Part shown: in pieces, positions 1 through 64,000 of the stretch
Layout: every line of letters begins with the position of its first letter
How positions within the stretch are numbered: the stretch's first letter is position 1
NCBI GenBank assembly: GCA_963920635.1
Contig: OY987298.1
Span: forward strand, 35,123,787 to 35,187,786
DNA: 64,000 nucleotides
Reading direction: 5' to 3'
Source: Pseudeuparius sepicola
Lineage: Eukaryota; Arthropoda; Insecta; Coleoptera; Anthribidae
Notes under the pieces: generated by a model
What the model was told of the DNA's origin: nothing
What the model saw: the letters and a program-made list of their open reading frames with translations, nothing else
Database searches by the model: none
Position numbers and translations under genes: made by a program

Positions 1-1014
1 TTTTCAAGACTTATGCATGTTTCGACATGAAGTTACTTTTCTGTTATTGCCTATAGCATCTCAGGCAGCAATAGAAAATAAAATATTCATTGTATGCTAC
101 AACAAAAGCAGGAAGTCTGATCAACAGTTCAAATTCCGAGGTTTTTTTTTTTTGATAAAAACAAAGTAGGCCAATCTTTCCAAAATTTGGTATACCCCGA
201 TTACTGTAAGAAGTCCCGATTTTGTCAGATGACATTCTCCACAAAATCCCTAGGATTTTTCTGTTACCCATGGGAATAACATTGGTATATGTGTCTCAAC
301 CAGTTAATGACGTCACTGATTGATTTATGATGTGAAAAGTTACTTAAGTGATACGAAAAAAAGAACATAATAAAATAAAAACCCTATTGCAATCACGATT
401 ATACCGCTATAAATAAAAATAACTATGACTACAACTCATTTTAATAATAATTTCAAATGTCATGGAAACACTTTTCATTTTGGTATTTTGGCATAATCAG
501 CTGCTTTTGGTAGCGTCTATGTGCGGACTCAGGCAAATTTAATTTCGGTGTGTCAAAGTGACAGTGAAGGTTTTCCAGATCGTTCAAACTGGTTCAAACA
601 TTCGGCAGTGAAAATATTCGCGGGTTTTCTACGTTTCCTGAGTTTTACCGTAATCTGTGTTGTTATTGTTCTTATCACGTTTCGTGTTATTAGTGAAAAT
701 GGGCTCGTTACTGACCTGAACTTATGTCCCGGTTGCATTTTTTTGCTGCTTTGATGCCAACTTAGGATATCGAAATTACCAATTGACAGTTCCAGTAAGG
801 ACTTCTTAAAATAATTTGACTATACCCGGGAAAATTTTTAATTGGAAACAACTTTTCTTAATAAAATTTTTCGCTATAATTAAAGGAAATACACTTCACC
901 TACAATGAAAATAAATAAATGGTCGTTGTCGACGCCATCTTGTTTTTTCAGAAACGAAAATATGCTAGAAATTAGTTTCCAGTCATAGGCAGGTCAGAAC
1001 CTCAAACGATCAAG

Positions 1015-1080
1015 TTTGAACTCGATTTTTTTCTTTTACACCTATTGGCTCACTTATCCTGGGACATCCTGTATATAACA
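1015..1080 (-). mobile_element. Relic terminus of a TACAGGGTG-type fold-back family
   Basis: The segment ends in CTGGGACATCCTGTATA, a decayed inverted-repeat end of the Tc1/mariner-like fold-back type. Read in reverse complement, 34017-34080 aligns with it, sharing a T-rich run, a TTACACCT-like word and CACTTATCYTGGGA. A weaker third copy is near 8925-8955. No matching opposite end was found, so this is a solo or truncated terminus. Confidence 0.45.
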
Positions 1081-1839
1081 ATGATAAATTAATAAATGAA
1101 AATAATAAGTTTCCAGCTAACAATTTAAATTCGTTATTGTTACTGTAATGTTTAAATTTGAATCTAAAAATGGTTAGGAGTTATCTTAAAAGGCCGCTAG
1201 TTATACAGACCTAAGACAATTTTCACAAAATATGAATGGTTAGGTAGAACCTTACCAATTAAATTCTCATTATAGCGAACTCCAGAAATCCGAGGCGTAA
1301 TTTGTAAGAAAACTTGAATCAAATTTTTGTTCTTTATGCTTAAAAAATTCAAGAAAATTCATACAAATATTAAAAAGGATCCAAATTTGTGGTTTCCAAA
1401 TTGAGTAGAAAAGGCCCATTTTGTGGTTTCAATGCGGTCGCAATGTAGCCATAATTATTTCGATTATTCCATATTTTATTACAGTTATTTCCACCGAAAA
1501 ACTCGTACATCATACCATTATTTATATAGGAATGACCGGTCGCCGACGGCCCGCCTGGATTTATTACATATTTTTTCAATTTACGTCCCACCGAGAATGG
1601 CCCTTATTGTTGTCATTTCTGGTAATAAATAAAGCAGTTTTTTTGCATGCGCAAATTCCATTACTATGTACCAGCGGTCGCTGGTAATAAATTCCAACTC
1701 TAATGGTGCGCCGCTATGCGGCCAGTTGAGGCCCATCAATCATGTTTATCACATAATTCAGGCAATGCGACGACCTAGTCGCAGACCCATGGACAATTGA
1801 ACCGTGTTATGGGCTATTTCTACATTAGACATGGTTACA

Positions 1840-2200
1840 AAATAGTAGAGATTATCGCTTCTCTCATAGTGCTTGTATCCAATAAGGTAGGTAACTCCTT
1901 TCTTAAAAAAACAACCACTATATATGCCTCTGCTAGCGATAAATTCCACTTGGAAAATACCAAAGCGCCTAAGATCAGAAGGGAGTTTATCACTTGATTA
2001 TTTCGCAACCGCGGATCTGCTCCATACAAACATCGATTTTCCAAAATTAGTATGTTCTAAATCATGCAGCTGAAAATTATGTTAAGGTATTACTAAAGAA
2101 TGTATAAATATAAATAAATTTAGGTAACTTTAGAAAATAAACCAGTAGGTATCAAAAAGTAGGAAAAATCGCACCAACCTTGGACATACAAGCATCATTT
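1840..2200. repeat. Interspersed repeat R2, copy 1
   Basis: This shares a long diverged match with 41450-41770 in the same orientation. Shared words include ATCCAATAAGGTAG, AAACAACCA, GCTAGCGATAA and a later block containing AAAAAT[C/T]GC and ACAAGC/CCAAGCGTCAT. No terminal repeats, target duplication or coding potential were recognised, so the class is unknown. Confidence 0.5.
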
Positions 2201-2694
2201 TAATGGTGGAATTTGTCTACGTATAAAACAAACAAAACGTATAGAACATAAGTCAAAGTTAATCTAGCCAAGGTTTTTTCAAATCCTGAATTTAATTTAA
2301 ATTTCGTTTAGTTTTCGCAAATTTGCCTAATTTGAGAAATTCGCAATTTAGGTACATGCGCCTACGTATAGGAAGAAGCATTAGGACAGTGTTTCCAAAA
2401 CATTCAAAAACTTTTAATATCTCAGATAATCGCTTAAGAAATTCTGAAATTTGGGAGAAGTACCTGTATTAATTTGAATTCGCGGAATACTTTGTCTTAC
2501 CTAGCTTGACGTCACTGTGTTAAACACGGGCGCATCTCTCTAGTTGCTTCCTCTGTGAATATTACTACTGTAAGAACTTAACTAGTAAATACGATATATT
2601 TTCTGTGTTCCCACAATAGGCACCGTAAACCTGCGGGTGATATATAGCGGCTGTATGCAGCGTGTGGCAGTGATCTGTCATGCCATTCGGTCTA

Positions 2695-4553
2695 TACAGG
2701 GTGTCTCACCACGACCTGCATAAATCGATATCTCAAAAAGTAAACATAGAATTTTTTGAAAACTTGGTAGCTGACCAATGCCAATGAGTAATATTCATCT
2801 AAAATATTTTCAAAATTTCGGCACTTCCGGTTATATCGGAAGTCGATGACAACTTCGTTATTTTAAATGGAACACCCTATATTTTATTGCATTTTTGGAT
2901 TCTACGGAAAATTATAGGTACATTTCATATTCATGTCCTCTACCTAAATTCAACCGTTTTTGAGATATTTGCCATTTTAGAGAAAAAATGACAGATGCAG
3001 ACCCGTACTTAATTGACAGTTTCTTCATAACGGCTACATGTTTCCTAACGTGCTCTTGGCATTTTGTAGTCAAAGGCTTGGTGAGAAATACCATAAAGAA
3101 AGTTTCCGATCTTGTACATGGTGCTCACAAAAAATTATTCAAATATTAATTCAAAAAATGCCAAAAACTCAAAATATGCAAATGGAAACCCCCATTTTTT
3201 TGTAGTAGCCGTATTCAGCACAAAAAACTAGTCAAGTTTGTGTTTGGTTCTCTATACCTAAATGTTATCCTTTTCGATTTATTTACAAAAAACTAATTTT
3301 CCAGTTCATCAAGGGGGCGTTTTTTTAAGTTTGATAAATCTAGTTGGCCATGGCTGATTATACGATTGTCACAAAAAATTATACAAATTTTAATTCAAAA
3401 AATGCCAAAAACTCAAAATTTGCAAATGGAAACCCCCAATTTTTTTGTAGTAGCCGTATTCAGCACAAAAAACTAGGCAAGTTTGTGTTTGGTTCTCTAT
3501 ACCTAAATGTTATCATTTTCGATTTATTTACAAAAAAAAAACTAATTTTCCAGTTCATCAAGGGGGCGTTTTTTAAGTTTGATAAATCTAGTTGGCCATG
3601 GCTGATTATACGATTGTCAGAGAATAAAGAAATGTCATTTAGTTTAAAATTATTGTAAACAATGCCGGCACGGTTAAATTACACAAACAAAGACTATTTA
3701 AATTTATTTATTATTTATGGAGAATGCAACAGAGTTATATCAAGAACTTGTAATACATTTGCTGATAATAAATAAATTTAAATAGTCTTCGTTTGTGTAA
3801 TTTCACCGTGCCGGCATTGTTTACAATAATTTTAAACTAAATGACATTTCTTCATTCTCTGACAATCGTATAATCAGCCATGGACAACTAGATTTATCAA
3901 TCTTAAAAAAACGCCCCCTTGATGAAGGAGTGGAAAATTAGTTTTTTGTAAATAAATCGAAAATGATAACATTTATTAGGTATAGGGAACTAAACACAAA
4001 CTTGCCCTAATTTTTTCTGCTGTATACCGCTACTACAAAAAAATGGGGGTTTCCATTTGAAAATTTTGAGTTTTTGGCATTTTTTTGAATTAATATTTGA
4101 ATAATTTTTTTGTGAGCACCCTATACAAGATCGGAAACTTTCTTTATGGTATTTTTCTGCACCAAGCCTTTGACTACAAAATGCCAAGAGCACGTTACGA
4201 AATATGTAGCCGTTATGAATAAACTGTCAATTAAGTACCTACTGGTCTGCATCTGTCATTTTTTCTTTAAATGGCAAATATCTCAAAAACGGTTGAATTT
4301 AGGTGTGGGTTAGGACACATGAAATGTACCTAGAATTTTCCGTAGAATCCAAAAATGCAATAAAATATAGGGTGTTCCATTTAAAATAACGAAGTTGTCA
4401 TCGACTCCCGGTGTAAACGGAAGTGCCGCCATTTTCAAAATATTTTAGATGCATAGTACTCATTGATATTGGACAGCTGCCAAATTTTCAAAAAAATTCT
4501 ATGTTTACTTTTTGAGATATCGATCGATGCAGTTCGTGGTGAGACACCCTGTA
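2695..4553. mobile_element. Long fold-back transposon, family A, copy 1
   Basis: Both ends are TACAGGGTGTCTCACCACG in inverted orientation, flanked by TA on each side, as expected for Tc1/mariner-type insertion. The arms run almost to the middle: left-arm blocks reappear inverted in the right arm, and the arms meet around a short loop near 3720-3770. The left arm is longer because a roughly 245-bp block is duplicated in it. No intact transposase is present, so this is a non-autonomous element that would form a hairpin RNA of nearly 1 kb if transcribed. A second, shorter family member lies at 32120-32965. Boundaries are firm; superfamily assignment is by terminus type and the TA duplication. 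Confidence 0.8.
3127..3617 (+). repeat. Tandem duplication inside the left arm of fold-back A
   Basis: A block of about 245 bp occurs twice in a row (about 3127-3369 and 3370-3617). It begins near ACAAAAAATTAT and ends near GGCTGATTATACGATTGTC, with only a few base differences. The right arm has a single inverted counterpart (about 3860-4110). The duplication therefore arose after the hairpin formed or was lost from one arm. Confidence 0.8.
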
Positions 4554-4612
4554 TAGCCACGCCGAATTTTCTGTTTATAATTTTCATAACTATAACTTTA
4601 GGTGAGAATTTT

Positions 4613-4680
4613 ATTATAGCGGTTTTATGATTGATATATATTATGTTTCTGTAGATTATAGCGGTTTTATGATTGATATA
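4613..4680 (+). repeat. 42-bp tandem dimer interrupted by fold-back B
   Basis: A 42-bp unit starting ATTATAGCGGTTTTATG is followed by the first 26 bp of a second copy. The rest of that second copy (ATGTTTCTGTAG) reappears just after the fold-back, at 5941-5952. The element therefore inserted into an existing tandem dimer, which fixes both element boundaries independently of its termini. Confidence 0.75.
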
Positions 4681-5159
4681 TACAGGGTGTAACTAAACTG
4701 ATGGTCAAAAATGAAACCACGTATTCTTGGAGTCAAAATAAGGGCACTTCTTCTTATATTTTTTTCTCCTACGGGCCATGGTTTTTTTATACAGAGCGTA
4801 GAAGTTTGGAGAAAAATACACACATTTCTTAGTATTTCTAGAAGTATACTAGATATTTTCTTCAAACTTGGCGTGTCGCATGAGCAGATGAGCCGTCAAA
4901 CTTAAGGTTGACATGAAGCTCCTGAGGCTCCCAGTTGCGGAGATACAGGGTATTAGTAAAATTAATTAGTTCAGAAAAATATGAATACCCTGTATAATCG
5001 CATTTTTTAAATTTGTTTTGAGTGGTGAATAGAATGGTTAACAAAAAGTATCTCTTAGTAGTTTTTCATATTCGCAGCCGTTTCTTAATTATTTTTAAAG
5101 AACGGCAACGCTGCAATGAACAATAGTCACTTTAAGAATAAATCTAGCAATCTGTGGTT

Positions 5160-5325
5160 GTCAATTAAACTTTATTTAACAAAATACAAAAGCAAAAACG
5201 ATAATAAAAGAAACGTATTGCTATTAGAAAATAAAATTATTAAATGTTCGAAATGACCGCCGTCTCTTTCAATACACGCAACTACGCGTTTCCGCATGTT
5301 TATTATTGCCATTGGCAAGTCCATA
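5160..5325 (-). pseudogene. Mariner-like transposase C-terminal remnant
   Basis: The minus-strand reading through 5325 to about 5236 gives MRKRVVACIERDGGHFEH, the typical C-terminus of a Tc1/mariner-like insect transposase (an arginine-rich helix, then a CIE..GGHFEH motif). It is preceded by LPMAI and followed by a hydrophobic tail. The catalytic domain is missing: the frame runs directly into a micro-palindrome insertion and then the right arm. It is clearly non-functional. It shows that fold-back B derives from an autonomous transposon by internal deletion and inverted duplication. Confidence 0.6.
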
Positions 5326-5335
5326 GCAAAAGTGC

Positions 5336-5372
5336 ATATCAGCAGTGACTATTCTATAGTCACTGATATCAG
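5336..5372. mobile_element. Micro-palindrome element, copy 1 (23 bp) with 7-bp target repeats
   Basis: The core at 5343-5365 is a perfect stem, CAGTGACTA...TAGTCACTG, with a 5-base centre. It is flanked on both sides by the exact heptamer ATATCAG (5336-5342 and 5366-5372). In reverse complement the core matches the 30-bp copies at 27965-27994 and 33980-34009 apart from a 7-base shortening of the centre. It sits in the loop of fold-back B, so it arrived after that element. Function and parent family are unknown. Confidence 0.75.
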
Positions 5373-5938
5373 TCAATTCTTCAAATGAAAATATAATTTT
5401 TCAAAATATTGATACTAAAGTGCAAAGTTGGCAGCCAAATGATTCAAATAATGCCAAGTTTAATTGACATCCACAGATTGTTAGATTTATTCTTAAAATG
5501 ACTTGTTTATTGCAGCATTGCCGTTCTTTGAAAATAATTAAAAAACGGCTGAGAATATGAAAAAATACTAAGAGATACTTTTTGTTAACCATTTAATTTA
5601 CCATTCAAAACAAATTTAAAAAATGCGATTATACAGGGTATTCATATTTTTCTGAACTAATTAAATTTATTAACACCCTGTATCTCCGCAACTGGGGGCC
5701 TCACAAGCTTCATATTAACCTTAAGTTTGACAACTCATCCGCTCATGTGACACGCCAAGTTTGAAGAAAATATCTCTACTTCTAGAGATACAAAGAAATA
5801 TGTGTATTTTTCTCTAAATTTCTACGCCCTGTATAAAAAAAACTATGGCCCGTAGGAGAAAAAAATATATGAAGAAGTGCCCTTATTTTGACTACAAGAA
5901 TACGTGGTTTCATTTTTGACCATCAGTTCAGTTATGTA

Positions 5939-7114
5939 CTATGTTTCTGTAGACTTAGATCTTTCGATTTGACGAAGTTTGGGTCGCACTCCGATAATTA
6001 CCTACAGAAATGTGTGGGAATGGCTCGAACGTGATTAGGTTACTAGGTCGAGTTCGGATAGATGATTAATTTACAGGAGAATGGAAACTTCTCCAATAAT
6101 TATCGTGCTATTGTTCCTCTTCTAAGCGAAACAGATAATGTAAATGCAAGTACGGCGTAACATTAGTATTGTTTATCTAAACTAAATGTAGTGGTGTTAC
6201 TTAAAATACGCGGGTTTTCGATAAGGAAATTCACTCTCATTTAACTTTTACAAAAAAAGGGAACAGATACTTAAGAAAATTAAAAAAAAAACAGAGCTAA
6301 ATCCTTTGGTATTATAAAAGGCGACATGTTGCGAGTCCGACCCGAATGAAATTGTAATTGTTCCGTGATATAAAATTTGAATTTTAAATGCGAACCACAC
6401 ATTCGCTTCATTTGCATGATATTACTTGTGGTCTTACATAGATTAAATTTTTCCCGGAAATGTAAATGTTTTCATGAGTTTCATCTGATTCCCAAGGGAT
6501 CAGTTTATTTCCAACGCGTAAAGTTAGTTGTGAAGGAAAAAAGTAACAGTAAACTTTCCGACTACCTAAAGAAATATCTAACAGTGCTTTTCATGGGTGC
6601 TATATAGAGAATACGCATAACTAGTTTGATTTAATATTGCATATGGAATATTCATAGTGTCACACATCAAGTCCGTATCATATTGGAAATTTTTTATCAT
6701 TCGATCTAAGAAAATTTTGATACAGCCAATTATTGTTTTTGATTAAAAAATTATGTCAGATGACGTGATCAAAAGCAACTGCCAGCCGGACTCTGTGGTC
6801 GTCCCTGAAGGAGAAATACATATGCGGAACTAACTCCTTAGAGCAGGACGTAAGTTCCTGTACGAAAGTACTTCCAGAAGAGCTTCCAGCAGGACAACTC
6901 CTTGTACGTTCTAGCATTGAGAGACTCGTATGCTTAATTACACGTGTTTCATTATAAATGATGTTTTGAGGCAAGTTCACTCCATTATTTATTTGGTAGA
7001 TTAATAATATTGCAAAAATGTATTTTTTTGTAACTTAAATAAATATTGTTTTTATTTATTATTCAATGTATTTTTTGTAACTTTCTTAAATAAGCTTTGT
7101 TTATTATTTTTCTA
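5939..7114. other. Gene-free stretch
   Basis: I find no supported gene, repeat pair or RNA feature. A 76-codon plus-strand frame (6377-6607) and a 74-codon minus-strand frame (6756-6980) have no recognisable motif. The interval around 6770-6930 is slightly GC-richer than its surroundings. The end of the interval is AT-rich with TTTGTAACTT-like direct repeats (around 7027-7085). Confidence 0.5.
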
Positions 7115-8194
7115 TACAGGGTGTGCCTAAATATCATGTAGGGTAATTCTTTGGCTTATTTCATGACTAAAACTTCATATAAACATAGGTCTGCAAACGC
7201 TTCGTTACCGATCTACAGGGTGTTGAAATTTCAAGATTTTTTTAGTTTTTTTCTTTATAGCTCCTACAGTTTATGAGATATTTAGCTCAAATTTGGAATA
7301 TAGGTTAAGCTCTAGGGCCTACATCATTGGGCATGCCAAATGGTTGTGAGAATCTACAGGGAGATATTTTTCAGGAGTCATGCTCCTTTTTCTGCCACTG
7401 AACTTTTTTGCGGTGCACCGCTGGTAGATTCTAAAATACAACATAAATTTCCTGTTTTGTTTAGAAACTTTTTGGTGTCTTGTAGTTTTTTCGTACCTGC
7501 TACCGTTATCGAAAAAAAAAACAATTTTTTGTAATTCGCTAGACCGCTATATGAAAATGAATGAAATGGAAATTTTTAGTAGTTTTTGTAGCAATGATTT
7601 ATTACAATACAAAAAACCTAAATAACAAACTGGCATCTCTTGCATTTCCGTTCCCAAGGACATAGATGAAATGCATCTCAGCCATTTCAGAATTCGTAAA
7701 ATTTGGCATTGTTACGAGATTATGACGAGTATTTAAAACACTTTTAGACTTTACTTTTACTTTAAAACTGAAACCTTTAATTTATAAACATATGCAGACA
7801 CAAGTTAGGATTTCAAATGCGAACTGTCAGAAATTAATAAAAACAAGAGATTATCCAAATAAATCCAGAGCCTACTGGACTAATTTTAAAATTTTAATTT
7901 CATCTAGGGAATTACAGAAAATAGCTTTTTATTTTATTTTTTTTTTCGATAATGGTGGCAGGTACGAAAAAACTGAAAAAAATCAAAAAGTTTCTAAACA
8001 AAACAGGAAATTTATTTTGTACTTTCAAATCCAACAGCGGCACACCGCAAAAATGTTCAGGGGCAAAAAAGGGGGCATGACCCCTGAAAAAAGATCTCCC
8101 TGTAGGTTCACAGAACCAATTGGCATGCCCAATGATGTAGGCCCTATAGCGTAACCCCCTTCCGGATGTACATGATATTTAGGAACACCCTGTA
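7115..8194. mobile_element. Fold-back transposon, family C, copy 1
   Basis: Termini are TACAGGGTGTGCCTAAATAT and its near-perfect inverse, flanked by TA. The arms pair over several hundred bases (about 7330-7540 with 7930-8150). Shared inverted blocks include the ATGATGTAGGCCCTA/TAGGGCCTACATCAT pair. The left arm holds about 140 bp (around 7190-7320) absent from the right arm, including a second internal CTACAGGGTGTTG. The loop carries a minus-strand transposase N-terminus (7620-7709). A diverged partial copy begins at 63358. Confidence 0.75.
7620..7709 (-). pseudogene. Mariner-like transposase N-terminal remnant
   Basis: The minus strand from an ATG at 7709 reads MPNFTNSEMAEMHFIYVLGN followed by GNARDASLLF. 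This is the N-terminal helix-turn-helix start (DUF4817-like: MP.F[ST]N.E.A.MHF.YG...GNA..A..LY) of insect Tc1/mariner-like transposases. After about 30 residues the frame runs into the fold-back arm and all later domains are missing. The remnant identifies the autonomous ancestor of fold-back C. Confidence 0.6.
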
Positions 8195-9888
8195 TATATA
8201 ATTATAAATTATAAAATTAGGCTAACGACATTTTTCTAAATCTGATAAGTAATGTCATTTTCAGAAAAGGAATTAAAACATGTAATATTTGACAGATAAA
8301 AAAATGACGTGATTGCTCTTGAGCATGTCATTTGTCATCATTTTTTAAGCAAAAACTACTGGCAAACATCAAAACCCCGCATTTCAACATTTTGTTTATA
8401 GTTTATTATATTATAATTATTTGCAAATATCCAACGCAGCTCTCCTTTGCGTAGCAAGTATTGACTAATTAGGTTAGTAGTTATTGCTTACTTGTAATAT
8501 GTAAACATATAAAATGTATGCACCCAAAGTATTCAATATATAGTAATCGACGACCAAGTAGCCAAGTTGGAGCACAATATGATCCGGAAATAATTAAATT
8601 CAATTTAACGATGTGTATGAAAGTTTGCACTATATGGAAAAAAATTGTATACATAATTACAATTTTTGAAAATCTTATTTGAAAACATGGTGCATGATTC
8701 GAACACCTATTTCGACCTAAGTAAGGTTATGTGTCTGTATTATTTATGTATAAAATTTTCTTTTTTAAATTTCGGGAAAGAATCACTAGAAATATCGAAA
8801 AACGTTATTAAGAAATAGAGTTTCTTGTGAAACTTTACTTAAGTTTTTTCTTCAACTTTTCGTGCATTAAATCTTGAGAAAATTTGAATTTAAAAAAAAA
8901 TTTGAAGGTAGAGAATGCAATCTTGATGACAAGTATCCTGGGACACTCTATATGTTTTTTTCCTGTAATTTTCCCAACAAAGTATGACAAAAAATTAGGT
9001 ATACGTAGGCAATGTGTCGTCCATCTAAAATTTAGAACAAAAATCTCAAATAAAATTTTACTGCATACATTTGTTGATGAAAACGTAACTAAATTAGTGG
9101 TGATATTCTTTTATTATACTATATTTTTCCACTTAGAAATTTATATATACAAAGTTCTTTTTGTTGATATTATTCCGGTAGGTTTCGGAAATGCATACGT
9201 GTAGTTTCATCAAATCACCGAGCAATTTCTTCCCGCACAAAGTTCCCCACGACCTAAATACTGGGGCCACTAAACGGTCTCGTGTTTTGAACATACGTTA
9301 GACGATAACACACAGGCCCTGTTATTTCCCTCCGTGAGAAGTCCTCCAACGCGACCTCATTAATTTAAGGTCCCCTCAAGGAACAGTATTTCCCGTAATT
9401 GTTAAATTTGGCACACAGAAGCAACGAGCGTCTATACTGAACTCAAAATGCAGAGGATCCACGAAATGGACGGCCATCGAGCTGGAAAATTAACGTAATA
9501 TACAAGACTATAATTCTAACAAGACAAGACTGTAATGTGTTCGAATGTTCGGGCGAAGCGTTCCGCAAGGCAGATTATTTGGAGAAGCCTAAATCCCAAA
9601 ACTTATAGCTTCCGCCAAATCGTCGTCTCGCGAAGCCTACCTTTAATATTATGACAACGTTGCATATTGCATAGGTAACCTCGAGGCGGAAAGACAGACT
9701 GCTGGGATTTCGGTATAACGATAGGTAGGTGTCGCGTAGCGCACTCAAATATAGTCTCATCCCACACCCGATACCAGGATGTTGTTATACAGAGAATTCA
9801 ACGCCTGCCATTATGAACCAATAAAATGATATGATTTTTGAAATATTAACCAATCAGGTCATGATTTCAGCGATAATACCACTAGTGG
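8195..9888. other. Gene-free stretch with one relic terminus
   Basis: No gene is supported. CTGGGACACTCTATATG near 8935-8955 resembles the terminus relics at 1015 and 34017. A moderately GC-richer segment at 9220-9780 has no recognised product; its 61-codon minus frame has no motif. The satellite array begins directly after. Confidence 0.5.
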
Positions 9889-11366
9889 TCCAAAAGATAG
9901 AACCAACAGAAACAACTACTCCGAGGGCTAATACCCCTACCGGCATTGAACTACACCATTGGTTCTTGATTTTCCGTTGAGAATAAACATTGCAGATCAA
10001 AGTTCCCTCCTTCACCAACGTAACATCAAAGATATTGCTATCTTTGTTGGGACATGTCCTGACAATCATGTGCAGGCACAATGATCCCAGCCAGCCCATT
10101 ACCGGTTTCATCCTCTTTGGGAATCATCAGATGGACGTAGGCGAAATCCAGAGTGGATGGATTCAAAAGATAGAACCAACAGAAACAACTACTCCGAGGG
10201 CTAATACCCCTACCGGCATTGAACTACACCATTGGTTCTTGATTTTCCGTTGGGAATAAACATTGCAGATCAAAGTTCCCTCCTTCACCAACGTAACATC
10301 AAAGATATTGCTATCTTTGTTGGGACATGTCCTGAGAATCATCTGCAGGCACAATGATCCCAGCCAGCCCATTACCGGTTTCATCCTCTTTGGGAATCAT
10401 CAGATGGACGTAGGCGAAATCCAGAGTGGATAGATTCAAAAGATAGAACCAACAGAAACAACTACTCCGAGAGCTAATACCCCTACCGGCATTGAACTAC
10501 ATCATTGGTTCTTGATTTTCCGTTGGGAATAAACATTGCAGATCAAAGTTCCCTCCTTCACCAACGTAACATCAAAGATATTGCTATCTTTGTTGGGACA
10601 TGTCCTGACAATCATCTGCAGGCACAATGATCCCAGCCAGCCCATTACCGGTTTCATCCTCTTTGGGAATCATCAGATGGACGTAGGCGAAATCCAGAGT
10701 GGATGGATTCAAAAGATAGAACCAACAGAAACAACTACTCCGAGGGCTAATACCCCTACCGGCATTGAACTACACCATTGGTTCTTGATTTTCCGTTGGG
10801 AATAAACATTGCAGATCAAAGTTCCCTCCTTCGCCAACGTAACATCAAAGATATTGCTATCTTTGTTGGGACATGTCCTGACAATCATCTGCAGGCACAG
10901 TGATCCCAGCCAGCCCATTACCGGTTTCATCCTCTTTGGGAATCATCAGATGGACGTAGGCGAAATCCAGAGTGGATAGATTCAAAAGATAAAACCAACA
11001 GAAACAACTACTCCGAGGGCTAATACCCCTTCCGGCATTGAACTACATCATTGGTTCTTGATTTTCCGTTGGGAATAAACATTGCAGATCAAAGTTCCCT
11101 CCTTCACCAACGTAACATCAAAGATATTGCTATCTTTGTTGGGACATGTCCTGACAATCATCTGCAGGCACAATGATCCCAGCCAACCCATTACCGGTTT
11201 CATCCTCTTTGGGAATCATCAGATGGACGTAGGCGAAATCCAGAGTGGATGGATTCAAAAGATAGAACCAACAGAAACAACTACTCCGAGGGCTAATACC
11301 CCTACCGGCATTGAACTACACCATTGGTTCTTGATTTTCGGTTGGGAATAAACATTGCAGATCAAA
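9889..11366 (+). repeat. 273-bp satellite array, about 5.4 units
   Basis: The landmark CAAAAGATAGAACC recurs at 9891 and 10164, and the ATGCAGATCAAAGTTCCC-type block recurs at 9990, 10263, 10536, 10809 and 11082, giving a constant 273-bp spacing. Units are roughly 97-99% alike. From the second unit onward two variants alternate: GTGGATGG with CTACACCATT, then GTGGATAG with CTACATCATT. This implies a 546-bp dimeric higher-order unit. As 273 is 91 codons, an 89-codon frame with a stop repeats in each unit; I take this as a by-product of periodicity, not a gene. Confidence 0.95.
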
Positions 11367-11435
11367 GTTACGTTGGTGATGGAGGGAACTTTGATCTGCA
11401 ATGTTTATTCCCAACGGAAAATCAAGAACCAATGG
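11367..11435 (-). repeat. Inverted partial satellite unit capping the array
   Basis: These 69 bp are the reverse complement of part of the satellite unit (GTTACGTTGGTGA... through ...AAGAACCAATGG), joined head-on to the last forward unit. The junction is therefore a palindrome with nearly no spacer. After it the sequence is unrelated. Confidence 0.9.
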
Positions 11436-11452
11436 TGATTGATTCAGAACCG

Positions 11453-11640
11453 AAACCCAAACTAATTATTTGCGGTTGTTAAATTCTCTTTTTAAATACA
11501 ACTCGTGGAATGCCTTATAATAGATACCTAATACCTTTCCTTAATTTATCACTCATTATAATCCCAATGCTAAGAAAATACCACTCCTGCTGCGCAGTCG
11601 TGGTATTTTCAGCTTCGTAAAATTAACGAAAGGTATTATC
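11453..11640 (+). repeat. Interspersed repeat R1, uninterrupted copy
   Basis: This matches 32047-33085, which is interrupted there by a fold-back. Shared words include GTTAAATTCTCTT, AAATACAACTCGTGG, AATCCCAATGCTAAGA and ATACCACTCCTGCTGCGCAG. A small inverted pair, AATACCAC/GTGGTATT, flanks the CTGCTGCGCAG core. No coding capacity was seen and the class is unknown. Confidence 0.7.
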
Positions 11641-11846
11641 GATAATAGGCACAGCTCACACCACTTGTTATATTACCCCTGACAATGCTATCATGAAAAG
11701 CAAGCCCTCATCTTTAATAAATTACTCAGACCAGAAATAATACAGGCAATCCTTTCCTATGGCATTACAGTATCCATAAAACCCAGGAGAGCTTAGGCTT
11801 AGAAATTCTATGAGAAATTAAAATTCTTTCATTAGGGCCTACTCTG

Positions 11847-13679
11847 TACAGGGTGGCCAAATAAGCGAGGTAAGCGGCTGTATCTCGGAAACGGCTTGAC
11901 TTATGACCTTCCGGTAAAAAATATTCTTATAAAAGTGCCCACGAGAAATTATTGCTGGAAATTATTTTTAAGACCGCTAGGGGGCGTAACGCTAATGTAA
12001 AATGCAAAAAATAGGTTTTCTTTAAAATTTTCCTAATTAAGGTATTCTTAAAATGCATGCAAACAAATCTTACGTCTATAAGGAGTAACTTTGGTCCAGC
12101 AGTTTTTCCTCCAAAAAGACGTTACCCCTTAATGCCTCGTCAAAAAAATATGGTCCTATAACTGTACCGCCTAATATACCACACCATACGTTGACACTCC
12201 AGCGTCCTTGATGCTGAACTTGTTGCATCCGATGAGGATTTTCGGAACTCCAATAAAGCATATTATGGCAATTTACTCCACCATTGCTATTAAATGTAGC
12301 TTCGTCAGTCCAAAGAATTGTCATGCCCAGAAGCCAATGGCAATGGTCCATTCTCCTATCAAAATCAATTTCAGTCAAGGCCTGGTGCAAAACTACATGA
12401 TAAGGATGTAGTCTAAAAGTAAAACAAATTCGCATCAATTTGAAATCCGATTAACTTCTAGATTATTAAGGATTTTTTAAAACTAATAAAAAAACATACC
12501 CACCTAAACTCCTTTATAATATTTTGAACGGTAGTTCGCGTTATTCCCAATTCTAAGGACAAAGTTCTAGTGCTAACGTGCGGATGAAATTCTATATATG
12601 CTAGAACATTAATAATATTGTCTTCGGATCTAGCAGTTCGACGTCTCCGAAATACAGGTCGATGAATACTCCCAGTGGTACGTAGGCGTTGCACTAAGCG
12701 CGGAAAAACACGTCTGCCATAATGTCTGCGATTTGGATAAAATCAAAATAAACAGCTAACAAATCAACAGCCTCGTCATTAGTAAAAGGCATTTTTAATC
12801 AAGACAAATTACAATCAAATTGCAAGTTGAATGTTTTGACGTTTTAAGTCAAACAAGTTTTCGTTTCCAAAGCCATAAGTACCAACATTTTATTTCTTAA
12901 AAATATGACTAATTATGGAATTTAAAAAGATCTTGGGAAAAACTATTTATGGAAAGTCAATCTATATCAAAAGTTGTATCGGAAAACTTATTTAAAAATA
13001 TGCAATATTTAAATTTCTACGAGTTTTTTCGTTAATTTTAAAAATCCTTGCGATACACGGTCTCGCGGTTGGTTTTTGATTAATATCTCCGGCAAAAAAA
13101 AGAGAGAGACTTGCGGTTGCACCATTCTTTTAAGCTTTTAATACTCGATATAACTGTGTTTTAATATGCATATCATTGCATTTAACTTTTCTGAGAAAAA
13201 CAATAAACTAGACAGTTTTTGTAAAAACCGCCATTTAGCGGCCGTATTAAGAACCACAGATACTTCGCTTCCAGCAGGTGTGAAAGAGCAAAAAAACTCT
13301 TTTAAACAAGCTTTATTTTGATTTTTTACAATAAGGCATTCCCGAGATATTGCATATTTTCGAAATCAAGGTTTGTCTTACCCCCACCACTTTATTTGAA
13401 GATTTAGAGGAAAAAGTGCTGGACCAAAGTTACTTCTTATAGACGTAAGATTTGTTTGCATGCATTTTCAGAATATCTTAATTAGGAAAATTTTAAAGAA
13501 AACCTATTTTTTGTATTTTAAATTAGCGTTACGCCCCCTAGCGGTCGTTTTACAAACTTAAAAATAATTTCCAGCAATTTCTCTTGGCCACTTTTATAAG
13601 AATATTTTTTACCGGAAGGTCGTAAGTCAAGCCTTTTCCGAGATACAGCCGCTTACCTCGCTTATTTGGCCACCATGTA
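11847..13679. mobile_element. Fold-back transposon, family D, with transposase relic
   Basis: The ends are TACAGGGTGGCCAAATAAGC and its inverse (one base changed at the right end). The inverted arms of about 270 bp (11847-12120 and 13409-13679) are highly similar, including CCCCCTAGCGG-type and GCATGCATTTT blocks. The arms already contain the codons for LEEK.LDQ, so the inverted duplication captured transposase coding sequence. The minus-strand transposase (12076-12792) occupies the left half. About 600 bp of loop sequence (12800-13400) is unrecognised. Confidence 0.8.
12076..12792 (-). pseudogene. Two-exon Tc1/mariner-like transposase, truncated
   Basis: From ATG at 12792 the minus strand gives MPFTNDEAVDLLAVYF, then (after a small deletion and frameshift) RRHYGRRVFPRLVQRLRTTG and a helix-turn-helix segment STRTLSLELGITRTTVQNII. 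A probable 91-bp intron (12413-12503, GTGGGT...CTTTTAG) joins KEFR to LHPYHVVLHQALTE in frame. Next come the catalytic-core motifs ILWTDEATF, NPHRMQQVQHQGRWSVNVWC and GPYFFDEAL. The protein stops in the fold-back arm at LEEKLLDQ, so the last catalytic acidic residue and C-terminus are missing. Role: cut-and-paste transposition at TA sites. It is non-functional now. Family assignment is confident; the intron is inferred from frame restoration and splice sites. Confidence 0.8.
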
Positions 13680-14383
13680 CAAGGATTAGATACTTCTCAA
13701 CAAACAGGGCTAGTCAAGTTTACCAATGTTTGGGTGGGAATTACCTACGAAATAAAATATTACCATTTTTTCTTTAGAAAATGGTTTAAAGTTTGAAAAC
13801 CCTAAGAAACAATTTTTGTTCTCTAAAACTACCAATTTCTAACCTAATTATAAACTACATAAACGCTCAACTTTTGAAAAACTTTATTTGGTCCTAATTT
13901 AGTTTATTATTACCTAAAATCAAGCTTTGAAGACAAGAAAATTTTATCATCAATTTTTTGATCAATATTTATGTTATTATTTTATTATTTTTAACTTTCT
14001 AGATGCCCTTATAGTCAAAAGTTAATTTAATAAATGCTGAAGGTCATAAAGAAGTGAATTTTGTCTCAATATTATTCGTCTCTGTAGGTTAGGTCAAAAA
14101 TAAATAGGTTAGGTAGAAATTACCATGAAGTAAAATTATCCCAAAACAGTCTTTAAATTAGAAAAATTTTTTGCAATGTGAAAATTAATCGTGAACACTG
14201 AAAATATAAAGATTGAAGTGTAGCTTGTTTTGTTAGGTAGGTATGTAAGCTGTTATTTAAAATTTGGATTTTGCATTATTTGTAGGAACAAGGCTTTTCG
14301 TCTTTCCTCTTCTTTTTATCGGGCCATAAGGAAGATAAAAAATGAAGCCTTTGAAAGTGGTGAGATAGATAACTGTTCCAGAA
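13680..14383. other. Gene-free stretch
   Basis: The interval is AT-rich with scattered AGGTTAGGT words (around 14080-14115), which are common in insects but do not form a telomeric array. No gene, RNA or repeat is supported. Confidence 0.5.
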
Positions 14384-14430
14384 GTGCAACACAGTAGCGT
14401 GCCGTAGGGGGGGCACGGGGGGGCCTGTGC

Positions 14431-14450
14431 CCCCCCCCCCCCCCCCCGCC
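14431..14450 (+). repeat. Homopolymeric C tract
   Basis: An uninterrupted or nearly uninterrupted run of C lies just inside the left terminus of the outer hAT element, directly after a G-rich terminal segment. Length is likely to vary between individuals or assemblies. Confidence 0.9.
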
Positions 14451-14645
14451 CTCAGCCCTGACCCGCCCTTTGTGCTCTAGTGCAATTGCAAAATTGAACG
14501 TACAAGCACGACAATATTATGGTCTATTATTTGTATTATTTTTGGGTTATCCCCGGCAAATATTTCCTTTAAAGGAACGGTTGGCAACGCTTGAATTTCC
14601 AAAGGTGTTCAATGACTCAGGAAAGGACAAATAACTTATCATTCA

Positions 14646-15659
14646 CAGCGCCGGTTTTAGAGGGGTGCTAGGGCACTAATAGCGCCCGGCGGTTAATTTT
14701 AGGAGGCGGTATAGTTGGTCTAATAACTAAAAATAAATCACATTTTGTTGCTATGTCACCCAGAACGCGTCCCCTTCATTTTGATCGTAGTCTGCAAACA
14801 TAACATCTAAAACGTTCTCTTATTCATCATCTTAGTCATCTGTACGTTGAAGATTTTACTCCCCCCTGGATTTTTGGACGAAAATAAAAATTTCTAAGTG
14901 AAAATATCTTAAAGGCAGAATATACAACATTGATTCATTGATTGAATATAAATTGGAAAATTGTCATGTAATAATGTGTAACATAGATATACATTTATTG
15001 AAAAATATACTTATTATTGTCAAGTACCTAGCTAACTACCGATTCCACGAGACCTGGCTTTTCCCATACTAGCCCAGGGCTGTAATATGGTTTGGGTGTT
15101 TAAGCACCCTACCTTGAGAAAACACGAAAAATACATTATACTGTTATGATTTTGTAATTTCCTATACCTCTTTTAAACTATCTGTGCTTTATATTTCTAA
15201 AAATTTTTGCCCAGGACGCATTTTAGTAACCAAACACTTCTGCTTTCTTTTGTATAGCCGGTTTAAAAAGCAATGATTTTTATGGGCTCACACTAAAACC
15301 AATTTCGAAATTTCTATTGGTCACAGTTGCTCTATAAAAGAAGATTGAGTAGGACTTCTTGGATACAAATGTTTAGAGTCATAGTGAACAAAAAAAAATA
15401 AAAACCAGTTAACAAGAATATGTTTTGCTTGGAATTAATTTTCGTTAATTTAAACTGTTTGACTTTGAATATTTGAAAAATTTTCGCCTGCGGTGCAATT
15501 TTGTACCACAAAGATTCAATTTATAATTTATAATTATTTTTTAAATTTCTGACTACTTCCCAACTAAAATGTTTAGTTTTTTGGGCAAAAGTAAAAAATT
15601 GAGAGGAAATATAACGCGTTTTTTAAACCCCGGCGGTAGTCAAGCTAAAACCGGCGCTG
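14646..15659. mobile_element. hAT-type element nested inside the outer one
   Basis: The ends CAGCGCCGGTTTTAG and CTAAAACCGGCGCTG form a perfect 15-bp terminal inverted repeat. Flanks are ATCATTCA (14638-14645) and ATCATTAC (15660-15667). They agree at six of eight positions, with the last two bases swapped, so they are a probable decayed 8-bp duplication. No transposase was recognised. It is non-autonomous and younger than the outer element. Confidence 0.75.
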
Positions 15660-15918
15660 ATCATTACTAGTAATTGAATCAGAAACAGCGAAATTAATCA
15701 ATTATGATAAGACAAATGTAAATCTGTAAAAACAAGAAGATTATTATTTTAGTTAAGTAGGCTGTGTTATTTTTTGTTTATAGCTTTACCTAACTCATAA
15801 AATATTATATATTTTGTTTACTTTGTTAAAACAAAAAAAAATGTACAACTTTTTTTGGCGCTCTTAAAATAGCTCGCCCCCTCCGCCCTTTTGCCCACGG
15901 CACGCTACTGGTGCAACA

Positions 15919-16799
15919 GTTATCAATATGATATTAGAAGCCTCAAATAATGATAATAATTTGGAAGGGTACAAACAAATAGTAGAAGAAAATTGATGAA
16001 TTTCTCCATGGGCAGCTTGAAATACTGTTTAGAAACGTTATAACGATCAATAATAATTGATGTTTTTCGTATTTTTACGGCCTAGAAATACGATTTTTGA
16101 AAAATAAATCACAATATGTTGCTAGTATCTGTCCAAACTCGACGAAAAAAAACGTCAAAATCGATTGGAAAATAACGAGAAAAAAGGGGACCAAAGAATT
16201 GTTACTTCATTCCACTGCGTGCCTTACGTCAATCAAAGAAGTGCCGATGAATCTGCGGAATCTGTCTTCGAATCTGCCTCTATTCTAGACCCCTTTATAG
16301 GGTTAAGCAATTCCGCTAATTATTAAATTTCGGGCCCTAATAACGCGCACAGTCGATGGGCATCCAGGATTGGCGTTCGACTAAAAGGGAAACTCGAGAT
16401 GGATTGGTATTATGCTGAAAAGTTTATATTGTCCTTGATGACAAAGCAACAATTTTCTATATAGATAGAGTGCTGTCAAACTTAGCTAATTATTCAGTTA
16501 ATAAGTAGTTTGCTACAGCCTAACTTAACCCCACACCTGACACCTTAATATTAATTAATGAAATTCCATATTATAATACAGTAATTTCAATTGTCTTATA
16601 CTTTGTAATATATGCGTACAGTGGGTTCCACTATTTCACTATTAAATTGTGCTTTAATTTTTAACCAATATTTGCGAATCAAGTTGTTTAAATTCGTATT
16701 TATTTTATCCCGATTTACCTGAAAAAAGTAGCTACCTCTTATCTCGCGTATTGAAAATCGGTTTTTACAAGTTTCAAGATGACAACATATAATTTTAAA
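15919..16799. other. Gene-free stretch
   Basis: No supported gene. A 63-codon plus frame (16097-16288) lacks any recognisable motif. Confidence 0.5.
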
Positions 16800-18019
16800 T
16801 ACAGGGTTTCCCAACGAAAACTTGACCCCCCCAAAAATTCGAAAACCGAAAAATATTTGAAAATTCGCCGAGACCCGTCGATTTTTGTTTTTGGGGGGAG
16901 CTTTTTTGACAGTCAAGCCAACCCGATATGTTCATCCCCCTAATCCCTAGCAACCCCAACTTTAAAATTTCAAATGAACTACCCCCCTTGTGGCGCATTA
17001 TTTTAAAGCCCTTTTTATTGCGAATACAGTGATGTATCGTTTTTAGAATTCTGTTGAGATTTGACAGAATTATTGGCTAAAGACGGAAAGTGTACAATCC
17101 ACTGTACGCGAAGTAATTTCTACACAAATGCCCGCCACTATTAAGTTTTTTATCTACTACACACGACCAAATTACCTAGTTTTTATTGACGTGTCGATCA
17201 GTTTACAAAAAAGTCACAAATGAAAAAGCTGAAGCAAAACAAAAAAAGTTCATACGAATTCAAACCTTATATATTTTTAAAATATGTAACAAAACGTCAC
17301 TGTCACAAAAAAAGTTCCCGTTTTTTTGCTTGCAACCAGGAAATCGTTGAAAGTGTAAACGTGTTTTTGAAATGATTTATTCTATCGCGGAAAGGGTAGA
17401 AATTGTTGCAATTCGTGCTGTAGCTTCAGCGCAATCATGATTTCGAAAACAAATTGCAACAATTTCTACCCTTTTCGCGATAGAATAAACCATTTCGAAA
17501 ATACGTTTCCACTTTCAAAGCAGGCTGGAACTAACGATTTCCTGGTTGCAAGCAAAAAAACGGGAACTATTTTTGTGACAGTGACCTTTTTCTTACATAT
17601 ACACAACTTTTTGTAAACTGATCGACACATCAATAAAAACTAGGTAATTTGGTCGTGTGTAGTAGATAAAAAACTTAATAGTGGCGGGCATTTGTATAGA
17701 AATTACTACGCGTACAGTGGATTGTCAACTTTCCGTTTTTAGCCAATAATTCTGTCAATTCTCAACAGAATCCTAACAACGATACATCACTGTATTCGCA
17801 ATAAAAAAGGGCTTTAAAATGATGCGCCACAAGGGGGGGTAGTTCCATTTCAAATTTTAAAGTTGGGATTGCTAGGGATTAGGGGGATGAACATATCGGG
17901 TTGGCTTGACTGTCAAAAAAGCTCCCCTCAAAAACAAAAATCGACGGGTCTCGGCGAATTTTGTTTTTTTTTCGGTTTTCGAATTTTTGGGAGTCAAGTT
18001 TTCGTTGGGAAACCCTGTA
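16800..18019. mobile_element. Fold-back transposon, family E
   Basis: The ends are TACAGGGTTTCCCAACGAAA and its inverse. Arms of roughly 600 bp are close inverted copies, pairing almost to the centre around 17400-17455. The open frames in either arm are mirror images of one another and are not genes. No transposase piece was recognised. The element is essentially one long hairpin. Confidence 0.8.
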
Positions 18020-19453
18020 TAGTGTGTTATGCAGTGGTGGAATGTACAAACACACATTACAGATGTCACAAATTCCTGTTTGAAACCTCGCATTCTAGAT
18101 TATAAAAATACAATGGACAAGCGCTATTGGTGTGATAAATTCAACATCCACATGAAAACGTTTCTCAGAACAAGTTTATGGGACTAAAGACAAACCGTTC
18201 GGTTTGCCCGAGCAAAGATTAGGAAGAATGATGTTTTCTTAATCGGACAAAATCTCCTTCTTTAGGGACCGCTGCTCAAACACACATTTGGAAAAGAATA
18301 ATAAAACAGAGTGAGCTGATGAATCTAATTTATAGATAATGTAATAATGTAACGAAAAATGCCTCCAAATTTGTTCTATCAGCTTTTGACGAACACATTT
18401 TCACTGTTTTCTAACCTGCTCAAAAATTTTGACGATAAATTTTAAGATTCGGTGTTATAGTTTTGCAATTTTGAAGGCATTTTGCGACACAAATTTTGGC
18501 CTGAGGTCCAGGCCCCATTTTAATTGATGATTTATTATTTCCCTGTAATAATTCCATTGGTTTTTCAGAAGTAGTCTAGAACTTTTTGATTTCCAGATGT
18601 ATCATTCAGGAATATTTTAGAATTGTCTCCAGTCTTCTATTTAAGTATATAAGCCCGATGAATTGTGCCTGCGAGGTCAGAACGCGATATTGTACGAATC
18701 TTGGGCTGAAGAGTATTCTTAGTCATTGACATTACCCGACAAATTATTTGTGAAGTCTACCATCCCAAGTATGTGATTTTTCTAATCTCTCGCATAATGG
18801 AAAGTGATTGTTAATAGTTCCTTATTTGTCGAAATTCGAGTGACAAACCCTTTACTGTCCAACACTCAGCAGATAAAACGTGGCCGCTTTTGCCAGAAAT
18901 CGATTAGGTGTTAAACAAAGGTTATATGAAACCCTTGTTCCTTGCTGCAAGCTAAGTGGATTCGCACTAAATCAAGTTTATATACTTTATCCTAATAAAC
19001 AGGTCAACTTCCACGTTGTTAAAACCTTCTTACCTTGTCTAAGAAAGAGCTCTTTATAACAAAATTGTCTTAGAAAAGTACAGGCGCATGCGTGGTTGTA
19101 ATATAACCTTAAAATTTTGAAGTTTGTATACTTACATATGTCCCGTGACAGATAAGGCAAAATATAACTTATTAGATGAAATACCCGTTGGAACTCATTA
19201 AAGCATTTTCACCCCTTTAAGAAGGTGGAAAAGAGATATTGACAATTTTGGATTTTTCCCTAATTATGGCTAGTAACATTAGCCTCCATAAATTTCTACC
19301 CTCTAAGACACCTAGAAGTGTTAGGAAATTTTTGGACAGATCTACATTGCCTTTTAATACTGTATAGAGAGATACCATATTCTAAGGTGCTAACAGTTTT
19401 AATTCGATCTGGTTTTATGACAGAATCATATAATTTATTAAATCCTTTTTTTA
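18020..19453. other. Gene-free stretch
   Basis: No gene, RNA or repeat pair is supported. Base composition is the ordinary AT-rich background. Confidence 0.5.
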
Positions 19454-19587
19454 ATTTAATTTTTAATTGGGTTTTTCGCCACCAAACTGATTGAAAGACA
19501 ACTTTTTCAAGACAACTTTTTCGAGGCAACTTGAAAAAGTTGTCTTTCAATCAGTTTGGTGGCGAAAAACCCAATTAAAAATTAAAT
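19454..19587. repeat. Perfect 58-bp-arm hairpin
   Basis: Positions 19454-19511 and 19530-19587 are exact reverse complements over 58 bases, with an 18-base loop. The loop repeats ACAACTTTTTC, which is also at the inner end of the left arm, so the loop looks like a slipped or partly duplicated copy. There is no mismatch, so formation was recent or the sequence is maintained. No transposon end or target duplication is evident. Confidence 0.95.
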
Positions 19588-22570
19588 GGATCTGTTTGCG
19601 CCACAAATAAATTTTAGAAAATATCCTTTTTTTAACTTACACAAGAAAATCCCAAAATTTTCCTGAGTTATAACTTTATTCACACGTGAATAAAACCTCA
19701 AAGCACTAAAAGTGTTTTAACTGGAGCATTTAAAAGTAAACATGAAAGCAAGGTTCAAACCTAATATCTTTAAGGGTACCTACAATGTATTAAAGTTCGT
19801 TATAAGATTTTTTACTCTTATAAAACTCTTGCCACTAGCCAATAATAAAGCCCCATTAAGAGCAATTGTAGGTACTCTGAGATAGATAAGTTTTAGTAAA
19901 GAAAGTGATAAAATTTTTATTAAAACTCCTTCTTCTCCAAGTGATAATTAAATTTGTATAAAATCAGCCATAAATAAATTAGCATATTTTAAGCATGCCA
20001 CAAAACCTTTATGAAATTGAGTCAAGACAAAATAGAATTTAAGATGTTATTTGGGATAAAGATGGTAACCAAGGCAACAAGTTTGGACTTTCATTGTTGG
20101 AAAACCCAGGTCATTTGGTGTCTGAAGCGGGATTTGAAGAGGACTCTAAGGCCCCTGGTGAACGTCCGCAACCAAAAAATAGAGAGCAATGGAGATGGAA
20201 AAGTTAATAGAAATATTTATGAAGAAATTTGACCAAATAGACAAGAGAAAAAATGAGAAGACTTAATGAAAAATCTTTAGGAAGAAATGAAGAAAAACGA
20301 AGAAGAAATATACATTTGTGGGGAACTTCCTTTTACTTTATAGAGTGGCTCAAATAAAGCAAGATTCTCTAAGATGTTTCTATTTTCATATATGATTGTG
20401 AAACCATAATAATTAACATTCTAACCTTAAAATTATTCTAATGACAACTGACAATTAGTCCGTTACCAACCTAAACAATTAGCGCGAAATTCAAATTTGA
20501 ATTTTTCTATAACACATTAAACAAGAAAAACTGATGAGCGGTGACCTCAACACTAAATTTGAAGAGAAATGGAATATCTACAGATCGAGTTGTAAAAGAA
20601 AATCACCGAGTTTGAAGAGGTTGTTGAAGAGGTAATAACACAAACGAAGAGGGACTACAAATGAAAAATTAGCTACAAAGTGAAGTTGGTAATTGAGCCT
20701 CTCGAGTTCGAAGAAAACTTGATCAATAAGATAGACACGGCAAATTATATGTTCTGTGCTAATTTTTACTATACCGACGCCAAAGTACTAGTATGATATT
20801 TTCTATGCGAAAATAAGCCTTCAATTCGTCAACCCTCTCGGTAAAGAAATACAACTTTTTAGAACGTTTCTACGTAAATGCTGGTTATTGCCCACCAAAC
20901 ACGATAACTTATAGAGGCACCGATACCATTGAATAATACCGGTTATCATTTGTAACGAGAACATCCCTCAACGGTACATCCCTAGATAAAATACGACCCC
21001 ATTCCGACCCGAGCATAAATTCAAATCCTCCGCAGTAATGCCCCAAAGACAAATCGAATAAAACGGAAGGCACTCCCGCAGAACAGTATGTACAGTTATG
21101 ATAAATTTATCCGGGGAAATCCGCCCCCACTGCTGGACTGCGACGGCGGACCTAATCCGAATTTACAGCCGCCAAGAACTAAAAATCGGAATAAGCCCAA
21201 TTTGTGACCGCGGGGTCGGCTTCGTTTCTAACGGAGCGTGTGACAGTTTAGCTGATAACTTTGATAGGTACACAACAGGGACCCTTTAAAGTAAGGGGAC
21301 CCAGCATTACACTTTCCAAAGTGAGGCCGTTTCTTTCCTCATTCTAATGGTCTCAATGATGCCAAGTATGCCATTTTATTGGAGAATCTATGAATATAAC
21401 AGATAACAGGTAATTTGATTGTTAGTAAAAATTAATAATGGTTTCCATGATTTCTAAAAATTAAACTTGACAATGTTCTGTCAACAAACACAGAATATGG
21501 CCAAGTGCCAAATGAATCAAATTTATTTTATATCTCAATTTGGTTTCCTGCAATTATTTCCAGGAATTTAAATAATATAAGTATGGTAAGTCAGTGACGA
21601 TTTTGCTTATTTGAGAATTTGTCGCTATTGCACCTTGTTACCAGGTTCCTCAAACCATTTGTAATATGTAGGTATAATAGGTACGTACTTGAACTTTCTT
21701 CCCTTGTTGAATGTATCTACCCAAAGAACTTTCACACATTTCGGGATGGACTAATAAGAGTAGGTCTTGTACTTAGTTCTAATCATGTATAGTTTTTCTC
21801 GGTGCTCATTATAAAATTTTTGTAATTTTATTTCTCTCCCAAGGTACCTCACAAACGTAAAATAAACTTATAGTTGTAGATAAAAACTGTTTTAAAAAAG
21901 ACCTGACTGAAGTTACCTGCTTAATAATTTAAAATTTTCGAAATACGATTTGTTTCGAACCACCTACTTATACGTAATGCCCACGTAATGGGAATTGTAG
22001 GATTACTAAAGGTGAGACAAGAAAAATCTGGTTGCAATTATTGGGACTACTACAGGCGGCCGCATTACCTTTAATTGACTATCTGGAAGTTAGAAAACTT
22101 GAAAATTGTGAATTATGATGGGAAATATTTTGCTTCCTTTGGAATCTATGGCACTGGAATGTCGCATAAAACCTGATGGCAGTTGGACACTGACATATAA
22201 CATAACCTTGTACCAGCCCACTTATGTGGTCTCCTTGGAGTATACAGAAAACAAACTTCCCCTCAAGGCTTCACTTTTCCTATGTGATAGACTGTGACAT
22301 GCTGGGTCTCCTTATTTTAAAGAGTCCCTGGTACACAATAATGTCATCTGGATTCATTTTGATATTGAGGTGTGCTTCTTGAACGATAACAACTGTTCAA
22401 ATATTTGATCTTGTGATTTGCGAAAAATGCTTTAGATACAGATATATTTATTATTTTCCTCGTAATGGTATATCTATAGATTTTTTATTTTTTATAAAAA
22501 TAACTACTTGCGGAACAACAAATTTGCTAGATTATATTTTGCAAGAGTAATAATTACTACCTGCAGTCTC
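19588..22570. other. Gene-free stretch with faint coiled-coil-like coding traces
   Basis: No gene is supported. Around 20170-20310 the plus strand encodes a Lys/Glu-rich run (for example MEKLIEIFMKKFDQIDKR) broken by stops, and 20550-20660 is similar. This could be a decayed gag/ORF1-like coiled coil from a retroelement, but no diagnostic motif is present. The segment 20900-21330 is somewhat GC-richer without recognisable features. Confidence 0.35.
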
Positions 22571-23391
22571 CAGTGTATCCAACTTTAAAATTGTACAAAT
22601 CCGTAAAATCTTGATTCATGGAGATAATCGCCTAAACTTTTTTTTGTTTGAAAGGCCTTCAAAAATAGCTTCTTTTGACGTTCCTGCCATTTTCAAAATG
22701 CAAGTCCAAGGCCGGCTGCGATTTTTTTTATACCCTTGATTTTCACGAAATTTTTATGTAACTTATACGGATCAAGAGTGCTCAAGTGTGTGATAAACAC
22801 AAAAGTAATGTATTTCTTTACAAAATGGCAACTAACAAATAAAAACAATTTAAATTATTGGACCTTTCTCAACAAAGTCACTGTCTAAGATGATACATTT
22901 TCTGTGCATTTCCTGTTGTGGCACACCAGCCACCTTAACTGATATGGACTTAGTGACTGACAGGCTTCTGTATTTTTTAGATCTAGTTCGTTTATAGTGT
23001 GTGGAGCGGTTTTGATATACTCTGTATATTTTGTATTGGACCTTTGCACACGAATACCTTGGCAGATGTCTTTAAAATTCCTATTTTGCTCAAATTTGAC
23101 TCCCTGCAGAATGGAATTCCCTGTACATTTTTTATTCAAATTTGGTATATAGGAGTTTTGGGGTGTTCTGATTAACGCTGTGGGGTCAGATTTTAACTAA
23201 AAAAATCGCTAGATGGTTTTAGTGAAAATCGGGGGTATAAAAAAATCGCAGCCGACCCTGGATTTGCATTTTTAAAATGGCAGGAAAGTCAGAAGAAGCG
23301 GTTTTTGAAGGCCTTTCAAACAAAAAAAAGTTTAGGTGATTATCTCTAAAAATTAAGATTTTACGGATTCGTACAGTTTTAAAGTATATGA
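22571..23391. mobile_element. Fold-back element, family F
   Basis: Inverted arms of about 200 bp (22571-22772 and 23196-23391) share blocks such as GAAAGGCCTTCAAAAA, ATCCGTAAAATCTT and the inverted pair around the ATCGCAGCCG core. Unlike the neighbouring fold-backs, its ends are not TACAGGG, and no target duplication was identified. The loop (22773-23195) carries frames with no recognised product. Confidence 0.7.
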
Positions 23392-23775
23392 CATAATCAG
23401 TACAGTATAGGTATAGTACAGTATAGGATACAATCTTTTTTTAATATGTGTTTATTGCTTTTGTGGTTAGGAAAGTTTTCAATTCTGCAAAGGCAATCTG
23501 AACCTCGCCTTCAGATCATAGGTAACTTAGGTAAATTATTTATCATAATATTATCACTATGGCGATTGACGAAAAAATATGACAATGAAACGTGCATTGA
23601 GCATATTAGTTTTGTAATTACTTACGCCCCATTGAACTTTTTTTAAAACAAAGTTAGTCTTTGATCTCTACGATAATTTTAACCACAGGTGAAATTGAAC
23701 CCCTGGAGCACTCCTATGAATCTATTTTTCAAAAAAAAAACGAAAAAAAATGATCGTTTTTCTCTGAAATTCATC
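23392..23775. other. Gene-free stretch
   Basis: A short GTACAGTATAGG repeat cluster (about 23399-23432) follows the fold-back; nothing else is recognised. Confidence 0.4.
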
Positions 23776-23967
23776 CTAAAAGAGTATTAAGTACCTATTT
23801 ATAGCAGATAACATTTTGCTATAAATTGCTGGTGGGTATAATTCATCTTGGTGTAAAATAGCTACTGCTGACTGCGAGAAGCCATGGCGCAACGAAAGTC
23901 GCCTCGTACTAGTTCTCGGATTCTCTTCCACATCATTTGAAACGTCTGGTTCTAAATCTCTTATCAC
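23776..23967 (-). pseudogene. Tc1/mariner-like transposase N-terminal relic
   Basis: The minus frame contains VEENPRTSTRRLSLRHG followed by FSQSAVAILHQDELYP. This matches the helix-turn-helix segment of insect mariner-like transposases (ENP.TSTR...., SQS.V...L....LYP). It sits in no recognisable fold-back, and the catalytic domain is not found on either side within several hundred bases, so it is an orphan fragment. Confidence 0.65.
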
Positions 23968-24169
23968 TCTCAGTTTTTAGCTTCTGTGCCCTGGTCACCC
24001 AAATATGGCATAAAACTTTCAACATCCATCAATCTTCGCACCGGCCTAAGCAATGTTCTGTTATTTGGTACATTTCGATCAGGATATTGTCAAGCATACC
24101 TTAAGCTTCTGAACTGTTTTCTTAAAAAATACGCCTTTTAAGCGTATCAACCATTTCAGGGTTTGCGTA

Positions 24170-24192
24170 ATGATTATTATTATTATTATTAT
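24170..24192 (+). repeat. TTA/ATT microsatellite
   Basis: About seven consecutive ATT units. Confidence 0.9.
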
Positions 24193-26224
24193 TCGTCCCT
24201 GAAATAACGTTAAAAAGAAAATTAACGAACACCAAACATCTCAAATATTTGACATAATGTCACAACAGTCACCACAGAAGAAAGTTACGGGATTTGCCGT
24301 TTCAAAGAGTGGTTCTAGCGTTAACCTAGTTTTAGTGGAGATGTTTAAAAATGCAATTGTCCTTAATTTGAGCAGGCGCGGCTTCTCCATAAGGTCATTT
24401 GGTCAATGACCCACATAATTTATTTCAAAATTTTTTAAATGTTTAATAATAAACTATCTTTAAAAAAATGAAATTATAATTTCAGGCAAAATCTCCCTTA
24501 TTATTACTAATGCAGATAAGATTACTAATGTCTAATAATATTTTAAATTGACCTCGCGGGTCATTATGGCAATCCCCAAGGATAAATGCATTGTAAGTGA
24601 GACAGGGACAACATCATACGCGTGCGCTCTGAAGCTGAAAAGAGATAAGTAGATGACGAAATTGTAGACGCCGTCGACGGCCGACCACTCATAATGCATG
24701 CTTTAGGCACGTCGCAATCCTCGCGTCAGTCATAATTCCGTGAAAACAAACCCAAAAAAAAAAACGGTTCGGCCGAGGCACACGGGACAGAAGGCCTGCA
24801 GACTCGATCGATGACATCACACACTCAGGACGATTCTAACTAATTTATAGGTTGCGGTATTCTGGGGAGTTTTAGAGCCATTTTTTAATTTTTCAGATTA
24901 TTTATTAACACATACCATAAGAAACCGAAAAATGTTAGGCCTAAACAATTCGTATAGTTCGTATAGAAATAAACATAATAAACTCAATGAAATTCAACAA
25001 TTATTAAAGGTGGATTTATGCAGCACTCATTACATTATCATTTTCTATAGCAGATTACACAGATAAAACTAATGAAACTTTAAGGAAATGAAAACTGCAT
25101 AAAAACCTCTTCCAACAAGCAACATTATGAACATTTATCTTTTTATTAATATAATGATAGTGAAGCGGCGGTGAAGTGAATACGTAGAAACAAATGTAAC
25201 AAGCTTAATGAAAATAAAAAAACACTTAGGGGCATTGCTTTAGCCTTTTGCGCCATTATTCTATTATTTTGAATCTTTCGATAATTATTGAGATATATGT
25301 TTGCCAATGGGATACATCGCAAGAACAATTATTTCCTTCTGTTAACAACGACATATTTTGCAGAATTTTTAGATAAATCTCCAGTAGTTTAACACATCTG
25401 TAAATACGTACTGCCCCTGTTTTTTTTTTTAATAAATGATGATATACGGCCTGAATACCTGAATCGCCCTATAAACAGTATATAAGAGAGGATAACTAAA
25501 TATGAGGATTTGTACCTGTATATGCACGAGCACCGTGCCGTAAAGCCGCGTGCCTCGGTGCACCTCGACTGAGAACTAAGAGCGTGAACGAGGCTTTGGC
25601 ATGAGCCTGACAGTGTGACTTTTCAGCGGAGGGGAGGAGATAGCTGCAGGTCTTCTCTCCCGTGTGCCTCGGTTCGCCCCGTGGGTGAGTTCGGTTCAAG
25701 TTATTTACGTTTCTTAATTTTTGGTTTTGTGTTTCGGCGTATGGATTTATCAAATTTTCTTTTTTGGTGATCTATTCAGATATTGTTCCGTTTGTGGACC
25801 TTGCAATCTTGTAGTGTAATAAGATATAATTGATTGTGACTAATATAACGAATTGTTGCCACTTAAAGTGAAACACACTGTTACAACTCGCAGTTGCCCA
25901 GAAAAAGAAAGTTCCCCGTTGAAATGGCCAACGTGCCGAAAACCACGTTGTCTATCAATCCTTGAGTGAAATAAAAGAACCGGTTTCATTAGATTTTGTC
26001 TCTATGATTCGCCACCTTTTTTGTCCCATGTGCCATGTACACGTATATCACAAACTTATTTTTGTTTCATATTTTAAAATAGGCACCCTAACGTCTTTAT
26101 AAACGTGTTAGCGCCCCACCACTCGCAAATTGACGCCTTCGCCCTGTCATCCTTACCTTTGAACTTTCCAACTCAATGCTCATCCATCTCGCGGCCCCTC
26201 TCCGATTCGAGACTCACTGCAGAC

Positions 26225-26312
26225 GCCCGCCGCTTGTTTACGTTGGGCCCCATATATTAATAATTGAGGGAATTACTGTTCCGCGAAGGGATCTTAAATT
26301 AATGAGACGTGC
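26225..26312 (+). repeat. Interspersed repeat R5, copy 1
   Basis: This matches 28075-28165 in the same orientation: TTAATAATT, then TACTGTTCC[G/A]CGAAGG, then ATCTTAAATTAA. Flanking sequence upstream of both is GC-richer and weakly alike. Class unknown. Confidence 0.55.
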
Positions 26313-27957
26313 GAGGAATTCTATAAGGATGAGAATAACAGTAGGTCTGTATTTTACCGTAACGTTTGATCTAAAAATAATGATTTACGATATATGACTC
26401 GAAAAACAATAATTTGGTTATAAAGAGCAGTTGTTATTTATAATCATTATTTGATGGTGATGAAGACACTATGTTATTGAAATTAGTTTTTGGGATAGAA
26501 AAATAATAAAAGTATTATCAGACTGTTGTCAAAGAATCTCATTCATCATCTGCTCTTATCGATAAAGAATTGCATGAGTTGAGTAATTTAATAACTTTTA
26601 AATATAAAGTCAAGGTGAGAGGAAATATTTTAAAAATAGAACCGGCAAAAGACAGACAGTTATTACAGATTCTTATCAGGCAAAGTTGGCCGTTTATGAT
26701 ATTACAATTTTATTTTCCTAATACAGGAATCCTAGTTATTGGAGTACAAGTAGAAGTTTTCTTGGCTTATAATATGTGACGTGTGATAATTCATACGTTC
26801 CACATCAACTTGCTTTATCTGAAGTACCTACACAAGCTTTAAACTCTCAGGTCTTCTAGAAATTTCATTAGTAATATTACTATCTATATACCCTTTGTCA
26901 AAACCAGAATTTTCAAAAAATCATTTTTTCGTTGCCTAGTTCTTTGTTTAGACGCGCGAAAGAACTGAACTTCGAGTTTTTGGTTTGGAGTTACCGTTGA
27001 AGGATATTTGCGCGAAATAAAGAAACGAGCACCATATAAAACCCAAATGCGGTAAAGTGCTTTTAAAAAGGACGAAAGTACACCAACTGCAGTGGATTTT
27101 GTTAACATAAACCAGTTGCAAAATTGTAAGAATCACCCAAAGCGTAGTTAATATTTTGCGTCCACATTTTGCAATTATATTTTGGAGCAAATGTGATGCT
27201 GAAGCTGCAGCTCATTATATATTCTAGTCTATTCCTCGCTTTTAAACATTTTCTCCTAAAGTAATTTTAAAACTCGCTTTTCTTAATGCATTTACCTAAT
27301 GTGATTAAAAGGTACGTTTTTCTTTCCAAAGTTAAAAAATATCGAGAGGAATACATTCCCGAATTCTTTATTTTTATCTTTCAGTGTTATGGTGAACCCT
27401 CCTTCCTTTTATCCTTTGGACACATTCGTTTTTGAGGCTTTTATTAACAAGGGGATATTTTGGGTCTCCATCTACTTTGTTTAGCAGTTGGACAAATTGT
27501 AGAGTACAATTTGTACAGAATTCTACACAGTTACCAATTTTGGACCCATATTGAGATAACGTTCTAAAGAACATACCGGGCGATTCACTTATGCAAATCT
27601 TTATTTAACTTTAACTTTATTTCTTCATGTTCAGTTTTTCATTTTAAGTTTTTTTATTATCGATGGCTTTACAGGTATTTCAACTATTTCCACTACACCA
27701 AAAATTAACAAGAATATGTCTTTTCATTTTTACAGCTTAAAAAGTGACATTTTTGACACATTTTGCGACTTATATCATTAGTGATTATTTGAGACATTGC
27801 CAGCTAGATGGAGACTCTTACTTTATGAGTTATGTGGGGTCTCATATTGGGAACTGTCTCATATTAGGGTACTTTCCTCTATTATGTTGTTCAACTTTTA
27901 TATTGAACTATTTTCAAAAACAAAAACTATATGGGTGGGTCTCTTCGTTGGATATCC

Positions 27958-28001
27958 CTGTAACCAGTGACTATAGAACGAATTATAGTCACTGCTGTAA
28001 C
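27958..28001. mobile_element. Micro-palindrome element, copy 2 (30 bp) with 7-bp target repeats
   Basis: The core at 27965-27994 has arms CAGTGACTATA and TATAGTCACTG around GAACGAAT. The heptamer CTGTAAC lies immediately on both sides (27958-27964, 27995-28001). In reverse complement, copy 3 at 33980-34009 is identical except for one loop base. Confidence 0.8.
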
Positions 28002-28074
28002 GGCTAGCTCACAATGATCATTCCTCTCAAAGGTTTTTCCGTACTCCCAGACAAGCTCCGGATTCCATCAGCTG

Positions 28075-28165
28075 CTTGTGTGCGCCATTGTGGGTCGAAA
28101 TTTAATAATTAACGAATATACTGTTCCACGAAGGAATCTTAAATTAACGAGTCGGTCTGTGCGCT
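28075..28165 (+). repeat. Interspersed repeat R5, copy 2
   Basis: This is a diverged partner of 26225-26312, sharing TTAATAATTAACGAATATACTG-like and AAGGAATCTTAAATTAA-like blocks. Confidence 0.55.
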
Positions 28166-29344
28166 ATCACATCGTCTTGTGTAAACGCAAGATACCGCAT
28201 TGGTCTACTCGATATCTGCGATAACTTTGATACAAAACTTGAGACTGATTAATGCTTTTATCTTTAAGAATGTTACAAATACTTTTTATGAGTGACAATA
28301 ATCACACGTGTTATGTCAGTCTAGAGTAATAGCAATCTAGACTTTGGTAATAGCGTCGAACCTATATTCATGCCTAAATTGAACTCTGAAAATTATAAGT
28401 GTACCTAAAATAAGTATACGTTATATAAGTATACCTAAAATAGCAGCAAACTTACTTCTCGATTAATTGGTATAGTATTAATTTACAAGCAGTTCTTTTT
28501 TTATGATGTATAAAAAATTAATATCTACTAACCAAGGAACAAAATATTATTCCTTATTTGTAATTTTATCTTAATGAATAACCACAATGCCACTGTCATA
28601 TACCTATAGGTATAGCTTATTAAAAAGTCAAGAATGCAAATCTATGCCATAGTAATTATATTTTTAATTAAGCTAACGACTCGGCCAGTTTACATTAATC
28701 TTGTTATAAAATTTCCTTGCTGGGAATACTAAATAGAGCAAAAACGTCAACAGCCGTCACTGAACCAATTATACAAGTTAGTAAAAGCGGAGCTGTCCGA
28801 AGTTGTGATTGCCTGTGAAGTCGGTTGTAATAACTGTGATATTGGCAATGCTGCACTGCAGTATTGGAAAACGCAATTAGGTGTTCCCAGCCTACGCAAA
28901 TTACAAGACTTATATTGTTGGAAAATTGAAATTTTAGTCTGGCGAAATACTACAGATTGTCGGATTGACGATCGGACAGGGGTATATTAATTCCATTGTA
29001 CTCTGTTCTCTGTGTAGAAATAAGTGTTATATTTAGTCTATAAACTTTAACAAATATCAATTATTCTACAAAAATCATAAACAAAATCATTATATTTTTG
29101 GTGTCAGGTGTGGGATAATTTTACTTATAGTAGTTTTAATACTTAGTAATCCCAGGAAGGAGTAAAAGCTATATGGAGACGGAAATCGCCATGTGTAATC
29201 AAGTTCTGACACAATATTTTGATATCTGGCACGGTGATAGGTGTCAGTATGTGGTACTTGGATACTTTTCCGAGTTATTATGCTTAGCTGTGGGCTTGTT
29301 GTTCTAGCCTGGCCGTCAAAACTAAATGTTTGAGGACAATAATC
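28166..29344. other. Gene-free stretch
   Basis: No supported gene. A direct repeat of AAGTATACCTAAAATA/AGTATACG words occurs near 28400-28445. The 134-codon minus frame at 29090-29494 crosses a transposon end and is not a gene. Confidence 0.5.
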
Positions 29345-31091
29345 TACAGTGGCTTTATACAAGACAGTGGCGACACGGCCGCCATGTTTTGTCAAATTAG
29401 AGGTGGGACTTTTTAAAAAATATATCGATATTGTGAATCCAGATCCAGTATAGATTTTTTTATCGATATGTCCATATATATTAAATGAGTTCATTTATTG
29501 CCCATTTTTTAAAAAATAAACAGTAAACCTACCTACCTGTTCCGTTTCTTTCATATTTTATGATTAGTTACTTAAGTATTAATATTTAATGGTTCTCACT
29601 GAACTTTTGAGCATGTGTTTGTATTTTGAAAAGTTTAGAAATGAGTAGCAATAAACAGAAAATTTTAAACATATAAAATAGTTAAAAAACAACTTGATTA
29701 TATGGTACTTACTTTTAGCTTAGGAAATAAAGTAATGATTACTACACATTATAATAAAACAACTCCAAACGTAGGTATGTTCAATTCACAACTGGTATTT
29801 ACTTATTAATGTTATATATACATACAGAAAACTTTAGAATTAATAATTTTCTTCAGAGCTGTTGAAGTCCTAAAGCTCTTGGTTCCCGAGCCTAAAACTC
29901 AAAGAATGATACTGCTTTTATTTTTGGTTTTTGACATTTTTTTATTTACCTACTTATTTTCATGGATATAATAACAAATTATTCATAAGAAAAATCAAAA
30001 GTGGTACAATCTTCAACATCCTTCCCTATGGATGATTTTTCTTAAGCCCATTGTTTTACAGAAAACTTCTGTTTTTGGTTTAAATAAAGCTTTCGAAAAA
30101 ATGGCCGCAATTTGCTCCATTGTGCTTGTTTGAGACCATAAAAACTTGTTTGGAGTCTACAAAACTCTTTTGATTTAATCTTAATAACCTTTTGGTTGTT
30201 TCATGTAAACATCTTCATCGATATAAGCTCATGCTGTAGAGATATCCAATTGAGTCAATTCAACATTTTCACCAGCAGCTATATTGGTATGTTTAATATT
30301 GCTCATATTAGCATTCCAGATTTGACTACAGGGCTAAACCTTTGGTCGTAGTCTTCACCTTTTCTTTATGAACAATCTTTCATTACCAACCTCGCCAAGT
30401 ATTTTTATATTGATCCATCCGGAATTATCCTCTCCTTGTATATTCATTTACAAGATACTATACGAAATGCTATCTTGCCTTCTGGAAGTCTCTGTAAAAC
30501 TTATTTTTGTTTTCTTCTTGTGACTTCATTTCTTTATCCATTACAACTAGTAGCTTCGATCACCGGTCTTTACAGCTTCTTTATAGTTATTAGGCTTAAA
30601 ACATTTGCAGCAGCTTTCATAACAAAGTTTTAAAATTTTGCTGGTTTTTAATTTTCTATACGGTCTCTCAGTCTCAGCTTTATTATTTTCATTTCTTCAT
30701 GGTCTTCCTCCTGCTAATCAGTCTTCTTTTGACCGTCTGTATGGCTTTTTCAACTTCTTCCTTGTATTTTTTCCTGGATAACCATCATCTTCTTGCAACA
30801 TTCCCTCGGTTTTATACATTTCTTGCATGACAACCATCTACGTTGTGGTCATCTTACTTTACTTTTCTCAAAGAAAAACACAGATAAAGCACAGAAATAT
30901 GATAATACACACATAAATAAAGCGTACATCCATAATAAGGGACAACACGAATGACGGATATGTAGAATGACGCCGTCATTATGAAATCGAAACAATAAGT
31001 CGATCCATTATGACAGAATTTGTCGAAACATGGCGGAACCAATCAAAAATCGAACCATGGCTGTCGCCACTGTCTTGTATAAAGTCACTGT
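29345..31091. mobile_element. MULE-like DNA transposon with 9-bp target duplication
   Basis: The left end reads TACAGTGGCTTTATACAAGA; the inverse of the right end reads ACAGTGACTTTATACAAGAC. Similarity continues inward for about 60-80 bp through CAGTGGCGAC and CCGCCATGTTT, with one arm carrying an extra short insertion. The exact nonamer ACAATAATC flanks it at 29336-29344 and 31092-31100. A 9-bp duplication with long inverted ends suggests the Mutator-like group; hAT is an alternative given the CAGTG start. The interior holds a copia pol relic (30030-30600), and no transposase was recognised. Confidence 0.7.
30030..30600 (-). pseudogene. Ty1/copia-type pol relic with internal deletion
   Basis: The minus strand, in shifting frames, shows the copia signature in order: ARLV.KDCS.RKGEDYDQRF, SPVVKSGML, VELTQLDISTA, DEDVYMKQPKGY, VCRLQTSFYGLKQA, and then directly TMEQIAAIFSKALFKPKTEV and CKTMGL. 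The first motifs open the reverse transcriptase; the last are the end of RNase H (normally Q.AD..TK.L...K). The RT catalytic YVDD region and most of RNase H are deleted between YGLKQA and TMEQIA. Stops and frameshifts are frequent. Possible further upstream coding to about 30840 is not diagnostic. No LTRs were found. Confidence 0.8.
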
Positions 31092-31100
31092 ACAATAATC

Positions 31101-31872
31101 CATCAGTAAGTAATTTTTTAATTTATATCAACTGTGGGGGTCATGCACTACAGTAGCATAGGCGTTTGTGCAAGTATCTACTTCTTCATAATTGAAAATT
31201 TAAAATTAGAATTTCTATATTATGGTGGATTCGTACTCCACTACTCCCATTGAAAAATATAATTTTTCTTATACACTTATCACTAGATTGAAATAAACTC
31301 AGCTCCATATGTTGCCACATGTTCTTATAAAACTTTCACAGAATAACGTGAATATCAATATTGGATATATTACACTGCGTTTGGTTTATCACTGATTGTA
31401 TATAACGCATCGGGGTGTATGTTCGCGGTCGATGCAATTTTTTTGTAATTTTGGAAAATTGAAATCCGGATCAGGCGAAATGTAATAATCATTGGTTGTC
31501 GATCGACAGAATATGAAGTTTGTTTTCATTGGAAACCACCTTTGAACAGAATTAATATCTGTCCAACAACAATTTTTTTGGGAAATATAAACCGATCAGG
31601 ATTTCTAGAATCCTACTCTCTTAGTTACGCCATAGATACGCTAAACCCATATTGTGCTCGCTAAAAGGTAACTTCTTTACAGTACCAAATTTAATATAGG
31701 ATTAGGAGATACAATTTCAATTAACACAAATCATTAAATATCTATATTAAGACAATAGATATAGTCAAAAGTGAAGGTTCATCCTAAATGACAGCTATCA
31801 AATAGACTTCAACTTTTAGGTATGGTAAATTATATAATTTTAAATGCGGCTAGTTAAGTAAATTTTATATGA
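31101..31872. other. Gene-free stretch
   Basis: No supported gene, repeat or element; ordinary AT-rich background. Confidence 0.45.
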
Positions 31873-31937
31873 AAGCACAATGGTCTAGTGTCATGATTCT
31901 CGCTTTGAGTGCGGGTTCAAATCCCGCTTGTGGCTAC
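31873..31937 (+). pseudogene. tRNA-Pro-like pseudogene or SINE head
   Basis: AATGGTCTAGTGTCATGATT (A-box and D-arm), TCTCGCTTTGAGTGCG (anticodon stem and a 7-base loop, anticodon position TGA) and GGTTCAAATCC (perfect B-box and T-loop) follow the layout of metazoan tRNA-Pro. Acceptor halves AGC-ACAA and TTGTGGCT pair with one base missing. About ten bases of the variable loop and T-stem are lost, so the cloverleaf cannot close. A T-run follows directly, as for Pol III termination. The parental anticodon was probably TGG. Confidence 0.7.
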
Positions 31938-32046
31938 TTTTTATTTTTTAAATTAGGTACATTTTTGAAAAGGCAAAATATTTATAATTTTTGTAGTTAA
32001 TTTATTTAATAAGTTTGGCCGTCAAATTAATTCTAAATACAGAATA

Positions 32047-33085
32047 ATTATATTATTTGCAGCTGTTAAATTCTCTTCCTCTAAATACAACTCGTGGTAT
32101 GCCTAATAACACAGACCTATACACCGTGGCCCACCACGATCTGCATGGATCTATATATGGAAAACTAAAAGTAGGAAAATTCTTAAATTTTGGCAGCTCA
32201 CCAATGCCGATGGGCGCTGCTCAACTAAAATATTTTGGTGAATCTGGCACTTCCGGTTATACACGAAGTCGATATCAACTTTCTTTTCTCAAATGGAACA
32301 CCCTGTATATTATTGCATTTTTGGATTCCAGGCATCATTTTGCATTTTTCCGAAAAAAATTACAGGTGCAGACCTAAAGTCAATTAGCAATTTATACGAG
32401 GAAACCGCGAAATTTCAAAACGAGTTTTTGGCATCGTGTAACAGAAGCCCTGACCTAGTGATCTCTGCTGAGAAATAAATCCGTTCTTATACAGGGTGTT
32501 CACAAAATATGAATAAAAATTACATTCAAAATGTGCTTGAATCTCGAAATTTTCAAATGGAAACCCCCATTTTTTTAATGCGATCTTATTCACCACTAAA
32601 AATGATGACAACTTTGTATAAGGTTTCCTATATCTAAATGCAGTAATTTTCGATTAATTTACGAAAAACCCACTTGGAAAATCATATTAGGCGTGGACGT
32701 TGAAAAGACAATAGCGGCTGAGGAAATGTCACTTGGTTTATAAATTATTGTCAACAATAATGCCGGCGCGCTGAAATTACACAAACGAAGATTATGTATC
32801 GCACGTTCTTGATATTACTTTGTTGCATTCTCCGTCGATAATAAACAAATTTAAATAATCTTCGTTTGCGCCCATCGGCATTGGTGAGGTGCCAAATTTT
32901 CAGAATTTTCCTACTTTTAGTTTTCCATATATAGATCGATGCAGTTCGTGGTGGGCTACCCTGTATATTATATAGGTCTGTGCTAAAAATCAGCAAATGC
33001 CTTTCGTTAATTTATTAACTCATTGTAATCCCAATGCTAAGAGAATACCACTCCTGCTGCGCAGTCGTAGTATTTTCAGCATTCG
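32047..33085 (+). repeat. Interspersed repeat R1, copy split by a fold-back
   Basis: The left part (32047-32119) matches 11453-11525 and the right part (about 32983-33085) matches 11540-11640. The gap is exactly the fold-back 32120-32965 plus a few bases. The undisrupted copy at 11.45 kb serves as the empty site. Confidence 0.75.
32120..32965. mobile_element. Fold-back transposon, family A, copy 2
   Basis: The right end is GTGGGCTACCCTGTA; the left is TACACCGTGGCCCACCACG, a decayed TACAGGGTG end. The inner blocks (CACTTCCGGTTATA, AATGGAACACCCTGTATATT, AAATGGAAACCCCCATTTTT, GAAATTACACAAACGAAG) match copy 1 at 2695-4553. Right-arm segments are deleted, so the hairpin is asymmetric. A 12-bp inverted pair, CACAGACCTATA/TATAGGTCTGTG, lies directly outside the ends. 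Confidence 0.75.
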
Positions 33086-33972
33086 AACTAGGTATAATAC
33101 GTCATACATACAATTAATACATCATAACTTACAATTAAATTACACCATTTTGACCAAATTGCGTTTAAAAGTTACACAACACGGTGTCAATCTTACACAA
33201 CGCCGGTGTTAAATATTCACACCGGCATATTTCTTATTGACACCAGGGCATTTGGTGAAATTGATCAAAAAAGAAGGTGTAAAATTTACCACATATGGTG
33301 TGGACTTATAAAGACCACTTATTTTCGTGTCAAATTTAACACCGGATTTTTTACTGATTTTAGCGGCAGACGGATTGAGTAAGTATTCACATTTATATGA
33401 TTACACACATTATTCTGAGCAGATTCCAGCATTAATCCGCAGCTATGTATGAAGAAAATGCACAAAACTTTTGGGCCGCTGCCGACTGGCCTACAAGATG
33501 TCTCACCAAAAACTAAACACAAATAAATTAAACATTAAACGTTTTTTTGTTCGGGTGGGTGAATAATTTTGAATTGAAGTTAAGAGGGCGTTATTATAGT
33601 AGGACACTTAAATTACCTAGGATACACAATTTACGCGTGCGGGCGAAAGCAGACTTTAAGACCTCCCTTGTGGGAAATTATTATTATGTTTTAAATTAAT
33701 GTTTGCTTGCGATTTGTGCGGAAGGGGGAGTTTGAGAGGGGACAATTGAGCGAATTTGAGGCTGACAATTCATCACCCAAAAACAAGCCAGTTCCATAAC
33801 AAGCAGGCGATGAATCATCATAAATGGGGGAATCTAAAATGACGGATCAGTTCCTATCCTTGCATACCACCTGGTGTGAATTCGCAGTGCTAGAGAATGG
33901 GAGATTTATGAGGTGTGCGCCAAACAAAGGTCGAAAAGTGAGCTTTTCTTTTATTCAAAAAAATTAAAAATA
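33086..33972. other. Gene-free stretch with GGTGT-word cluster
   Basis: No gene. From 33176 to 33350 the word GGTGT (or ACACC) occurs repeatedly in both orientations, often with AAATTTAACACC or GGTGTAAAATTTACC context. The pattern resembles a decayed MITE built of short inverted words. The remainder is unremarkable. Confidence 0.45.
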
Positions 33973-34016
33973 CTACTATCAGTGACTATAATTCTTTCTA
34001 TAGTCACTGCTACTAT
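33973..34016. mobile_element. Micro-palindrome element, copy 3 (30 bp) with 7-bp target repeats
   Basis: The core at 33980-34009 has arms CAGTGACTATA and TATAGTCACTG around ATTCTTTC. The heptamer CTACTAT lies on both sides (33973-33979, 34010-34016). The reverse complement of the loop, GAAAGAAT, differs by one base from the loop of copy 2. Confidence 0.8.
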
Positions 34017-34080
34017 GCAGGGTATCCCAAGATAAGTGAAAAGAGAGGTGTGAAAGAGAAAAAATTTTTGGGCTGAAATT
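34017..34080 (+). mobile_element. Relic left terminus of the 1015-1080 family
   Basis: GCAGGGTATCCCAAGATAAG and the following roughly 40 bp are the inverse of 1015-1080. A CACCCTGTATAATGC right-type end lies at 34966-34980, but convincing arm pairing between the two was not seen, so they may not belong to one element. Confidence 0.4.
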
Positions 34081-34303
34081 TGGTCATTTGGCCGCTGGAT
34101 TTGGAAGTAATTTTTGACATATTATGTTTCGAAAAATAAAAGTAGACCTGTGCGTGAGGAAATAGTTATTTATGTACCAAGGCAAGTCCAACTTGTTATG
34201 ACTCATGTGGAATTTAGTTGCCGAGGCCTCTGGCAAGCGCCTTTTCTTTATAAGGTTTATTTATTTTTTACTTATTCCCAGAAATTTCACAAAAGCCTAA
34301 AAG

Positions 34304-34387
34304 TTCGATAATTTTTTCGGGGTTTTTAAATTTTTGGGGAAACAGTTCGATAATTTTTTCGGGGTTTTTAAATTTTTGGGGAAACAG
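34304..34387 (+). repeat. Exact 42-bp tandem duplication
   Basis: Unit 34304-34345 is repeated without a mismatch at 34346-34387 (TTCGATAATTTTTTCGGGG ... GGGGAAACAG). Being 14 codons long, it makes a repeated LFPQKFKNPEKIIE in a minus-strand frame, which I do not consider a gene. Confidence 0.95.
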
Positions 34388-34486
34388 CTTTCTGGTGGTC
34401 CGACTCAATTTATATCTTTTTTCATTTTCCAATGTCAATCCATTTTTTCCATTTTTGATATCCAACAACGTCAGTCACTACTAGGC

Positions 34487-34510
34487 GGTATGGTATGGTA
34501 TGGTATGGTT
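34487..34510 (+). repeat. GGTAT microsatellite
   Basis: About five GGTAT units. Confidence 0.9.
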
Positions 34511-36594
34511 TGGTGGTTCACCAAAAATATACCGGAAAATCGGAAAACGTGCAAAGTGAAAACGGATAGACACTATAAAAAAATTGTATACGGAAACTCG
34601 CGAAAACTTTTCAAGCAAATGCAAATGATTGTGATGTAAATACAACATTTTCTCAAAGTGTTTCATGTGCTATGATAATTTACATTTAAAGAATCAAGAC
34701 TGACAGCCTCGATACTGCTGATAAACGCTAAGTATTTCTTATTGATTCAGGTTAACTTTCATTAATAAGGTTGAACACTGACAATCAAATGCGGCAACGT
34801 CGCTCACCTCAGATGTTTCCTTGGAATCAGGTGCGTCGAGTTACTAGGCTGATAAGGTTGATTTTTCCCACGTTTTAAACTTCGCCAAACAAATTATTTC
34901 GCATTTTCCTTTTTAGTGGACCTCTCTCACTATGTGGTTACATTTTTTTTACATCATGACCGAATCACCCTGTATAATGCTGCCTTTGGGCTCAGTATAT
35001 AATTTATTAGCGCCGAATATAAATTAACTCTGTATGATACTAAATAGTATTATTTGATTGTCAAGAAATCAATAACGGCTTTTGTACATAGATTCGACAC
35101 TTCATTATATTAGCGCCATGCAAGTGATAAAGTATGAGCAGAAGGTGCTGGAAAACGTCTGCACTCTATATTATTAGGTAGATACAGGGCACCGGGTTTG
35201 TTACGAAGAGGCAACTAATAAGCTTTTAAGTTGCTCATAAATCAACATTTGAACTCTGGCAAATAAAGGAATGAGGAGCTTCACTGCGATATCGCGCATC
35301 AAGGGCGGACTGGCCATGTGGGCATTCGGGAAAATGACAGAAGGGCCGGTCTCGCTAGGTCAAAAAAGGGCCGATAGAGAAATAAAAAATCAGCCTTTCA
35401 TGTTCCTGGGCTGAGTCCGGCATTTGTATAATACGGTGTACTTGCCAATGTTTTTAATTGCTCTAAAATCGTACTCAGTTTACAGTAGATGAACCAACAT
35501 AACACTTAATAGATGAAACACCGGCTTTTAACCCTTATTTATTAAAGACGAAGTTGCACGATTTCCCTCAGGCTGAAATCTACAGTTTCGTCATTTTATT
35601 GTCTAGAACGGCAAACCTGGCAACCTCTTTGCCTTTCAGGAGAAACGGCATTGCAATATTGCCGGTGCCCGTTTGCAATAATTCGACGGCAGCACCCACT
35701 TTTCCTCATCAACACCAATGTATAAATGTACCGTACTTAAGACAAACGTTCAACGAACCTACCTTTATGTTACGTGTATACCTACCACAGAAGAACCACC
35801 AATTTCTGTCACCCTGTACAGCCAGGGGCAATTCAAAGTTGCGAGTTTAATTTAACAGTTGTCCAGGGAGAAACCCCGTTCCCAATGAATCACATTTAAT
35901 TCCGACTTGAAATAAAGATAAACGAACCGCTCCGCGTGTTACCTACTATGAGACGTTGCTCGCATTATTTACAAGCGGTCTGGATGAGACAAAGCGTCTG
36001 TAAATGACTCGATACATTCTGATACCTACTATATAGAGCGACGTCAAGGGAAAGCGGCCTGCAAATGATTAGAACAATTTCGTGTTGGAATTGAATATAG
36101 TATAGTACCTAACTCTGGCAATACCGAACGGGGAAATATCCGGAATACCGAATTGAATCGAATCGGATATCGAATTGGAGACATTAGCTGCCATTTTTGA
36201 ACGGCAATGTTTGTAGAGAATTTTGGATTTTCCTTGGATCGTCTTTGCTTGAAGTAATGTATAGTATTTGTAAAGTCACTTGAAACACCATAAAAACTCT
36301 AATTGGCGCCACAAAAAGAATATAGGACATAAGCGTCACGCAGTTTTCAAAAATCTACATGTTATATTCTACAAGCAACATAGGTAATAGGTTTTTTAAG
36401 GTTGATGTCAAACACAACGCAAAGGTTAATGCACCATATAATATTGTCAAAAGGTCTCTAAAAAGCCATATCGATTATATTATAACTATTTACGCAAGTA
36501 TATCCTAAGATCTGTGAAATTATGGCACGGCTATGCACCGCATTTCGTTGCACAAGTGACCGGCCGTCGAACAGTGTAATGCATGCAAATATTG
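34511..36594. other. Gene-free stretch
   Basis: No supported gene. It holds the possible element end at 34966-34980, a hAT-like relic at 35295-35425 and a short run of GAAT/CGAAT words near 36140-36180. The 98-codon plus frame 35554-35850 has no recognised motif. Confidence 0.45.
35295..35425. mobile_element. Possible hAT-type short element relic
   Basis: AAGGGCGGACTGGCCATGTG near the left resembles the common hAT terminus CAGGGGCGGACTGG. The right side, GGGCTGAGTCCGGC, is a partial inverse of it. The ends are degraded and no target duplication was found. Confidence 0.35.
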
Positions 36595-36755
36595 GTCATA
36601 TTTAGAGTAACCCAAATATGCAAGTCGAAACCCTAAAAATATGCCCATAAATATGCAAATAATTTAGTCAAAATATGCAGGAAAATGTTGAAAATATGCA
36701 AATTAAGAAATACTTTAAAAATATAAATTTATTGTTTCATTTACAAATAAACATA

Positions 36756-37362
36756 TACAGGGTGATTCAGGAGGAAATGTCAATATTTTAGGTACGTATT
36801 CGGGGACCCAAAATAAACATAAAAGTTCCTATAAACATGGGTCCTATTCCCGGCCGTTACCGAAATACAGGGGTAAACAACATTCAATTTAAGGTTTTTA
36901 TTACATTATTTATAACAGGTAGGCTAGGTTTTGGGTGATTCAGGCGGAAATTCCTGTTGCTTAGCAATAGTAGACCTTAATCCTCTGGATTATTGTCTTT
37001 GGGGGTGGTTTAAATCATTGGTATATTCAAGTAAAGTAAACACTAGAGATGCATTACTCGATCGAATAATAAATGCAGCAGCAACTATAAGAAACAGGCC
37101 CGTATCCATTCATAGAGCGACCCGAGCTATTCACCAGAGAGCTGACTTATGTTTAGAAGTAAACGGTGGCATTTTTGAAAACTATAAAACCTAGCCTACC
37201 TGTTATAAATAATGTAATAAAAACCTTAAATTGAATGTTGTTTACCCCTGTATTTCGGTAACGGCCGGGAATAGGACCCATGTTTATAGGAACTTTTATG
37301 TTTATTTTGGGTCCCCGAATACGTACCTAAAATATTGACATTTCCTCCTGAATCACCCTGTA
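36756..37362. mobile_element. Fold-back transposon, family G, nested in a hAT element
   Basis: The ends TACAGGGTGATTCAGGAGG and its inverse are perfect over this span and are flanked by TA on both sides. Arms of about 170 bp (36756-36925, 37190-37362) are almost identical and include AACGGCCGGGAATAGGACCC. A second GGGTGATTCAGGCGGAAATT motif occurs just inside the left arm (36933). The loop encodes a transposase C-terminus. Confidence 0.9.
36967..37194 (+). pseudogene. Tc1/mariner-like transposase C-terminal fragment
   Basis: The plus strand reads DLNPLDYCLWGWFKSLVYSS, then RDALLDRIINAAATIR, RATRAIHQRADLCLEVNGG and IFENYKT with a stop in the arm. The first part is the final catalytic block (PDLNPLD..LWG..K..VY), and the end is the family's R...C.EVNGG..E tail. 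The N-terminal two-thirds of the protein is missing, so it is not functional. The internal deletion fused the left arm directly to this C-terminal block. Confidence 0.8.
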
Positions 37363-37499
37363 TAATGTACATACAAATTTCTAAAAGAATTTATACATAG
37401 TAAAAGTAACAATATTTTATTTTAAATTTTATACATACAGGGCGATTGAACTAAATCTAAATATGCATTTATTATAAATTATAAAAATCAGGTTGAAAT

Positions 37500-38302
37500 T
37501 TAGTTTTGAAAATAATAAACCACTAAATGTTGCTCAAAATTCTCAATTAAAAAATTGTGTCTTCTATCAGAATATAAAAATTTATAAATGGAGAAACTCC
37601 TTTCCACATCAACCGATGTAAGAGGTGCGCTTTTAAAATTGCGCACTATCACAGGATCCAAATCGATGGATTCGGTAAAATCTCCCTTTAAAATATTTGC
37701 TACTTGGCTAAGAAACTGAAACCCACTATTTTTTTCCATCACATTTCTAAATTTTTGAAATATTTTGTCCCCAATTTTACCTGTGACATTTTGAAAAGCA
37801 ACCTCAGATTGTTTTACCAGTTCTACACTTCGGGTAATGGCAAATTAGATTCCTCCATTTGTGTTATCGTTTTAGAAAGAATGCTATAATTTGCTTTTAG
37901 AAAGGAAAGTTGTTTCTTTATTTCCTTGTTTTCGAATAGTTGTTTAACATCTGTAAGGGACTGGGAAGATTCGTTCGAAAATTCTGAAATTAGATCTTTC
38001 AGTTGGCAAAAATTCTCGCAATAAAAAATGCAGCTTCCAACCAAGTGCTCCTTCTTGTAATAACAGGTTGAGGTGGAATAGGAGTGTTTGGTAGTTTTTA
38101 CAAGCGGAAAATGTTTCCTAATTTCCTCAGCAACCCTATTTAAACATGAGCAAGGCATGTTACATGTATCAACTTCGGATAAAAGATTTTCAAATTTTGC
38201 CCGGCTCTTACCATGTACGGTGCTGCATCTGACAAAACGAGCAAAAATTATCGGTAGGAACAGGTGTAGGAAGAAAAAATGTTGATAATTCCTCTTGAAC
38301 AA
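37500..38302 (-). pseudogene. hAT transposase, C-terminal half, frameshifted
   Basis: The minus frame 38302-37823 (159 codons) and frame 37742-37500 (80 codons) together cover the middle and end of a hAT transposase. The distal part contains APLTSVDVERSFSIYKFLYS, DRRHNFLIENFEQHL, which is the conserved hAT dimerisation domain (S..VERSFS....L...R..L...N....L). The N-terminal zinc-finger and catalytic part are not recognised. The two frames are offset, so at least one indel separates them. The fragment belongs to the enclosing element 36603-38699, where the gene's 3' end faces the left terminus. Confidence 0.75.
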
Positions 38303-38707
38303 ATCTGGTTACTGTCAATGCATTCGTTTTTTCTAATTCTTTAGAAGCAAGGCAAAATATTTACCTATCTATAATTTATTCTGTCCTTTTCAATAATTGT
38401 ACTTTATTAAATAGTTATAAATACTTAGGTACTTTATTTGTTTTCAGATCACCAGGATTAGTGCCCATAAAATTATAATTATTTACCTACATTATTTTGG
38501 GAAAACCAGGTACCTACCTAGACACCGACCCCTGTTCCCAAACATGAATGAAACGCCTGCCAAAGATTTAAATTATCCTAAATTCTTTCAATTATGCACA
38601 ATATGCCATATTTTAAGAGTATATGCAAATATTTAAAAAAAAATGCATATAATATGCTAAATATGCAAAATATGCGTGTTGCATATTTGGGTTACTCTAG
38701 TGATATT

Positions 38708-39734
38708 ATATGTATTAGGCGAACATGCAGTCACTTGTTTTTACTACAATATCTATCTTCTCTGTCTCTTTTATATCTTTTTACTACTATCGTTAAAAAA
38801 GTGTTTTGTCTCTTATTTTATTGCCGAGGCGCCTGTTCTCGAGCTACCCTGTTAAATATAAATGAACTTAGAACACAGTGATATACGGGGCGCGATCTAT
38901 TTAATAGCATTTTAGCAGAAATCGCCCGTATAAAATTCAAAGGTTTTTATGCTGTTCCAAGTAACTTCATTTATACCATACCAATGAAACTCTGCCAAAG
39001 TTGTTAACCATGAACTCTTCCTAGTCTTCGCAACGTTGTCGAATTGCAACCCTGGCAAAAGGAATTTCATTAAAATTTATTGCCCAGGTATGTTTATTTT
39101 AGTAAAAATTTTAAGTTAAAGCACAAACAACTGATTATGATTATGGCCCGAAATCGCCACAAATGGATCGCGTTCGCAGGACGCGTCGGACAAGGGTACA
39201 AAGCGGGTGCGTGCGTGTCGGACGAATCGTGCGGAAGATCGAACAAATCTGATTAACGCCCCGAAAAAGTGGACAATTTACGAGGCCACGGACGAGCGAT
39301 AAATCTGCCGTCTAAACCGACGGCATTGTGTTTTTGGAGCAGTTGTCTTTGTTGCGCCTTTTTTTACGGTACTAATTTTTTACACGGTGTCGCGTCTTTT
39401 ATGCTGTAGTAAAATATCATTGTATGGAAAAGGTATGATAAATCCGAGGAGATGTAAAGTTCATGTTTGTCGTAACATTCTTTATAAATTAAATTAGTTC
39501 GTTATTTAGCGAAATAGTATCCTTCAATTTGAAGCAAATTATGTTCTATAAACAAATTGTAAAAATCAACAGTATTTTACAAGCTTTTATTTAACTTCAC
39601 CTGTTAGTATGTATGCGTGGGTCGAATCTTGCAAGCTGAATTATAACCACTTATTGAGATCCGATTGAGCTGAAATTTTACACCTTTAGTTCCGGTGACA
39701 ATACAATATGCAATATTGTAATACTTTCAAAATG
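38708..39734. other. Gene-free stretch with repeat R3
   Basis: Holds repeat R3 copy 1 (38868-39000) and a slightly GC-richer segment at 39150-39330 with no recognised gene. Nothing else is supported. Confidence 0.45.
38868..39000 (+). repeat. Interspersed repeat R3, copy 1
   Basis: This matches 46692-46815 (GGGGCGCGATCTATTT, ATAGCATTT, AGCA[G/A]AAATC.CCCGTATAAA), and then 47185-47230 (GCTGTTCCAAGT...TTTATACCATACC). The second copy is interrupted by extra sequence. Class unknown. Confidence 0.65.
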
Positions 39735-40200
39735 GCTTGAAGAGTAGAAAACGAAAAAGGTAGTGACATCACACTAAATTCAATATGGCCGCCGCTCCAA
39801 AATAGCGGATTACATTTTCTTTTCAACCCTCTTAATATGGGTATCAAAAATAAAAGGGCTTGAAGAGTAGAAAAAATAAAGTTAGTGACATTACACTAAA
39901 TTCAATATGGCCGCCGCTCAAAGATAGCGGATTACATTTTCTTTTCAACCCCCTTAATATGGGTATCAAATGAAAGGGCTTACGTCGTAGAAAACGATAA
40001 AGTTAGTGACATCACACTAAATTCAAAATGGCCGTCGCTCCAAGATGGATTACCTATTTGATGCCCAACATGGGTATCAAATGAAAGGGCTCGACGGGTA
40101 GAAAACAAGAAGGTGAATGACTTTATACGAAATTTAATATGGCAGCCGCCCCGAGATGGCGGACTAAATTTCTTTCCCACCCTCCTGAAATGGGCATCAA
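39735..40200 (+). repeat. Four-unit tandem repeat, 110-124 bp
   Basis: Units start at 39735, 39859, 39979 and 40090. Each carries GTAGAAAA, GTGACAT.ACACTAAATTCA, ATGGCCGCCGCTC, TTTCTTTTCAACCC and ATGGGTATCAAATGAAAGGGCT. Lengths of 124, 120, 111 and about 111 bp show indel drift. No coding frame is maintained. Confidence 0.9.
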
Positions 40201-40378
40201 ATAGGTACTAAAAAGCACAAAATAAAATTGAAAAAAAAACCTTTTTAAAAGCAAGCTTTTATTTAAGCCATGTACTAAAACGAATAAATTATAAGTTTAG
40301 GTTTTCGCTAAGATAATTCAATACCAAATGGCGACAAGCTTTTGCAAATTGAAAAACTAGTCGCGCGAAATGTGAAAT

Positions 40379-40428
40379 GTTTGCCTCGAGTTGTTTTGGA
40401 ATTGAAACCAAAACAACTCGAGGCAAAC
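40379..40428. repeat. Perfect 21-bp-arm hairpin
   Basis: GTTTGCCTCGAGTTGTTTTG plus G (40379-40399) pairs exactly with 40408-40428 around an 8-base loop. It directly precedes the GAGAC-rich block. Confidence 0.9.
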
Positions 40429-40575
40429 GAGACAAAACGAGACGAGACGAGACAACGTTTGTCTCGTCTCGTCTCGACCCTTGTCTCGTCTCGCCTCGAA
40501 AAATATTATCTCGAAATTTCGAGACGAGACGAGACAAGGCCTTATCTCGTCTCGTCTCGTCTCGTGTCAACTCTA
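40379..40575. mobile_element. hAT-type terminus rich in GAGAC words, truncated
   Basis: The right end in reverse complement reads TAGAGTTGACACGAGACGAG, resembling the TAGAG ends of the elements at 36603 and 48868. Inward lie dozens of GAGAC/GTCTC words arranged in opposing blocks. No partner left terminus or octamer duplicate of CGCTTCAG (40576-40583) was found, so the element is truncated or the call is incomplete. Overlapping frames on both strands are by-products of the repeat. Confidence 0.5.
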
Positions 40576-41449
40576 CGCTTCAGGTCGTCCTACCGGGATC
40601 GATCGGCGTTGACATTCCTAATACTTGGCGTTGAGATTCCCGGAGGTAGCACCTCTTATTATATTCCTTCACTCAACGCTATGAGAACAAATCCATAATT
40701 GTTAAAACAGTTCTCGGAAAACACAGTTTAGCATGTTACTATATCTACTGCAGCAGATTCAAGAAAAATGATTTTGCAAAAACTCGCTATAATTTTGTCT
40801 TTCTGTTCTCAAGACTAGCGGTGATCCAGTTTACTTTCAAAAACCGAATTTATGGGCATATCTGATTTTTTCAATCTACCCTCTTCCATCTCTTCTCGCC
40901 TTTCTTTTATTACATAGAGTCGTGTCGTTAAAAGCTGCTGGAGAATTGAATTTGGAAACGTGTCACAAATTAAAACATAGCAAGTTTTTGTAAGACTGCT
41001 CGATTGTTGAAAAATTTAGCTCACTAAACAATATATGTAGAATCATCGCCATCAGTATAATAACGGGACACCCTGTATGACATTAAACTTTCAAGAATAA
41101 TTAGGTGTGTGCTAATGGCCGCAATAAAAGAAATCTCCCGCCATCTGGCGAGCCATCACGACTTCACCCAAATCTCGGCTAATATAATCGTCTTCTTCTT
41201 CTTTCGTTCTTTCGTGGGGGAACGAAACCCGGCAACTACCATTCCGCCTGTAATTAACTTAACCAGCCTCTGCCAAAATAATTGGAAAACTTCTTTGAAG
41301 TGATTTCATAAAACTATAATGAAGCCAGATCGAATGCTAGCAGCATCTCATCTTAGAGCTCCCTGAAAAATTTGGGGATCAAGTAGATGTAGGTAGGTAC
41401 TTACAGGATCTGAAAATGAACATTTTCTTGTCAAAACAATTATTTTCTC

Positions 41450-41770
41450 CATACTGCTTGCATCCAATAAGGTAGCTCCTTTATTAAAGAAACAACCAAT
41501 CATTATATATGCTCTTGCTAGCGATAACTGCTCTTGGGAATTATCGCAAAGCGACAAATTGCGAAAGAATTTATTACTCTGTTCCTGTGCGGATCAGCTC
41601 AGTACACAAACCAAATTGTCAAAATTTATCCATTTTGCAAATTATGCTTTTTATATTAGACCTCTCTTTAAATTTATGACAAACGTCCACAAATTAAACC
41701 ATTGTTAGAAAGGTGAAAAAATTGCGCCTGCATTGAACATCCAAGCGTCATGTTGTTTGTTTACTCGGAC
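41450..41770. repeat. Interspersed repeat R2, copy 2
   Basis: This is a diverged partner of 1840-2200; see that entry for shared words. Confidence 0.5.
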
Positions 41771-44474
41771 GCCCTAGTGGAAGCTGTCACTTTTGTCGGT
41801 GATTATTCAAAACGGCAAACTCGTTCAAAATGAATCCTCCTTTTGGAGATATAAATATACAATAAATTAATGGAGGAATCGTATTCGTGAAATATTCTCA
41901 ACAAAACCACACGTACCCGAAATTTTTCTTGATAAATTTATTCTCAAGCGCTGTTTTGTTCTTACGCAAGATCACTCTTACAAACTGGCCTTTAATTGTC
42001 ATGTAAAATCCCGAGTTTAATTCGCTCTCGGGATTTCATCAGAAAAGCAAGAGACCAATTATTTGATGATCTTTCTAGTCAAAATATAACGCTTTTGAAA
42101 AATTTATCGATAAAATTTCTCGCACATACGAAAAACAACCATAATTATTTATTCCTTTCCTATGCTATTTTGCAGACTGTCAACAGGATTTAAAGTGTCA
42201 TTTTTAGTTCCTATAGGCAAGTAAAATCTGTCCAATGCAGGAAAATATACAAAATGCGTTCTATGAATATCTTGTTAAAATGTTTTATCACAGACAAAGC
42301 TACACAGAACACAGAACTAATGACTGCCAGAACCATTGCTGACATTTACCGCAAGGTAGGTACCTATAGGAACACCAAATATTTTGAATAAAAGTGTATA
42401 CTTACTTATAAAAACTAACAACTAAATTAAAATACTTATGTGTGTGCCATGATTTTTGCGGACGGTTTCAACATTTCACTTGACTATTTACCTATATCTC
42501 CTTTAATGCATTATATCTATGCAACCAAAGATACAGCCAAGAATAATTCATAATTTTTGCCTTTTTCTGTCACCGTCCAGAGATAACATTTCCACTCTTT
42601 TTTATTTTATCTATATTGAGTGATTGTTATATTATTCCGATCTATAGGTACCCACCTATTTTTTCAGCGAAACTGGCATTTTGTGCTCCTTTATTTATTT
42701 TACAATATCAAATAATACAAAATAAACAGACACACAATTTGATTATTATTTACATTTCGGAACATCAAAATTGCAGGTATATCTACGCAGTTGGCATGAA
42801 GCATGGAGTTTCAATAATTTAGCAAGCTATAATGGAGGATCTGCCTTTACTGACAAGAATATGGGCTCACTTATTCATGGGCAGCCTCCTTTTATATCTA
42901 TATGTGCCGTGCATTGTATGTTAATGCCGCAATATATCAGACCGTAGTCATATTACAGCGTGATGGATTTTTATTTCTCAAATGGGGAAGACTATTTCTC
43001 TCCATATAATAACGTAACCCTCAGTTCGCGGTAAATTGGAAAATGGAATAATATGCATTTGAAAAAGCTACCTGCGGTTCTTTCAAAAAGTTAGAATCTT
43101 GTACTATTGCTAAACATGCGTTTAAAATTTCAAATGATAATCGCTAATTAACAAAATTAATAAGCATTAATAAGTTGTAAATCCATAATGACATATATAT
43201 CTGAAAATATACATAGATCTTAGACCAATCATAAATGAATTTATAAAAAGAACACCTGGCAGGGAAAATACTTTTAGGCTTTTTTTAATTCTAATGTTTT
43301 TTTAATTCAATGCATTTTTCTATTTTTCATTTTTATTTACAATGCCGCAAATAAGAAATACTCGAAGTACAAAACTTATCTTATTCGTCTTATTTGAATG
43401 TCTACCAAGAAGCGTTCAATTTGTTTTAAATTACCCATCCTATAAGGTCAATTCTGTGTTTTTCTGTATCTTTACAGATATAATATAATATCATTTTATA
43501 TAGGTACACCTTTTACATATTTATTGTAAGTAGCATAGTAGATATAAATAAAATACCTTTTTTACTAAGGAATTTTAGACTTATTGTGCATTTCTAATTC
43601 TAATCTAGAATCTAATGTAATCGAGATCTAGATCTAATGTAATCGATAGTCTGACTTCATATTGTTGTTGGATAATTTAATTGAGGAAGCAAATCAGATT
43701 TAGGGGTTAAGCTTGCCAAAATTTTGTTATTAACTAATAAGTTTGACTGATACCTGGGAGAACTGAAATTCAAGGCTGTTAATTGATTTTGGGGAATAAG
43801 CCCGTTGTTTTTTTGTCGTTTTTACAATTGTGGATGGACATAGGTTGTTTCACACTATTTAATGACTTACTCGAAGATGTACTTCTACGCCACTTTGGGA
43901 TTGACAACTCTCTAACTTATAGAAATTTTGAGATTGATCTGATGATGCAATTGTATTAATATTGCGAAACCGGTAATCAAAGAAAGAAGGAGAAAAATTT
44001 TTATAGGAAAATAAAGACATTTACAAACTATTTTCTATCTATTATATTAGGATAGTATAGAAAAGACACAATAAAACTTTAAACTTATGAGCCCGAGTGA
44101 CATTCTCGGGTAAAATATTATGCATATTTACTTATAGAAACTAACAATTCTTTATTGTTATTGTAACAATTTCATGTTATTCCATCTCCTTCCCTAAGGA
44201 ACACGTTAAAGTTTAAACTGTAAATTGTGGTCATTGGCTGTTTCAATTGTTTCAATTGATTCAATTGTACGACCTGCAGTTCTGCAGTCCGGCTTGACCA
44301 AACATTTTAGCCCCGTTAGCTTTGGAGTCCCGACAGTCTGGTTGGATTGTTGTGCCTTGCTCTAGGGGCTCCATAGGCGTAGAACACGACTACCTTGATC
44401 TCAGGCTACAATAAGTGATTTGAATATACCTAGCGAGTTGCTTAAAAATATTCAGATTAAACTTGTTACACTTT

Positions 44475-44596
44475 CAGGGTGTCTAAAATTAATAGAAAAA
44501 GTCACTTGCATTTAAACGAGACTTTAAAATTATTCAGTTCGATTTTCAGGGTGTTCAAAGTTAATACAAAAAGTCACTTTCACTTTAACCAGCGTG
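44475..44596 (+). repeat. Direct duplication of a 74-bp block
   Basis: TTTCAGGGTGTCTAAAATTA followed by AAAAAGTCACTT (from about 44471) recurs from about 44545 as TTTTCAGGGTGTTCAAAGTT and AAAAAGTCACTT. The CAGGGTGT core recalls transposon termini, but the arms are direct, not inverted. Confidence 0.65.
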
Positions 44597-45609
44597 ACTT
44601 TACACCGGAAGTGATATCAAAATAATAACTGCGTATTGTGTATTGTGTATGATATAGTCACAAATATTTTATTCGTCGATATCCGGTGACCCATCGATGA
44701 GCCTACCGCGCCCGCAGTTGCTGCACTTTCCATATCTTTATTTTTGCCTTGATAGATCGAGCCCAACTGTGCAGTCTCAATTGCAGTGTACATACATACA
44801 GAATATTATAGTTGTTCAAACTGACCGAACTACTCCTGAAATATATTATAGGTATAGATAACAATAATTCCGCAATGAGCTTTATGATCTTTTATTGGTC
44901 GGATTTTGAATATCTAGCCACATTATTATGGTCGAACGACAGGCATGTCTGACGTTTCGTCGTTAAATCTCGCCAAGGCCAATTTAAAGAAAAAAGCGTA
45001 CTATTTATGTACTTTAGAGCAATTTCTGGGCTGGTAATAACGATTTTGAGTTCTTTTAGGTGCTGACCTCAAAAAAATTCTAAAAAGAAAAAAGAGTCCA
45101 TCTTCTTACAGTGGAATAAGGTGATAAAAATTAAATAAAGCAAACCTGGAGTTTCGACTGGAAGGTTTGCTGTATTTTTTTTTAATTTTAATTTTATGTG
45201 TTTTGAGTAGATATTTTGTTGTTAACGTCTACCAACAACTTCGGCGTTTATGGGCGGAATAATAGATTCTATCGTTCAGTGAAGGAAAATAATATTCGAA
45301 AGCTCTTACATTCCGGGGCGCTTCAGACCTCATTTTGATAGATTTGTGCCATTTTTCTCCAGCAGTGCTCAGGCGCCAGACACTAATGAATCAATCTATC
45401 TAACGCATGTTCTACCTCCCTTTTGTTCATCCACACAACAGTATTAACTGTTAACACTCTAGGAAGAGCGTTTCAGTTGAAATATATTTCTCTTTAAAAA
45501 TAAAAATAACCACTTTATGTTACTGAAAATGTTCTTCCTAAAATCATTTTTACCCAGAAATCAGACATTGTGTATTGTGTGGATTCTACATATTCATTTT
45601 TTCTTTCAG

Positions 45610-45710
45610 AAAGTAAAAGCAGCGATAGTAGACGGATGGTGGACATTACAAGAGACAAACCAATCAAAGTTGCTGTGCGGGTAGTTGTGCCAGTAAGAGA
45701 TCACCCTAAG
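45610..45710 (+). CDS. Internal exon of a KHDRBS/qkr58E-like KH-domain RNA-binding protein
   Basis: A 101-bp exon is bounded by TTTTTTCTTTCAG (acceptor) and GTAAGA (donor). It encodes SKSSDSRR, MVDITRDKPIKVAVRVVVPV and RDHPK, in phase 1 at its start and phase 0 at its end. As I recall them, DKP[IV]KV.V[RK]VLVPV[KR]EHPK is the segment just before FNFVGKLLGPKGN in Sam68-like and Drosophila qkr58E proteins, which bind RNA as dimers through a STAR/KH domain and influence splicing. The next exon should start with FNFVGK; it was not found to the end of the window, nor was the upstream QUA1 exon. A following acceptor-like ATGCACAG at 45784-45791 leads into VQIKEDVILC, which does not continue the KH domain. 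Only the exon call is supported; symbol uncertain. Confidence 0.75.
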
Positions 45711-47300
45711 GTAAGAAATACATGGGTAGTAAATATACGTAATGCTATACGTGCTTGCTTGAACATTATTGATTTTCTTTTTATGCACAGGTCCAGATTA
45801 AAGAGGATGTAATATTATGTGCCGTTAAAAATGACCCCCAAACTCGGCCATATAACTTTCTAAACGGATTGGCCGATTTTCGTCATATTTGGCACAGGTT
45901 ACTAAGAAAAATGGTTCCTATAATTATTTTTGTACATATACCTTTTCTTTAAAGTAGGGAGCCTATCTGGATGCAGAAATGTGTTTTTTTTTTCACAGAA
46001 AGCATCGTTTTCGAGATAACAAAAAACTACCAAGCTCGCAAGCCCTAAAATTTAACGCAGATCAAAGTTACCATTGGAAACAAAAACTTATTGACTTATG
46101 ATCTGACGTTTAGTTTGACACTGAATTTGTAAGATGGACAACGACTGTATCAGGGCCTAACCTCAAAACTTCCGTTAAATGAGCACAATAGGTAAAAAAT
46201 GTTCCTATATGAAAAGTTCGAGTTTTTAAAAGATTTTGTGTCAAATATCAAATTAAGTTGAAGTTTTCGACGGGTTTTTAGTAGGTAAGGCAAGGATAAT
46301 ACCTACGTGCTTAGGTTTTTGCTGAGTAATAGTTTTACTGAGTGATACCGGTAGTTTCTGCACCATCTGCGTCAACATTTGAACCTTCAGAACTTTTATT
46401 TGTGCTAAGCCAGTAATACTTCTCCTAAGTGGTTTAGAATATATTGATCATTTTTCTCAGAAATTCGCACCAAAGAAAATAAAGTTGAATCATTCGAAAA
46501 TATTTTAATAGTTATACATATTCAAATCAACAATCAACACGATGAAAATATTAACACTGACAAAATTGTGCAGTTTATCTACAACGAATAACAACGAATA
46601 ACAACGAAACAAAATTTATTGTAAAAAGGTATAAGATTAGCCTGAGTTTGGCTGAAACTTGTGACTCTTGGTATAAAGTGTAAATAAACTCACTTGGAAT
46701 ACAGTGTTATATGGGGCGCGATCTATTTCATAGCATTTACCACGCCTTGCTACTGGTAAAAATACCAGACTTATCAGCAAAAATCACCCGTATAAAGTTC
46801 AAAGTTTCTTATGCGGTCTACGTCGATCTAGTCAAGGAAGCAGCCAATAAAAAAGCGAGCGTAAGCGTAGCGATTTTATTGGTCGGCGTTTCGGAGATCC
46901 GCATGGAGCAGGTGTCGACGTGGGCCAGTTAGGCCAGTATAATCAGTGCCGTGCACGGAAATAACGATTGCCCTTTATTTTACGGATTTTGGTTTTGTGT
47001 AATATAGATTTTTGTGTGGTGTTGTTTTGTGTGTAACAAAATTATTGGCTTGCTTTGGTTTGAATTATTTCAAAGTTTATTTTATTCTTTTTTAGAGTAT
47101 TTAAATAAAATTTGTATAATATTATTAAGGGCCCCGTGCCTCCTATGACTCGGTTTGGTTTTACAAAGGAAACGCCGCCCAAACGTTTTTTTGCTGTTCC
47201 AAGTTAGTTCGTTTATACCATACCTATTCAAATGGAGATTAGAATTCAGCGCTCAACAGGTTCATGAATGTCACTGAATTCTCAATAACCGCTTATAATA
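45711..47300. other. Putative intron with repeat R3
   Basis: Gene-free apart from repeats. It contains R3 copy 2 (46692-46815, with its continuation at 47185-47230), separated by a segment with a small open frame of no known function. TTGGCCGATTTTCGTCATATTTGG near 45868-45895 resembles interior fold-back sequence. Confidence 0.4.
46692..46815 (+). repeat. Interspersed repeat R3, copy 2
   Basis: This is the partner of 38868-39000. It carries an extra roughly 25 bp (CACGCCTTGCTACTGG-like) and is split from its downstream block by several hundred bases. Confidence 0.6.
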
Positions 47301-47530
47301 ACTACAACGCGGTAAATCTAGCAAGCGGCCAACCGGGCACGATTCCATCTATCCGATAATGGGGCGGGCAATTCACTCTTGTCCGAACAAACTTGAATAA
47401 AAGCGGGAAACGCCAGATGACAGTGAACCCTTTCAGTATTAAATTAAAACAGCGGATATGATGCCCGGGCCAGACAGCCCGCAGCCCCCTTGCGGCACAC
47501 AATAATTCCGAAGCGACCTAAAGGGTCGTT
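47300..47530 (-). repeat. Interspersed repeat R4, copy 1 (reverse)
   Basis: In reverse complement it matches 48505-48720 and 50893-51090: GGAATTATTGTG, GCTGCGGGCTGTC, TTTAATTTAATACTGAAAGG, GTTC.CTGTCATC.GGCGTTTCC, GCTTTTATTC..GTTTGTTCGG and GAATTGCCC. GC content exceeds the surroundings. No transposon ends were recognised. GGTTCGCTGTCAT loosely recalls a Pol III B-box, so SINE origin is possible but unproven. Confidence 0.75.
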
Positions 47531-48504
47531 ACCGAATTCACAGTTGATGGGTTGAATCGATACCGGTCGCTAATCCGTGGACTGTGTTTCAACCGCAGTT
47601 ACGCCATTTTTCGGGCCATAACGAACAATATTTTCGATAATTCCTTTGAAACGCCGGTCGGACAAAATATTTTTTCTTGATAAATAAATCGCAGAATACA
47701 TCCAACCTGTTATTATTTGTAAATTTAACTGGATCGCTACGTGTACACCTAAATTATACTGTTCACGATAAATTATGTTATTGGAATATTAAAAATGTAG
47801 GTATATTATGTAGATACATCTTACTTGCTTAAATATTTTCCTTATAACTTCTACAGGTTGTTTTAAGTTACTACATTTATAATTTTATTGCAGACTCATT
47901 TGCATTTTTTTGTTGTTTTGGAAGCGTGTCTCTCATAAAAACATACCTTTAGTGGTACATTTATTTTTCTAGCAAATTTATTTAGGTCAACATAGGTTAA
48001 TGATCTATTAGGTAGCTTTATAGAGAAAGGTTTTGAACTAAGTTTTTTTTTTGTAAAAACAAACCAAATCCACCACCATTATTTTGTCGCATGTAAGGAC
48101 CTGGTCCTGGTTTTCCGATAGCTTCTATATTGCTTAGATTGTGTCATTTTTCTTCAACCATCGTTTTTTGAGCTATAGCATAATTATATTAAACTTCTGA
48201 AAGGGCGTTTGGAAAATGTTTTAAATTATAAATGTAAAATTAAATTAAAATGCCTGGTCTTTATCTCACGATTTTTTATCAAAATTTTGTCTGGAGGATA
48301 TTACCATAGCAAATTTTTTCCTCTTTGTATATTAGGTTCCTACCACAATTCGACCAAATTGCAGCGATATTACAGAGTTTATTTATGATCGAAACTTGTA
48401 GTCGATTGGCTGTTTAATACATAAATATAAAATATATTTATGAGATGATTTAAATGAAATTGTTACCTGTTTTGATACCATCCATCAATTCCGAATTCAA
48501 TCCT
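47531..48504. other. Gene-free stretch
   Basis: No gene or recognisable element between repeat R4 copies 1 and 2. Confidence 0.45.
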
Positions 48505-48720
48505 TTAGATCCCTTTGAAATTATTGTGCGTTGGCAGGCCAGCTGAGGACGGGGAACTGTGGCATCGGATTCAAACGCAATACCTACCCCTGTTTAATTT
48601 AATATTGAAAAGGTTCGCTGTCATCCGGTGTTTCCTGCTTTATTCGGGTTTGATCGGGCAAGGGCGAATTGCCCCCATTCTCATGCCTGGATGCCGCTTG
48701 TCAAAGAAGTATTCATAACA
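48505..48720 (+). repeat. Interspersed repeat R4, copy 2
   Basis: Forward copy; see the entry at 47300. It shares the CCCTTTG.. and GAATTATTGTG.. start and ends near ATTCTCATGCCTGG. Confidence 0.75.
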
Positions 48721-48867
48721 ATGAGTAAAGATTACCGGGATATTGAAAATGTAGATAGGGGCTTTTATCAATCAGTTGATTCGGAAATTTTCATCTACAT
48801 TAATTTGCATAGATATCAAAAGTCACATGTTTTAGCCTCATATGATTTTTGAAGTAACTACGATACG

Positions 48868-49479
48868 TAGAGATTCACGGCTTGACTTGATATTCAAGCT
48901 ACTTGACTTGAATTGACTTGAAATCAAGTCAAGTTCAAGTCAAGTATTAATTTTCCAATATCAAGTCAAGTATTTATTTTTCAAGTACTTGAAAAATCAA
49001 GTTTTTCTTGAAGCTACTTGATTACTTGATTTTTTATCAATTTAAAAGTTATTATCAGGTAGGGCAGTTACAAGTAAATAATAATAATAAACCTTTGCAT
49101 TGTACACTTTTTTGCAAAACTAGAAAAGGACTAGGAAAGAACAAAAATAAACTATTTCAAGTCCACTTTTTAATGTTATCATTTTCCATCCACGACTTAA
49201 GGCATATTAGGCATCTAGTGGATTTGGCGCTTAACCGATTTCGCGTTTTTGTAACTGTCAAAGCAGCCCTGGAAAACTGTCTTTCAATAGGAGCTGAAGA
49301 CGCTGGAGTTGACAAGAATAGAGATTCATGGCTTGACTTGATATTCAAGTTCAAGTCAAGTAGTAATTTTCCAATATCAAGTCAAGTCAAGTACCTATTT
49401 AATTTGTCAAAAGCTTGATTTTCAAGTCAAGTCAAGTAATTTGTTAAAATGTCAAGCTACTTGACTTGATGAAACCCTA
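48868..49479. mobile_element. 612-bp hAT element with perfect 8-bp duplication
   Basis: The left end is TAGAGATTCACGG; the inverse of the right end is TAGGGTTTCATC. Flanks at 48860-48867 and 49480-49487 are both ACGATACG. Both subterminal zones are packed with TCAAG/CTTGA words (TTGACTTGA and CAAGTCAAGT). The minus strand encodes a hAT dimerisation domain (49157-49354). A second copy of the left terminus occurs inside at 49319, in the same orientation. Confidence 0.92.
49157..49354 (-). pseudogene. hAT transposase C-terminal dimerisation fragment
   Basis: The minus frame contains PASSAPIERQFSRAALTVTK and TRNRLSAKSTRCLICLKSW, the end of the hAT catalytic domain that mediates dimerisation (SS..[VI]ER.FS.A......R..L......L..L...W). 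Upstream of PASSAP the frame enters a copy of the element terminus, so the protein was cut there by internal deletion. It belongs to the element 48868-49479 and is non-functional alone. Confidence 0.85.
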
Positions 49480-49487
49480 ACGATACG

Positions 49488-50004
49488 GTTTATATTTATA
49501 GACATCCCAGCACCGCGCTGAAACAAAATGGCGGTTCAATGAAAAAGTCTTGAGTTTTAAATTGTCAGCACAGCAGAGTTGCAGCGCTGTGTATCTGTAT
49601 TCTGTGAGGCCTTTTTTAATTCGTACCTACTTTTTCTAGGTTTTGAGGCTACTTTAAAAATCTACTATTAGTTATAAGCAAAAAGGTACCCTTGACCCCA
49701 ATTTCAAAAAAATCAATCGTTTCTGAGAAAATCCTTGTAATATGATGTGAATTCCTGATTTTTTTTTATTAGAAAAAATTCTGCAATCGAAATAATTATT
49801 TATTTAAATGAGTTAGTTCAGTTTTAGTGATAACCTGCTATAAGTTTTTAAAGTTTGTAAAGTTTTTACATAAAATGTTCTTTCTAACAATATGAAGAAA
49901 TGCTGCCTACCACTGTTGTAAATTTCATCCGCGTAAATAACAGCCAGAGCATTCGCTCAAAAACCTACCACGGAAAACCCTATAGAAACCCATAGTAATC
50001 CCAC
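49488..50004. other. Gene-free stretch
   Basis: Nothing recognised beyond ordinary AT-rich background. Confidence 0.45.
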
Positions 50005-50307
50005 GTATTGCCGGCAAAAGCTGTAATAAAATAACTATTACCTTGTTTGACTAAAATTTTGCGTCATTTCAATTTATGCTAGTCAAACAGAGTAATCGGC
50101 CGCTACAGCGTCTGACTGCCGTTTGTTCAGACAAATTCTACAAATTTTCAACAAACTGAACAAACCGCAGTCAGATGCTGTAACGTTCAATGGTTCGGCA
50201 GATTACTCTGTTTGACTAACATAGAAAGAAGGGCAATCCTTGAAATGGCGCAAAATTTGAGTCAAACAAAGTAATAGTTACTTTATTACTGCTTTTGCCT
50301 TCAATAC
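50005..50307. mobile_element. 303-bp hairpin MITE-like element
   Basis: The ends GTATTGCCGGCAAAAGC and GCTTTTGCCTTCAATAC are inverse, and the whole length folds. Examples are AATAACTATTACCTTGTTTG with its inverse at 50251-50285, TAGTCAAACAGAGTAATC with 50200-50216, and GTCTGACTGCCGTTTGTTCA with 50155-50176. The loop is about 30 bases near 50130-50155. No clear target duplication was found; superfamily unknown. Confidence 0.8.
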
Positions 50308-51969
50308 CTGTAATGGCTAGGATTTCCGCGAAATGACGTATTACGCCCGATGCCTACGACATATAGATTTCACCCAGTACTCTTGGCCACCAGAGTTGTT
50401 TTTCTAAAGATATGTTGTATACGCTCTGCCCCGACCTCGAATCGAACCAAGATCGATCAGAGGCAGAAAAGCCCAACTATTTATAAATACCTCTTGCATC
50501 TTATCGGATGACCCGCAGATGTCTAGCAAAATATGTGAAGATCGTCCATTACCATGTATACTTAGGTGTTTTTCTTATCCATAAGAAACACTTTAGCGTT
50601 ATTTTAATAGGAAATGCTCCGGATAAAAAATTGAAGTTGTTTTTGTTGCCAGTTTAAAATTTTGGCACTTATTTCTGGCACACACTGAATATGCTTGTTG
50701 AATAATATATTATTAAACTTCTTTCGTTCATTTCACATATGCGTATGGTTCTTTCAACTTTATTCTAAAATAACTAAGTATAGGTACTTAGGGCACAGCT
50801 ATTATAGCTATATATCGCATTCAGCCGATATAACTGCATTTAAAGCATAATCCATTCATTCAATTAGTGACTCATCAATTGAAAATTCGGCAAGAGCCCT
50901 TTGGGTCTCTTTGGAATTATTGTGGGTGGGCAAGCGGACGCTGCGGGCTGTCGGCTCGGATATCAGATCCAAACGCAATACTCCTGTCGATTTAGTATTG
51001 AAAGGGTTCGCTGTCATCTGGCATTTGCTGCTTTTATTTGGGTTTGTTCGGGCAAGGATGAATTGCCCCTATGCTCGGATACTATAGATATTCGCCAACA
51101 TGGAAACATGAAATGTATCGGTGTACCTAATATATTAATTCTGTCGAGCAAATAAAATAATGATGTCAATTTATTGAGAATTTCTTAGCTTTTCTCATAG
51201 TCGACATTCACTGCGAAAACCGAACCTGCATATAAATTATGTCAAGCCTCAGAGAAATAACCAAGGATAGAGGGAATAAGAACAAAAAGTAAACAGAGCC
51301 AACATCTTTTTGAGTGATGCCACGTACTACATTGTTTACAGCATTTCATTTCAAAATAGACGGGTTTAATAATGAATAATGGGATTAAAGAAGACACACC
51401 TTCCATAACATTAAATTAAAGAATGTAACTATCAATTCCTTGTATGTGACAATTTTAAATTAAAACTAAATTGCGCTGTAAGTATAGTAGCTAATTATCA
51501 CTTTAATAAAATCGTCAACAGACACTTCATATCGCCCAACATGGCAACGCCGCCGTCCGCTGCCGTCTGTCGCCGCATGCATTCAATCTCCCTGAATTGT
51601 GTTTTTACCGTGTGTTATTTTCGTGTTTTCAAAAGTTTTTTTTGTTAATTTATAACTATATATTAGTAATTAAGATATAGTGACTGATTTTGTATGCAAT
51701 GGGACGCGGAAAGCATGTGGTGTGTGGCCAAATTGATATTTCTGAGGATATAACCTATCACAGGTCAACGGTGTACCTCTGAAAAATAAAAAACATGGAA
51801 ACGGCTTCCACTACTGCAATGTTTTGTTCCTGTAGAATTTTTGATTATACAATAGGCCACAGGCGAGGTCGCCATGATTGTAAAATATTAACGATGGAAA
51901 ACGAAACTGCCCCAAGATAAATTCAATAGCATTATTCATTTGATCAATCGTTTCACATAAAAAATATAA
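50308..51969. other. Gene-free stretch containing repeat R4 copy 3
   Basis: Aside from R4 (50893-51090), no gene is supported. A GC-richer patch at 51540-51590 (around ATGGCAACGCCGCCGTCCGC) has no continuing frame. The 63-codon minus frame at 51811-52002 crosses the retrotransposon end. Confidence 0.45.
50893..51090 (+). repeat. Interspersed repeat R4, copy 3
   Basis: Forward copy with CCTTTGGGTCTCTTTGGAAT and TATTGAAAGGGTTCGCTGTC; ends near CCCCTATGCTCGGATA. Confidence 0.75.
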
Positions 51970-52117
51970 ATTATATTTTGGAACCGTTTCCTTATAGACC
52001 ACCGTGTGGTTTCGCCTTCCAGCGCGAAACTGACCACTAGCAAAAACTTTGACAAAAAAACACTGTTATCGCGCCTCGCGCGCCCCGGCTTACTCATTAT
52101 CTTTTCTAGTGCGAACC
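51970..52117 (+). repeat. Left inverted terminal repeat of the DIRS-like element
   Basis: It contains CTTATAGACCACCGTGTGG, TTCCAGCGCGAAACTGACCA and CGGCTTACTCATTATCTTTT, which reappear inverted at 56420-56540. It has about 30 bp in the middle (around 52043-52075) that differ from the right copy. Confidence 0.85.
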
Positions 52118-52140
52118 CGATCACATTTGTAAGTTAAAAT

Positions 52141-53530
52141 ATGCCCGGCAAACGTAGAAAAATCGCTCAAAAATTGTGTAAAATTAAAAAGAAGATAGGA
52201 AAATTTGAGAAGTGGGTTACTGAACTATCCGAAACGAGTAAGTACAAATTAATTAAACAGATATGAGTGTTTTAGGGAAATATATGAAATATTATTTTTA
52301 ATACTTAATTTATCGAGTCTAAATTATATCTATACACATCATTATGTGTATTAGGGCATTCAACAACGAGGCTTAATTATATCTAGCTCGTTAATATTGG
52401 GTTTATAAATACCTTCTATACCTAGGTATACCAAAGAGATATAGATCTTTGTTTTAATGTATTTCTTATACGTAAACGGGACTTTATGATTATACATAAC
52501 TCGTTGGCGTTGTTAACGGAAAAGTTAACCTGGAATGCTATAAATTTCCAGGTGGATCAGAATCCGAGACGTCAAGTTCGGATTCAGAGGCTATTCGGCC
52601 GGCTAATGATCCAGGCCATGCACCCCCAACCTCAGGCGAGGAGGAGGAGGAACAAGTTACCCCGACCAATATAGTTACCACAGCTGAGGTGCACCAACCA
52701 CCAAAATCAGGCTCACAGGTTGATCCGGCAATCTGCCAATTATTGGGGATGAACTATCAACTGGTGACATATTCGGAAACCCGATACATAATGATGTCGT
52801 AACCTGCTGGTCGGCGTATTTGAACAAAGGTCTCGATTCCGAATTAAGAGACACACTTGCTGAGAAGTGGCGAATTCCGCAGAATTCTCCTTTATTATGC
52901 GCCCCGAAGGTTAACACCGAGATCAAGGGGTTATATTCTCCCAGTGAATTGCGCAGGGACACATTCCTGTCAAATATTCAAGAAACGATGGGCAAGAGTT
53001 TGAGTGCATTGGGAAGCATATTAGACCATAATATACTAAATGATAAAATATCATTGGATGCGGAAGTAAAGAAGCAGATTTTGCCTACCATTTCAGAATC
53101 TGCAAAATTAATGTGCGAATCTCATTTTTATTAACACGTCACAGAAAATACGAACTTATGGGACCGATGAATGAAGTAGTTAAGAAAATTGTCGGAGATT
53201 CGATATCTGATACATTTCTATTTGGATTGGAATTTAATGAACAATGCAAGTCGGCACAAGCGGCCCAGAAAGCCTTAAAAGACTTTAAAACACCAACACC
53301 CATGACAACTAAGAAGCCATCGAACCAACCGTTGGCGAGTTATTTAAATTCCAAGCGTCCGTACCGCAAGCCCAAATTCAAGGAACAACCCGAATACAAA
53401 TACAAAACGAGAGGGGGGGAGCTACAGGAACAGCAACATAACATCAACTCGCAGACCGCAGAACAGCACGAACGGGAGGCGGCAGGAATAGAGGTACCAG
53501 TGCAGAATTATAGTAGTAAATATGCAGGTA
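52141..53530 (+). pseudogene. DIRS-like gag with a probable intron, frameshifted
   Basis: ATG at 52141 opens MPGKRRKIAQKLCKIKKK and VTELSET, a basic start. A GTAAGT donor at 52238 and a TTTCCAG acceptor ending at 52551 define a 314-bp intron whose removal restores one frame into SGSESETSSSDSEA and an acidic EEEEE stretch. A one-base loss in the G-run near 52745 shifts frame into GDELSTGDIFG and then the conserved block LRDTLAEKWRIPQNSPLLCA, PKVNTEI, and a helical segment to CESHF. Another shift near 53130 leads to HRKYELMGPMNEVVKKIVGD and a basic tail. It would form the particle structural protein. The gag-pol boundary is not defined by a stop. Confidence 0.75.
52238..52551 (+). other. Probable spliceosomal intron in the DIRS-like gag gene
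   Basis: The donor is GA|GTAAGTA and the acceptor is AAATTTCCAG|GTGG. Exon 1 ends in phase 1 and exon 2 supplies two bases, giving SET-S-GSESET with no stop. Unspliced reading meets a stop about 28 bases into the intron. Confidence 0.65.
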
Positions 53531-55451
53531 GAATTGCCTTATATTATACTAATTGGCTAAGAATCTGTAACGATAAGACAATTCTTAGTTGGGTACAAGG
53601 GTATTCTTTACCATTTAAAAGAAGGCCCAAACAAAAAGACATTAAATCTCAAAAAATTAACAAAACGTACAGAACCAAAATTATTCAGGTTATAAATAGA
53701 TTAGAACAAGTTGGTGCTATAAATTTATGCACTTATAATAAACGTCAGTTTTTGTCTCCATATTTTTTGGTACCAAAACCAAATGGGGATTATCGTTTTG
53801 TTTTAAACTTAAAAAAAATTAAATACCTTTTCGGATAGTTTCCATTTTAAAATGGAAAGTGTAAAATCGGTAAAGACGATTAAATTTTCAGGATGTTACA
53901 TGTGCACTATAGATTTAAAGGATGCATATTTTCTGGTTCCAATATCCAATAAATACAGGAAATAAATACGTTTTTCCTTCGATTCAAAAATTTACGAATT
54001 TACTTGCCTTCCTTTCGGCCTTAGTACAGCCCCATTTGTTTTTTACCAAGATATTTAAACCTGTCTTACATTTCTTGAGAGATCAAGGTATCATGCTAAT
54101 AAATTACTTAGATGATTTGTTAATAATCGGAAAATCTGAATTGGAATGTCGTACAAACTTAAAAATAGTAATTAACTTACTGCAATCCCTTGGTTTCTTA
54201 ATAAATTGTAACAAAAGTTCGCTTGTTCCAAGCCAGTCATGTAGATTCTTAGGGTTCATGTTTAATAGCCGACTCATGACCATAGAGTTGCCACAAGATA
54301 AACAATTAAAAGCTCTTCATAAGGCAAAACGTTTATGTTCTAAACAGTTTTGTACTATTCAACAACTAGCTGAAATTCTAGGATATTTTGTTTCCTTATG
54401 TCAGGCGACAAAATACGGGTGGCTATATACAAAACGATTTGAACGAGCTAAGTATATAGGTTTAAAAAATAACTTTGGCAGTTATCGTGGTCATATAACT
54501 ATAACAAAAGAAATAAAGGAAGATTTAAATTGGTGGACAAATAATATACCCTCAGCCAGTGCAACTCTTAAGGACAAGAACTATGAAATGGAAATCTTTT
54601 CTGATTCATCTAGTTGGGGATGGGGAGCTGTTTGTGGAGATGAAAGAGCACAGGGATTTTGGTCTGCAGATCAAAAAAAGTTACATATAAATTATCTCGA
54701 ACTACTGGCAAGTTTTAATGCACTCAAATGTTTTGCTAAAGACAAAAATCATTATAACATTTTACTGCGCATCGACAACACCACTGCAATTAGTTATATA
54801 AACAGAATGGGGGGTGTAAAATTTAGTAAATTCAATAAAATTTCTAGACACATCTGGCAATGATGTGAAGCTAGAGATCTGTGGATTTTCGCTTCATATA
54901 TTAGCTCCCAAAATAACTTTCAAGCCGATAGGGAATCGCGTCGTAGATATGTCGAAACAGAGTATTCCTTAAATAAGACCGTTTTCAAGACCATAACAGA
55001 GGCATTTGGTAAACCGTCAATTGATATCTTTGCATCCCAATCGAATGCAAAATGTAAAGATTACATTTCGTGGAAAATGGATCCAGACGCGCTTTTTGTA
55101 GACGCTTTCACGGTATCCTGGTCAGGTATATATTTTTACGCATTTCCAACATTTCCGATAATTTTGAAAACCCTGCATAAAATCATATCCGACAAAGCAG
55201 AGGGCATTATAATAGTGCCTGATTGGCGTACCCAACCATGGTATCCAGTCTTCTTAGGTTTACTAAGTTCTACGCCTCTTTATTTTAAACCCAGTCAGAA
55301 TTTAATGTTAGACCCTTTCAGGAATCCACATCCGATCTGGAATCGAATTACCCTGGTTGCCGTGAGATTATCAGGCAAGCATATATGTAAAAAGAGGCGT
55401 CCCTTTATCCGTCATACCAACGTTAATCAGCTCGTTAAGTTTAGCTACGTT
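53520..55451 (+). pseudogene. DIRS-like reverse transcriptase and RNase H, broken
   Basis: Motifs in order: ALYYTNWLRICNDKTILSWV (RT start of the DIRS type), FLSPYFLVPKPNGDYRFVLN, TIDLKDAYFLVPI, FTCLPFGLSTAPFVF, and the catalytic INYLDDLLIIG near 54100. RNase H follows from 54590, with FSDSSSWGWGAV, INYLELLASFNALK and RIDNTTAISYINRMGG (acidic residues D, E, D visible). The C-terminal extension continues with IDIFASQSNAKCKDYISW, DAFTVSW and VVPDWRTQPWYP-like sequence. Frame breaks occur near 53822, 53970 (in-frame stop) and 54050, and a TGA interrupts at 54861. It is a retrotranscription enzyme in the family, inactive here. Confidence 0.9.
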
Positions 55452-56129
55452 AAAGCAATACGATAGCTGTCTTAAGCATTGGTGGACATTTTGCAAAGCA
55501 AATGGACTTGAATGTTTAGATTGCTCTTCGAGATAAGTATTACAATTCTTGCAAAATGAATTTGAAAAAGGATCTAGTTATAATACCTTAAATTCCCACC
55601 GTTCCGCAATAAAATTAATATTATCTGTTGATGAAGACAATACAATTAATAGGTTTTTGAAGAGAGTTTATCGAATAAGACCTACATTTCCTAGGTACCC
55701 CGTTACATGGGATCCGACCCAGGTTTTAGAATATTTAGAAAGTCTTTTTCCATTGGAATCGTTGTCACTCGAAAATTTGTCTTACAAGCTGTAACCTTGT
55801 TAGCCTTAATCTCTGCTCAACGAATTCAAACTCTGAGCAAAATTCAAATTAATAATATAACCAGATCGAATAAAAAAATCGAAATAAGAATAACAGAATT
55901 AATTAAAAATTCAGGCCCTGGAAAATTACAGCCCCTATTAATTGTACCATATTATATAGAAAGACCTGAGGTCTGCGCAGCAAAATGTTTAGATGAGTAT
56001 TTAAGAAGAACGGAAGGAATTAGAGGTGCTACATTCCTTTTATTTTTAACACATAAAAAGCCGCATAAGGCAGCATCCACACAGACTCTTTCTAGGTGGG
56101 TTAAGATATGTGTTGTAATAACTTGTTAA
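55452..56129 (+). pseudogene. DIRS-like tyrosine recombinase, C-terminus missing
   Basis: TLKQYDSCLKHWWTFCKANG opens the core-binding domain, followed by a stop and then YNTLNSHRSAIKLIL and VTWDPTQVLEYLESL. A frameshift near 55785 leads into the catalytic domain VTLLALISAQRIQTLSKIQI (containing the first catalytic Arg), ITELIKNSGPGKLQP, and TQTLSRWVK. Reading then ends at a stop: the H-x-x-R box and nucleophilic Tyr expected in the next 60-100 residues are absent before the internal complementary region. The family enzyme integrates the circular DNA intermediate. This copy cannot be active. Confidence 0.85.
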
Positions 56130-56268
56130 AAAATTATATTTATAATTATAAATTGTTACTTTGGTAATCATTAGTTACTCAAGAATAAACAGTTAAATAT
56201 TTGAGCTCTTTAAATTTGTGACGTCTTTGTATATTCGTAAAATTAGATCGCAAAAAACTTTGAACATC
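56130..56268 (+). other. Truncated 3' zone of the DIRS-like element
   Basis: AT-rich sequence between the recombinase break and the internal complementary region; the missing recombinase C-terminus was probably deleted here. No recognisable coding. Confidence 0.5.
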
Positions 56269-56384
56269 TACACGGTGGTCTATAAGGAAGTGGTTCCGAA
56301 ATATAATCTAAGATTAAACGACTTACCTGTAACGAAGTTCAATCTTGATTATAGGAGGAACCACTTCCGAATAGACCACCCCAC
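56269..56384 (+). repeat. Internal complementary region of the DIRS-like element
   Basis: The first part (CACGGTGGTCTATAAGGAAG...GAAATATAAT) is the reverse complement of the extreme left edge. The second part (AATCTAAGATTAAACGACTT...CGAATAGACCACC) is the reverse complement of the extreme right edge. The two are joined at the point where the element's ends would meet in a circle. This is diagnostic for DIRS1-type elements. Confidence 0.9.
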
Positions 56385-56419
56385 CCATCCCTAGTAGGTT
56401 CCCAAAACGCAATCTAATT

Positions 56420-56583
56420 AGGTCTTCGCACTAGAAATTACATAATGAGTAAGCCGTGGTCGCTAGTGCTAGTGGTCGGTTTCGCGCTGGAATTCGAAAC
56501 TACACGGTGGTCTATTCGGAAGTGGTTCCTCATATAATCAAGATTGAACTTCGTTACAGGTAAGTCGTTTAATCTTAGATTAT
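56420..56583 (-). repeat. Right inverted terminal repeat of the DIRS-like element
   Basis: It contains GCACTAGAAATTACATAATG, GAGTAAGCCGTGG, GGTTTCGCGCTGGAATTC and ACACGGTGGTCTATTCGG, inverse to the left repeat, and then a right-only extension to AATCTTAGATTAT. Confidence 0.85.
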
Positions 56584-57390
56584 CTATCAAATAACTATAT
56601 TTACCTTCTTATTGACTATTTTTGCTTTATTTTCCTGAGATTTTTGCCCAATCCGACAACGATGCTTTAAAGATGATGCCCGACTGTTTGTGATGGCGTT
56701 GTTTATGGCAGTGCTTTGGACGTATAGTAGCTTTTTCGACTTTGTTTTATTTTGTGTGTGTTATTTATCTTGATATATCCGTTTGTGAACTTTTTATGCG
56801 ATAGACATTAGGGGAAAAGTGCATACATAGTTTGCAAATAAAGCAATCTACCAAATGATGTAACATTATTCACCTGTAAGTATACATAGTCGTAGATTTG
56901 GGACTTGGGGTAAAGAAATTCATATTTTTAGTTGGATATTTTAGCATTAATTATTTATTAGTTTTACTACACTACGAAAAAACATGAATTCATGAATGAA
57001 ATAGTTATCATATTGGTTGTTGTTGCGATGAGCGGACAGTATAAAACAGCAATAACTTATATATTTAATTTTTTATATAAATATTTTGGATATCTCTTCA
57101 GGGACCACACATAACTTATACAAGCCATTTCTATATGTTTTTTTTTTATTTTTCTGAACGTTGTACACTCGGGCTTAATCTTTGTTTGGAGGTTTGTTTA
57201 CTTCGGTGTATTGCCGTTATAATAAGTTGGTTGAATACAAGGCCTACTATAAAGACAGGCCCTGGCGCACAAAAATCACGTAACCATCTTAGTCCGACGT
57301 TAGATGTCATTTGTCACATAACTGAAAGGGGCAGCTTGGGTTTTGAGAAGTTTTCAATGTTTAAAGTGTTTTTAAACGTCTTTATTTATA
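56584..57390. other. Gene-free stretch
   Basis: No supported gene. A C-poor, AT-rich flank of the retrotransposon. Confidence 0.45.
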
Positions 57391-57850
57391 TTTTAGAAAC
57401 AAGTTTGTGTCTAGTGCGCGTGTGTCCTGGCGGAGGGGAACCGCCCAGGTGTTATTATGGCCTCTGGGTACGAGTCGTGCCGTCCAAGAGCATTGGTGCC
57501 GCTCGCACCGACGCGACGCGTGAACGCTGTAAGGGGAATTCTCCCCCGAACCACAGAATAGGGAACCCGGAATGGACTATTATGGACATGGACAGTATTG
57601 GACAGTGGAGCCCGAGACACAGAGGGGTGAACTGCTTATACGGGAGATCCGTGAGTTCAGACGGTGCGGGTGGCTGGAAGCCGTTCCCGTTGACCACGTT
57701 CGGGTTTGTGTATTTATTGTATTCACCATTCACCTTGTGCGAAATAAATCAGTGTTGTAACGTACTCGAGGATCGGGTCGTTGTCGACCCACGCCCTGAT
57801 ACGGTTTCTATTCGGTCTTTCACGCTGCCGATCAACTGAGACCTCGTCAA
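57391..57850 (+). other. GC-rich island with AATAAA; possible LTR fragment or untranslated exon
   Basis: GC content is well above the surroundings. An open frame (57135-57839) crosses it, but other frames and the minus strand are also open, as in many GC-rich segments. TGTGTCCTGGCGGAGGGGAA at 57419 and GAAATAAATCAGTGTTGTAA near 57739 are arranged like the start and polyadenylation zone of a retroviral-type LTR. No TG...CA pair with a target duplication was identified. No protein family was recognised. Confidence 0.35.
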
Positions 57851-58522
57851 TATTTACAGTATACCTACTGAGGTTAGTTTTCATTTATATTTCTTAAAAA
57901 ATAACCTAAATACCAAATATTGGGTCTGTTTATATTATATTTATACATATTACAAAAGCCAGGAAGAAAGTGTCGCCATAACAAACATTTGTTTTTCCTC
58001 GGGATGAAAATTTCCGCCAAAAATGGATTCGTCAAATCCCAACTGAGATTTAATTTCTAAAAAACCCTTAAGTATGTGTGGCTATAACACATTTTCAATT
58101 AAAGCGGACAAATGTGTTGTGGAAGGAAAATACCTATAGAGAATATCACCTAAGCTAAAGGAAGGTGATTTCCCAACAATTTTTGAGAATGTGCCAAAAT
58201 ATTGTGAGTGCAGCTGAGGCAGGTTGAAAATTTTGAAAAAACAATTAGAGAAAGCTTGGATGCACAAATCCAATAATGTAATAGATGAAAGAAAACTTGC
58301 CAAATTGTTACGAAATTTGTTTTTTCTACTTATCTCCAAAAATGCCTTTCATTACATAGGACTAAGTTGGTCACGTGACTACGCGATTATGCGTTAGCGC
58401 CGTGGCCTGTCTTTATCGTTGGCCTCGGGTTGAATACAAACGTGTGAATTTTGATGCTTTTGCTCCCTCTATCCTTGGTTATTTCTCTGAGAGTCAAGCA
58501 CATGCCAAAATCAGATATAGTA
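57851..58522. other. Gene-free stretch
   Basis: Nothing recognised; the 85-codon minus frame 58082-58339 has no motif. Confidence 0.45.
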
Positions 58523-59437
58523 TACAGGGTGAGTCACATATAAAGGCAGAGCCGAAAACACAAGGTAGAAGTCGCTAAAATAAGCACATATGCTTAATAA
58601 ACATTACCTCAAAAACGCTTGGTTCTCCATATACAACGTGTTGAAAATTTTCCAAAAATCACCTATTTTCTTAATTTCTTTCGAGCCCGTTTAGGAATTC
58701 CAACCAAATTTTGTACACATTATGCATTGGATGGTTGCCATTTTGTGCAATAATTTGGCACCGTTCAGATGACCAGCGGCCTAGATACGACTAGTTACTT
58801 TAAATAATTGTAAAAAAAGTAGTACGGTCCTGTGCAATAAAATTAAATTTCAGTTCGCTAATTTAAAATTATTAAATAGCAAAAGAAACGAAAAATGGTT
58901 TTAGAAAAACTTTTAAAGAAAGGAAAATATACGGTCAAATTAGAAAATGCATGAAGCAATGTTCAATTGCCACCTTAAACAATAAAATGTTATTTACTTT
59001 ATTTTAAATGCCAGCATAATCGTCCTGGCACTCGTTTAAAAAATCCGAAATTAAGAAAAAACTGTAACAGATATCCAAATTGGATGGGCTATCCAAAAAA
59101 GTCAAAAATTTTGGTTTTTCACATGACCGTACTACTTTTTACAATTATTTAAAGTAAATTTATTGCAATTATTTAAGGTAAATTTATTGCAATTATTTAA
59201 AGTAAATTATTGCACAAAATGGCAACCCTCCAATGCATAGTGTGTACCAAATTTGGCTGAAATTCCAAAACGGGCTCGAAAGAAATTATAAAAATATATT
59301 ATTTTTGGAAAATTTTCAACACGCTGTATATGGAGAACCAAGCGTTTTTGAGCTAATGTTTATTAAGCATATGTGCATATTTAAGCGAGTTCTACTTTGT
59401 GTTTTCGGCTCTGCCTTTAGATGTGACTCACCCTGTA
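58523..59437. mobile_element. Fold-back transposon, family H
   Basis: The ends TACAGGGTGAGTCACAT and ATGTGACTCACCCTGTA are inverse and flanked by TA. Arms of about 230 bp pair well (for example ACGCTTGGTTCTCCATATAC with its inverse at 59325-59345), and pairing resumes at GTAGTACGGTC/GACCGTACTAC. The right side contains a threefold AATTATTTAA[A/G]GTAAATTTATTGC repeat (59138-59215) where the left side has one unit. No transposase was recognised in the loop. Confidence 0.8.
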
Positions 59438-61053
59438 TATGTATGTACTTACATATCTATTCGCTGGTATTAGTATTTTTTCCATTTGTGCTTTTCGGCT
59501 TCCTAAATGGCATTGTAGAGAGTAGAGATTAAATAGGATACAATATACAATATTACTTTGACTATATATAATTCTCATAATATTTATATCTTTGTCCCAA
59601 TACGCATTTCTATCTAATATCTATTGCAATTTGTGCTTTACGACTTGAATTTATGCAGAGTATGGTCCCCCCTTTAAATATAAAAGATTTATGCACAACG
59701 ATAAAGCTCACTTTAAGTTTAAAAGTCTTGGATGTTCCTCGGCGAAAAGCCTTTGGAATTTATTGAAGCTATACTTATCTGGGAAATCGCTTTTTAACGG
59801 ATGCGATTTATAAAAGTCTTTGGCATCGGTTTCGCTAATTTCTATCATCACAATTCGGGTATAGGCGGAAATATACTGAGGACAATGTGATACTTAAAAG
59901 GCCAATTGGCTAAACTTTTTATAGTTTCTTTTATAGTTAGGTACCTACAGGTTCTAGAATACGAGCGTTACGAGCAGGTTGATTTCGTAAGGTCCTATAC
60001 CTACAGCAAGAAATTAACAGCATTTACACGTTTAAAAAAAGGCATTGTATAATTATTTTGCTGATAATAATTATTACTATAACAAGAAAGTTCAAGGTAC
60101 ACTGCGCGGTTTGACTATTTTATGCTCTCTGTAATAACGAGTAACAACACTGTGAAGGTTTTATCGATATATTTTGCCATATATCGATATGTTTATTTAA
60201 AAGCTCACCAGACCATCGAATATTTGCTTTTCTATCAAAATAGTTGATGCAGGATAGGTATGGTATAGCATATAGTATACAGTGTGTCCCATTAGTGTGT
60301 GTGGATGGATCCCAACTCCGCCCTGCCGGAGCTACAGGTACCCCGTTCACCTCACCAGAGTAGATAAGGCCCTACTCCATTAAGGTAAAAACGAGGAAAA
60401 AAGATGATGATGATGTGATTTTTTAATTTTAAATAATTTATTATACCTTTAACTTATTATACCTCATTTAAATTTGTCTTTAAATTTTTCTAAAAAAAAA
60501 ATTGCCTATGCATTTTAGTGAGGAGACACCTCTAAGTACTCTTTTTAAGACCCAATCATCTTTACTGCCCCACCTTCAAACAAATTTCAAGTTACACTGG
60601 CCAGAAAAATGTTTGCAAAAATTATAGACATAATATGGCCCTTTGAAAGAATAATATTATAATTTATAGGCACTATGAGCACTAACTTTTATTTTTACTT
60701 CCATATCACAAAAGGGTGTTCAGTGTTGTTATTGATAATTACTGAATTTTTGTCAGTTAAAAATCAAAAATAAAATAGAACTTTGCTTGCAAATTTTGTC
60801 TCCTTTATGAAAGAAAACAGAGTATTCTTGCGCTTACTGCACAAATTATTATGGGCCTCCATAATTAGCAAAAAAAATTGCCATTGACGTAAAATTGTAT
60901 GTTCATATTAGATTTGACCTTGAAAATTTCACAAATTTTCGCCTGCGGCGCGATTTTTAACAACGAAAGTAATATATAAATTTTTTACCCTCTCAACCCA
61001 TTGGCAAAGTACCGCCCTGAAGGTATCTATCTATATCTCACTTCTCAAATCTG
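59438..61053. other. Gene-free stretch with a solo terminus
   Basis: TACAGTGTGTCCCATTAG at 60279-60296 is a decayed TACAGGGTG-type end without a partner. The adjoining GC-richer 60300-60420, ending in GATGATGATGATG, could be a retroposon tail but lacks coding evidence. The remainder is unremarkable. Confidence 0.4.
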
Positions 61054-61465
61054 TACAGAGTTTTTCCGTATATTTTTCAACCCACCCTAGAACCTCCATT
61101 TTTGATCCTAGAAAAAAACTTTTTATATGAAAGTTACAGGATTTTTTACGAGCCATTTGAATCTGTTAACACTTGAAACAAACGAACGTCGGAAAATTGA
61201 GAAAAATATATAAACTTCTGTTTTTTAAATGGAACACCCTGTATATTTTTGGATTTTTGAAATCTACTGGTTTTTCTGATTCCAACGATATATATATGTT
61301 ACATATTTGCTCCACCCGCCTGCTCAGTATTTCACGTTGCATAATTTGACTATATAGTGTAAGGATCAAGAGACCCATGGAAAAACAAATTTGTATTTAT
61401 TCATATATATTTTAATAACTTTATTAGAACTTTATTAACAGCAAGAAAAATAAAATAATAAAGGG

Positions 61466-61740
61466 TTATATCTCGACGTATCCACCATTAACTTCGTAAC
61501 ATCTTGTGATATTGTTTTTCCATTTATTTAAGGCATTTCTAACTAATTGAGAGTCTTCCCTATTTAGCTCAAAAATCTCTACTTCTAATTTATTTCGAAG
61601 GGTATTGATATTTTCCGGTCTGTCATAATATATTTTATTTTTTAAATATCCCCATAGAAATATATCCAAGGAAGGCAGGTCCGGGCTGTTTGCCGGCCAT
61701 CTAATTGAACCATGTCTTCCTATCCATGAATCATATTTGT
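61466..61740 (-). pseudogene. Tc1/mariner-like transposase C-terminal part
   Basis: The minus strand reads SWIGRHGSIRWPANSPDLPS, LDIFLWGYLKNKIYYDRPEN, then LRNKLEVEIFELNREDSQLV and RCYEVNGGYVE with a stop. This is the last catalytic block (WP..SPDL.PLD..LWG.LK..VY) and C-terminal tail. Upstream on the same strand the frame continues to 62005 only as antisense of the other half, so it is not one protein. Confidence 0.85.
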
Positions 61741-61773
61741 CATTCAAATAATTTGTTACCGATTTACTAAATA

Positions 61774-61979
61774 AAATAATTTTAACGGACGAAGCTACGT
61801 TCACAACAGCCGGAATGTTTAACAGGCAAAATAAAAGATACTGGAACACAGAAAATCCACATAAGTACCAAGCTGTTAAAATCCAAGGGCGACAATCACT
61901 GAACATTTGGTGTGGGATATTAGAAAATAGAGTTTTGGGGCCGATTATTTTTGAAGGCAGTTTAACCGGAGAAAGATAA
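61774..61979 (+). pseudogene. Tc1/mariner-like transposase catalytic-middle part
   Basis: The plus strand reads ILTDEATFTTAGMFNRQNKR, YWNTENPHKYQAVKIQGRQS and LNIWCGILENRVLGPIIFEG, ending SLTGER with a stop at the arm. TDEATF holds a catalytic Asp. The two halves face each other and are complementary parts of one ancestral protein. Confidence 0.85.
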
Positions 61980-62078
61980 GAATAAATACAAATTTGTTTT
62001 TCCATGGGTGTCTTGATCCTTACACTATATAGTCAAATTATGCAACGTGAAATACTGAGCAGGCGGGTGGAGCAAATA

Positions 62079-62081
62079 TGT

Positions 62082-62134
<53 letters not shown>

Positions 62135-62192
62135 ATGTAAGATTAGCGAGTGTAAATGTAACAATTACAAGAAATATAAAAAATAAAAAAAA

Positions 62193-62240
<48 letters not shown>
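62079..62240 (+). repeat. Two AT microsatellites in the fold-back right arm
   Basis: Long AT runs at about 62083-62130 and 62198-62239 flank a short unique segment (62131-62197). Length is likely unstable. Confidence 0.9.
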
Positions 62241-62241
<1 letters not shown>

Positions 62242-62469
62242 TTGGAATCAGAAGAACCAGTAGATTTCAAAAATCCAAAAATATACGTGTTCCATTTAAA
62301 AAACAAAAGTTTATATATTTTTCTCAATTTTCCGACGTGCGTTTGTTTCATGTGTTAACAGATTCAAATGGCTCGTAAAAAATCCTATAACTTCCATATA
62401 AAAAGTTTTTTCTAGGATCAAAAATGGAGGTTCTAGGATGGGTTGAAAAATATACGGAAAAACTCTGTA

Positions 62470-63357
62470 CTGCCCTGTCAGAGAAGTCGTTTGCCCTGCC
62501 CGAAGTTGCTGTTTGGCTACGGCCCTGTTTGGGGATAAGCTACATTAAATGAAAAACAGCCTTAGTTTAGTCCCTCGTACACCTTGTAAAAAGGAAGATA
62601 TCAAAAAGGCATCTTTATTAAGAATCTACTGTCGTACGGGTTTTAGTTACCGTTATTACAATTAGCCCACATCATATAAGGTGATGCATATTGGCAAAAT
62701 GACGTTTTAAAAAAATCAAATGGAATGACCCAATTTTCTAAGCGCCAATGGAAATGTTGCAAAATCGGTTTCCAACCCCTATTGTATTGGTTTGTTTTCA
62801 GCATTTTCTGGAAAGTCTTATTCAAGTGGACAAATCTGAGGTTATATTTACTAACAAAATATGTAGGAATTATCTTTATTTTGTATAAGGGTTTCCATAA
62901 ATTAATACAAAAAATATGATACTGTTGGAAAACTCCTTTTGTGCTCTTTCACTGGCGCTTAGAAAATTCATTTGTTTTTTTTTAGAAAACTGCATGTTTG
63001 TAAATTGTGCTTTTTGTTTAAGAGTATACGAAGAAAATACTGAAAACAGACCCACAGGTGCAATGTAGTATCGTTGAATAGCTCGTTTGTGCCCTTTCCA
63101 CCGCCATCGGAAAATTAGGTAATTCCATTTGATTTTTTTAGAAAACTCAAAGGTGCATGATGTAGCAAATTCGCCACATGTATAATAATAAGGCTATCTA
63201 AAACTGCAATGGTACTACTATTTTTCAGTAAAGAGACCTCTTTTATACCTTCATTTATACAGGGTGTACGAGCGACTAAACTAAGGTCTGTCTTTTGACT
63301 TAAACTACTTAGGTACCTCCAAAAGTTCTGGGAAAAACCACCACAATCCTTATATGT
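62470..63357. other. Gene-free stretch with further inverted pairs
   Basis: CTTAGTTTAGTCCCTCGTAC with CACCTTGTA (62564-62588) and TACAGGGTGTACGAGCGACT (63256-63275) are inverse ends of one family pointing away from each other. Between them, CAAATGGAATGACCCAATTT (62717) pairs weakly with 63110-63135, and TTTCACTGGCGCTTAGAAAA (62947) pairs with 62735. A decayed, possibly nested fold-back is likely, but I cannot fix its ends. Confidence 0.45.
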
Positions 63358-64000
63358 ATTCAGGCTGTTCCTAAATATCATGTACATACGGAAGGGGGTA
63401 ATTCTTTGGCCCATTACTTCATATGAACGTATGTCGTAAACGTCCTAACTTTTGAGATACAGGGCGCTAAAGTTCATTTCTTTAAATGGAATTTTGGCTA
63501 CATCTCCAGAAATAATCAAGCTGCTGAACTGAAATTTTGCACTGCTATGTTTTTGGGGATGGAGAATAAGCTGAAAATGTCAATTTCAGCGTATCTCACA
63601 GAGGGCGCTACTTGCGCTGTTTTTTGATCACGCTTTTACGCGTAACTTTTTTGAGTTTATCTTTTTGGTCCTGCAGGTCAATCATTTTAGTGCATCTTTT
63701 CATTCTGCAAGAAAAAGGTACTCTTGTTTCATAACGATTAAATCAACCGTTTGCTTTGAAATTGCCAAAATGTTCTCCAAAACACCAGTTGACTTCAATA
63801 TTCGAAACATAAAATTTTCACCTTCCACCTTCACGTGTTACAGATCAACTGTACCATTTAAACTGTGAAAAAAATCCCTATGAATAATGTACCGAAAATT
63901 ATTCGCTTTCAAAATGGAAAGGATTGAATTTGACAAAATTTGGACACTCTATTTCAAGGAAACCAATGGTGTTTTGACCAATGCCCATTTGGCATTTTTT
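63358..64000. mobile_element. Fold-back transposon, family C, copy 2 (partial, runs off the window)
   Basis: CTAAATATCATGTACATACG and GGGGGTAATTCTTTGGC..., then AGATACAGGG, match the left arm of the element at 7115. The opposite arm is not within the window. Confidence 0.55.

What the first reader, a model, noticed from the sequence alone, without database searches (positions are those of the whole stretch)
27958..28001. A 30-bp palindromic micro-element present three times, each with its own exact 7-bp flanking direct repeat
Seen directly: cores at 5343-5365, 27965-27994 and 33980-34009 share the stem CAGTGACTAT[A]/[T]ATAGTCACTG. In a common orientation the two 30-bp copies differ by one base, and the 23-bp copy lacks seven central bases. 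The flanks are ATATCAG, CTGTAAC and CTACTAT, duplicated exactly at each site and different between sites, the usual mark of independent insertions. Known non-autonomous transposons are far longer. Either a 30-bp unit can be moved by a transposase acting on its fused terminal repeats, or a larger CAGTGACTATA element has been excised repeatedly to one uniform remnant. I know of no described class this short.
Basis: partly seen in the sequence, partly recalled or inferred. Interest (0 to 1): 0.9.

Follow-up and report, generated by a model that had tools for sequence, protein, structure and literature searches.

The report
Scars left by departed jumping genes
The tiny palindromes look like repair scars left where one family of P-type jumping genes cut itself out of an animal genome, so they are records of past DNA cutting and mending rather than a new miniature transposon.

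Summary
In detail: three palindromic cores (23, 30, 30 bp), each with its own exact 7-bp flanking duplication. They are not a uniform micro-element. The window's genome (769 Mb) holds 911 places of the form CAGTGACTATA-N(0-20)-TATAGTCACTG, with 0 for the reversed control. By subtraction about 892 are 22-36 bp, against 43 matches of 37-66 bp. Of 62 matches scored, 43 have an exact 7-bp duplication (42 different 7-mers) and one an exact 8-bp duplication. Of the 50 listed cores, 38 read as two trimmed copies of one terminal repeat, arms at most 19 nt, joined tail to tail; shuffles give at most 9. Some longer ones carry filler resembling the flank, the terminal repeat or the TTAGG telomere repeat. 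This is the anatomy of P-element excision products in Drosophila (PMC2895639). P-superfamily transposases are numerous in this genome, and full-length elements with 7- or 8-bp duplications are present. Best reading: end-joining footprints of a P-superfamily transposon. No parent with these ends was found, and most whole-genome searches did not complete, so that part stays open.

The parts
5336..5342 (.). 7-bp target duplication ATATCAG, left copy
5343..5365 (-). 23-bp excision footprint; on the - strand CAGTGACTATAGAA joined to TAGTCACTG (arms 14+9, or 13+10)
5366..5372 (.). 7-bp target duplication ATATCAG, right copy
27958..27964 (.). 7-bp target duplication CTGTAAC, left copy
27965..27994 (+). 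30-bp excision footprint CAGTGACTATAGAACGAAT joined to TATAGTCACTG (arms 19+11 or 20+10, one substitution in the long arm)
27995..28001 (.). 7-bp target duplication CTGTAAC, right copy
33973..33979 (.). 7-bp target duplication CTACTAT, left copy
33980..34009 (-). 30-bp excision footprint; on the - strand CAGTGACTATAGAAAGAAT joined to TATAGTCACTG (arms 19+11 or 20+10)
34010..34016 (.). 7-bp target duplication CTACTAT, right copy

Best explanation
Each palindrome is the end-joining footprint left when a P-superfamily (Galileo-like, 7-bp duplication) cut-and-paste transposon with terminal repeats beginning CAGTGACTATAGAA(G/A)GAA excised. The transposase made a long staggered cut, about 18-19 nt inside each end, so each donor end kept the 7-bp target copy plus a 3' single-stranded tail of terminal repeat. 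The two tails were trimmed, aligned and joined, sometimes after copying nearby sequence (polymerase-theta-type repair) and sometimes, it seems, with telomere repeats added. Shown here: the flanking duplications, the arm structure and size edge, the filler types, and P transposases in the same genome. Inferred: the cut position, the repair pathway and the identity of the parent.
For: (1) 911 places genome-wide, control 0. (2) Flanks of 62 matches: 43 exact 7-bp, 1 exact 8-bp, 10 with 5-6 of 7, 8 none (at least 3 of those 8 are sub-matches inside longer sites). 42 of the 43 7-mers differ. Counted on both strands together, T at position 2 and its mirror A at position 6 stand at 95%. Galileo makes 7- or 8-bp duplications, consensus GTATTAC or GTANTAC (PMC4168063, passages). 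(3) Size edge: about 892 places of 22-36 bp by subtraction, then 19 of 37-42 and 24 of 43-66 (lengths counted by eye from the listing). (4) The 50 listed cores read as a fusion of two prefixes of the same terminal variant: 14 explained with arms up to 17, 32 with 18, 38 with 19, 38 with 20; shuffled centres give mean 6.2, maximum 9 in 500. (5) One-sided trimming with both target copies intact (L102, L103, L105). (6) Filler resembling flank or terminal repeat, e.g. L053 holds a copy of its flank ATGCAAG. (7) Four sites carry GGTTAGG.. filler; contig C3 begins with that telomere repeat. (8) 150 of 150 scored candidates (1302 at first look) match the P-transposase RNase H domain, many in long open frames. 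One 821-aa frame has five P-transposase/THAP9 domains inside an element with 22-bp repeats and an 8-bp duplication; two more elements have 32-bp repeats and 7-bp duplications. (9) Drosophila P excision gives flank+17+17+flank with the same junction classes (PMC2895639, passages).
Against: No element with CAGTGACTATA ends and a transposase was found: the word CAGTGACTAT is absent from 30 of 30 transposase loci of 3.4 kb and 6 of 6 of 6.5 kb. A pattern meant to catch unexcised ends gave 16 places; of the 6 fetched, 4 are footprints with exact duplications, 1 has both arms and a duplication alike at 6 of 7, and 1 has one arm with no partner in the 4 kb read. The terminal sequence used in the arm test was inferred from the footprints themselves. 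Some sites break the 18-19 limit or need extra bases: L057 keeps 20 nt on both sides around 18 bp, and L100 reads as 20+11. 12 of 50 cores are not explained by simple fusion. P elements cut 17 nt in and give 8 bp, not 18-19 and 7. Of two contig starts read, only C3 shows the telomere repeat; C1 does not. Whether junction filler exceeds chance was not scored.
Confidence: 0.87

Rival explanations
1. The 22-36 bp unit is itself a mobile micro-element, moved by a P-type transposase acting on its two fused terminal repeats.
For: Most scored sites have an insertion-type duplication and the 7-mers differ. Some cores recur: in 44 sites one 33-bp core occurs 4 times with different flanks, and one 23-bp core 4 times, two of these being a locally duplicated pair (L010 and L011, same flanks). 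No parent was found.
Against: 31 different cores among 44 sites; junction-like range with an edge at 36 bp; one-sided arm loss and filler. P elements carry internal transposase-binding sites besides the terminal repeats (PMC7776569, figure legend in passages), for which a 30-bp unit has no room; that they are required is recalled.
Confidence: 0.05
2. Footprints of a cut-and-paste transposon of some other superfamily with a 7-bp duplication and a long stagger.
For: The parent was not seen, so superfamily membership rests on duplication length, target motif, footprint anatomy and the presence of P transposases in the genome.
Against: Duplication length and motif match Galileo, and long 3' tails are a described P feature. 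Recalled, from no call: Tc1/mariner leaves 2-3 nt, and hAT and Transib leave flank hairpins without terminal-repeat tails.
Confidence: 0.07
3. Chance palindromes, or copies of one larger duplicated repeat.
For: One pair (L010, L011) about 1.5 kb apart has the same flanks and is a local duplication.
Against: 911 against 0 for the control pattern; 42 different 7-mers in 43.
Confidence: 0.01

Closest known systems
Excision footprints of the Drosophila P element (PMC2895639, passages)
   Same: Target duplication + terminal-repeat tail + terminal-repeat tail + target duplication; trimming, microhomology, templated insertions
   Different: Longest arms here are mostly 18-19 nt instead of 17; 7-bp instead of 8-bp duplication; hundreds of natural sites in one assembly; telomere-like filler at four sites
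Galileo (P superfamily, Drosophila; PMC4168063, passages)
   Same: 7-bp (sometimes 8-bp) duplications with T at position 2 and A at position 6
   Different: Galileo copies are long elements with extended terminal repeats; the word footprint does not occur in that paper's main text
MITEs, including P-MITEs of Anopheles gambiae (PMC1562414, passages)
   Same: Terminal inverted repeats and target duplications without coding capacity
   Different: P-MITEs there have an internal region and 8-bp duplications; these cores are varied junctions with little or no internal sequence
Interstitial telomeric sequences inserted at double-strand breaks (PMC8537989, PMC2246262; search listing and start of abstract only)
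   Same: Telomere repeats at a presumed break-repair junction
   Different: Here the break would be a transposon excision site, and about 2-4 units were added

Membership tests
P-superfamily excision footprint | Target duplication of 7-8 bp on both sides | tested here: met
   43 exact 7-bp and 1 exact 8-bp of 62 matches; 3 of 3 window copies
P-superfamily excision footprint | Two terminal-repeat arms with an upper length set by the staggered cut | tested here: met
   Plateau at 18-19 nt for the 50 listed cores; size edge at 36 bp. End sequence inferred from the same sites; L057 and L100 are exceptions
P-superfamily excision footprint | Microhomology and templated filler at junctions | tested here: inconclusive
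   Filler resembling flank or terminal repeat in L045, L047, L053 and other sites; judged by eye, not scored against a null
P-superfamily excision footprint | P-type transposase in the genome | tested here: met
P-superfamily excision footprint | Intact parent with the same ends and a P transposase | tested here: inconclusive
   Word absent from 30 + 6 transposase loci; none recognised among 6 fetched of 16 candidate ends; most whole-genome searches unanswered
MITE | Many near-identical copies of one internal sequence | tested here: not met
   31 different cores in 44 sites; little or no internal region
MITE | Mobility of the unit itself | not testable with these tools
   No second strain or relative is held

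The most novel reading that the evidence does not exclude
A whole P-superfamily family has been purged from this genome almost completely, and is now known mainly from more than 900 excision scars. The scars record a cut 18-19 nt inside the ends, one or two bases further than in Drosophila P, and show telomerase occasionally extending the 3' tails before joining.
Probability: 0.3. Interest if true: 0.7.

Novelty: new member of a known kind. Interest (0 to 1): 0.5.

Why it matters
As far as I know (recalled), transposon excision scars are mostly studied a few dozen at a time in engineered flies. Here one assembly holds hundreds of natural junctions from what looks like one substrate. They could be used to infer where an unstudied P-type transposase cuts, which repair pathway an animal's germline uses, and how often telomere repeats are captured at breaks. 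The case also shows that very short palindromes with target duplications need not be mobile.

Tried and rejected
Mobile micro-element: rejected as the main reading because of core diversity, the size edge, filler and one-sided losses.

A third terminal variant ending GAAAGGT(T): I first took this as an element end. Searching CAGTGACTATAGAAAGGTTAG gave four places, all of them footprints with GGTTAGG filler, and C3 begins with CCTAA repeats. I now read these four as telomere-repeat addition. The shorter GGT/GGTT cases could be that or a sequence variant.

A strict 18-nt cut: one search gave 17, 42, 43 and 43 of 50 for arms up to 17, 18, 19 and 20, with three end variants allowed. One search, with the same variant on both arms and without the GGTT end, gives 14, 32, 38 and 38. 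Because position 19 appears to be T and the opposite arm often begins with T, 18 and 19 cannot be separated, and 20 with microhomology is not excluded. None of the 43 longer cores listed equals a plain 18+19 to 20+20 fusion (forms printed, compared by eye).

The 43 matches are not all clean sites: two overlap each other (C2:33002112 and C2:33002124), and some look like AT-rich chance or nested events.

Viral contigs: no match. Window tRNA and Rfam scans: nothing. Ten paper searches listed no catalogue of natural genome-wide P-type footprints that I recognised. I saw only listings, and passages of five papers, so this is weak evidence of absence.

Not answered despite retries: pattern CCCAGAAAAGG-N(0-30)-CCTTTTCTGGG (footprints of a full-length 7-bp P family, the best positive control), the total count of CAGTGACTATAGAARGAA, and the list of 34-36 bp sites. 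The pattern CAGTGACTATAGAARGAA-N(0-18)-AGTCACTG was sent once, unanswered.

Full report
The three features are as described. At 5343-5365, 27965-27994 and 33980-34009 lie palindromic cores beginning CAGTGACTAT and ending ATAGTCACTG, each between two exact copies of a private 7-mer. The window looks eukaryotic: a reverse transcriptase fragment, many inverted repeats and few long open frames. It lies in a 769-Mb assembly of 16 contigs. Of two contig starts read, C3 begins with CCTAA repeats and C1 does not; TTAGG/CCTAA is the arthropod-type telomere repeat (general knowledge).

Genome-wide, CAGTGACTATA-N(0-20)-TATAGTCACTG occurs at 911 places and the reversed control at 0. Only the first 50 places were listed, all on contig C1; 41 of these 50 were fetched. 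With the window's three they make 44 sites with 31 different cores. Flanks were scored on 62 matches drawn from these, from the longer sites cut and from the GGTTAG sites: 43 have an exact 7-bp duplication, 1 exact 8 bp, 10 match at 5 or 6 of 7, and 8 show none. At least three of those eight (L047, L051, L055) are inner sub-matches of longer sites. Matches with more than two arm motifs were dropped before the count. 42 of the 43 exact 7-mers differ. Counted on both strands together, position 2 is T and, by mirror, position 6 is A in 95%. Galileo, a P-superfamily transposon, gives 7- or 8-bp duplications with consensus GTATTAC or GTANTAC (PMC4168063, passages).

Lengths have an edge. The N(15-44) search found 43 matches of 37-66 bp. 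By eye 19 of these are 37-42 bp and also fall in the first search, so by subtraction about 892 places are 22-36 bp. The 50 listed cores can be read as two prefixes of one terminal repeat joined tail to tail. With the ends CAGTGACTATAGAAGGAATT or CAGTGACTATAGAAAGAATT, the same variant on both sides, 14 of 50 are explained by arms of at most 17 nt, 32 with 18, 38 with 19 and 38 with 20. Shuffling the centres gives a mean of 6.2 and a maximum of 9 in 500 trials, with either variant allowed on each side and arms up to 19. The model ends were inferred from these same sites, so the absolute fit is partly circular. The window's two 30-bp cores are both 19+11 (or 20+10) fusions in opposite orientation, and the 23-bp core is 14+9 or 13+10. 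That explains why the two 30-bp copies look like one element: they share a junction type. Exceptions exist: L057 keeps 20 nt on both sides around 18 bp and could be an internally deleted element or a footprint with filler; L100 reads as 20+11.

Some longer sites carry filler of the kinds made by end joining, judged by eye. L045 holds CTATAGAATT three times in a row; L047 contains a second partial terminal repeat; L053 contains a copy of its own flank ATGCAAG. L058 is two footprints 14 bp apart, each with its own 7-mer. Some sites lost nearly all of one arm while keeping both target copies (L102, L103, L105). Four sites contain GGTTAGG-type filler, about four units in L061, which matches the repeat at the start of C3. 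Telomere repeats at break sites are described in vertebrates (PMC8537989, PMC2246262; listing and start of abstract).

This anatomy has an experimental counterpart. P transposase cuts 17 nt inside each end, leaves 17-nt 3' tails, and its insertions have 8-bp duplications (PMC7776569, passages). Repair in flies gives target copy + tail + tail + target copy with trimming, microhomology and templated insertions, in part dependent on polymerase theta (PMC2895639, passages). The genome here is rich in P-superfamily transposases: the TNP-like RNase H domain gave 1302 first-look candidates, of which 150 were scored and 150 matched, with open frames up to 866 aa; none of the 14 control genomes matched. 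An 821-aa frame in L094 carries the P-element HTH, GTP-binding, both RNase H parts and a THAP9 C-terminal domain; the longest listed frame of L098 is 299 aa with two of these domains, so that copy is not shown to be intact. Of six 6.5-kb stretches, three show clear elements with terminal repeats of 22, 32 and 32 bp and duplications of 8, 7 and 7 bp (L094, L096, L098); a fourth has an 11-bp repeat with an 8-bp duplication; two gave nothing.

What is missing is the parent. The word CAGTGACTAT is absent from 30 of 30 transposase loci of 3.4 kb and from 6 of 6 of 6.5 kb. A pattern chosen to miss ordinary footprints found 16 places. Of 6 fetched, 4 were footprints with exact duplications, 1 had both arms and a duplication alike at 6 of 7, and 1 (L104) has one arm and no partner in the 4 kb read. 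Either the parent is very rare or gone, or its sequence past position 18 differs from what the pattern assumed. The genome search was unanswered most of the time, so this could not be closed.

The palindromes are best explained as excision footprints of a P-superfamily transposon. The kind of thing is known. The scale, the 18-19 nt arms with 7-bp duplications and the telomere-like filler are the parts that may be new, and each has a clear test. On rechecking I lowered the main confidence from 0.88 to 0.87 and raised the other-superfamily rival from 0.06 to 0.07, because of the 20-nt exceptions L057 and L100.

Noticed in passing
L050, L061, L062, L063 (own genome, C1 and C5): Footprints containing GGTTAGG repeats, matching the repeat at the start of contig C3; possible telomerase action on excision breaks.
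   Followed up: partly
G000 C1:12844, C2:26342, C9:23581, C11:20047: P-transposase RNase H matches lie within about 30 kb of the starts of several contigs, perhaps a subtelomeric copy.
   Followed up: no
L094, L096, L098: P-superfamily elements of about 4.6-5.4 kb with perfect terminal repeats and target duplications; L094 has an open 821-aa transposase frame.
   Followed up: partly
window 53047-56126: Reverse transcriptase fragment (Pfam RVT_1) followed by frames that by eye resemble RNase H and a tyrosine recombinase; possibly a DIRS-like retroelement.
   Followed up: no
window 9891-11369: Tandem array of a 273-bp unit, 5.4 copies, 98% matches, with an inverted 71-nt arm at 11367-11437.
   Followed up: no
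L058; G000 C3:53779703-53779767: Two footprint cores only 14 bp apart. In L058 each has its own exact 7-bp duplication, abutting; at the C3 place the outer flanks were not read.
   Followed up: no
L057 (C1:121309088-121309145): 58-bp element with 20-nt arms on both sides, 18 bp between them and a GTGGTAG duplication; could be an internally deleted copy of the parent.
   Followed up: no
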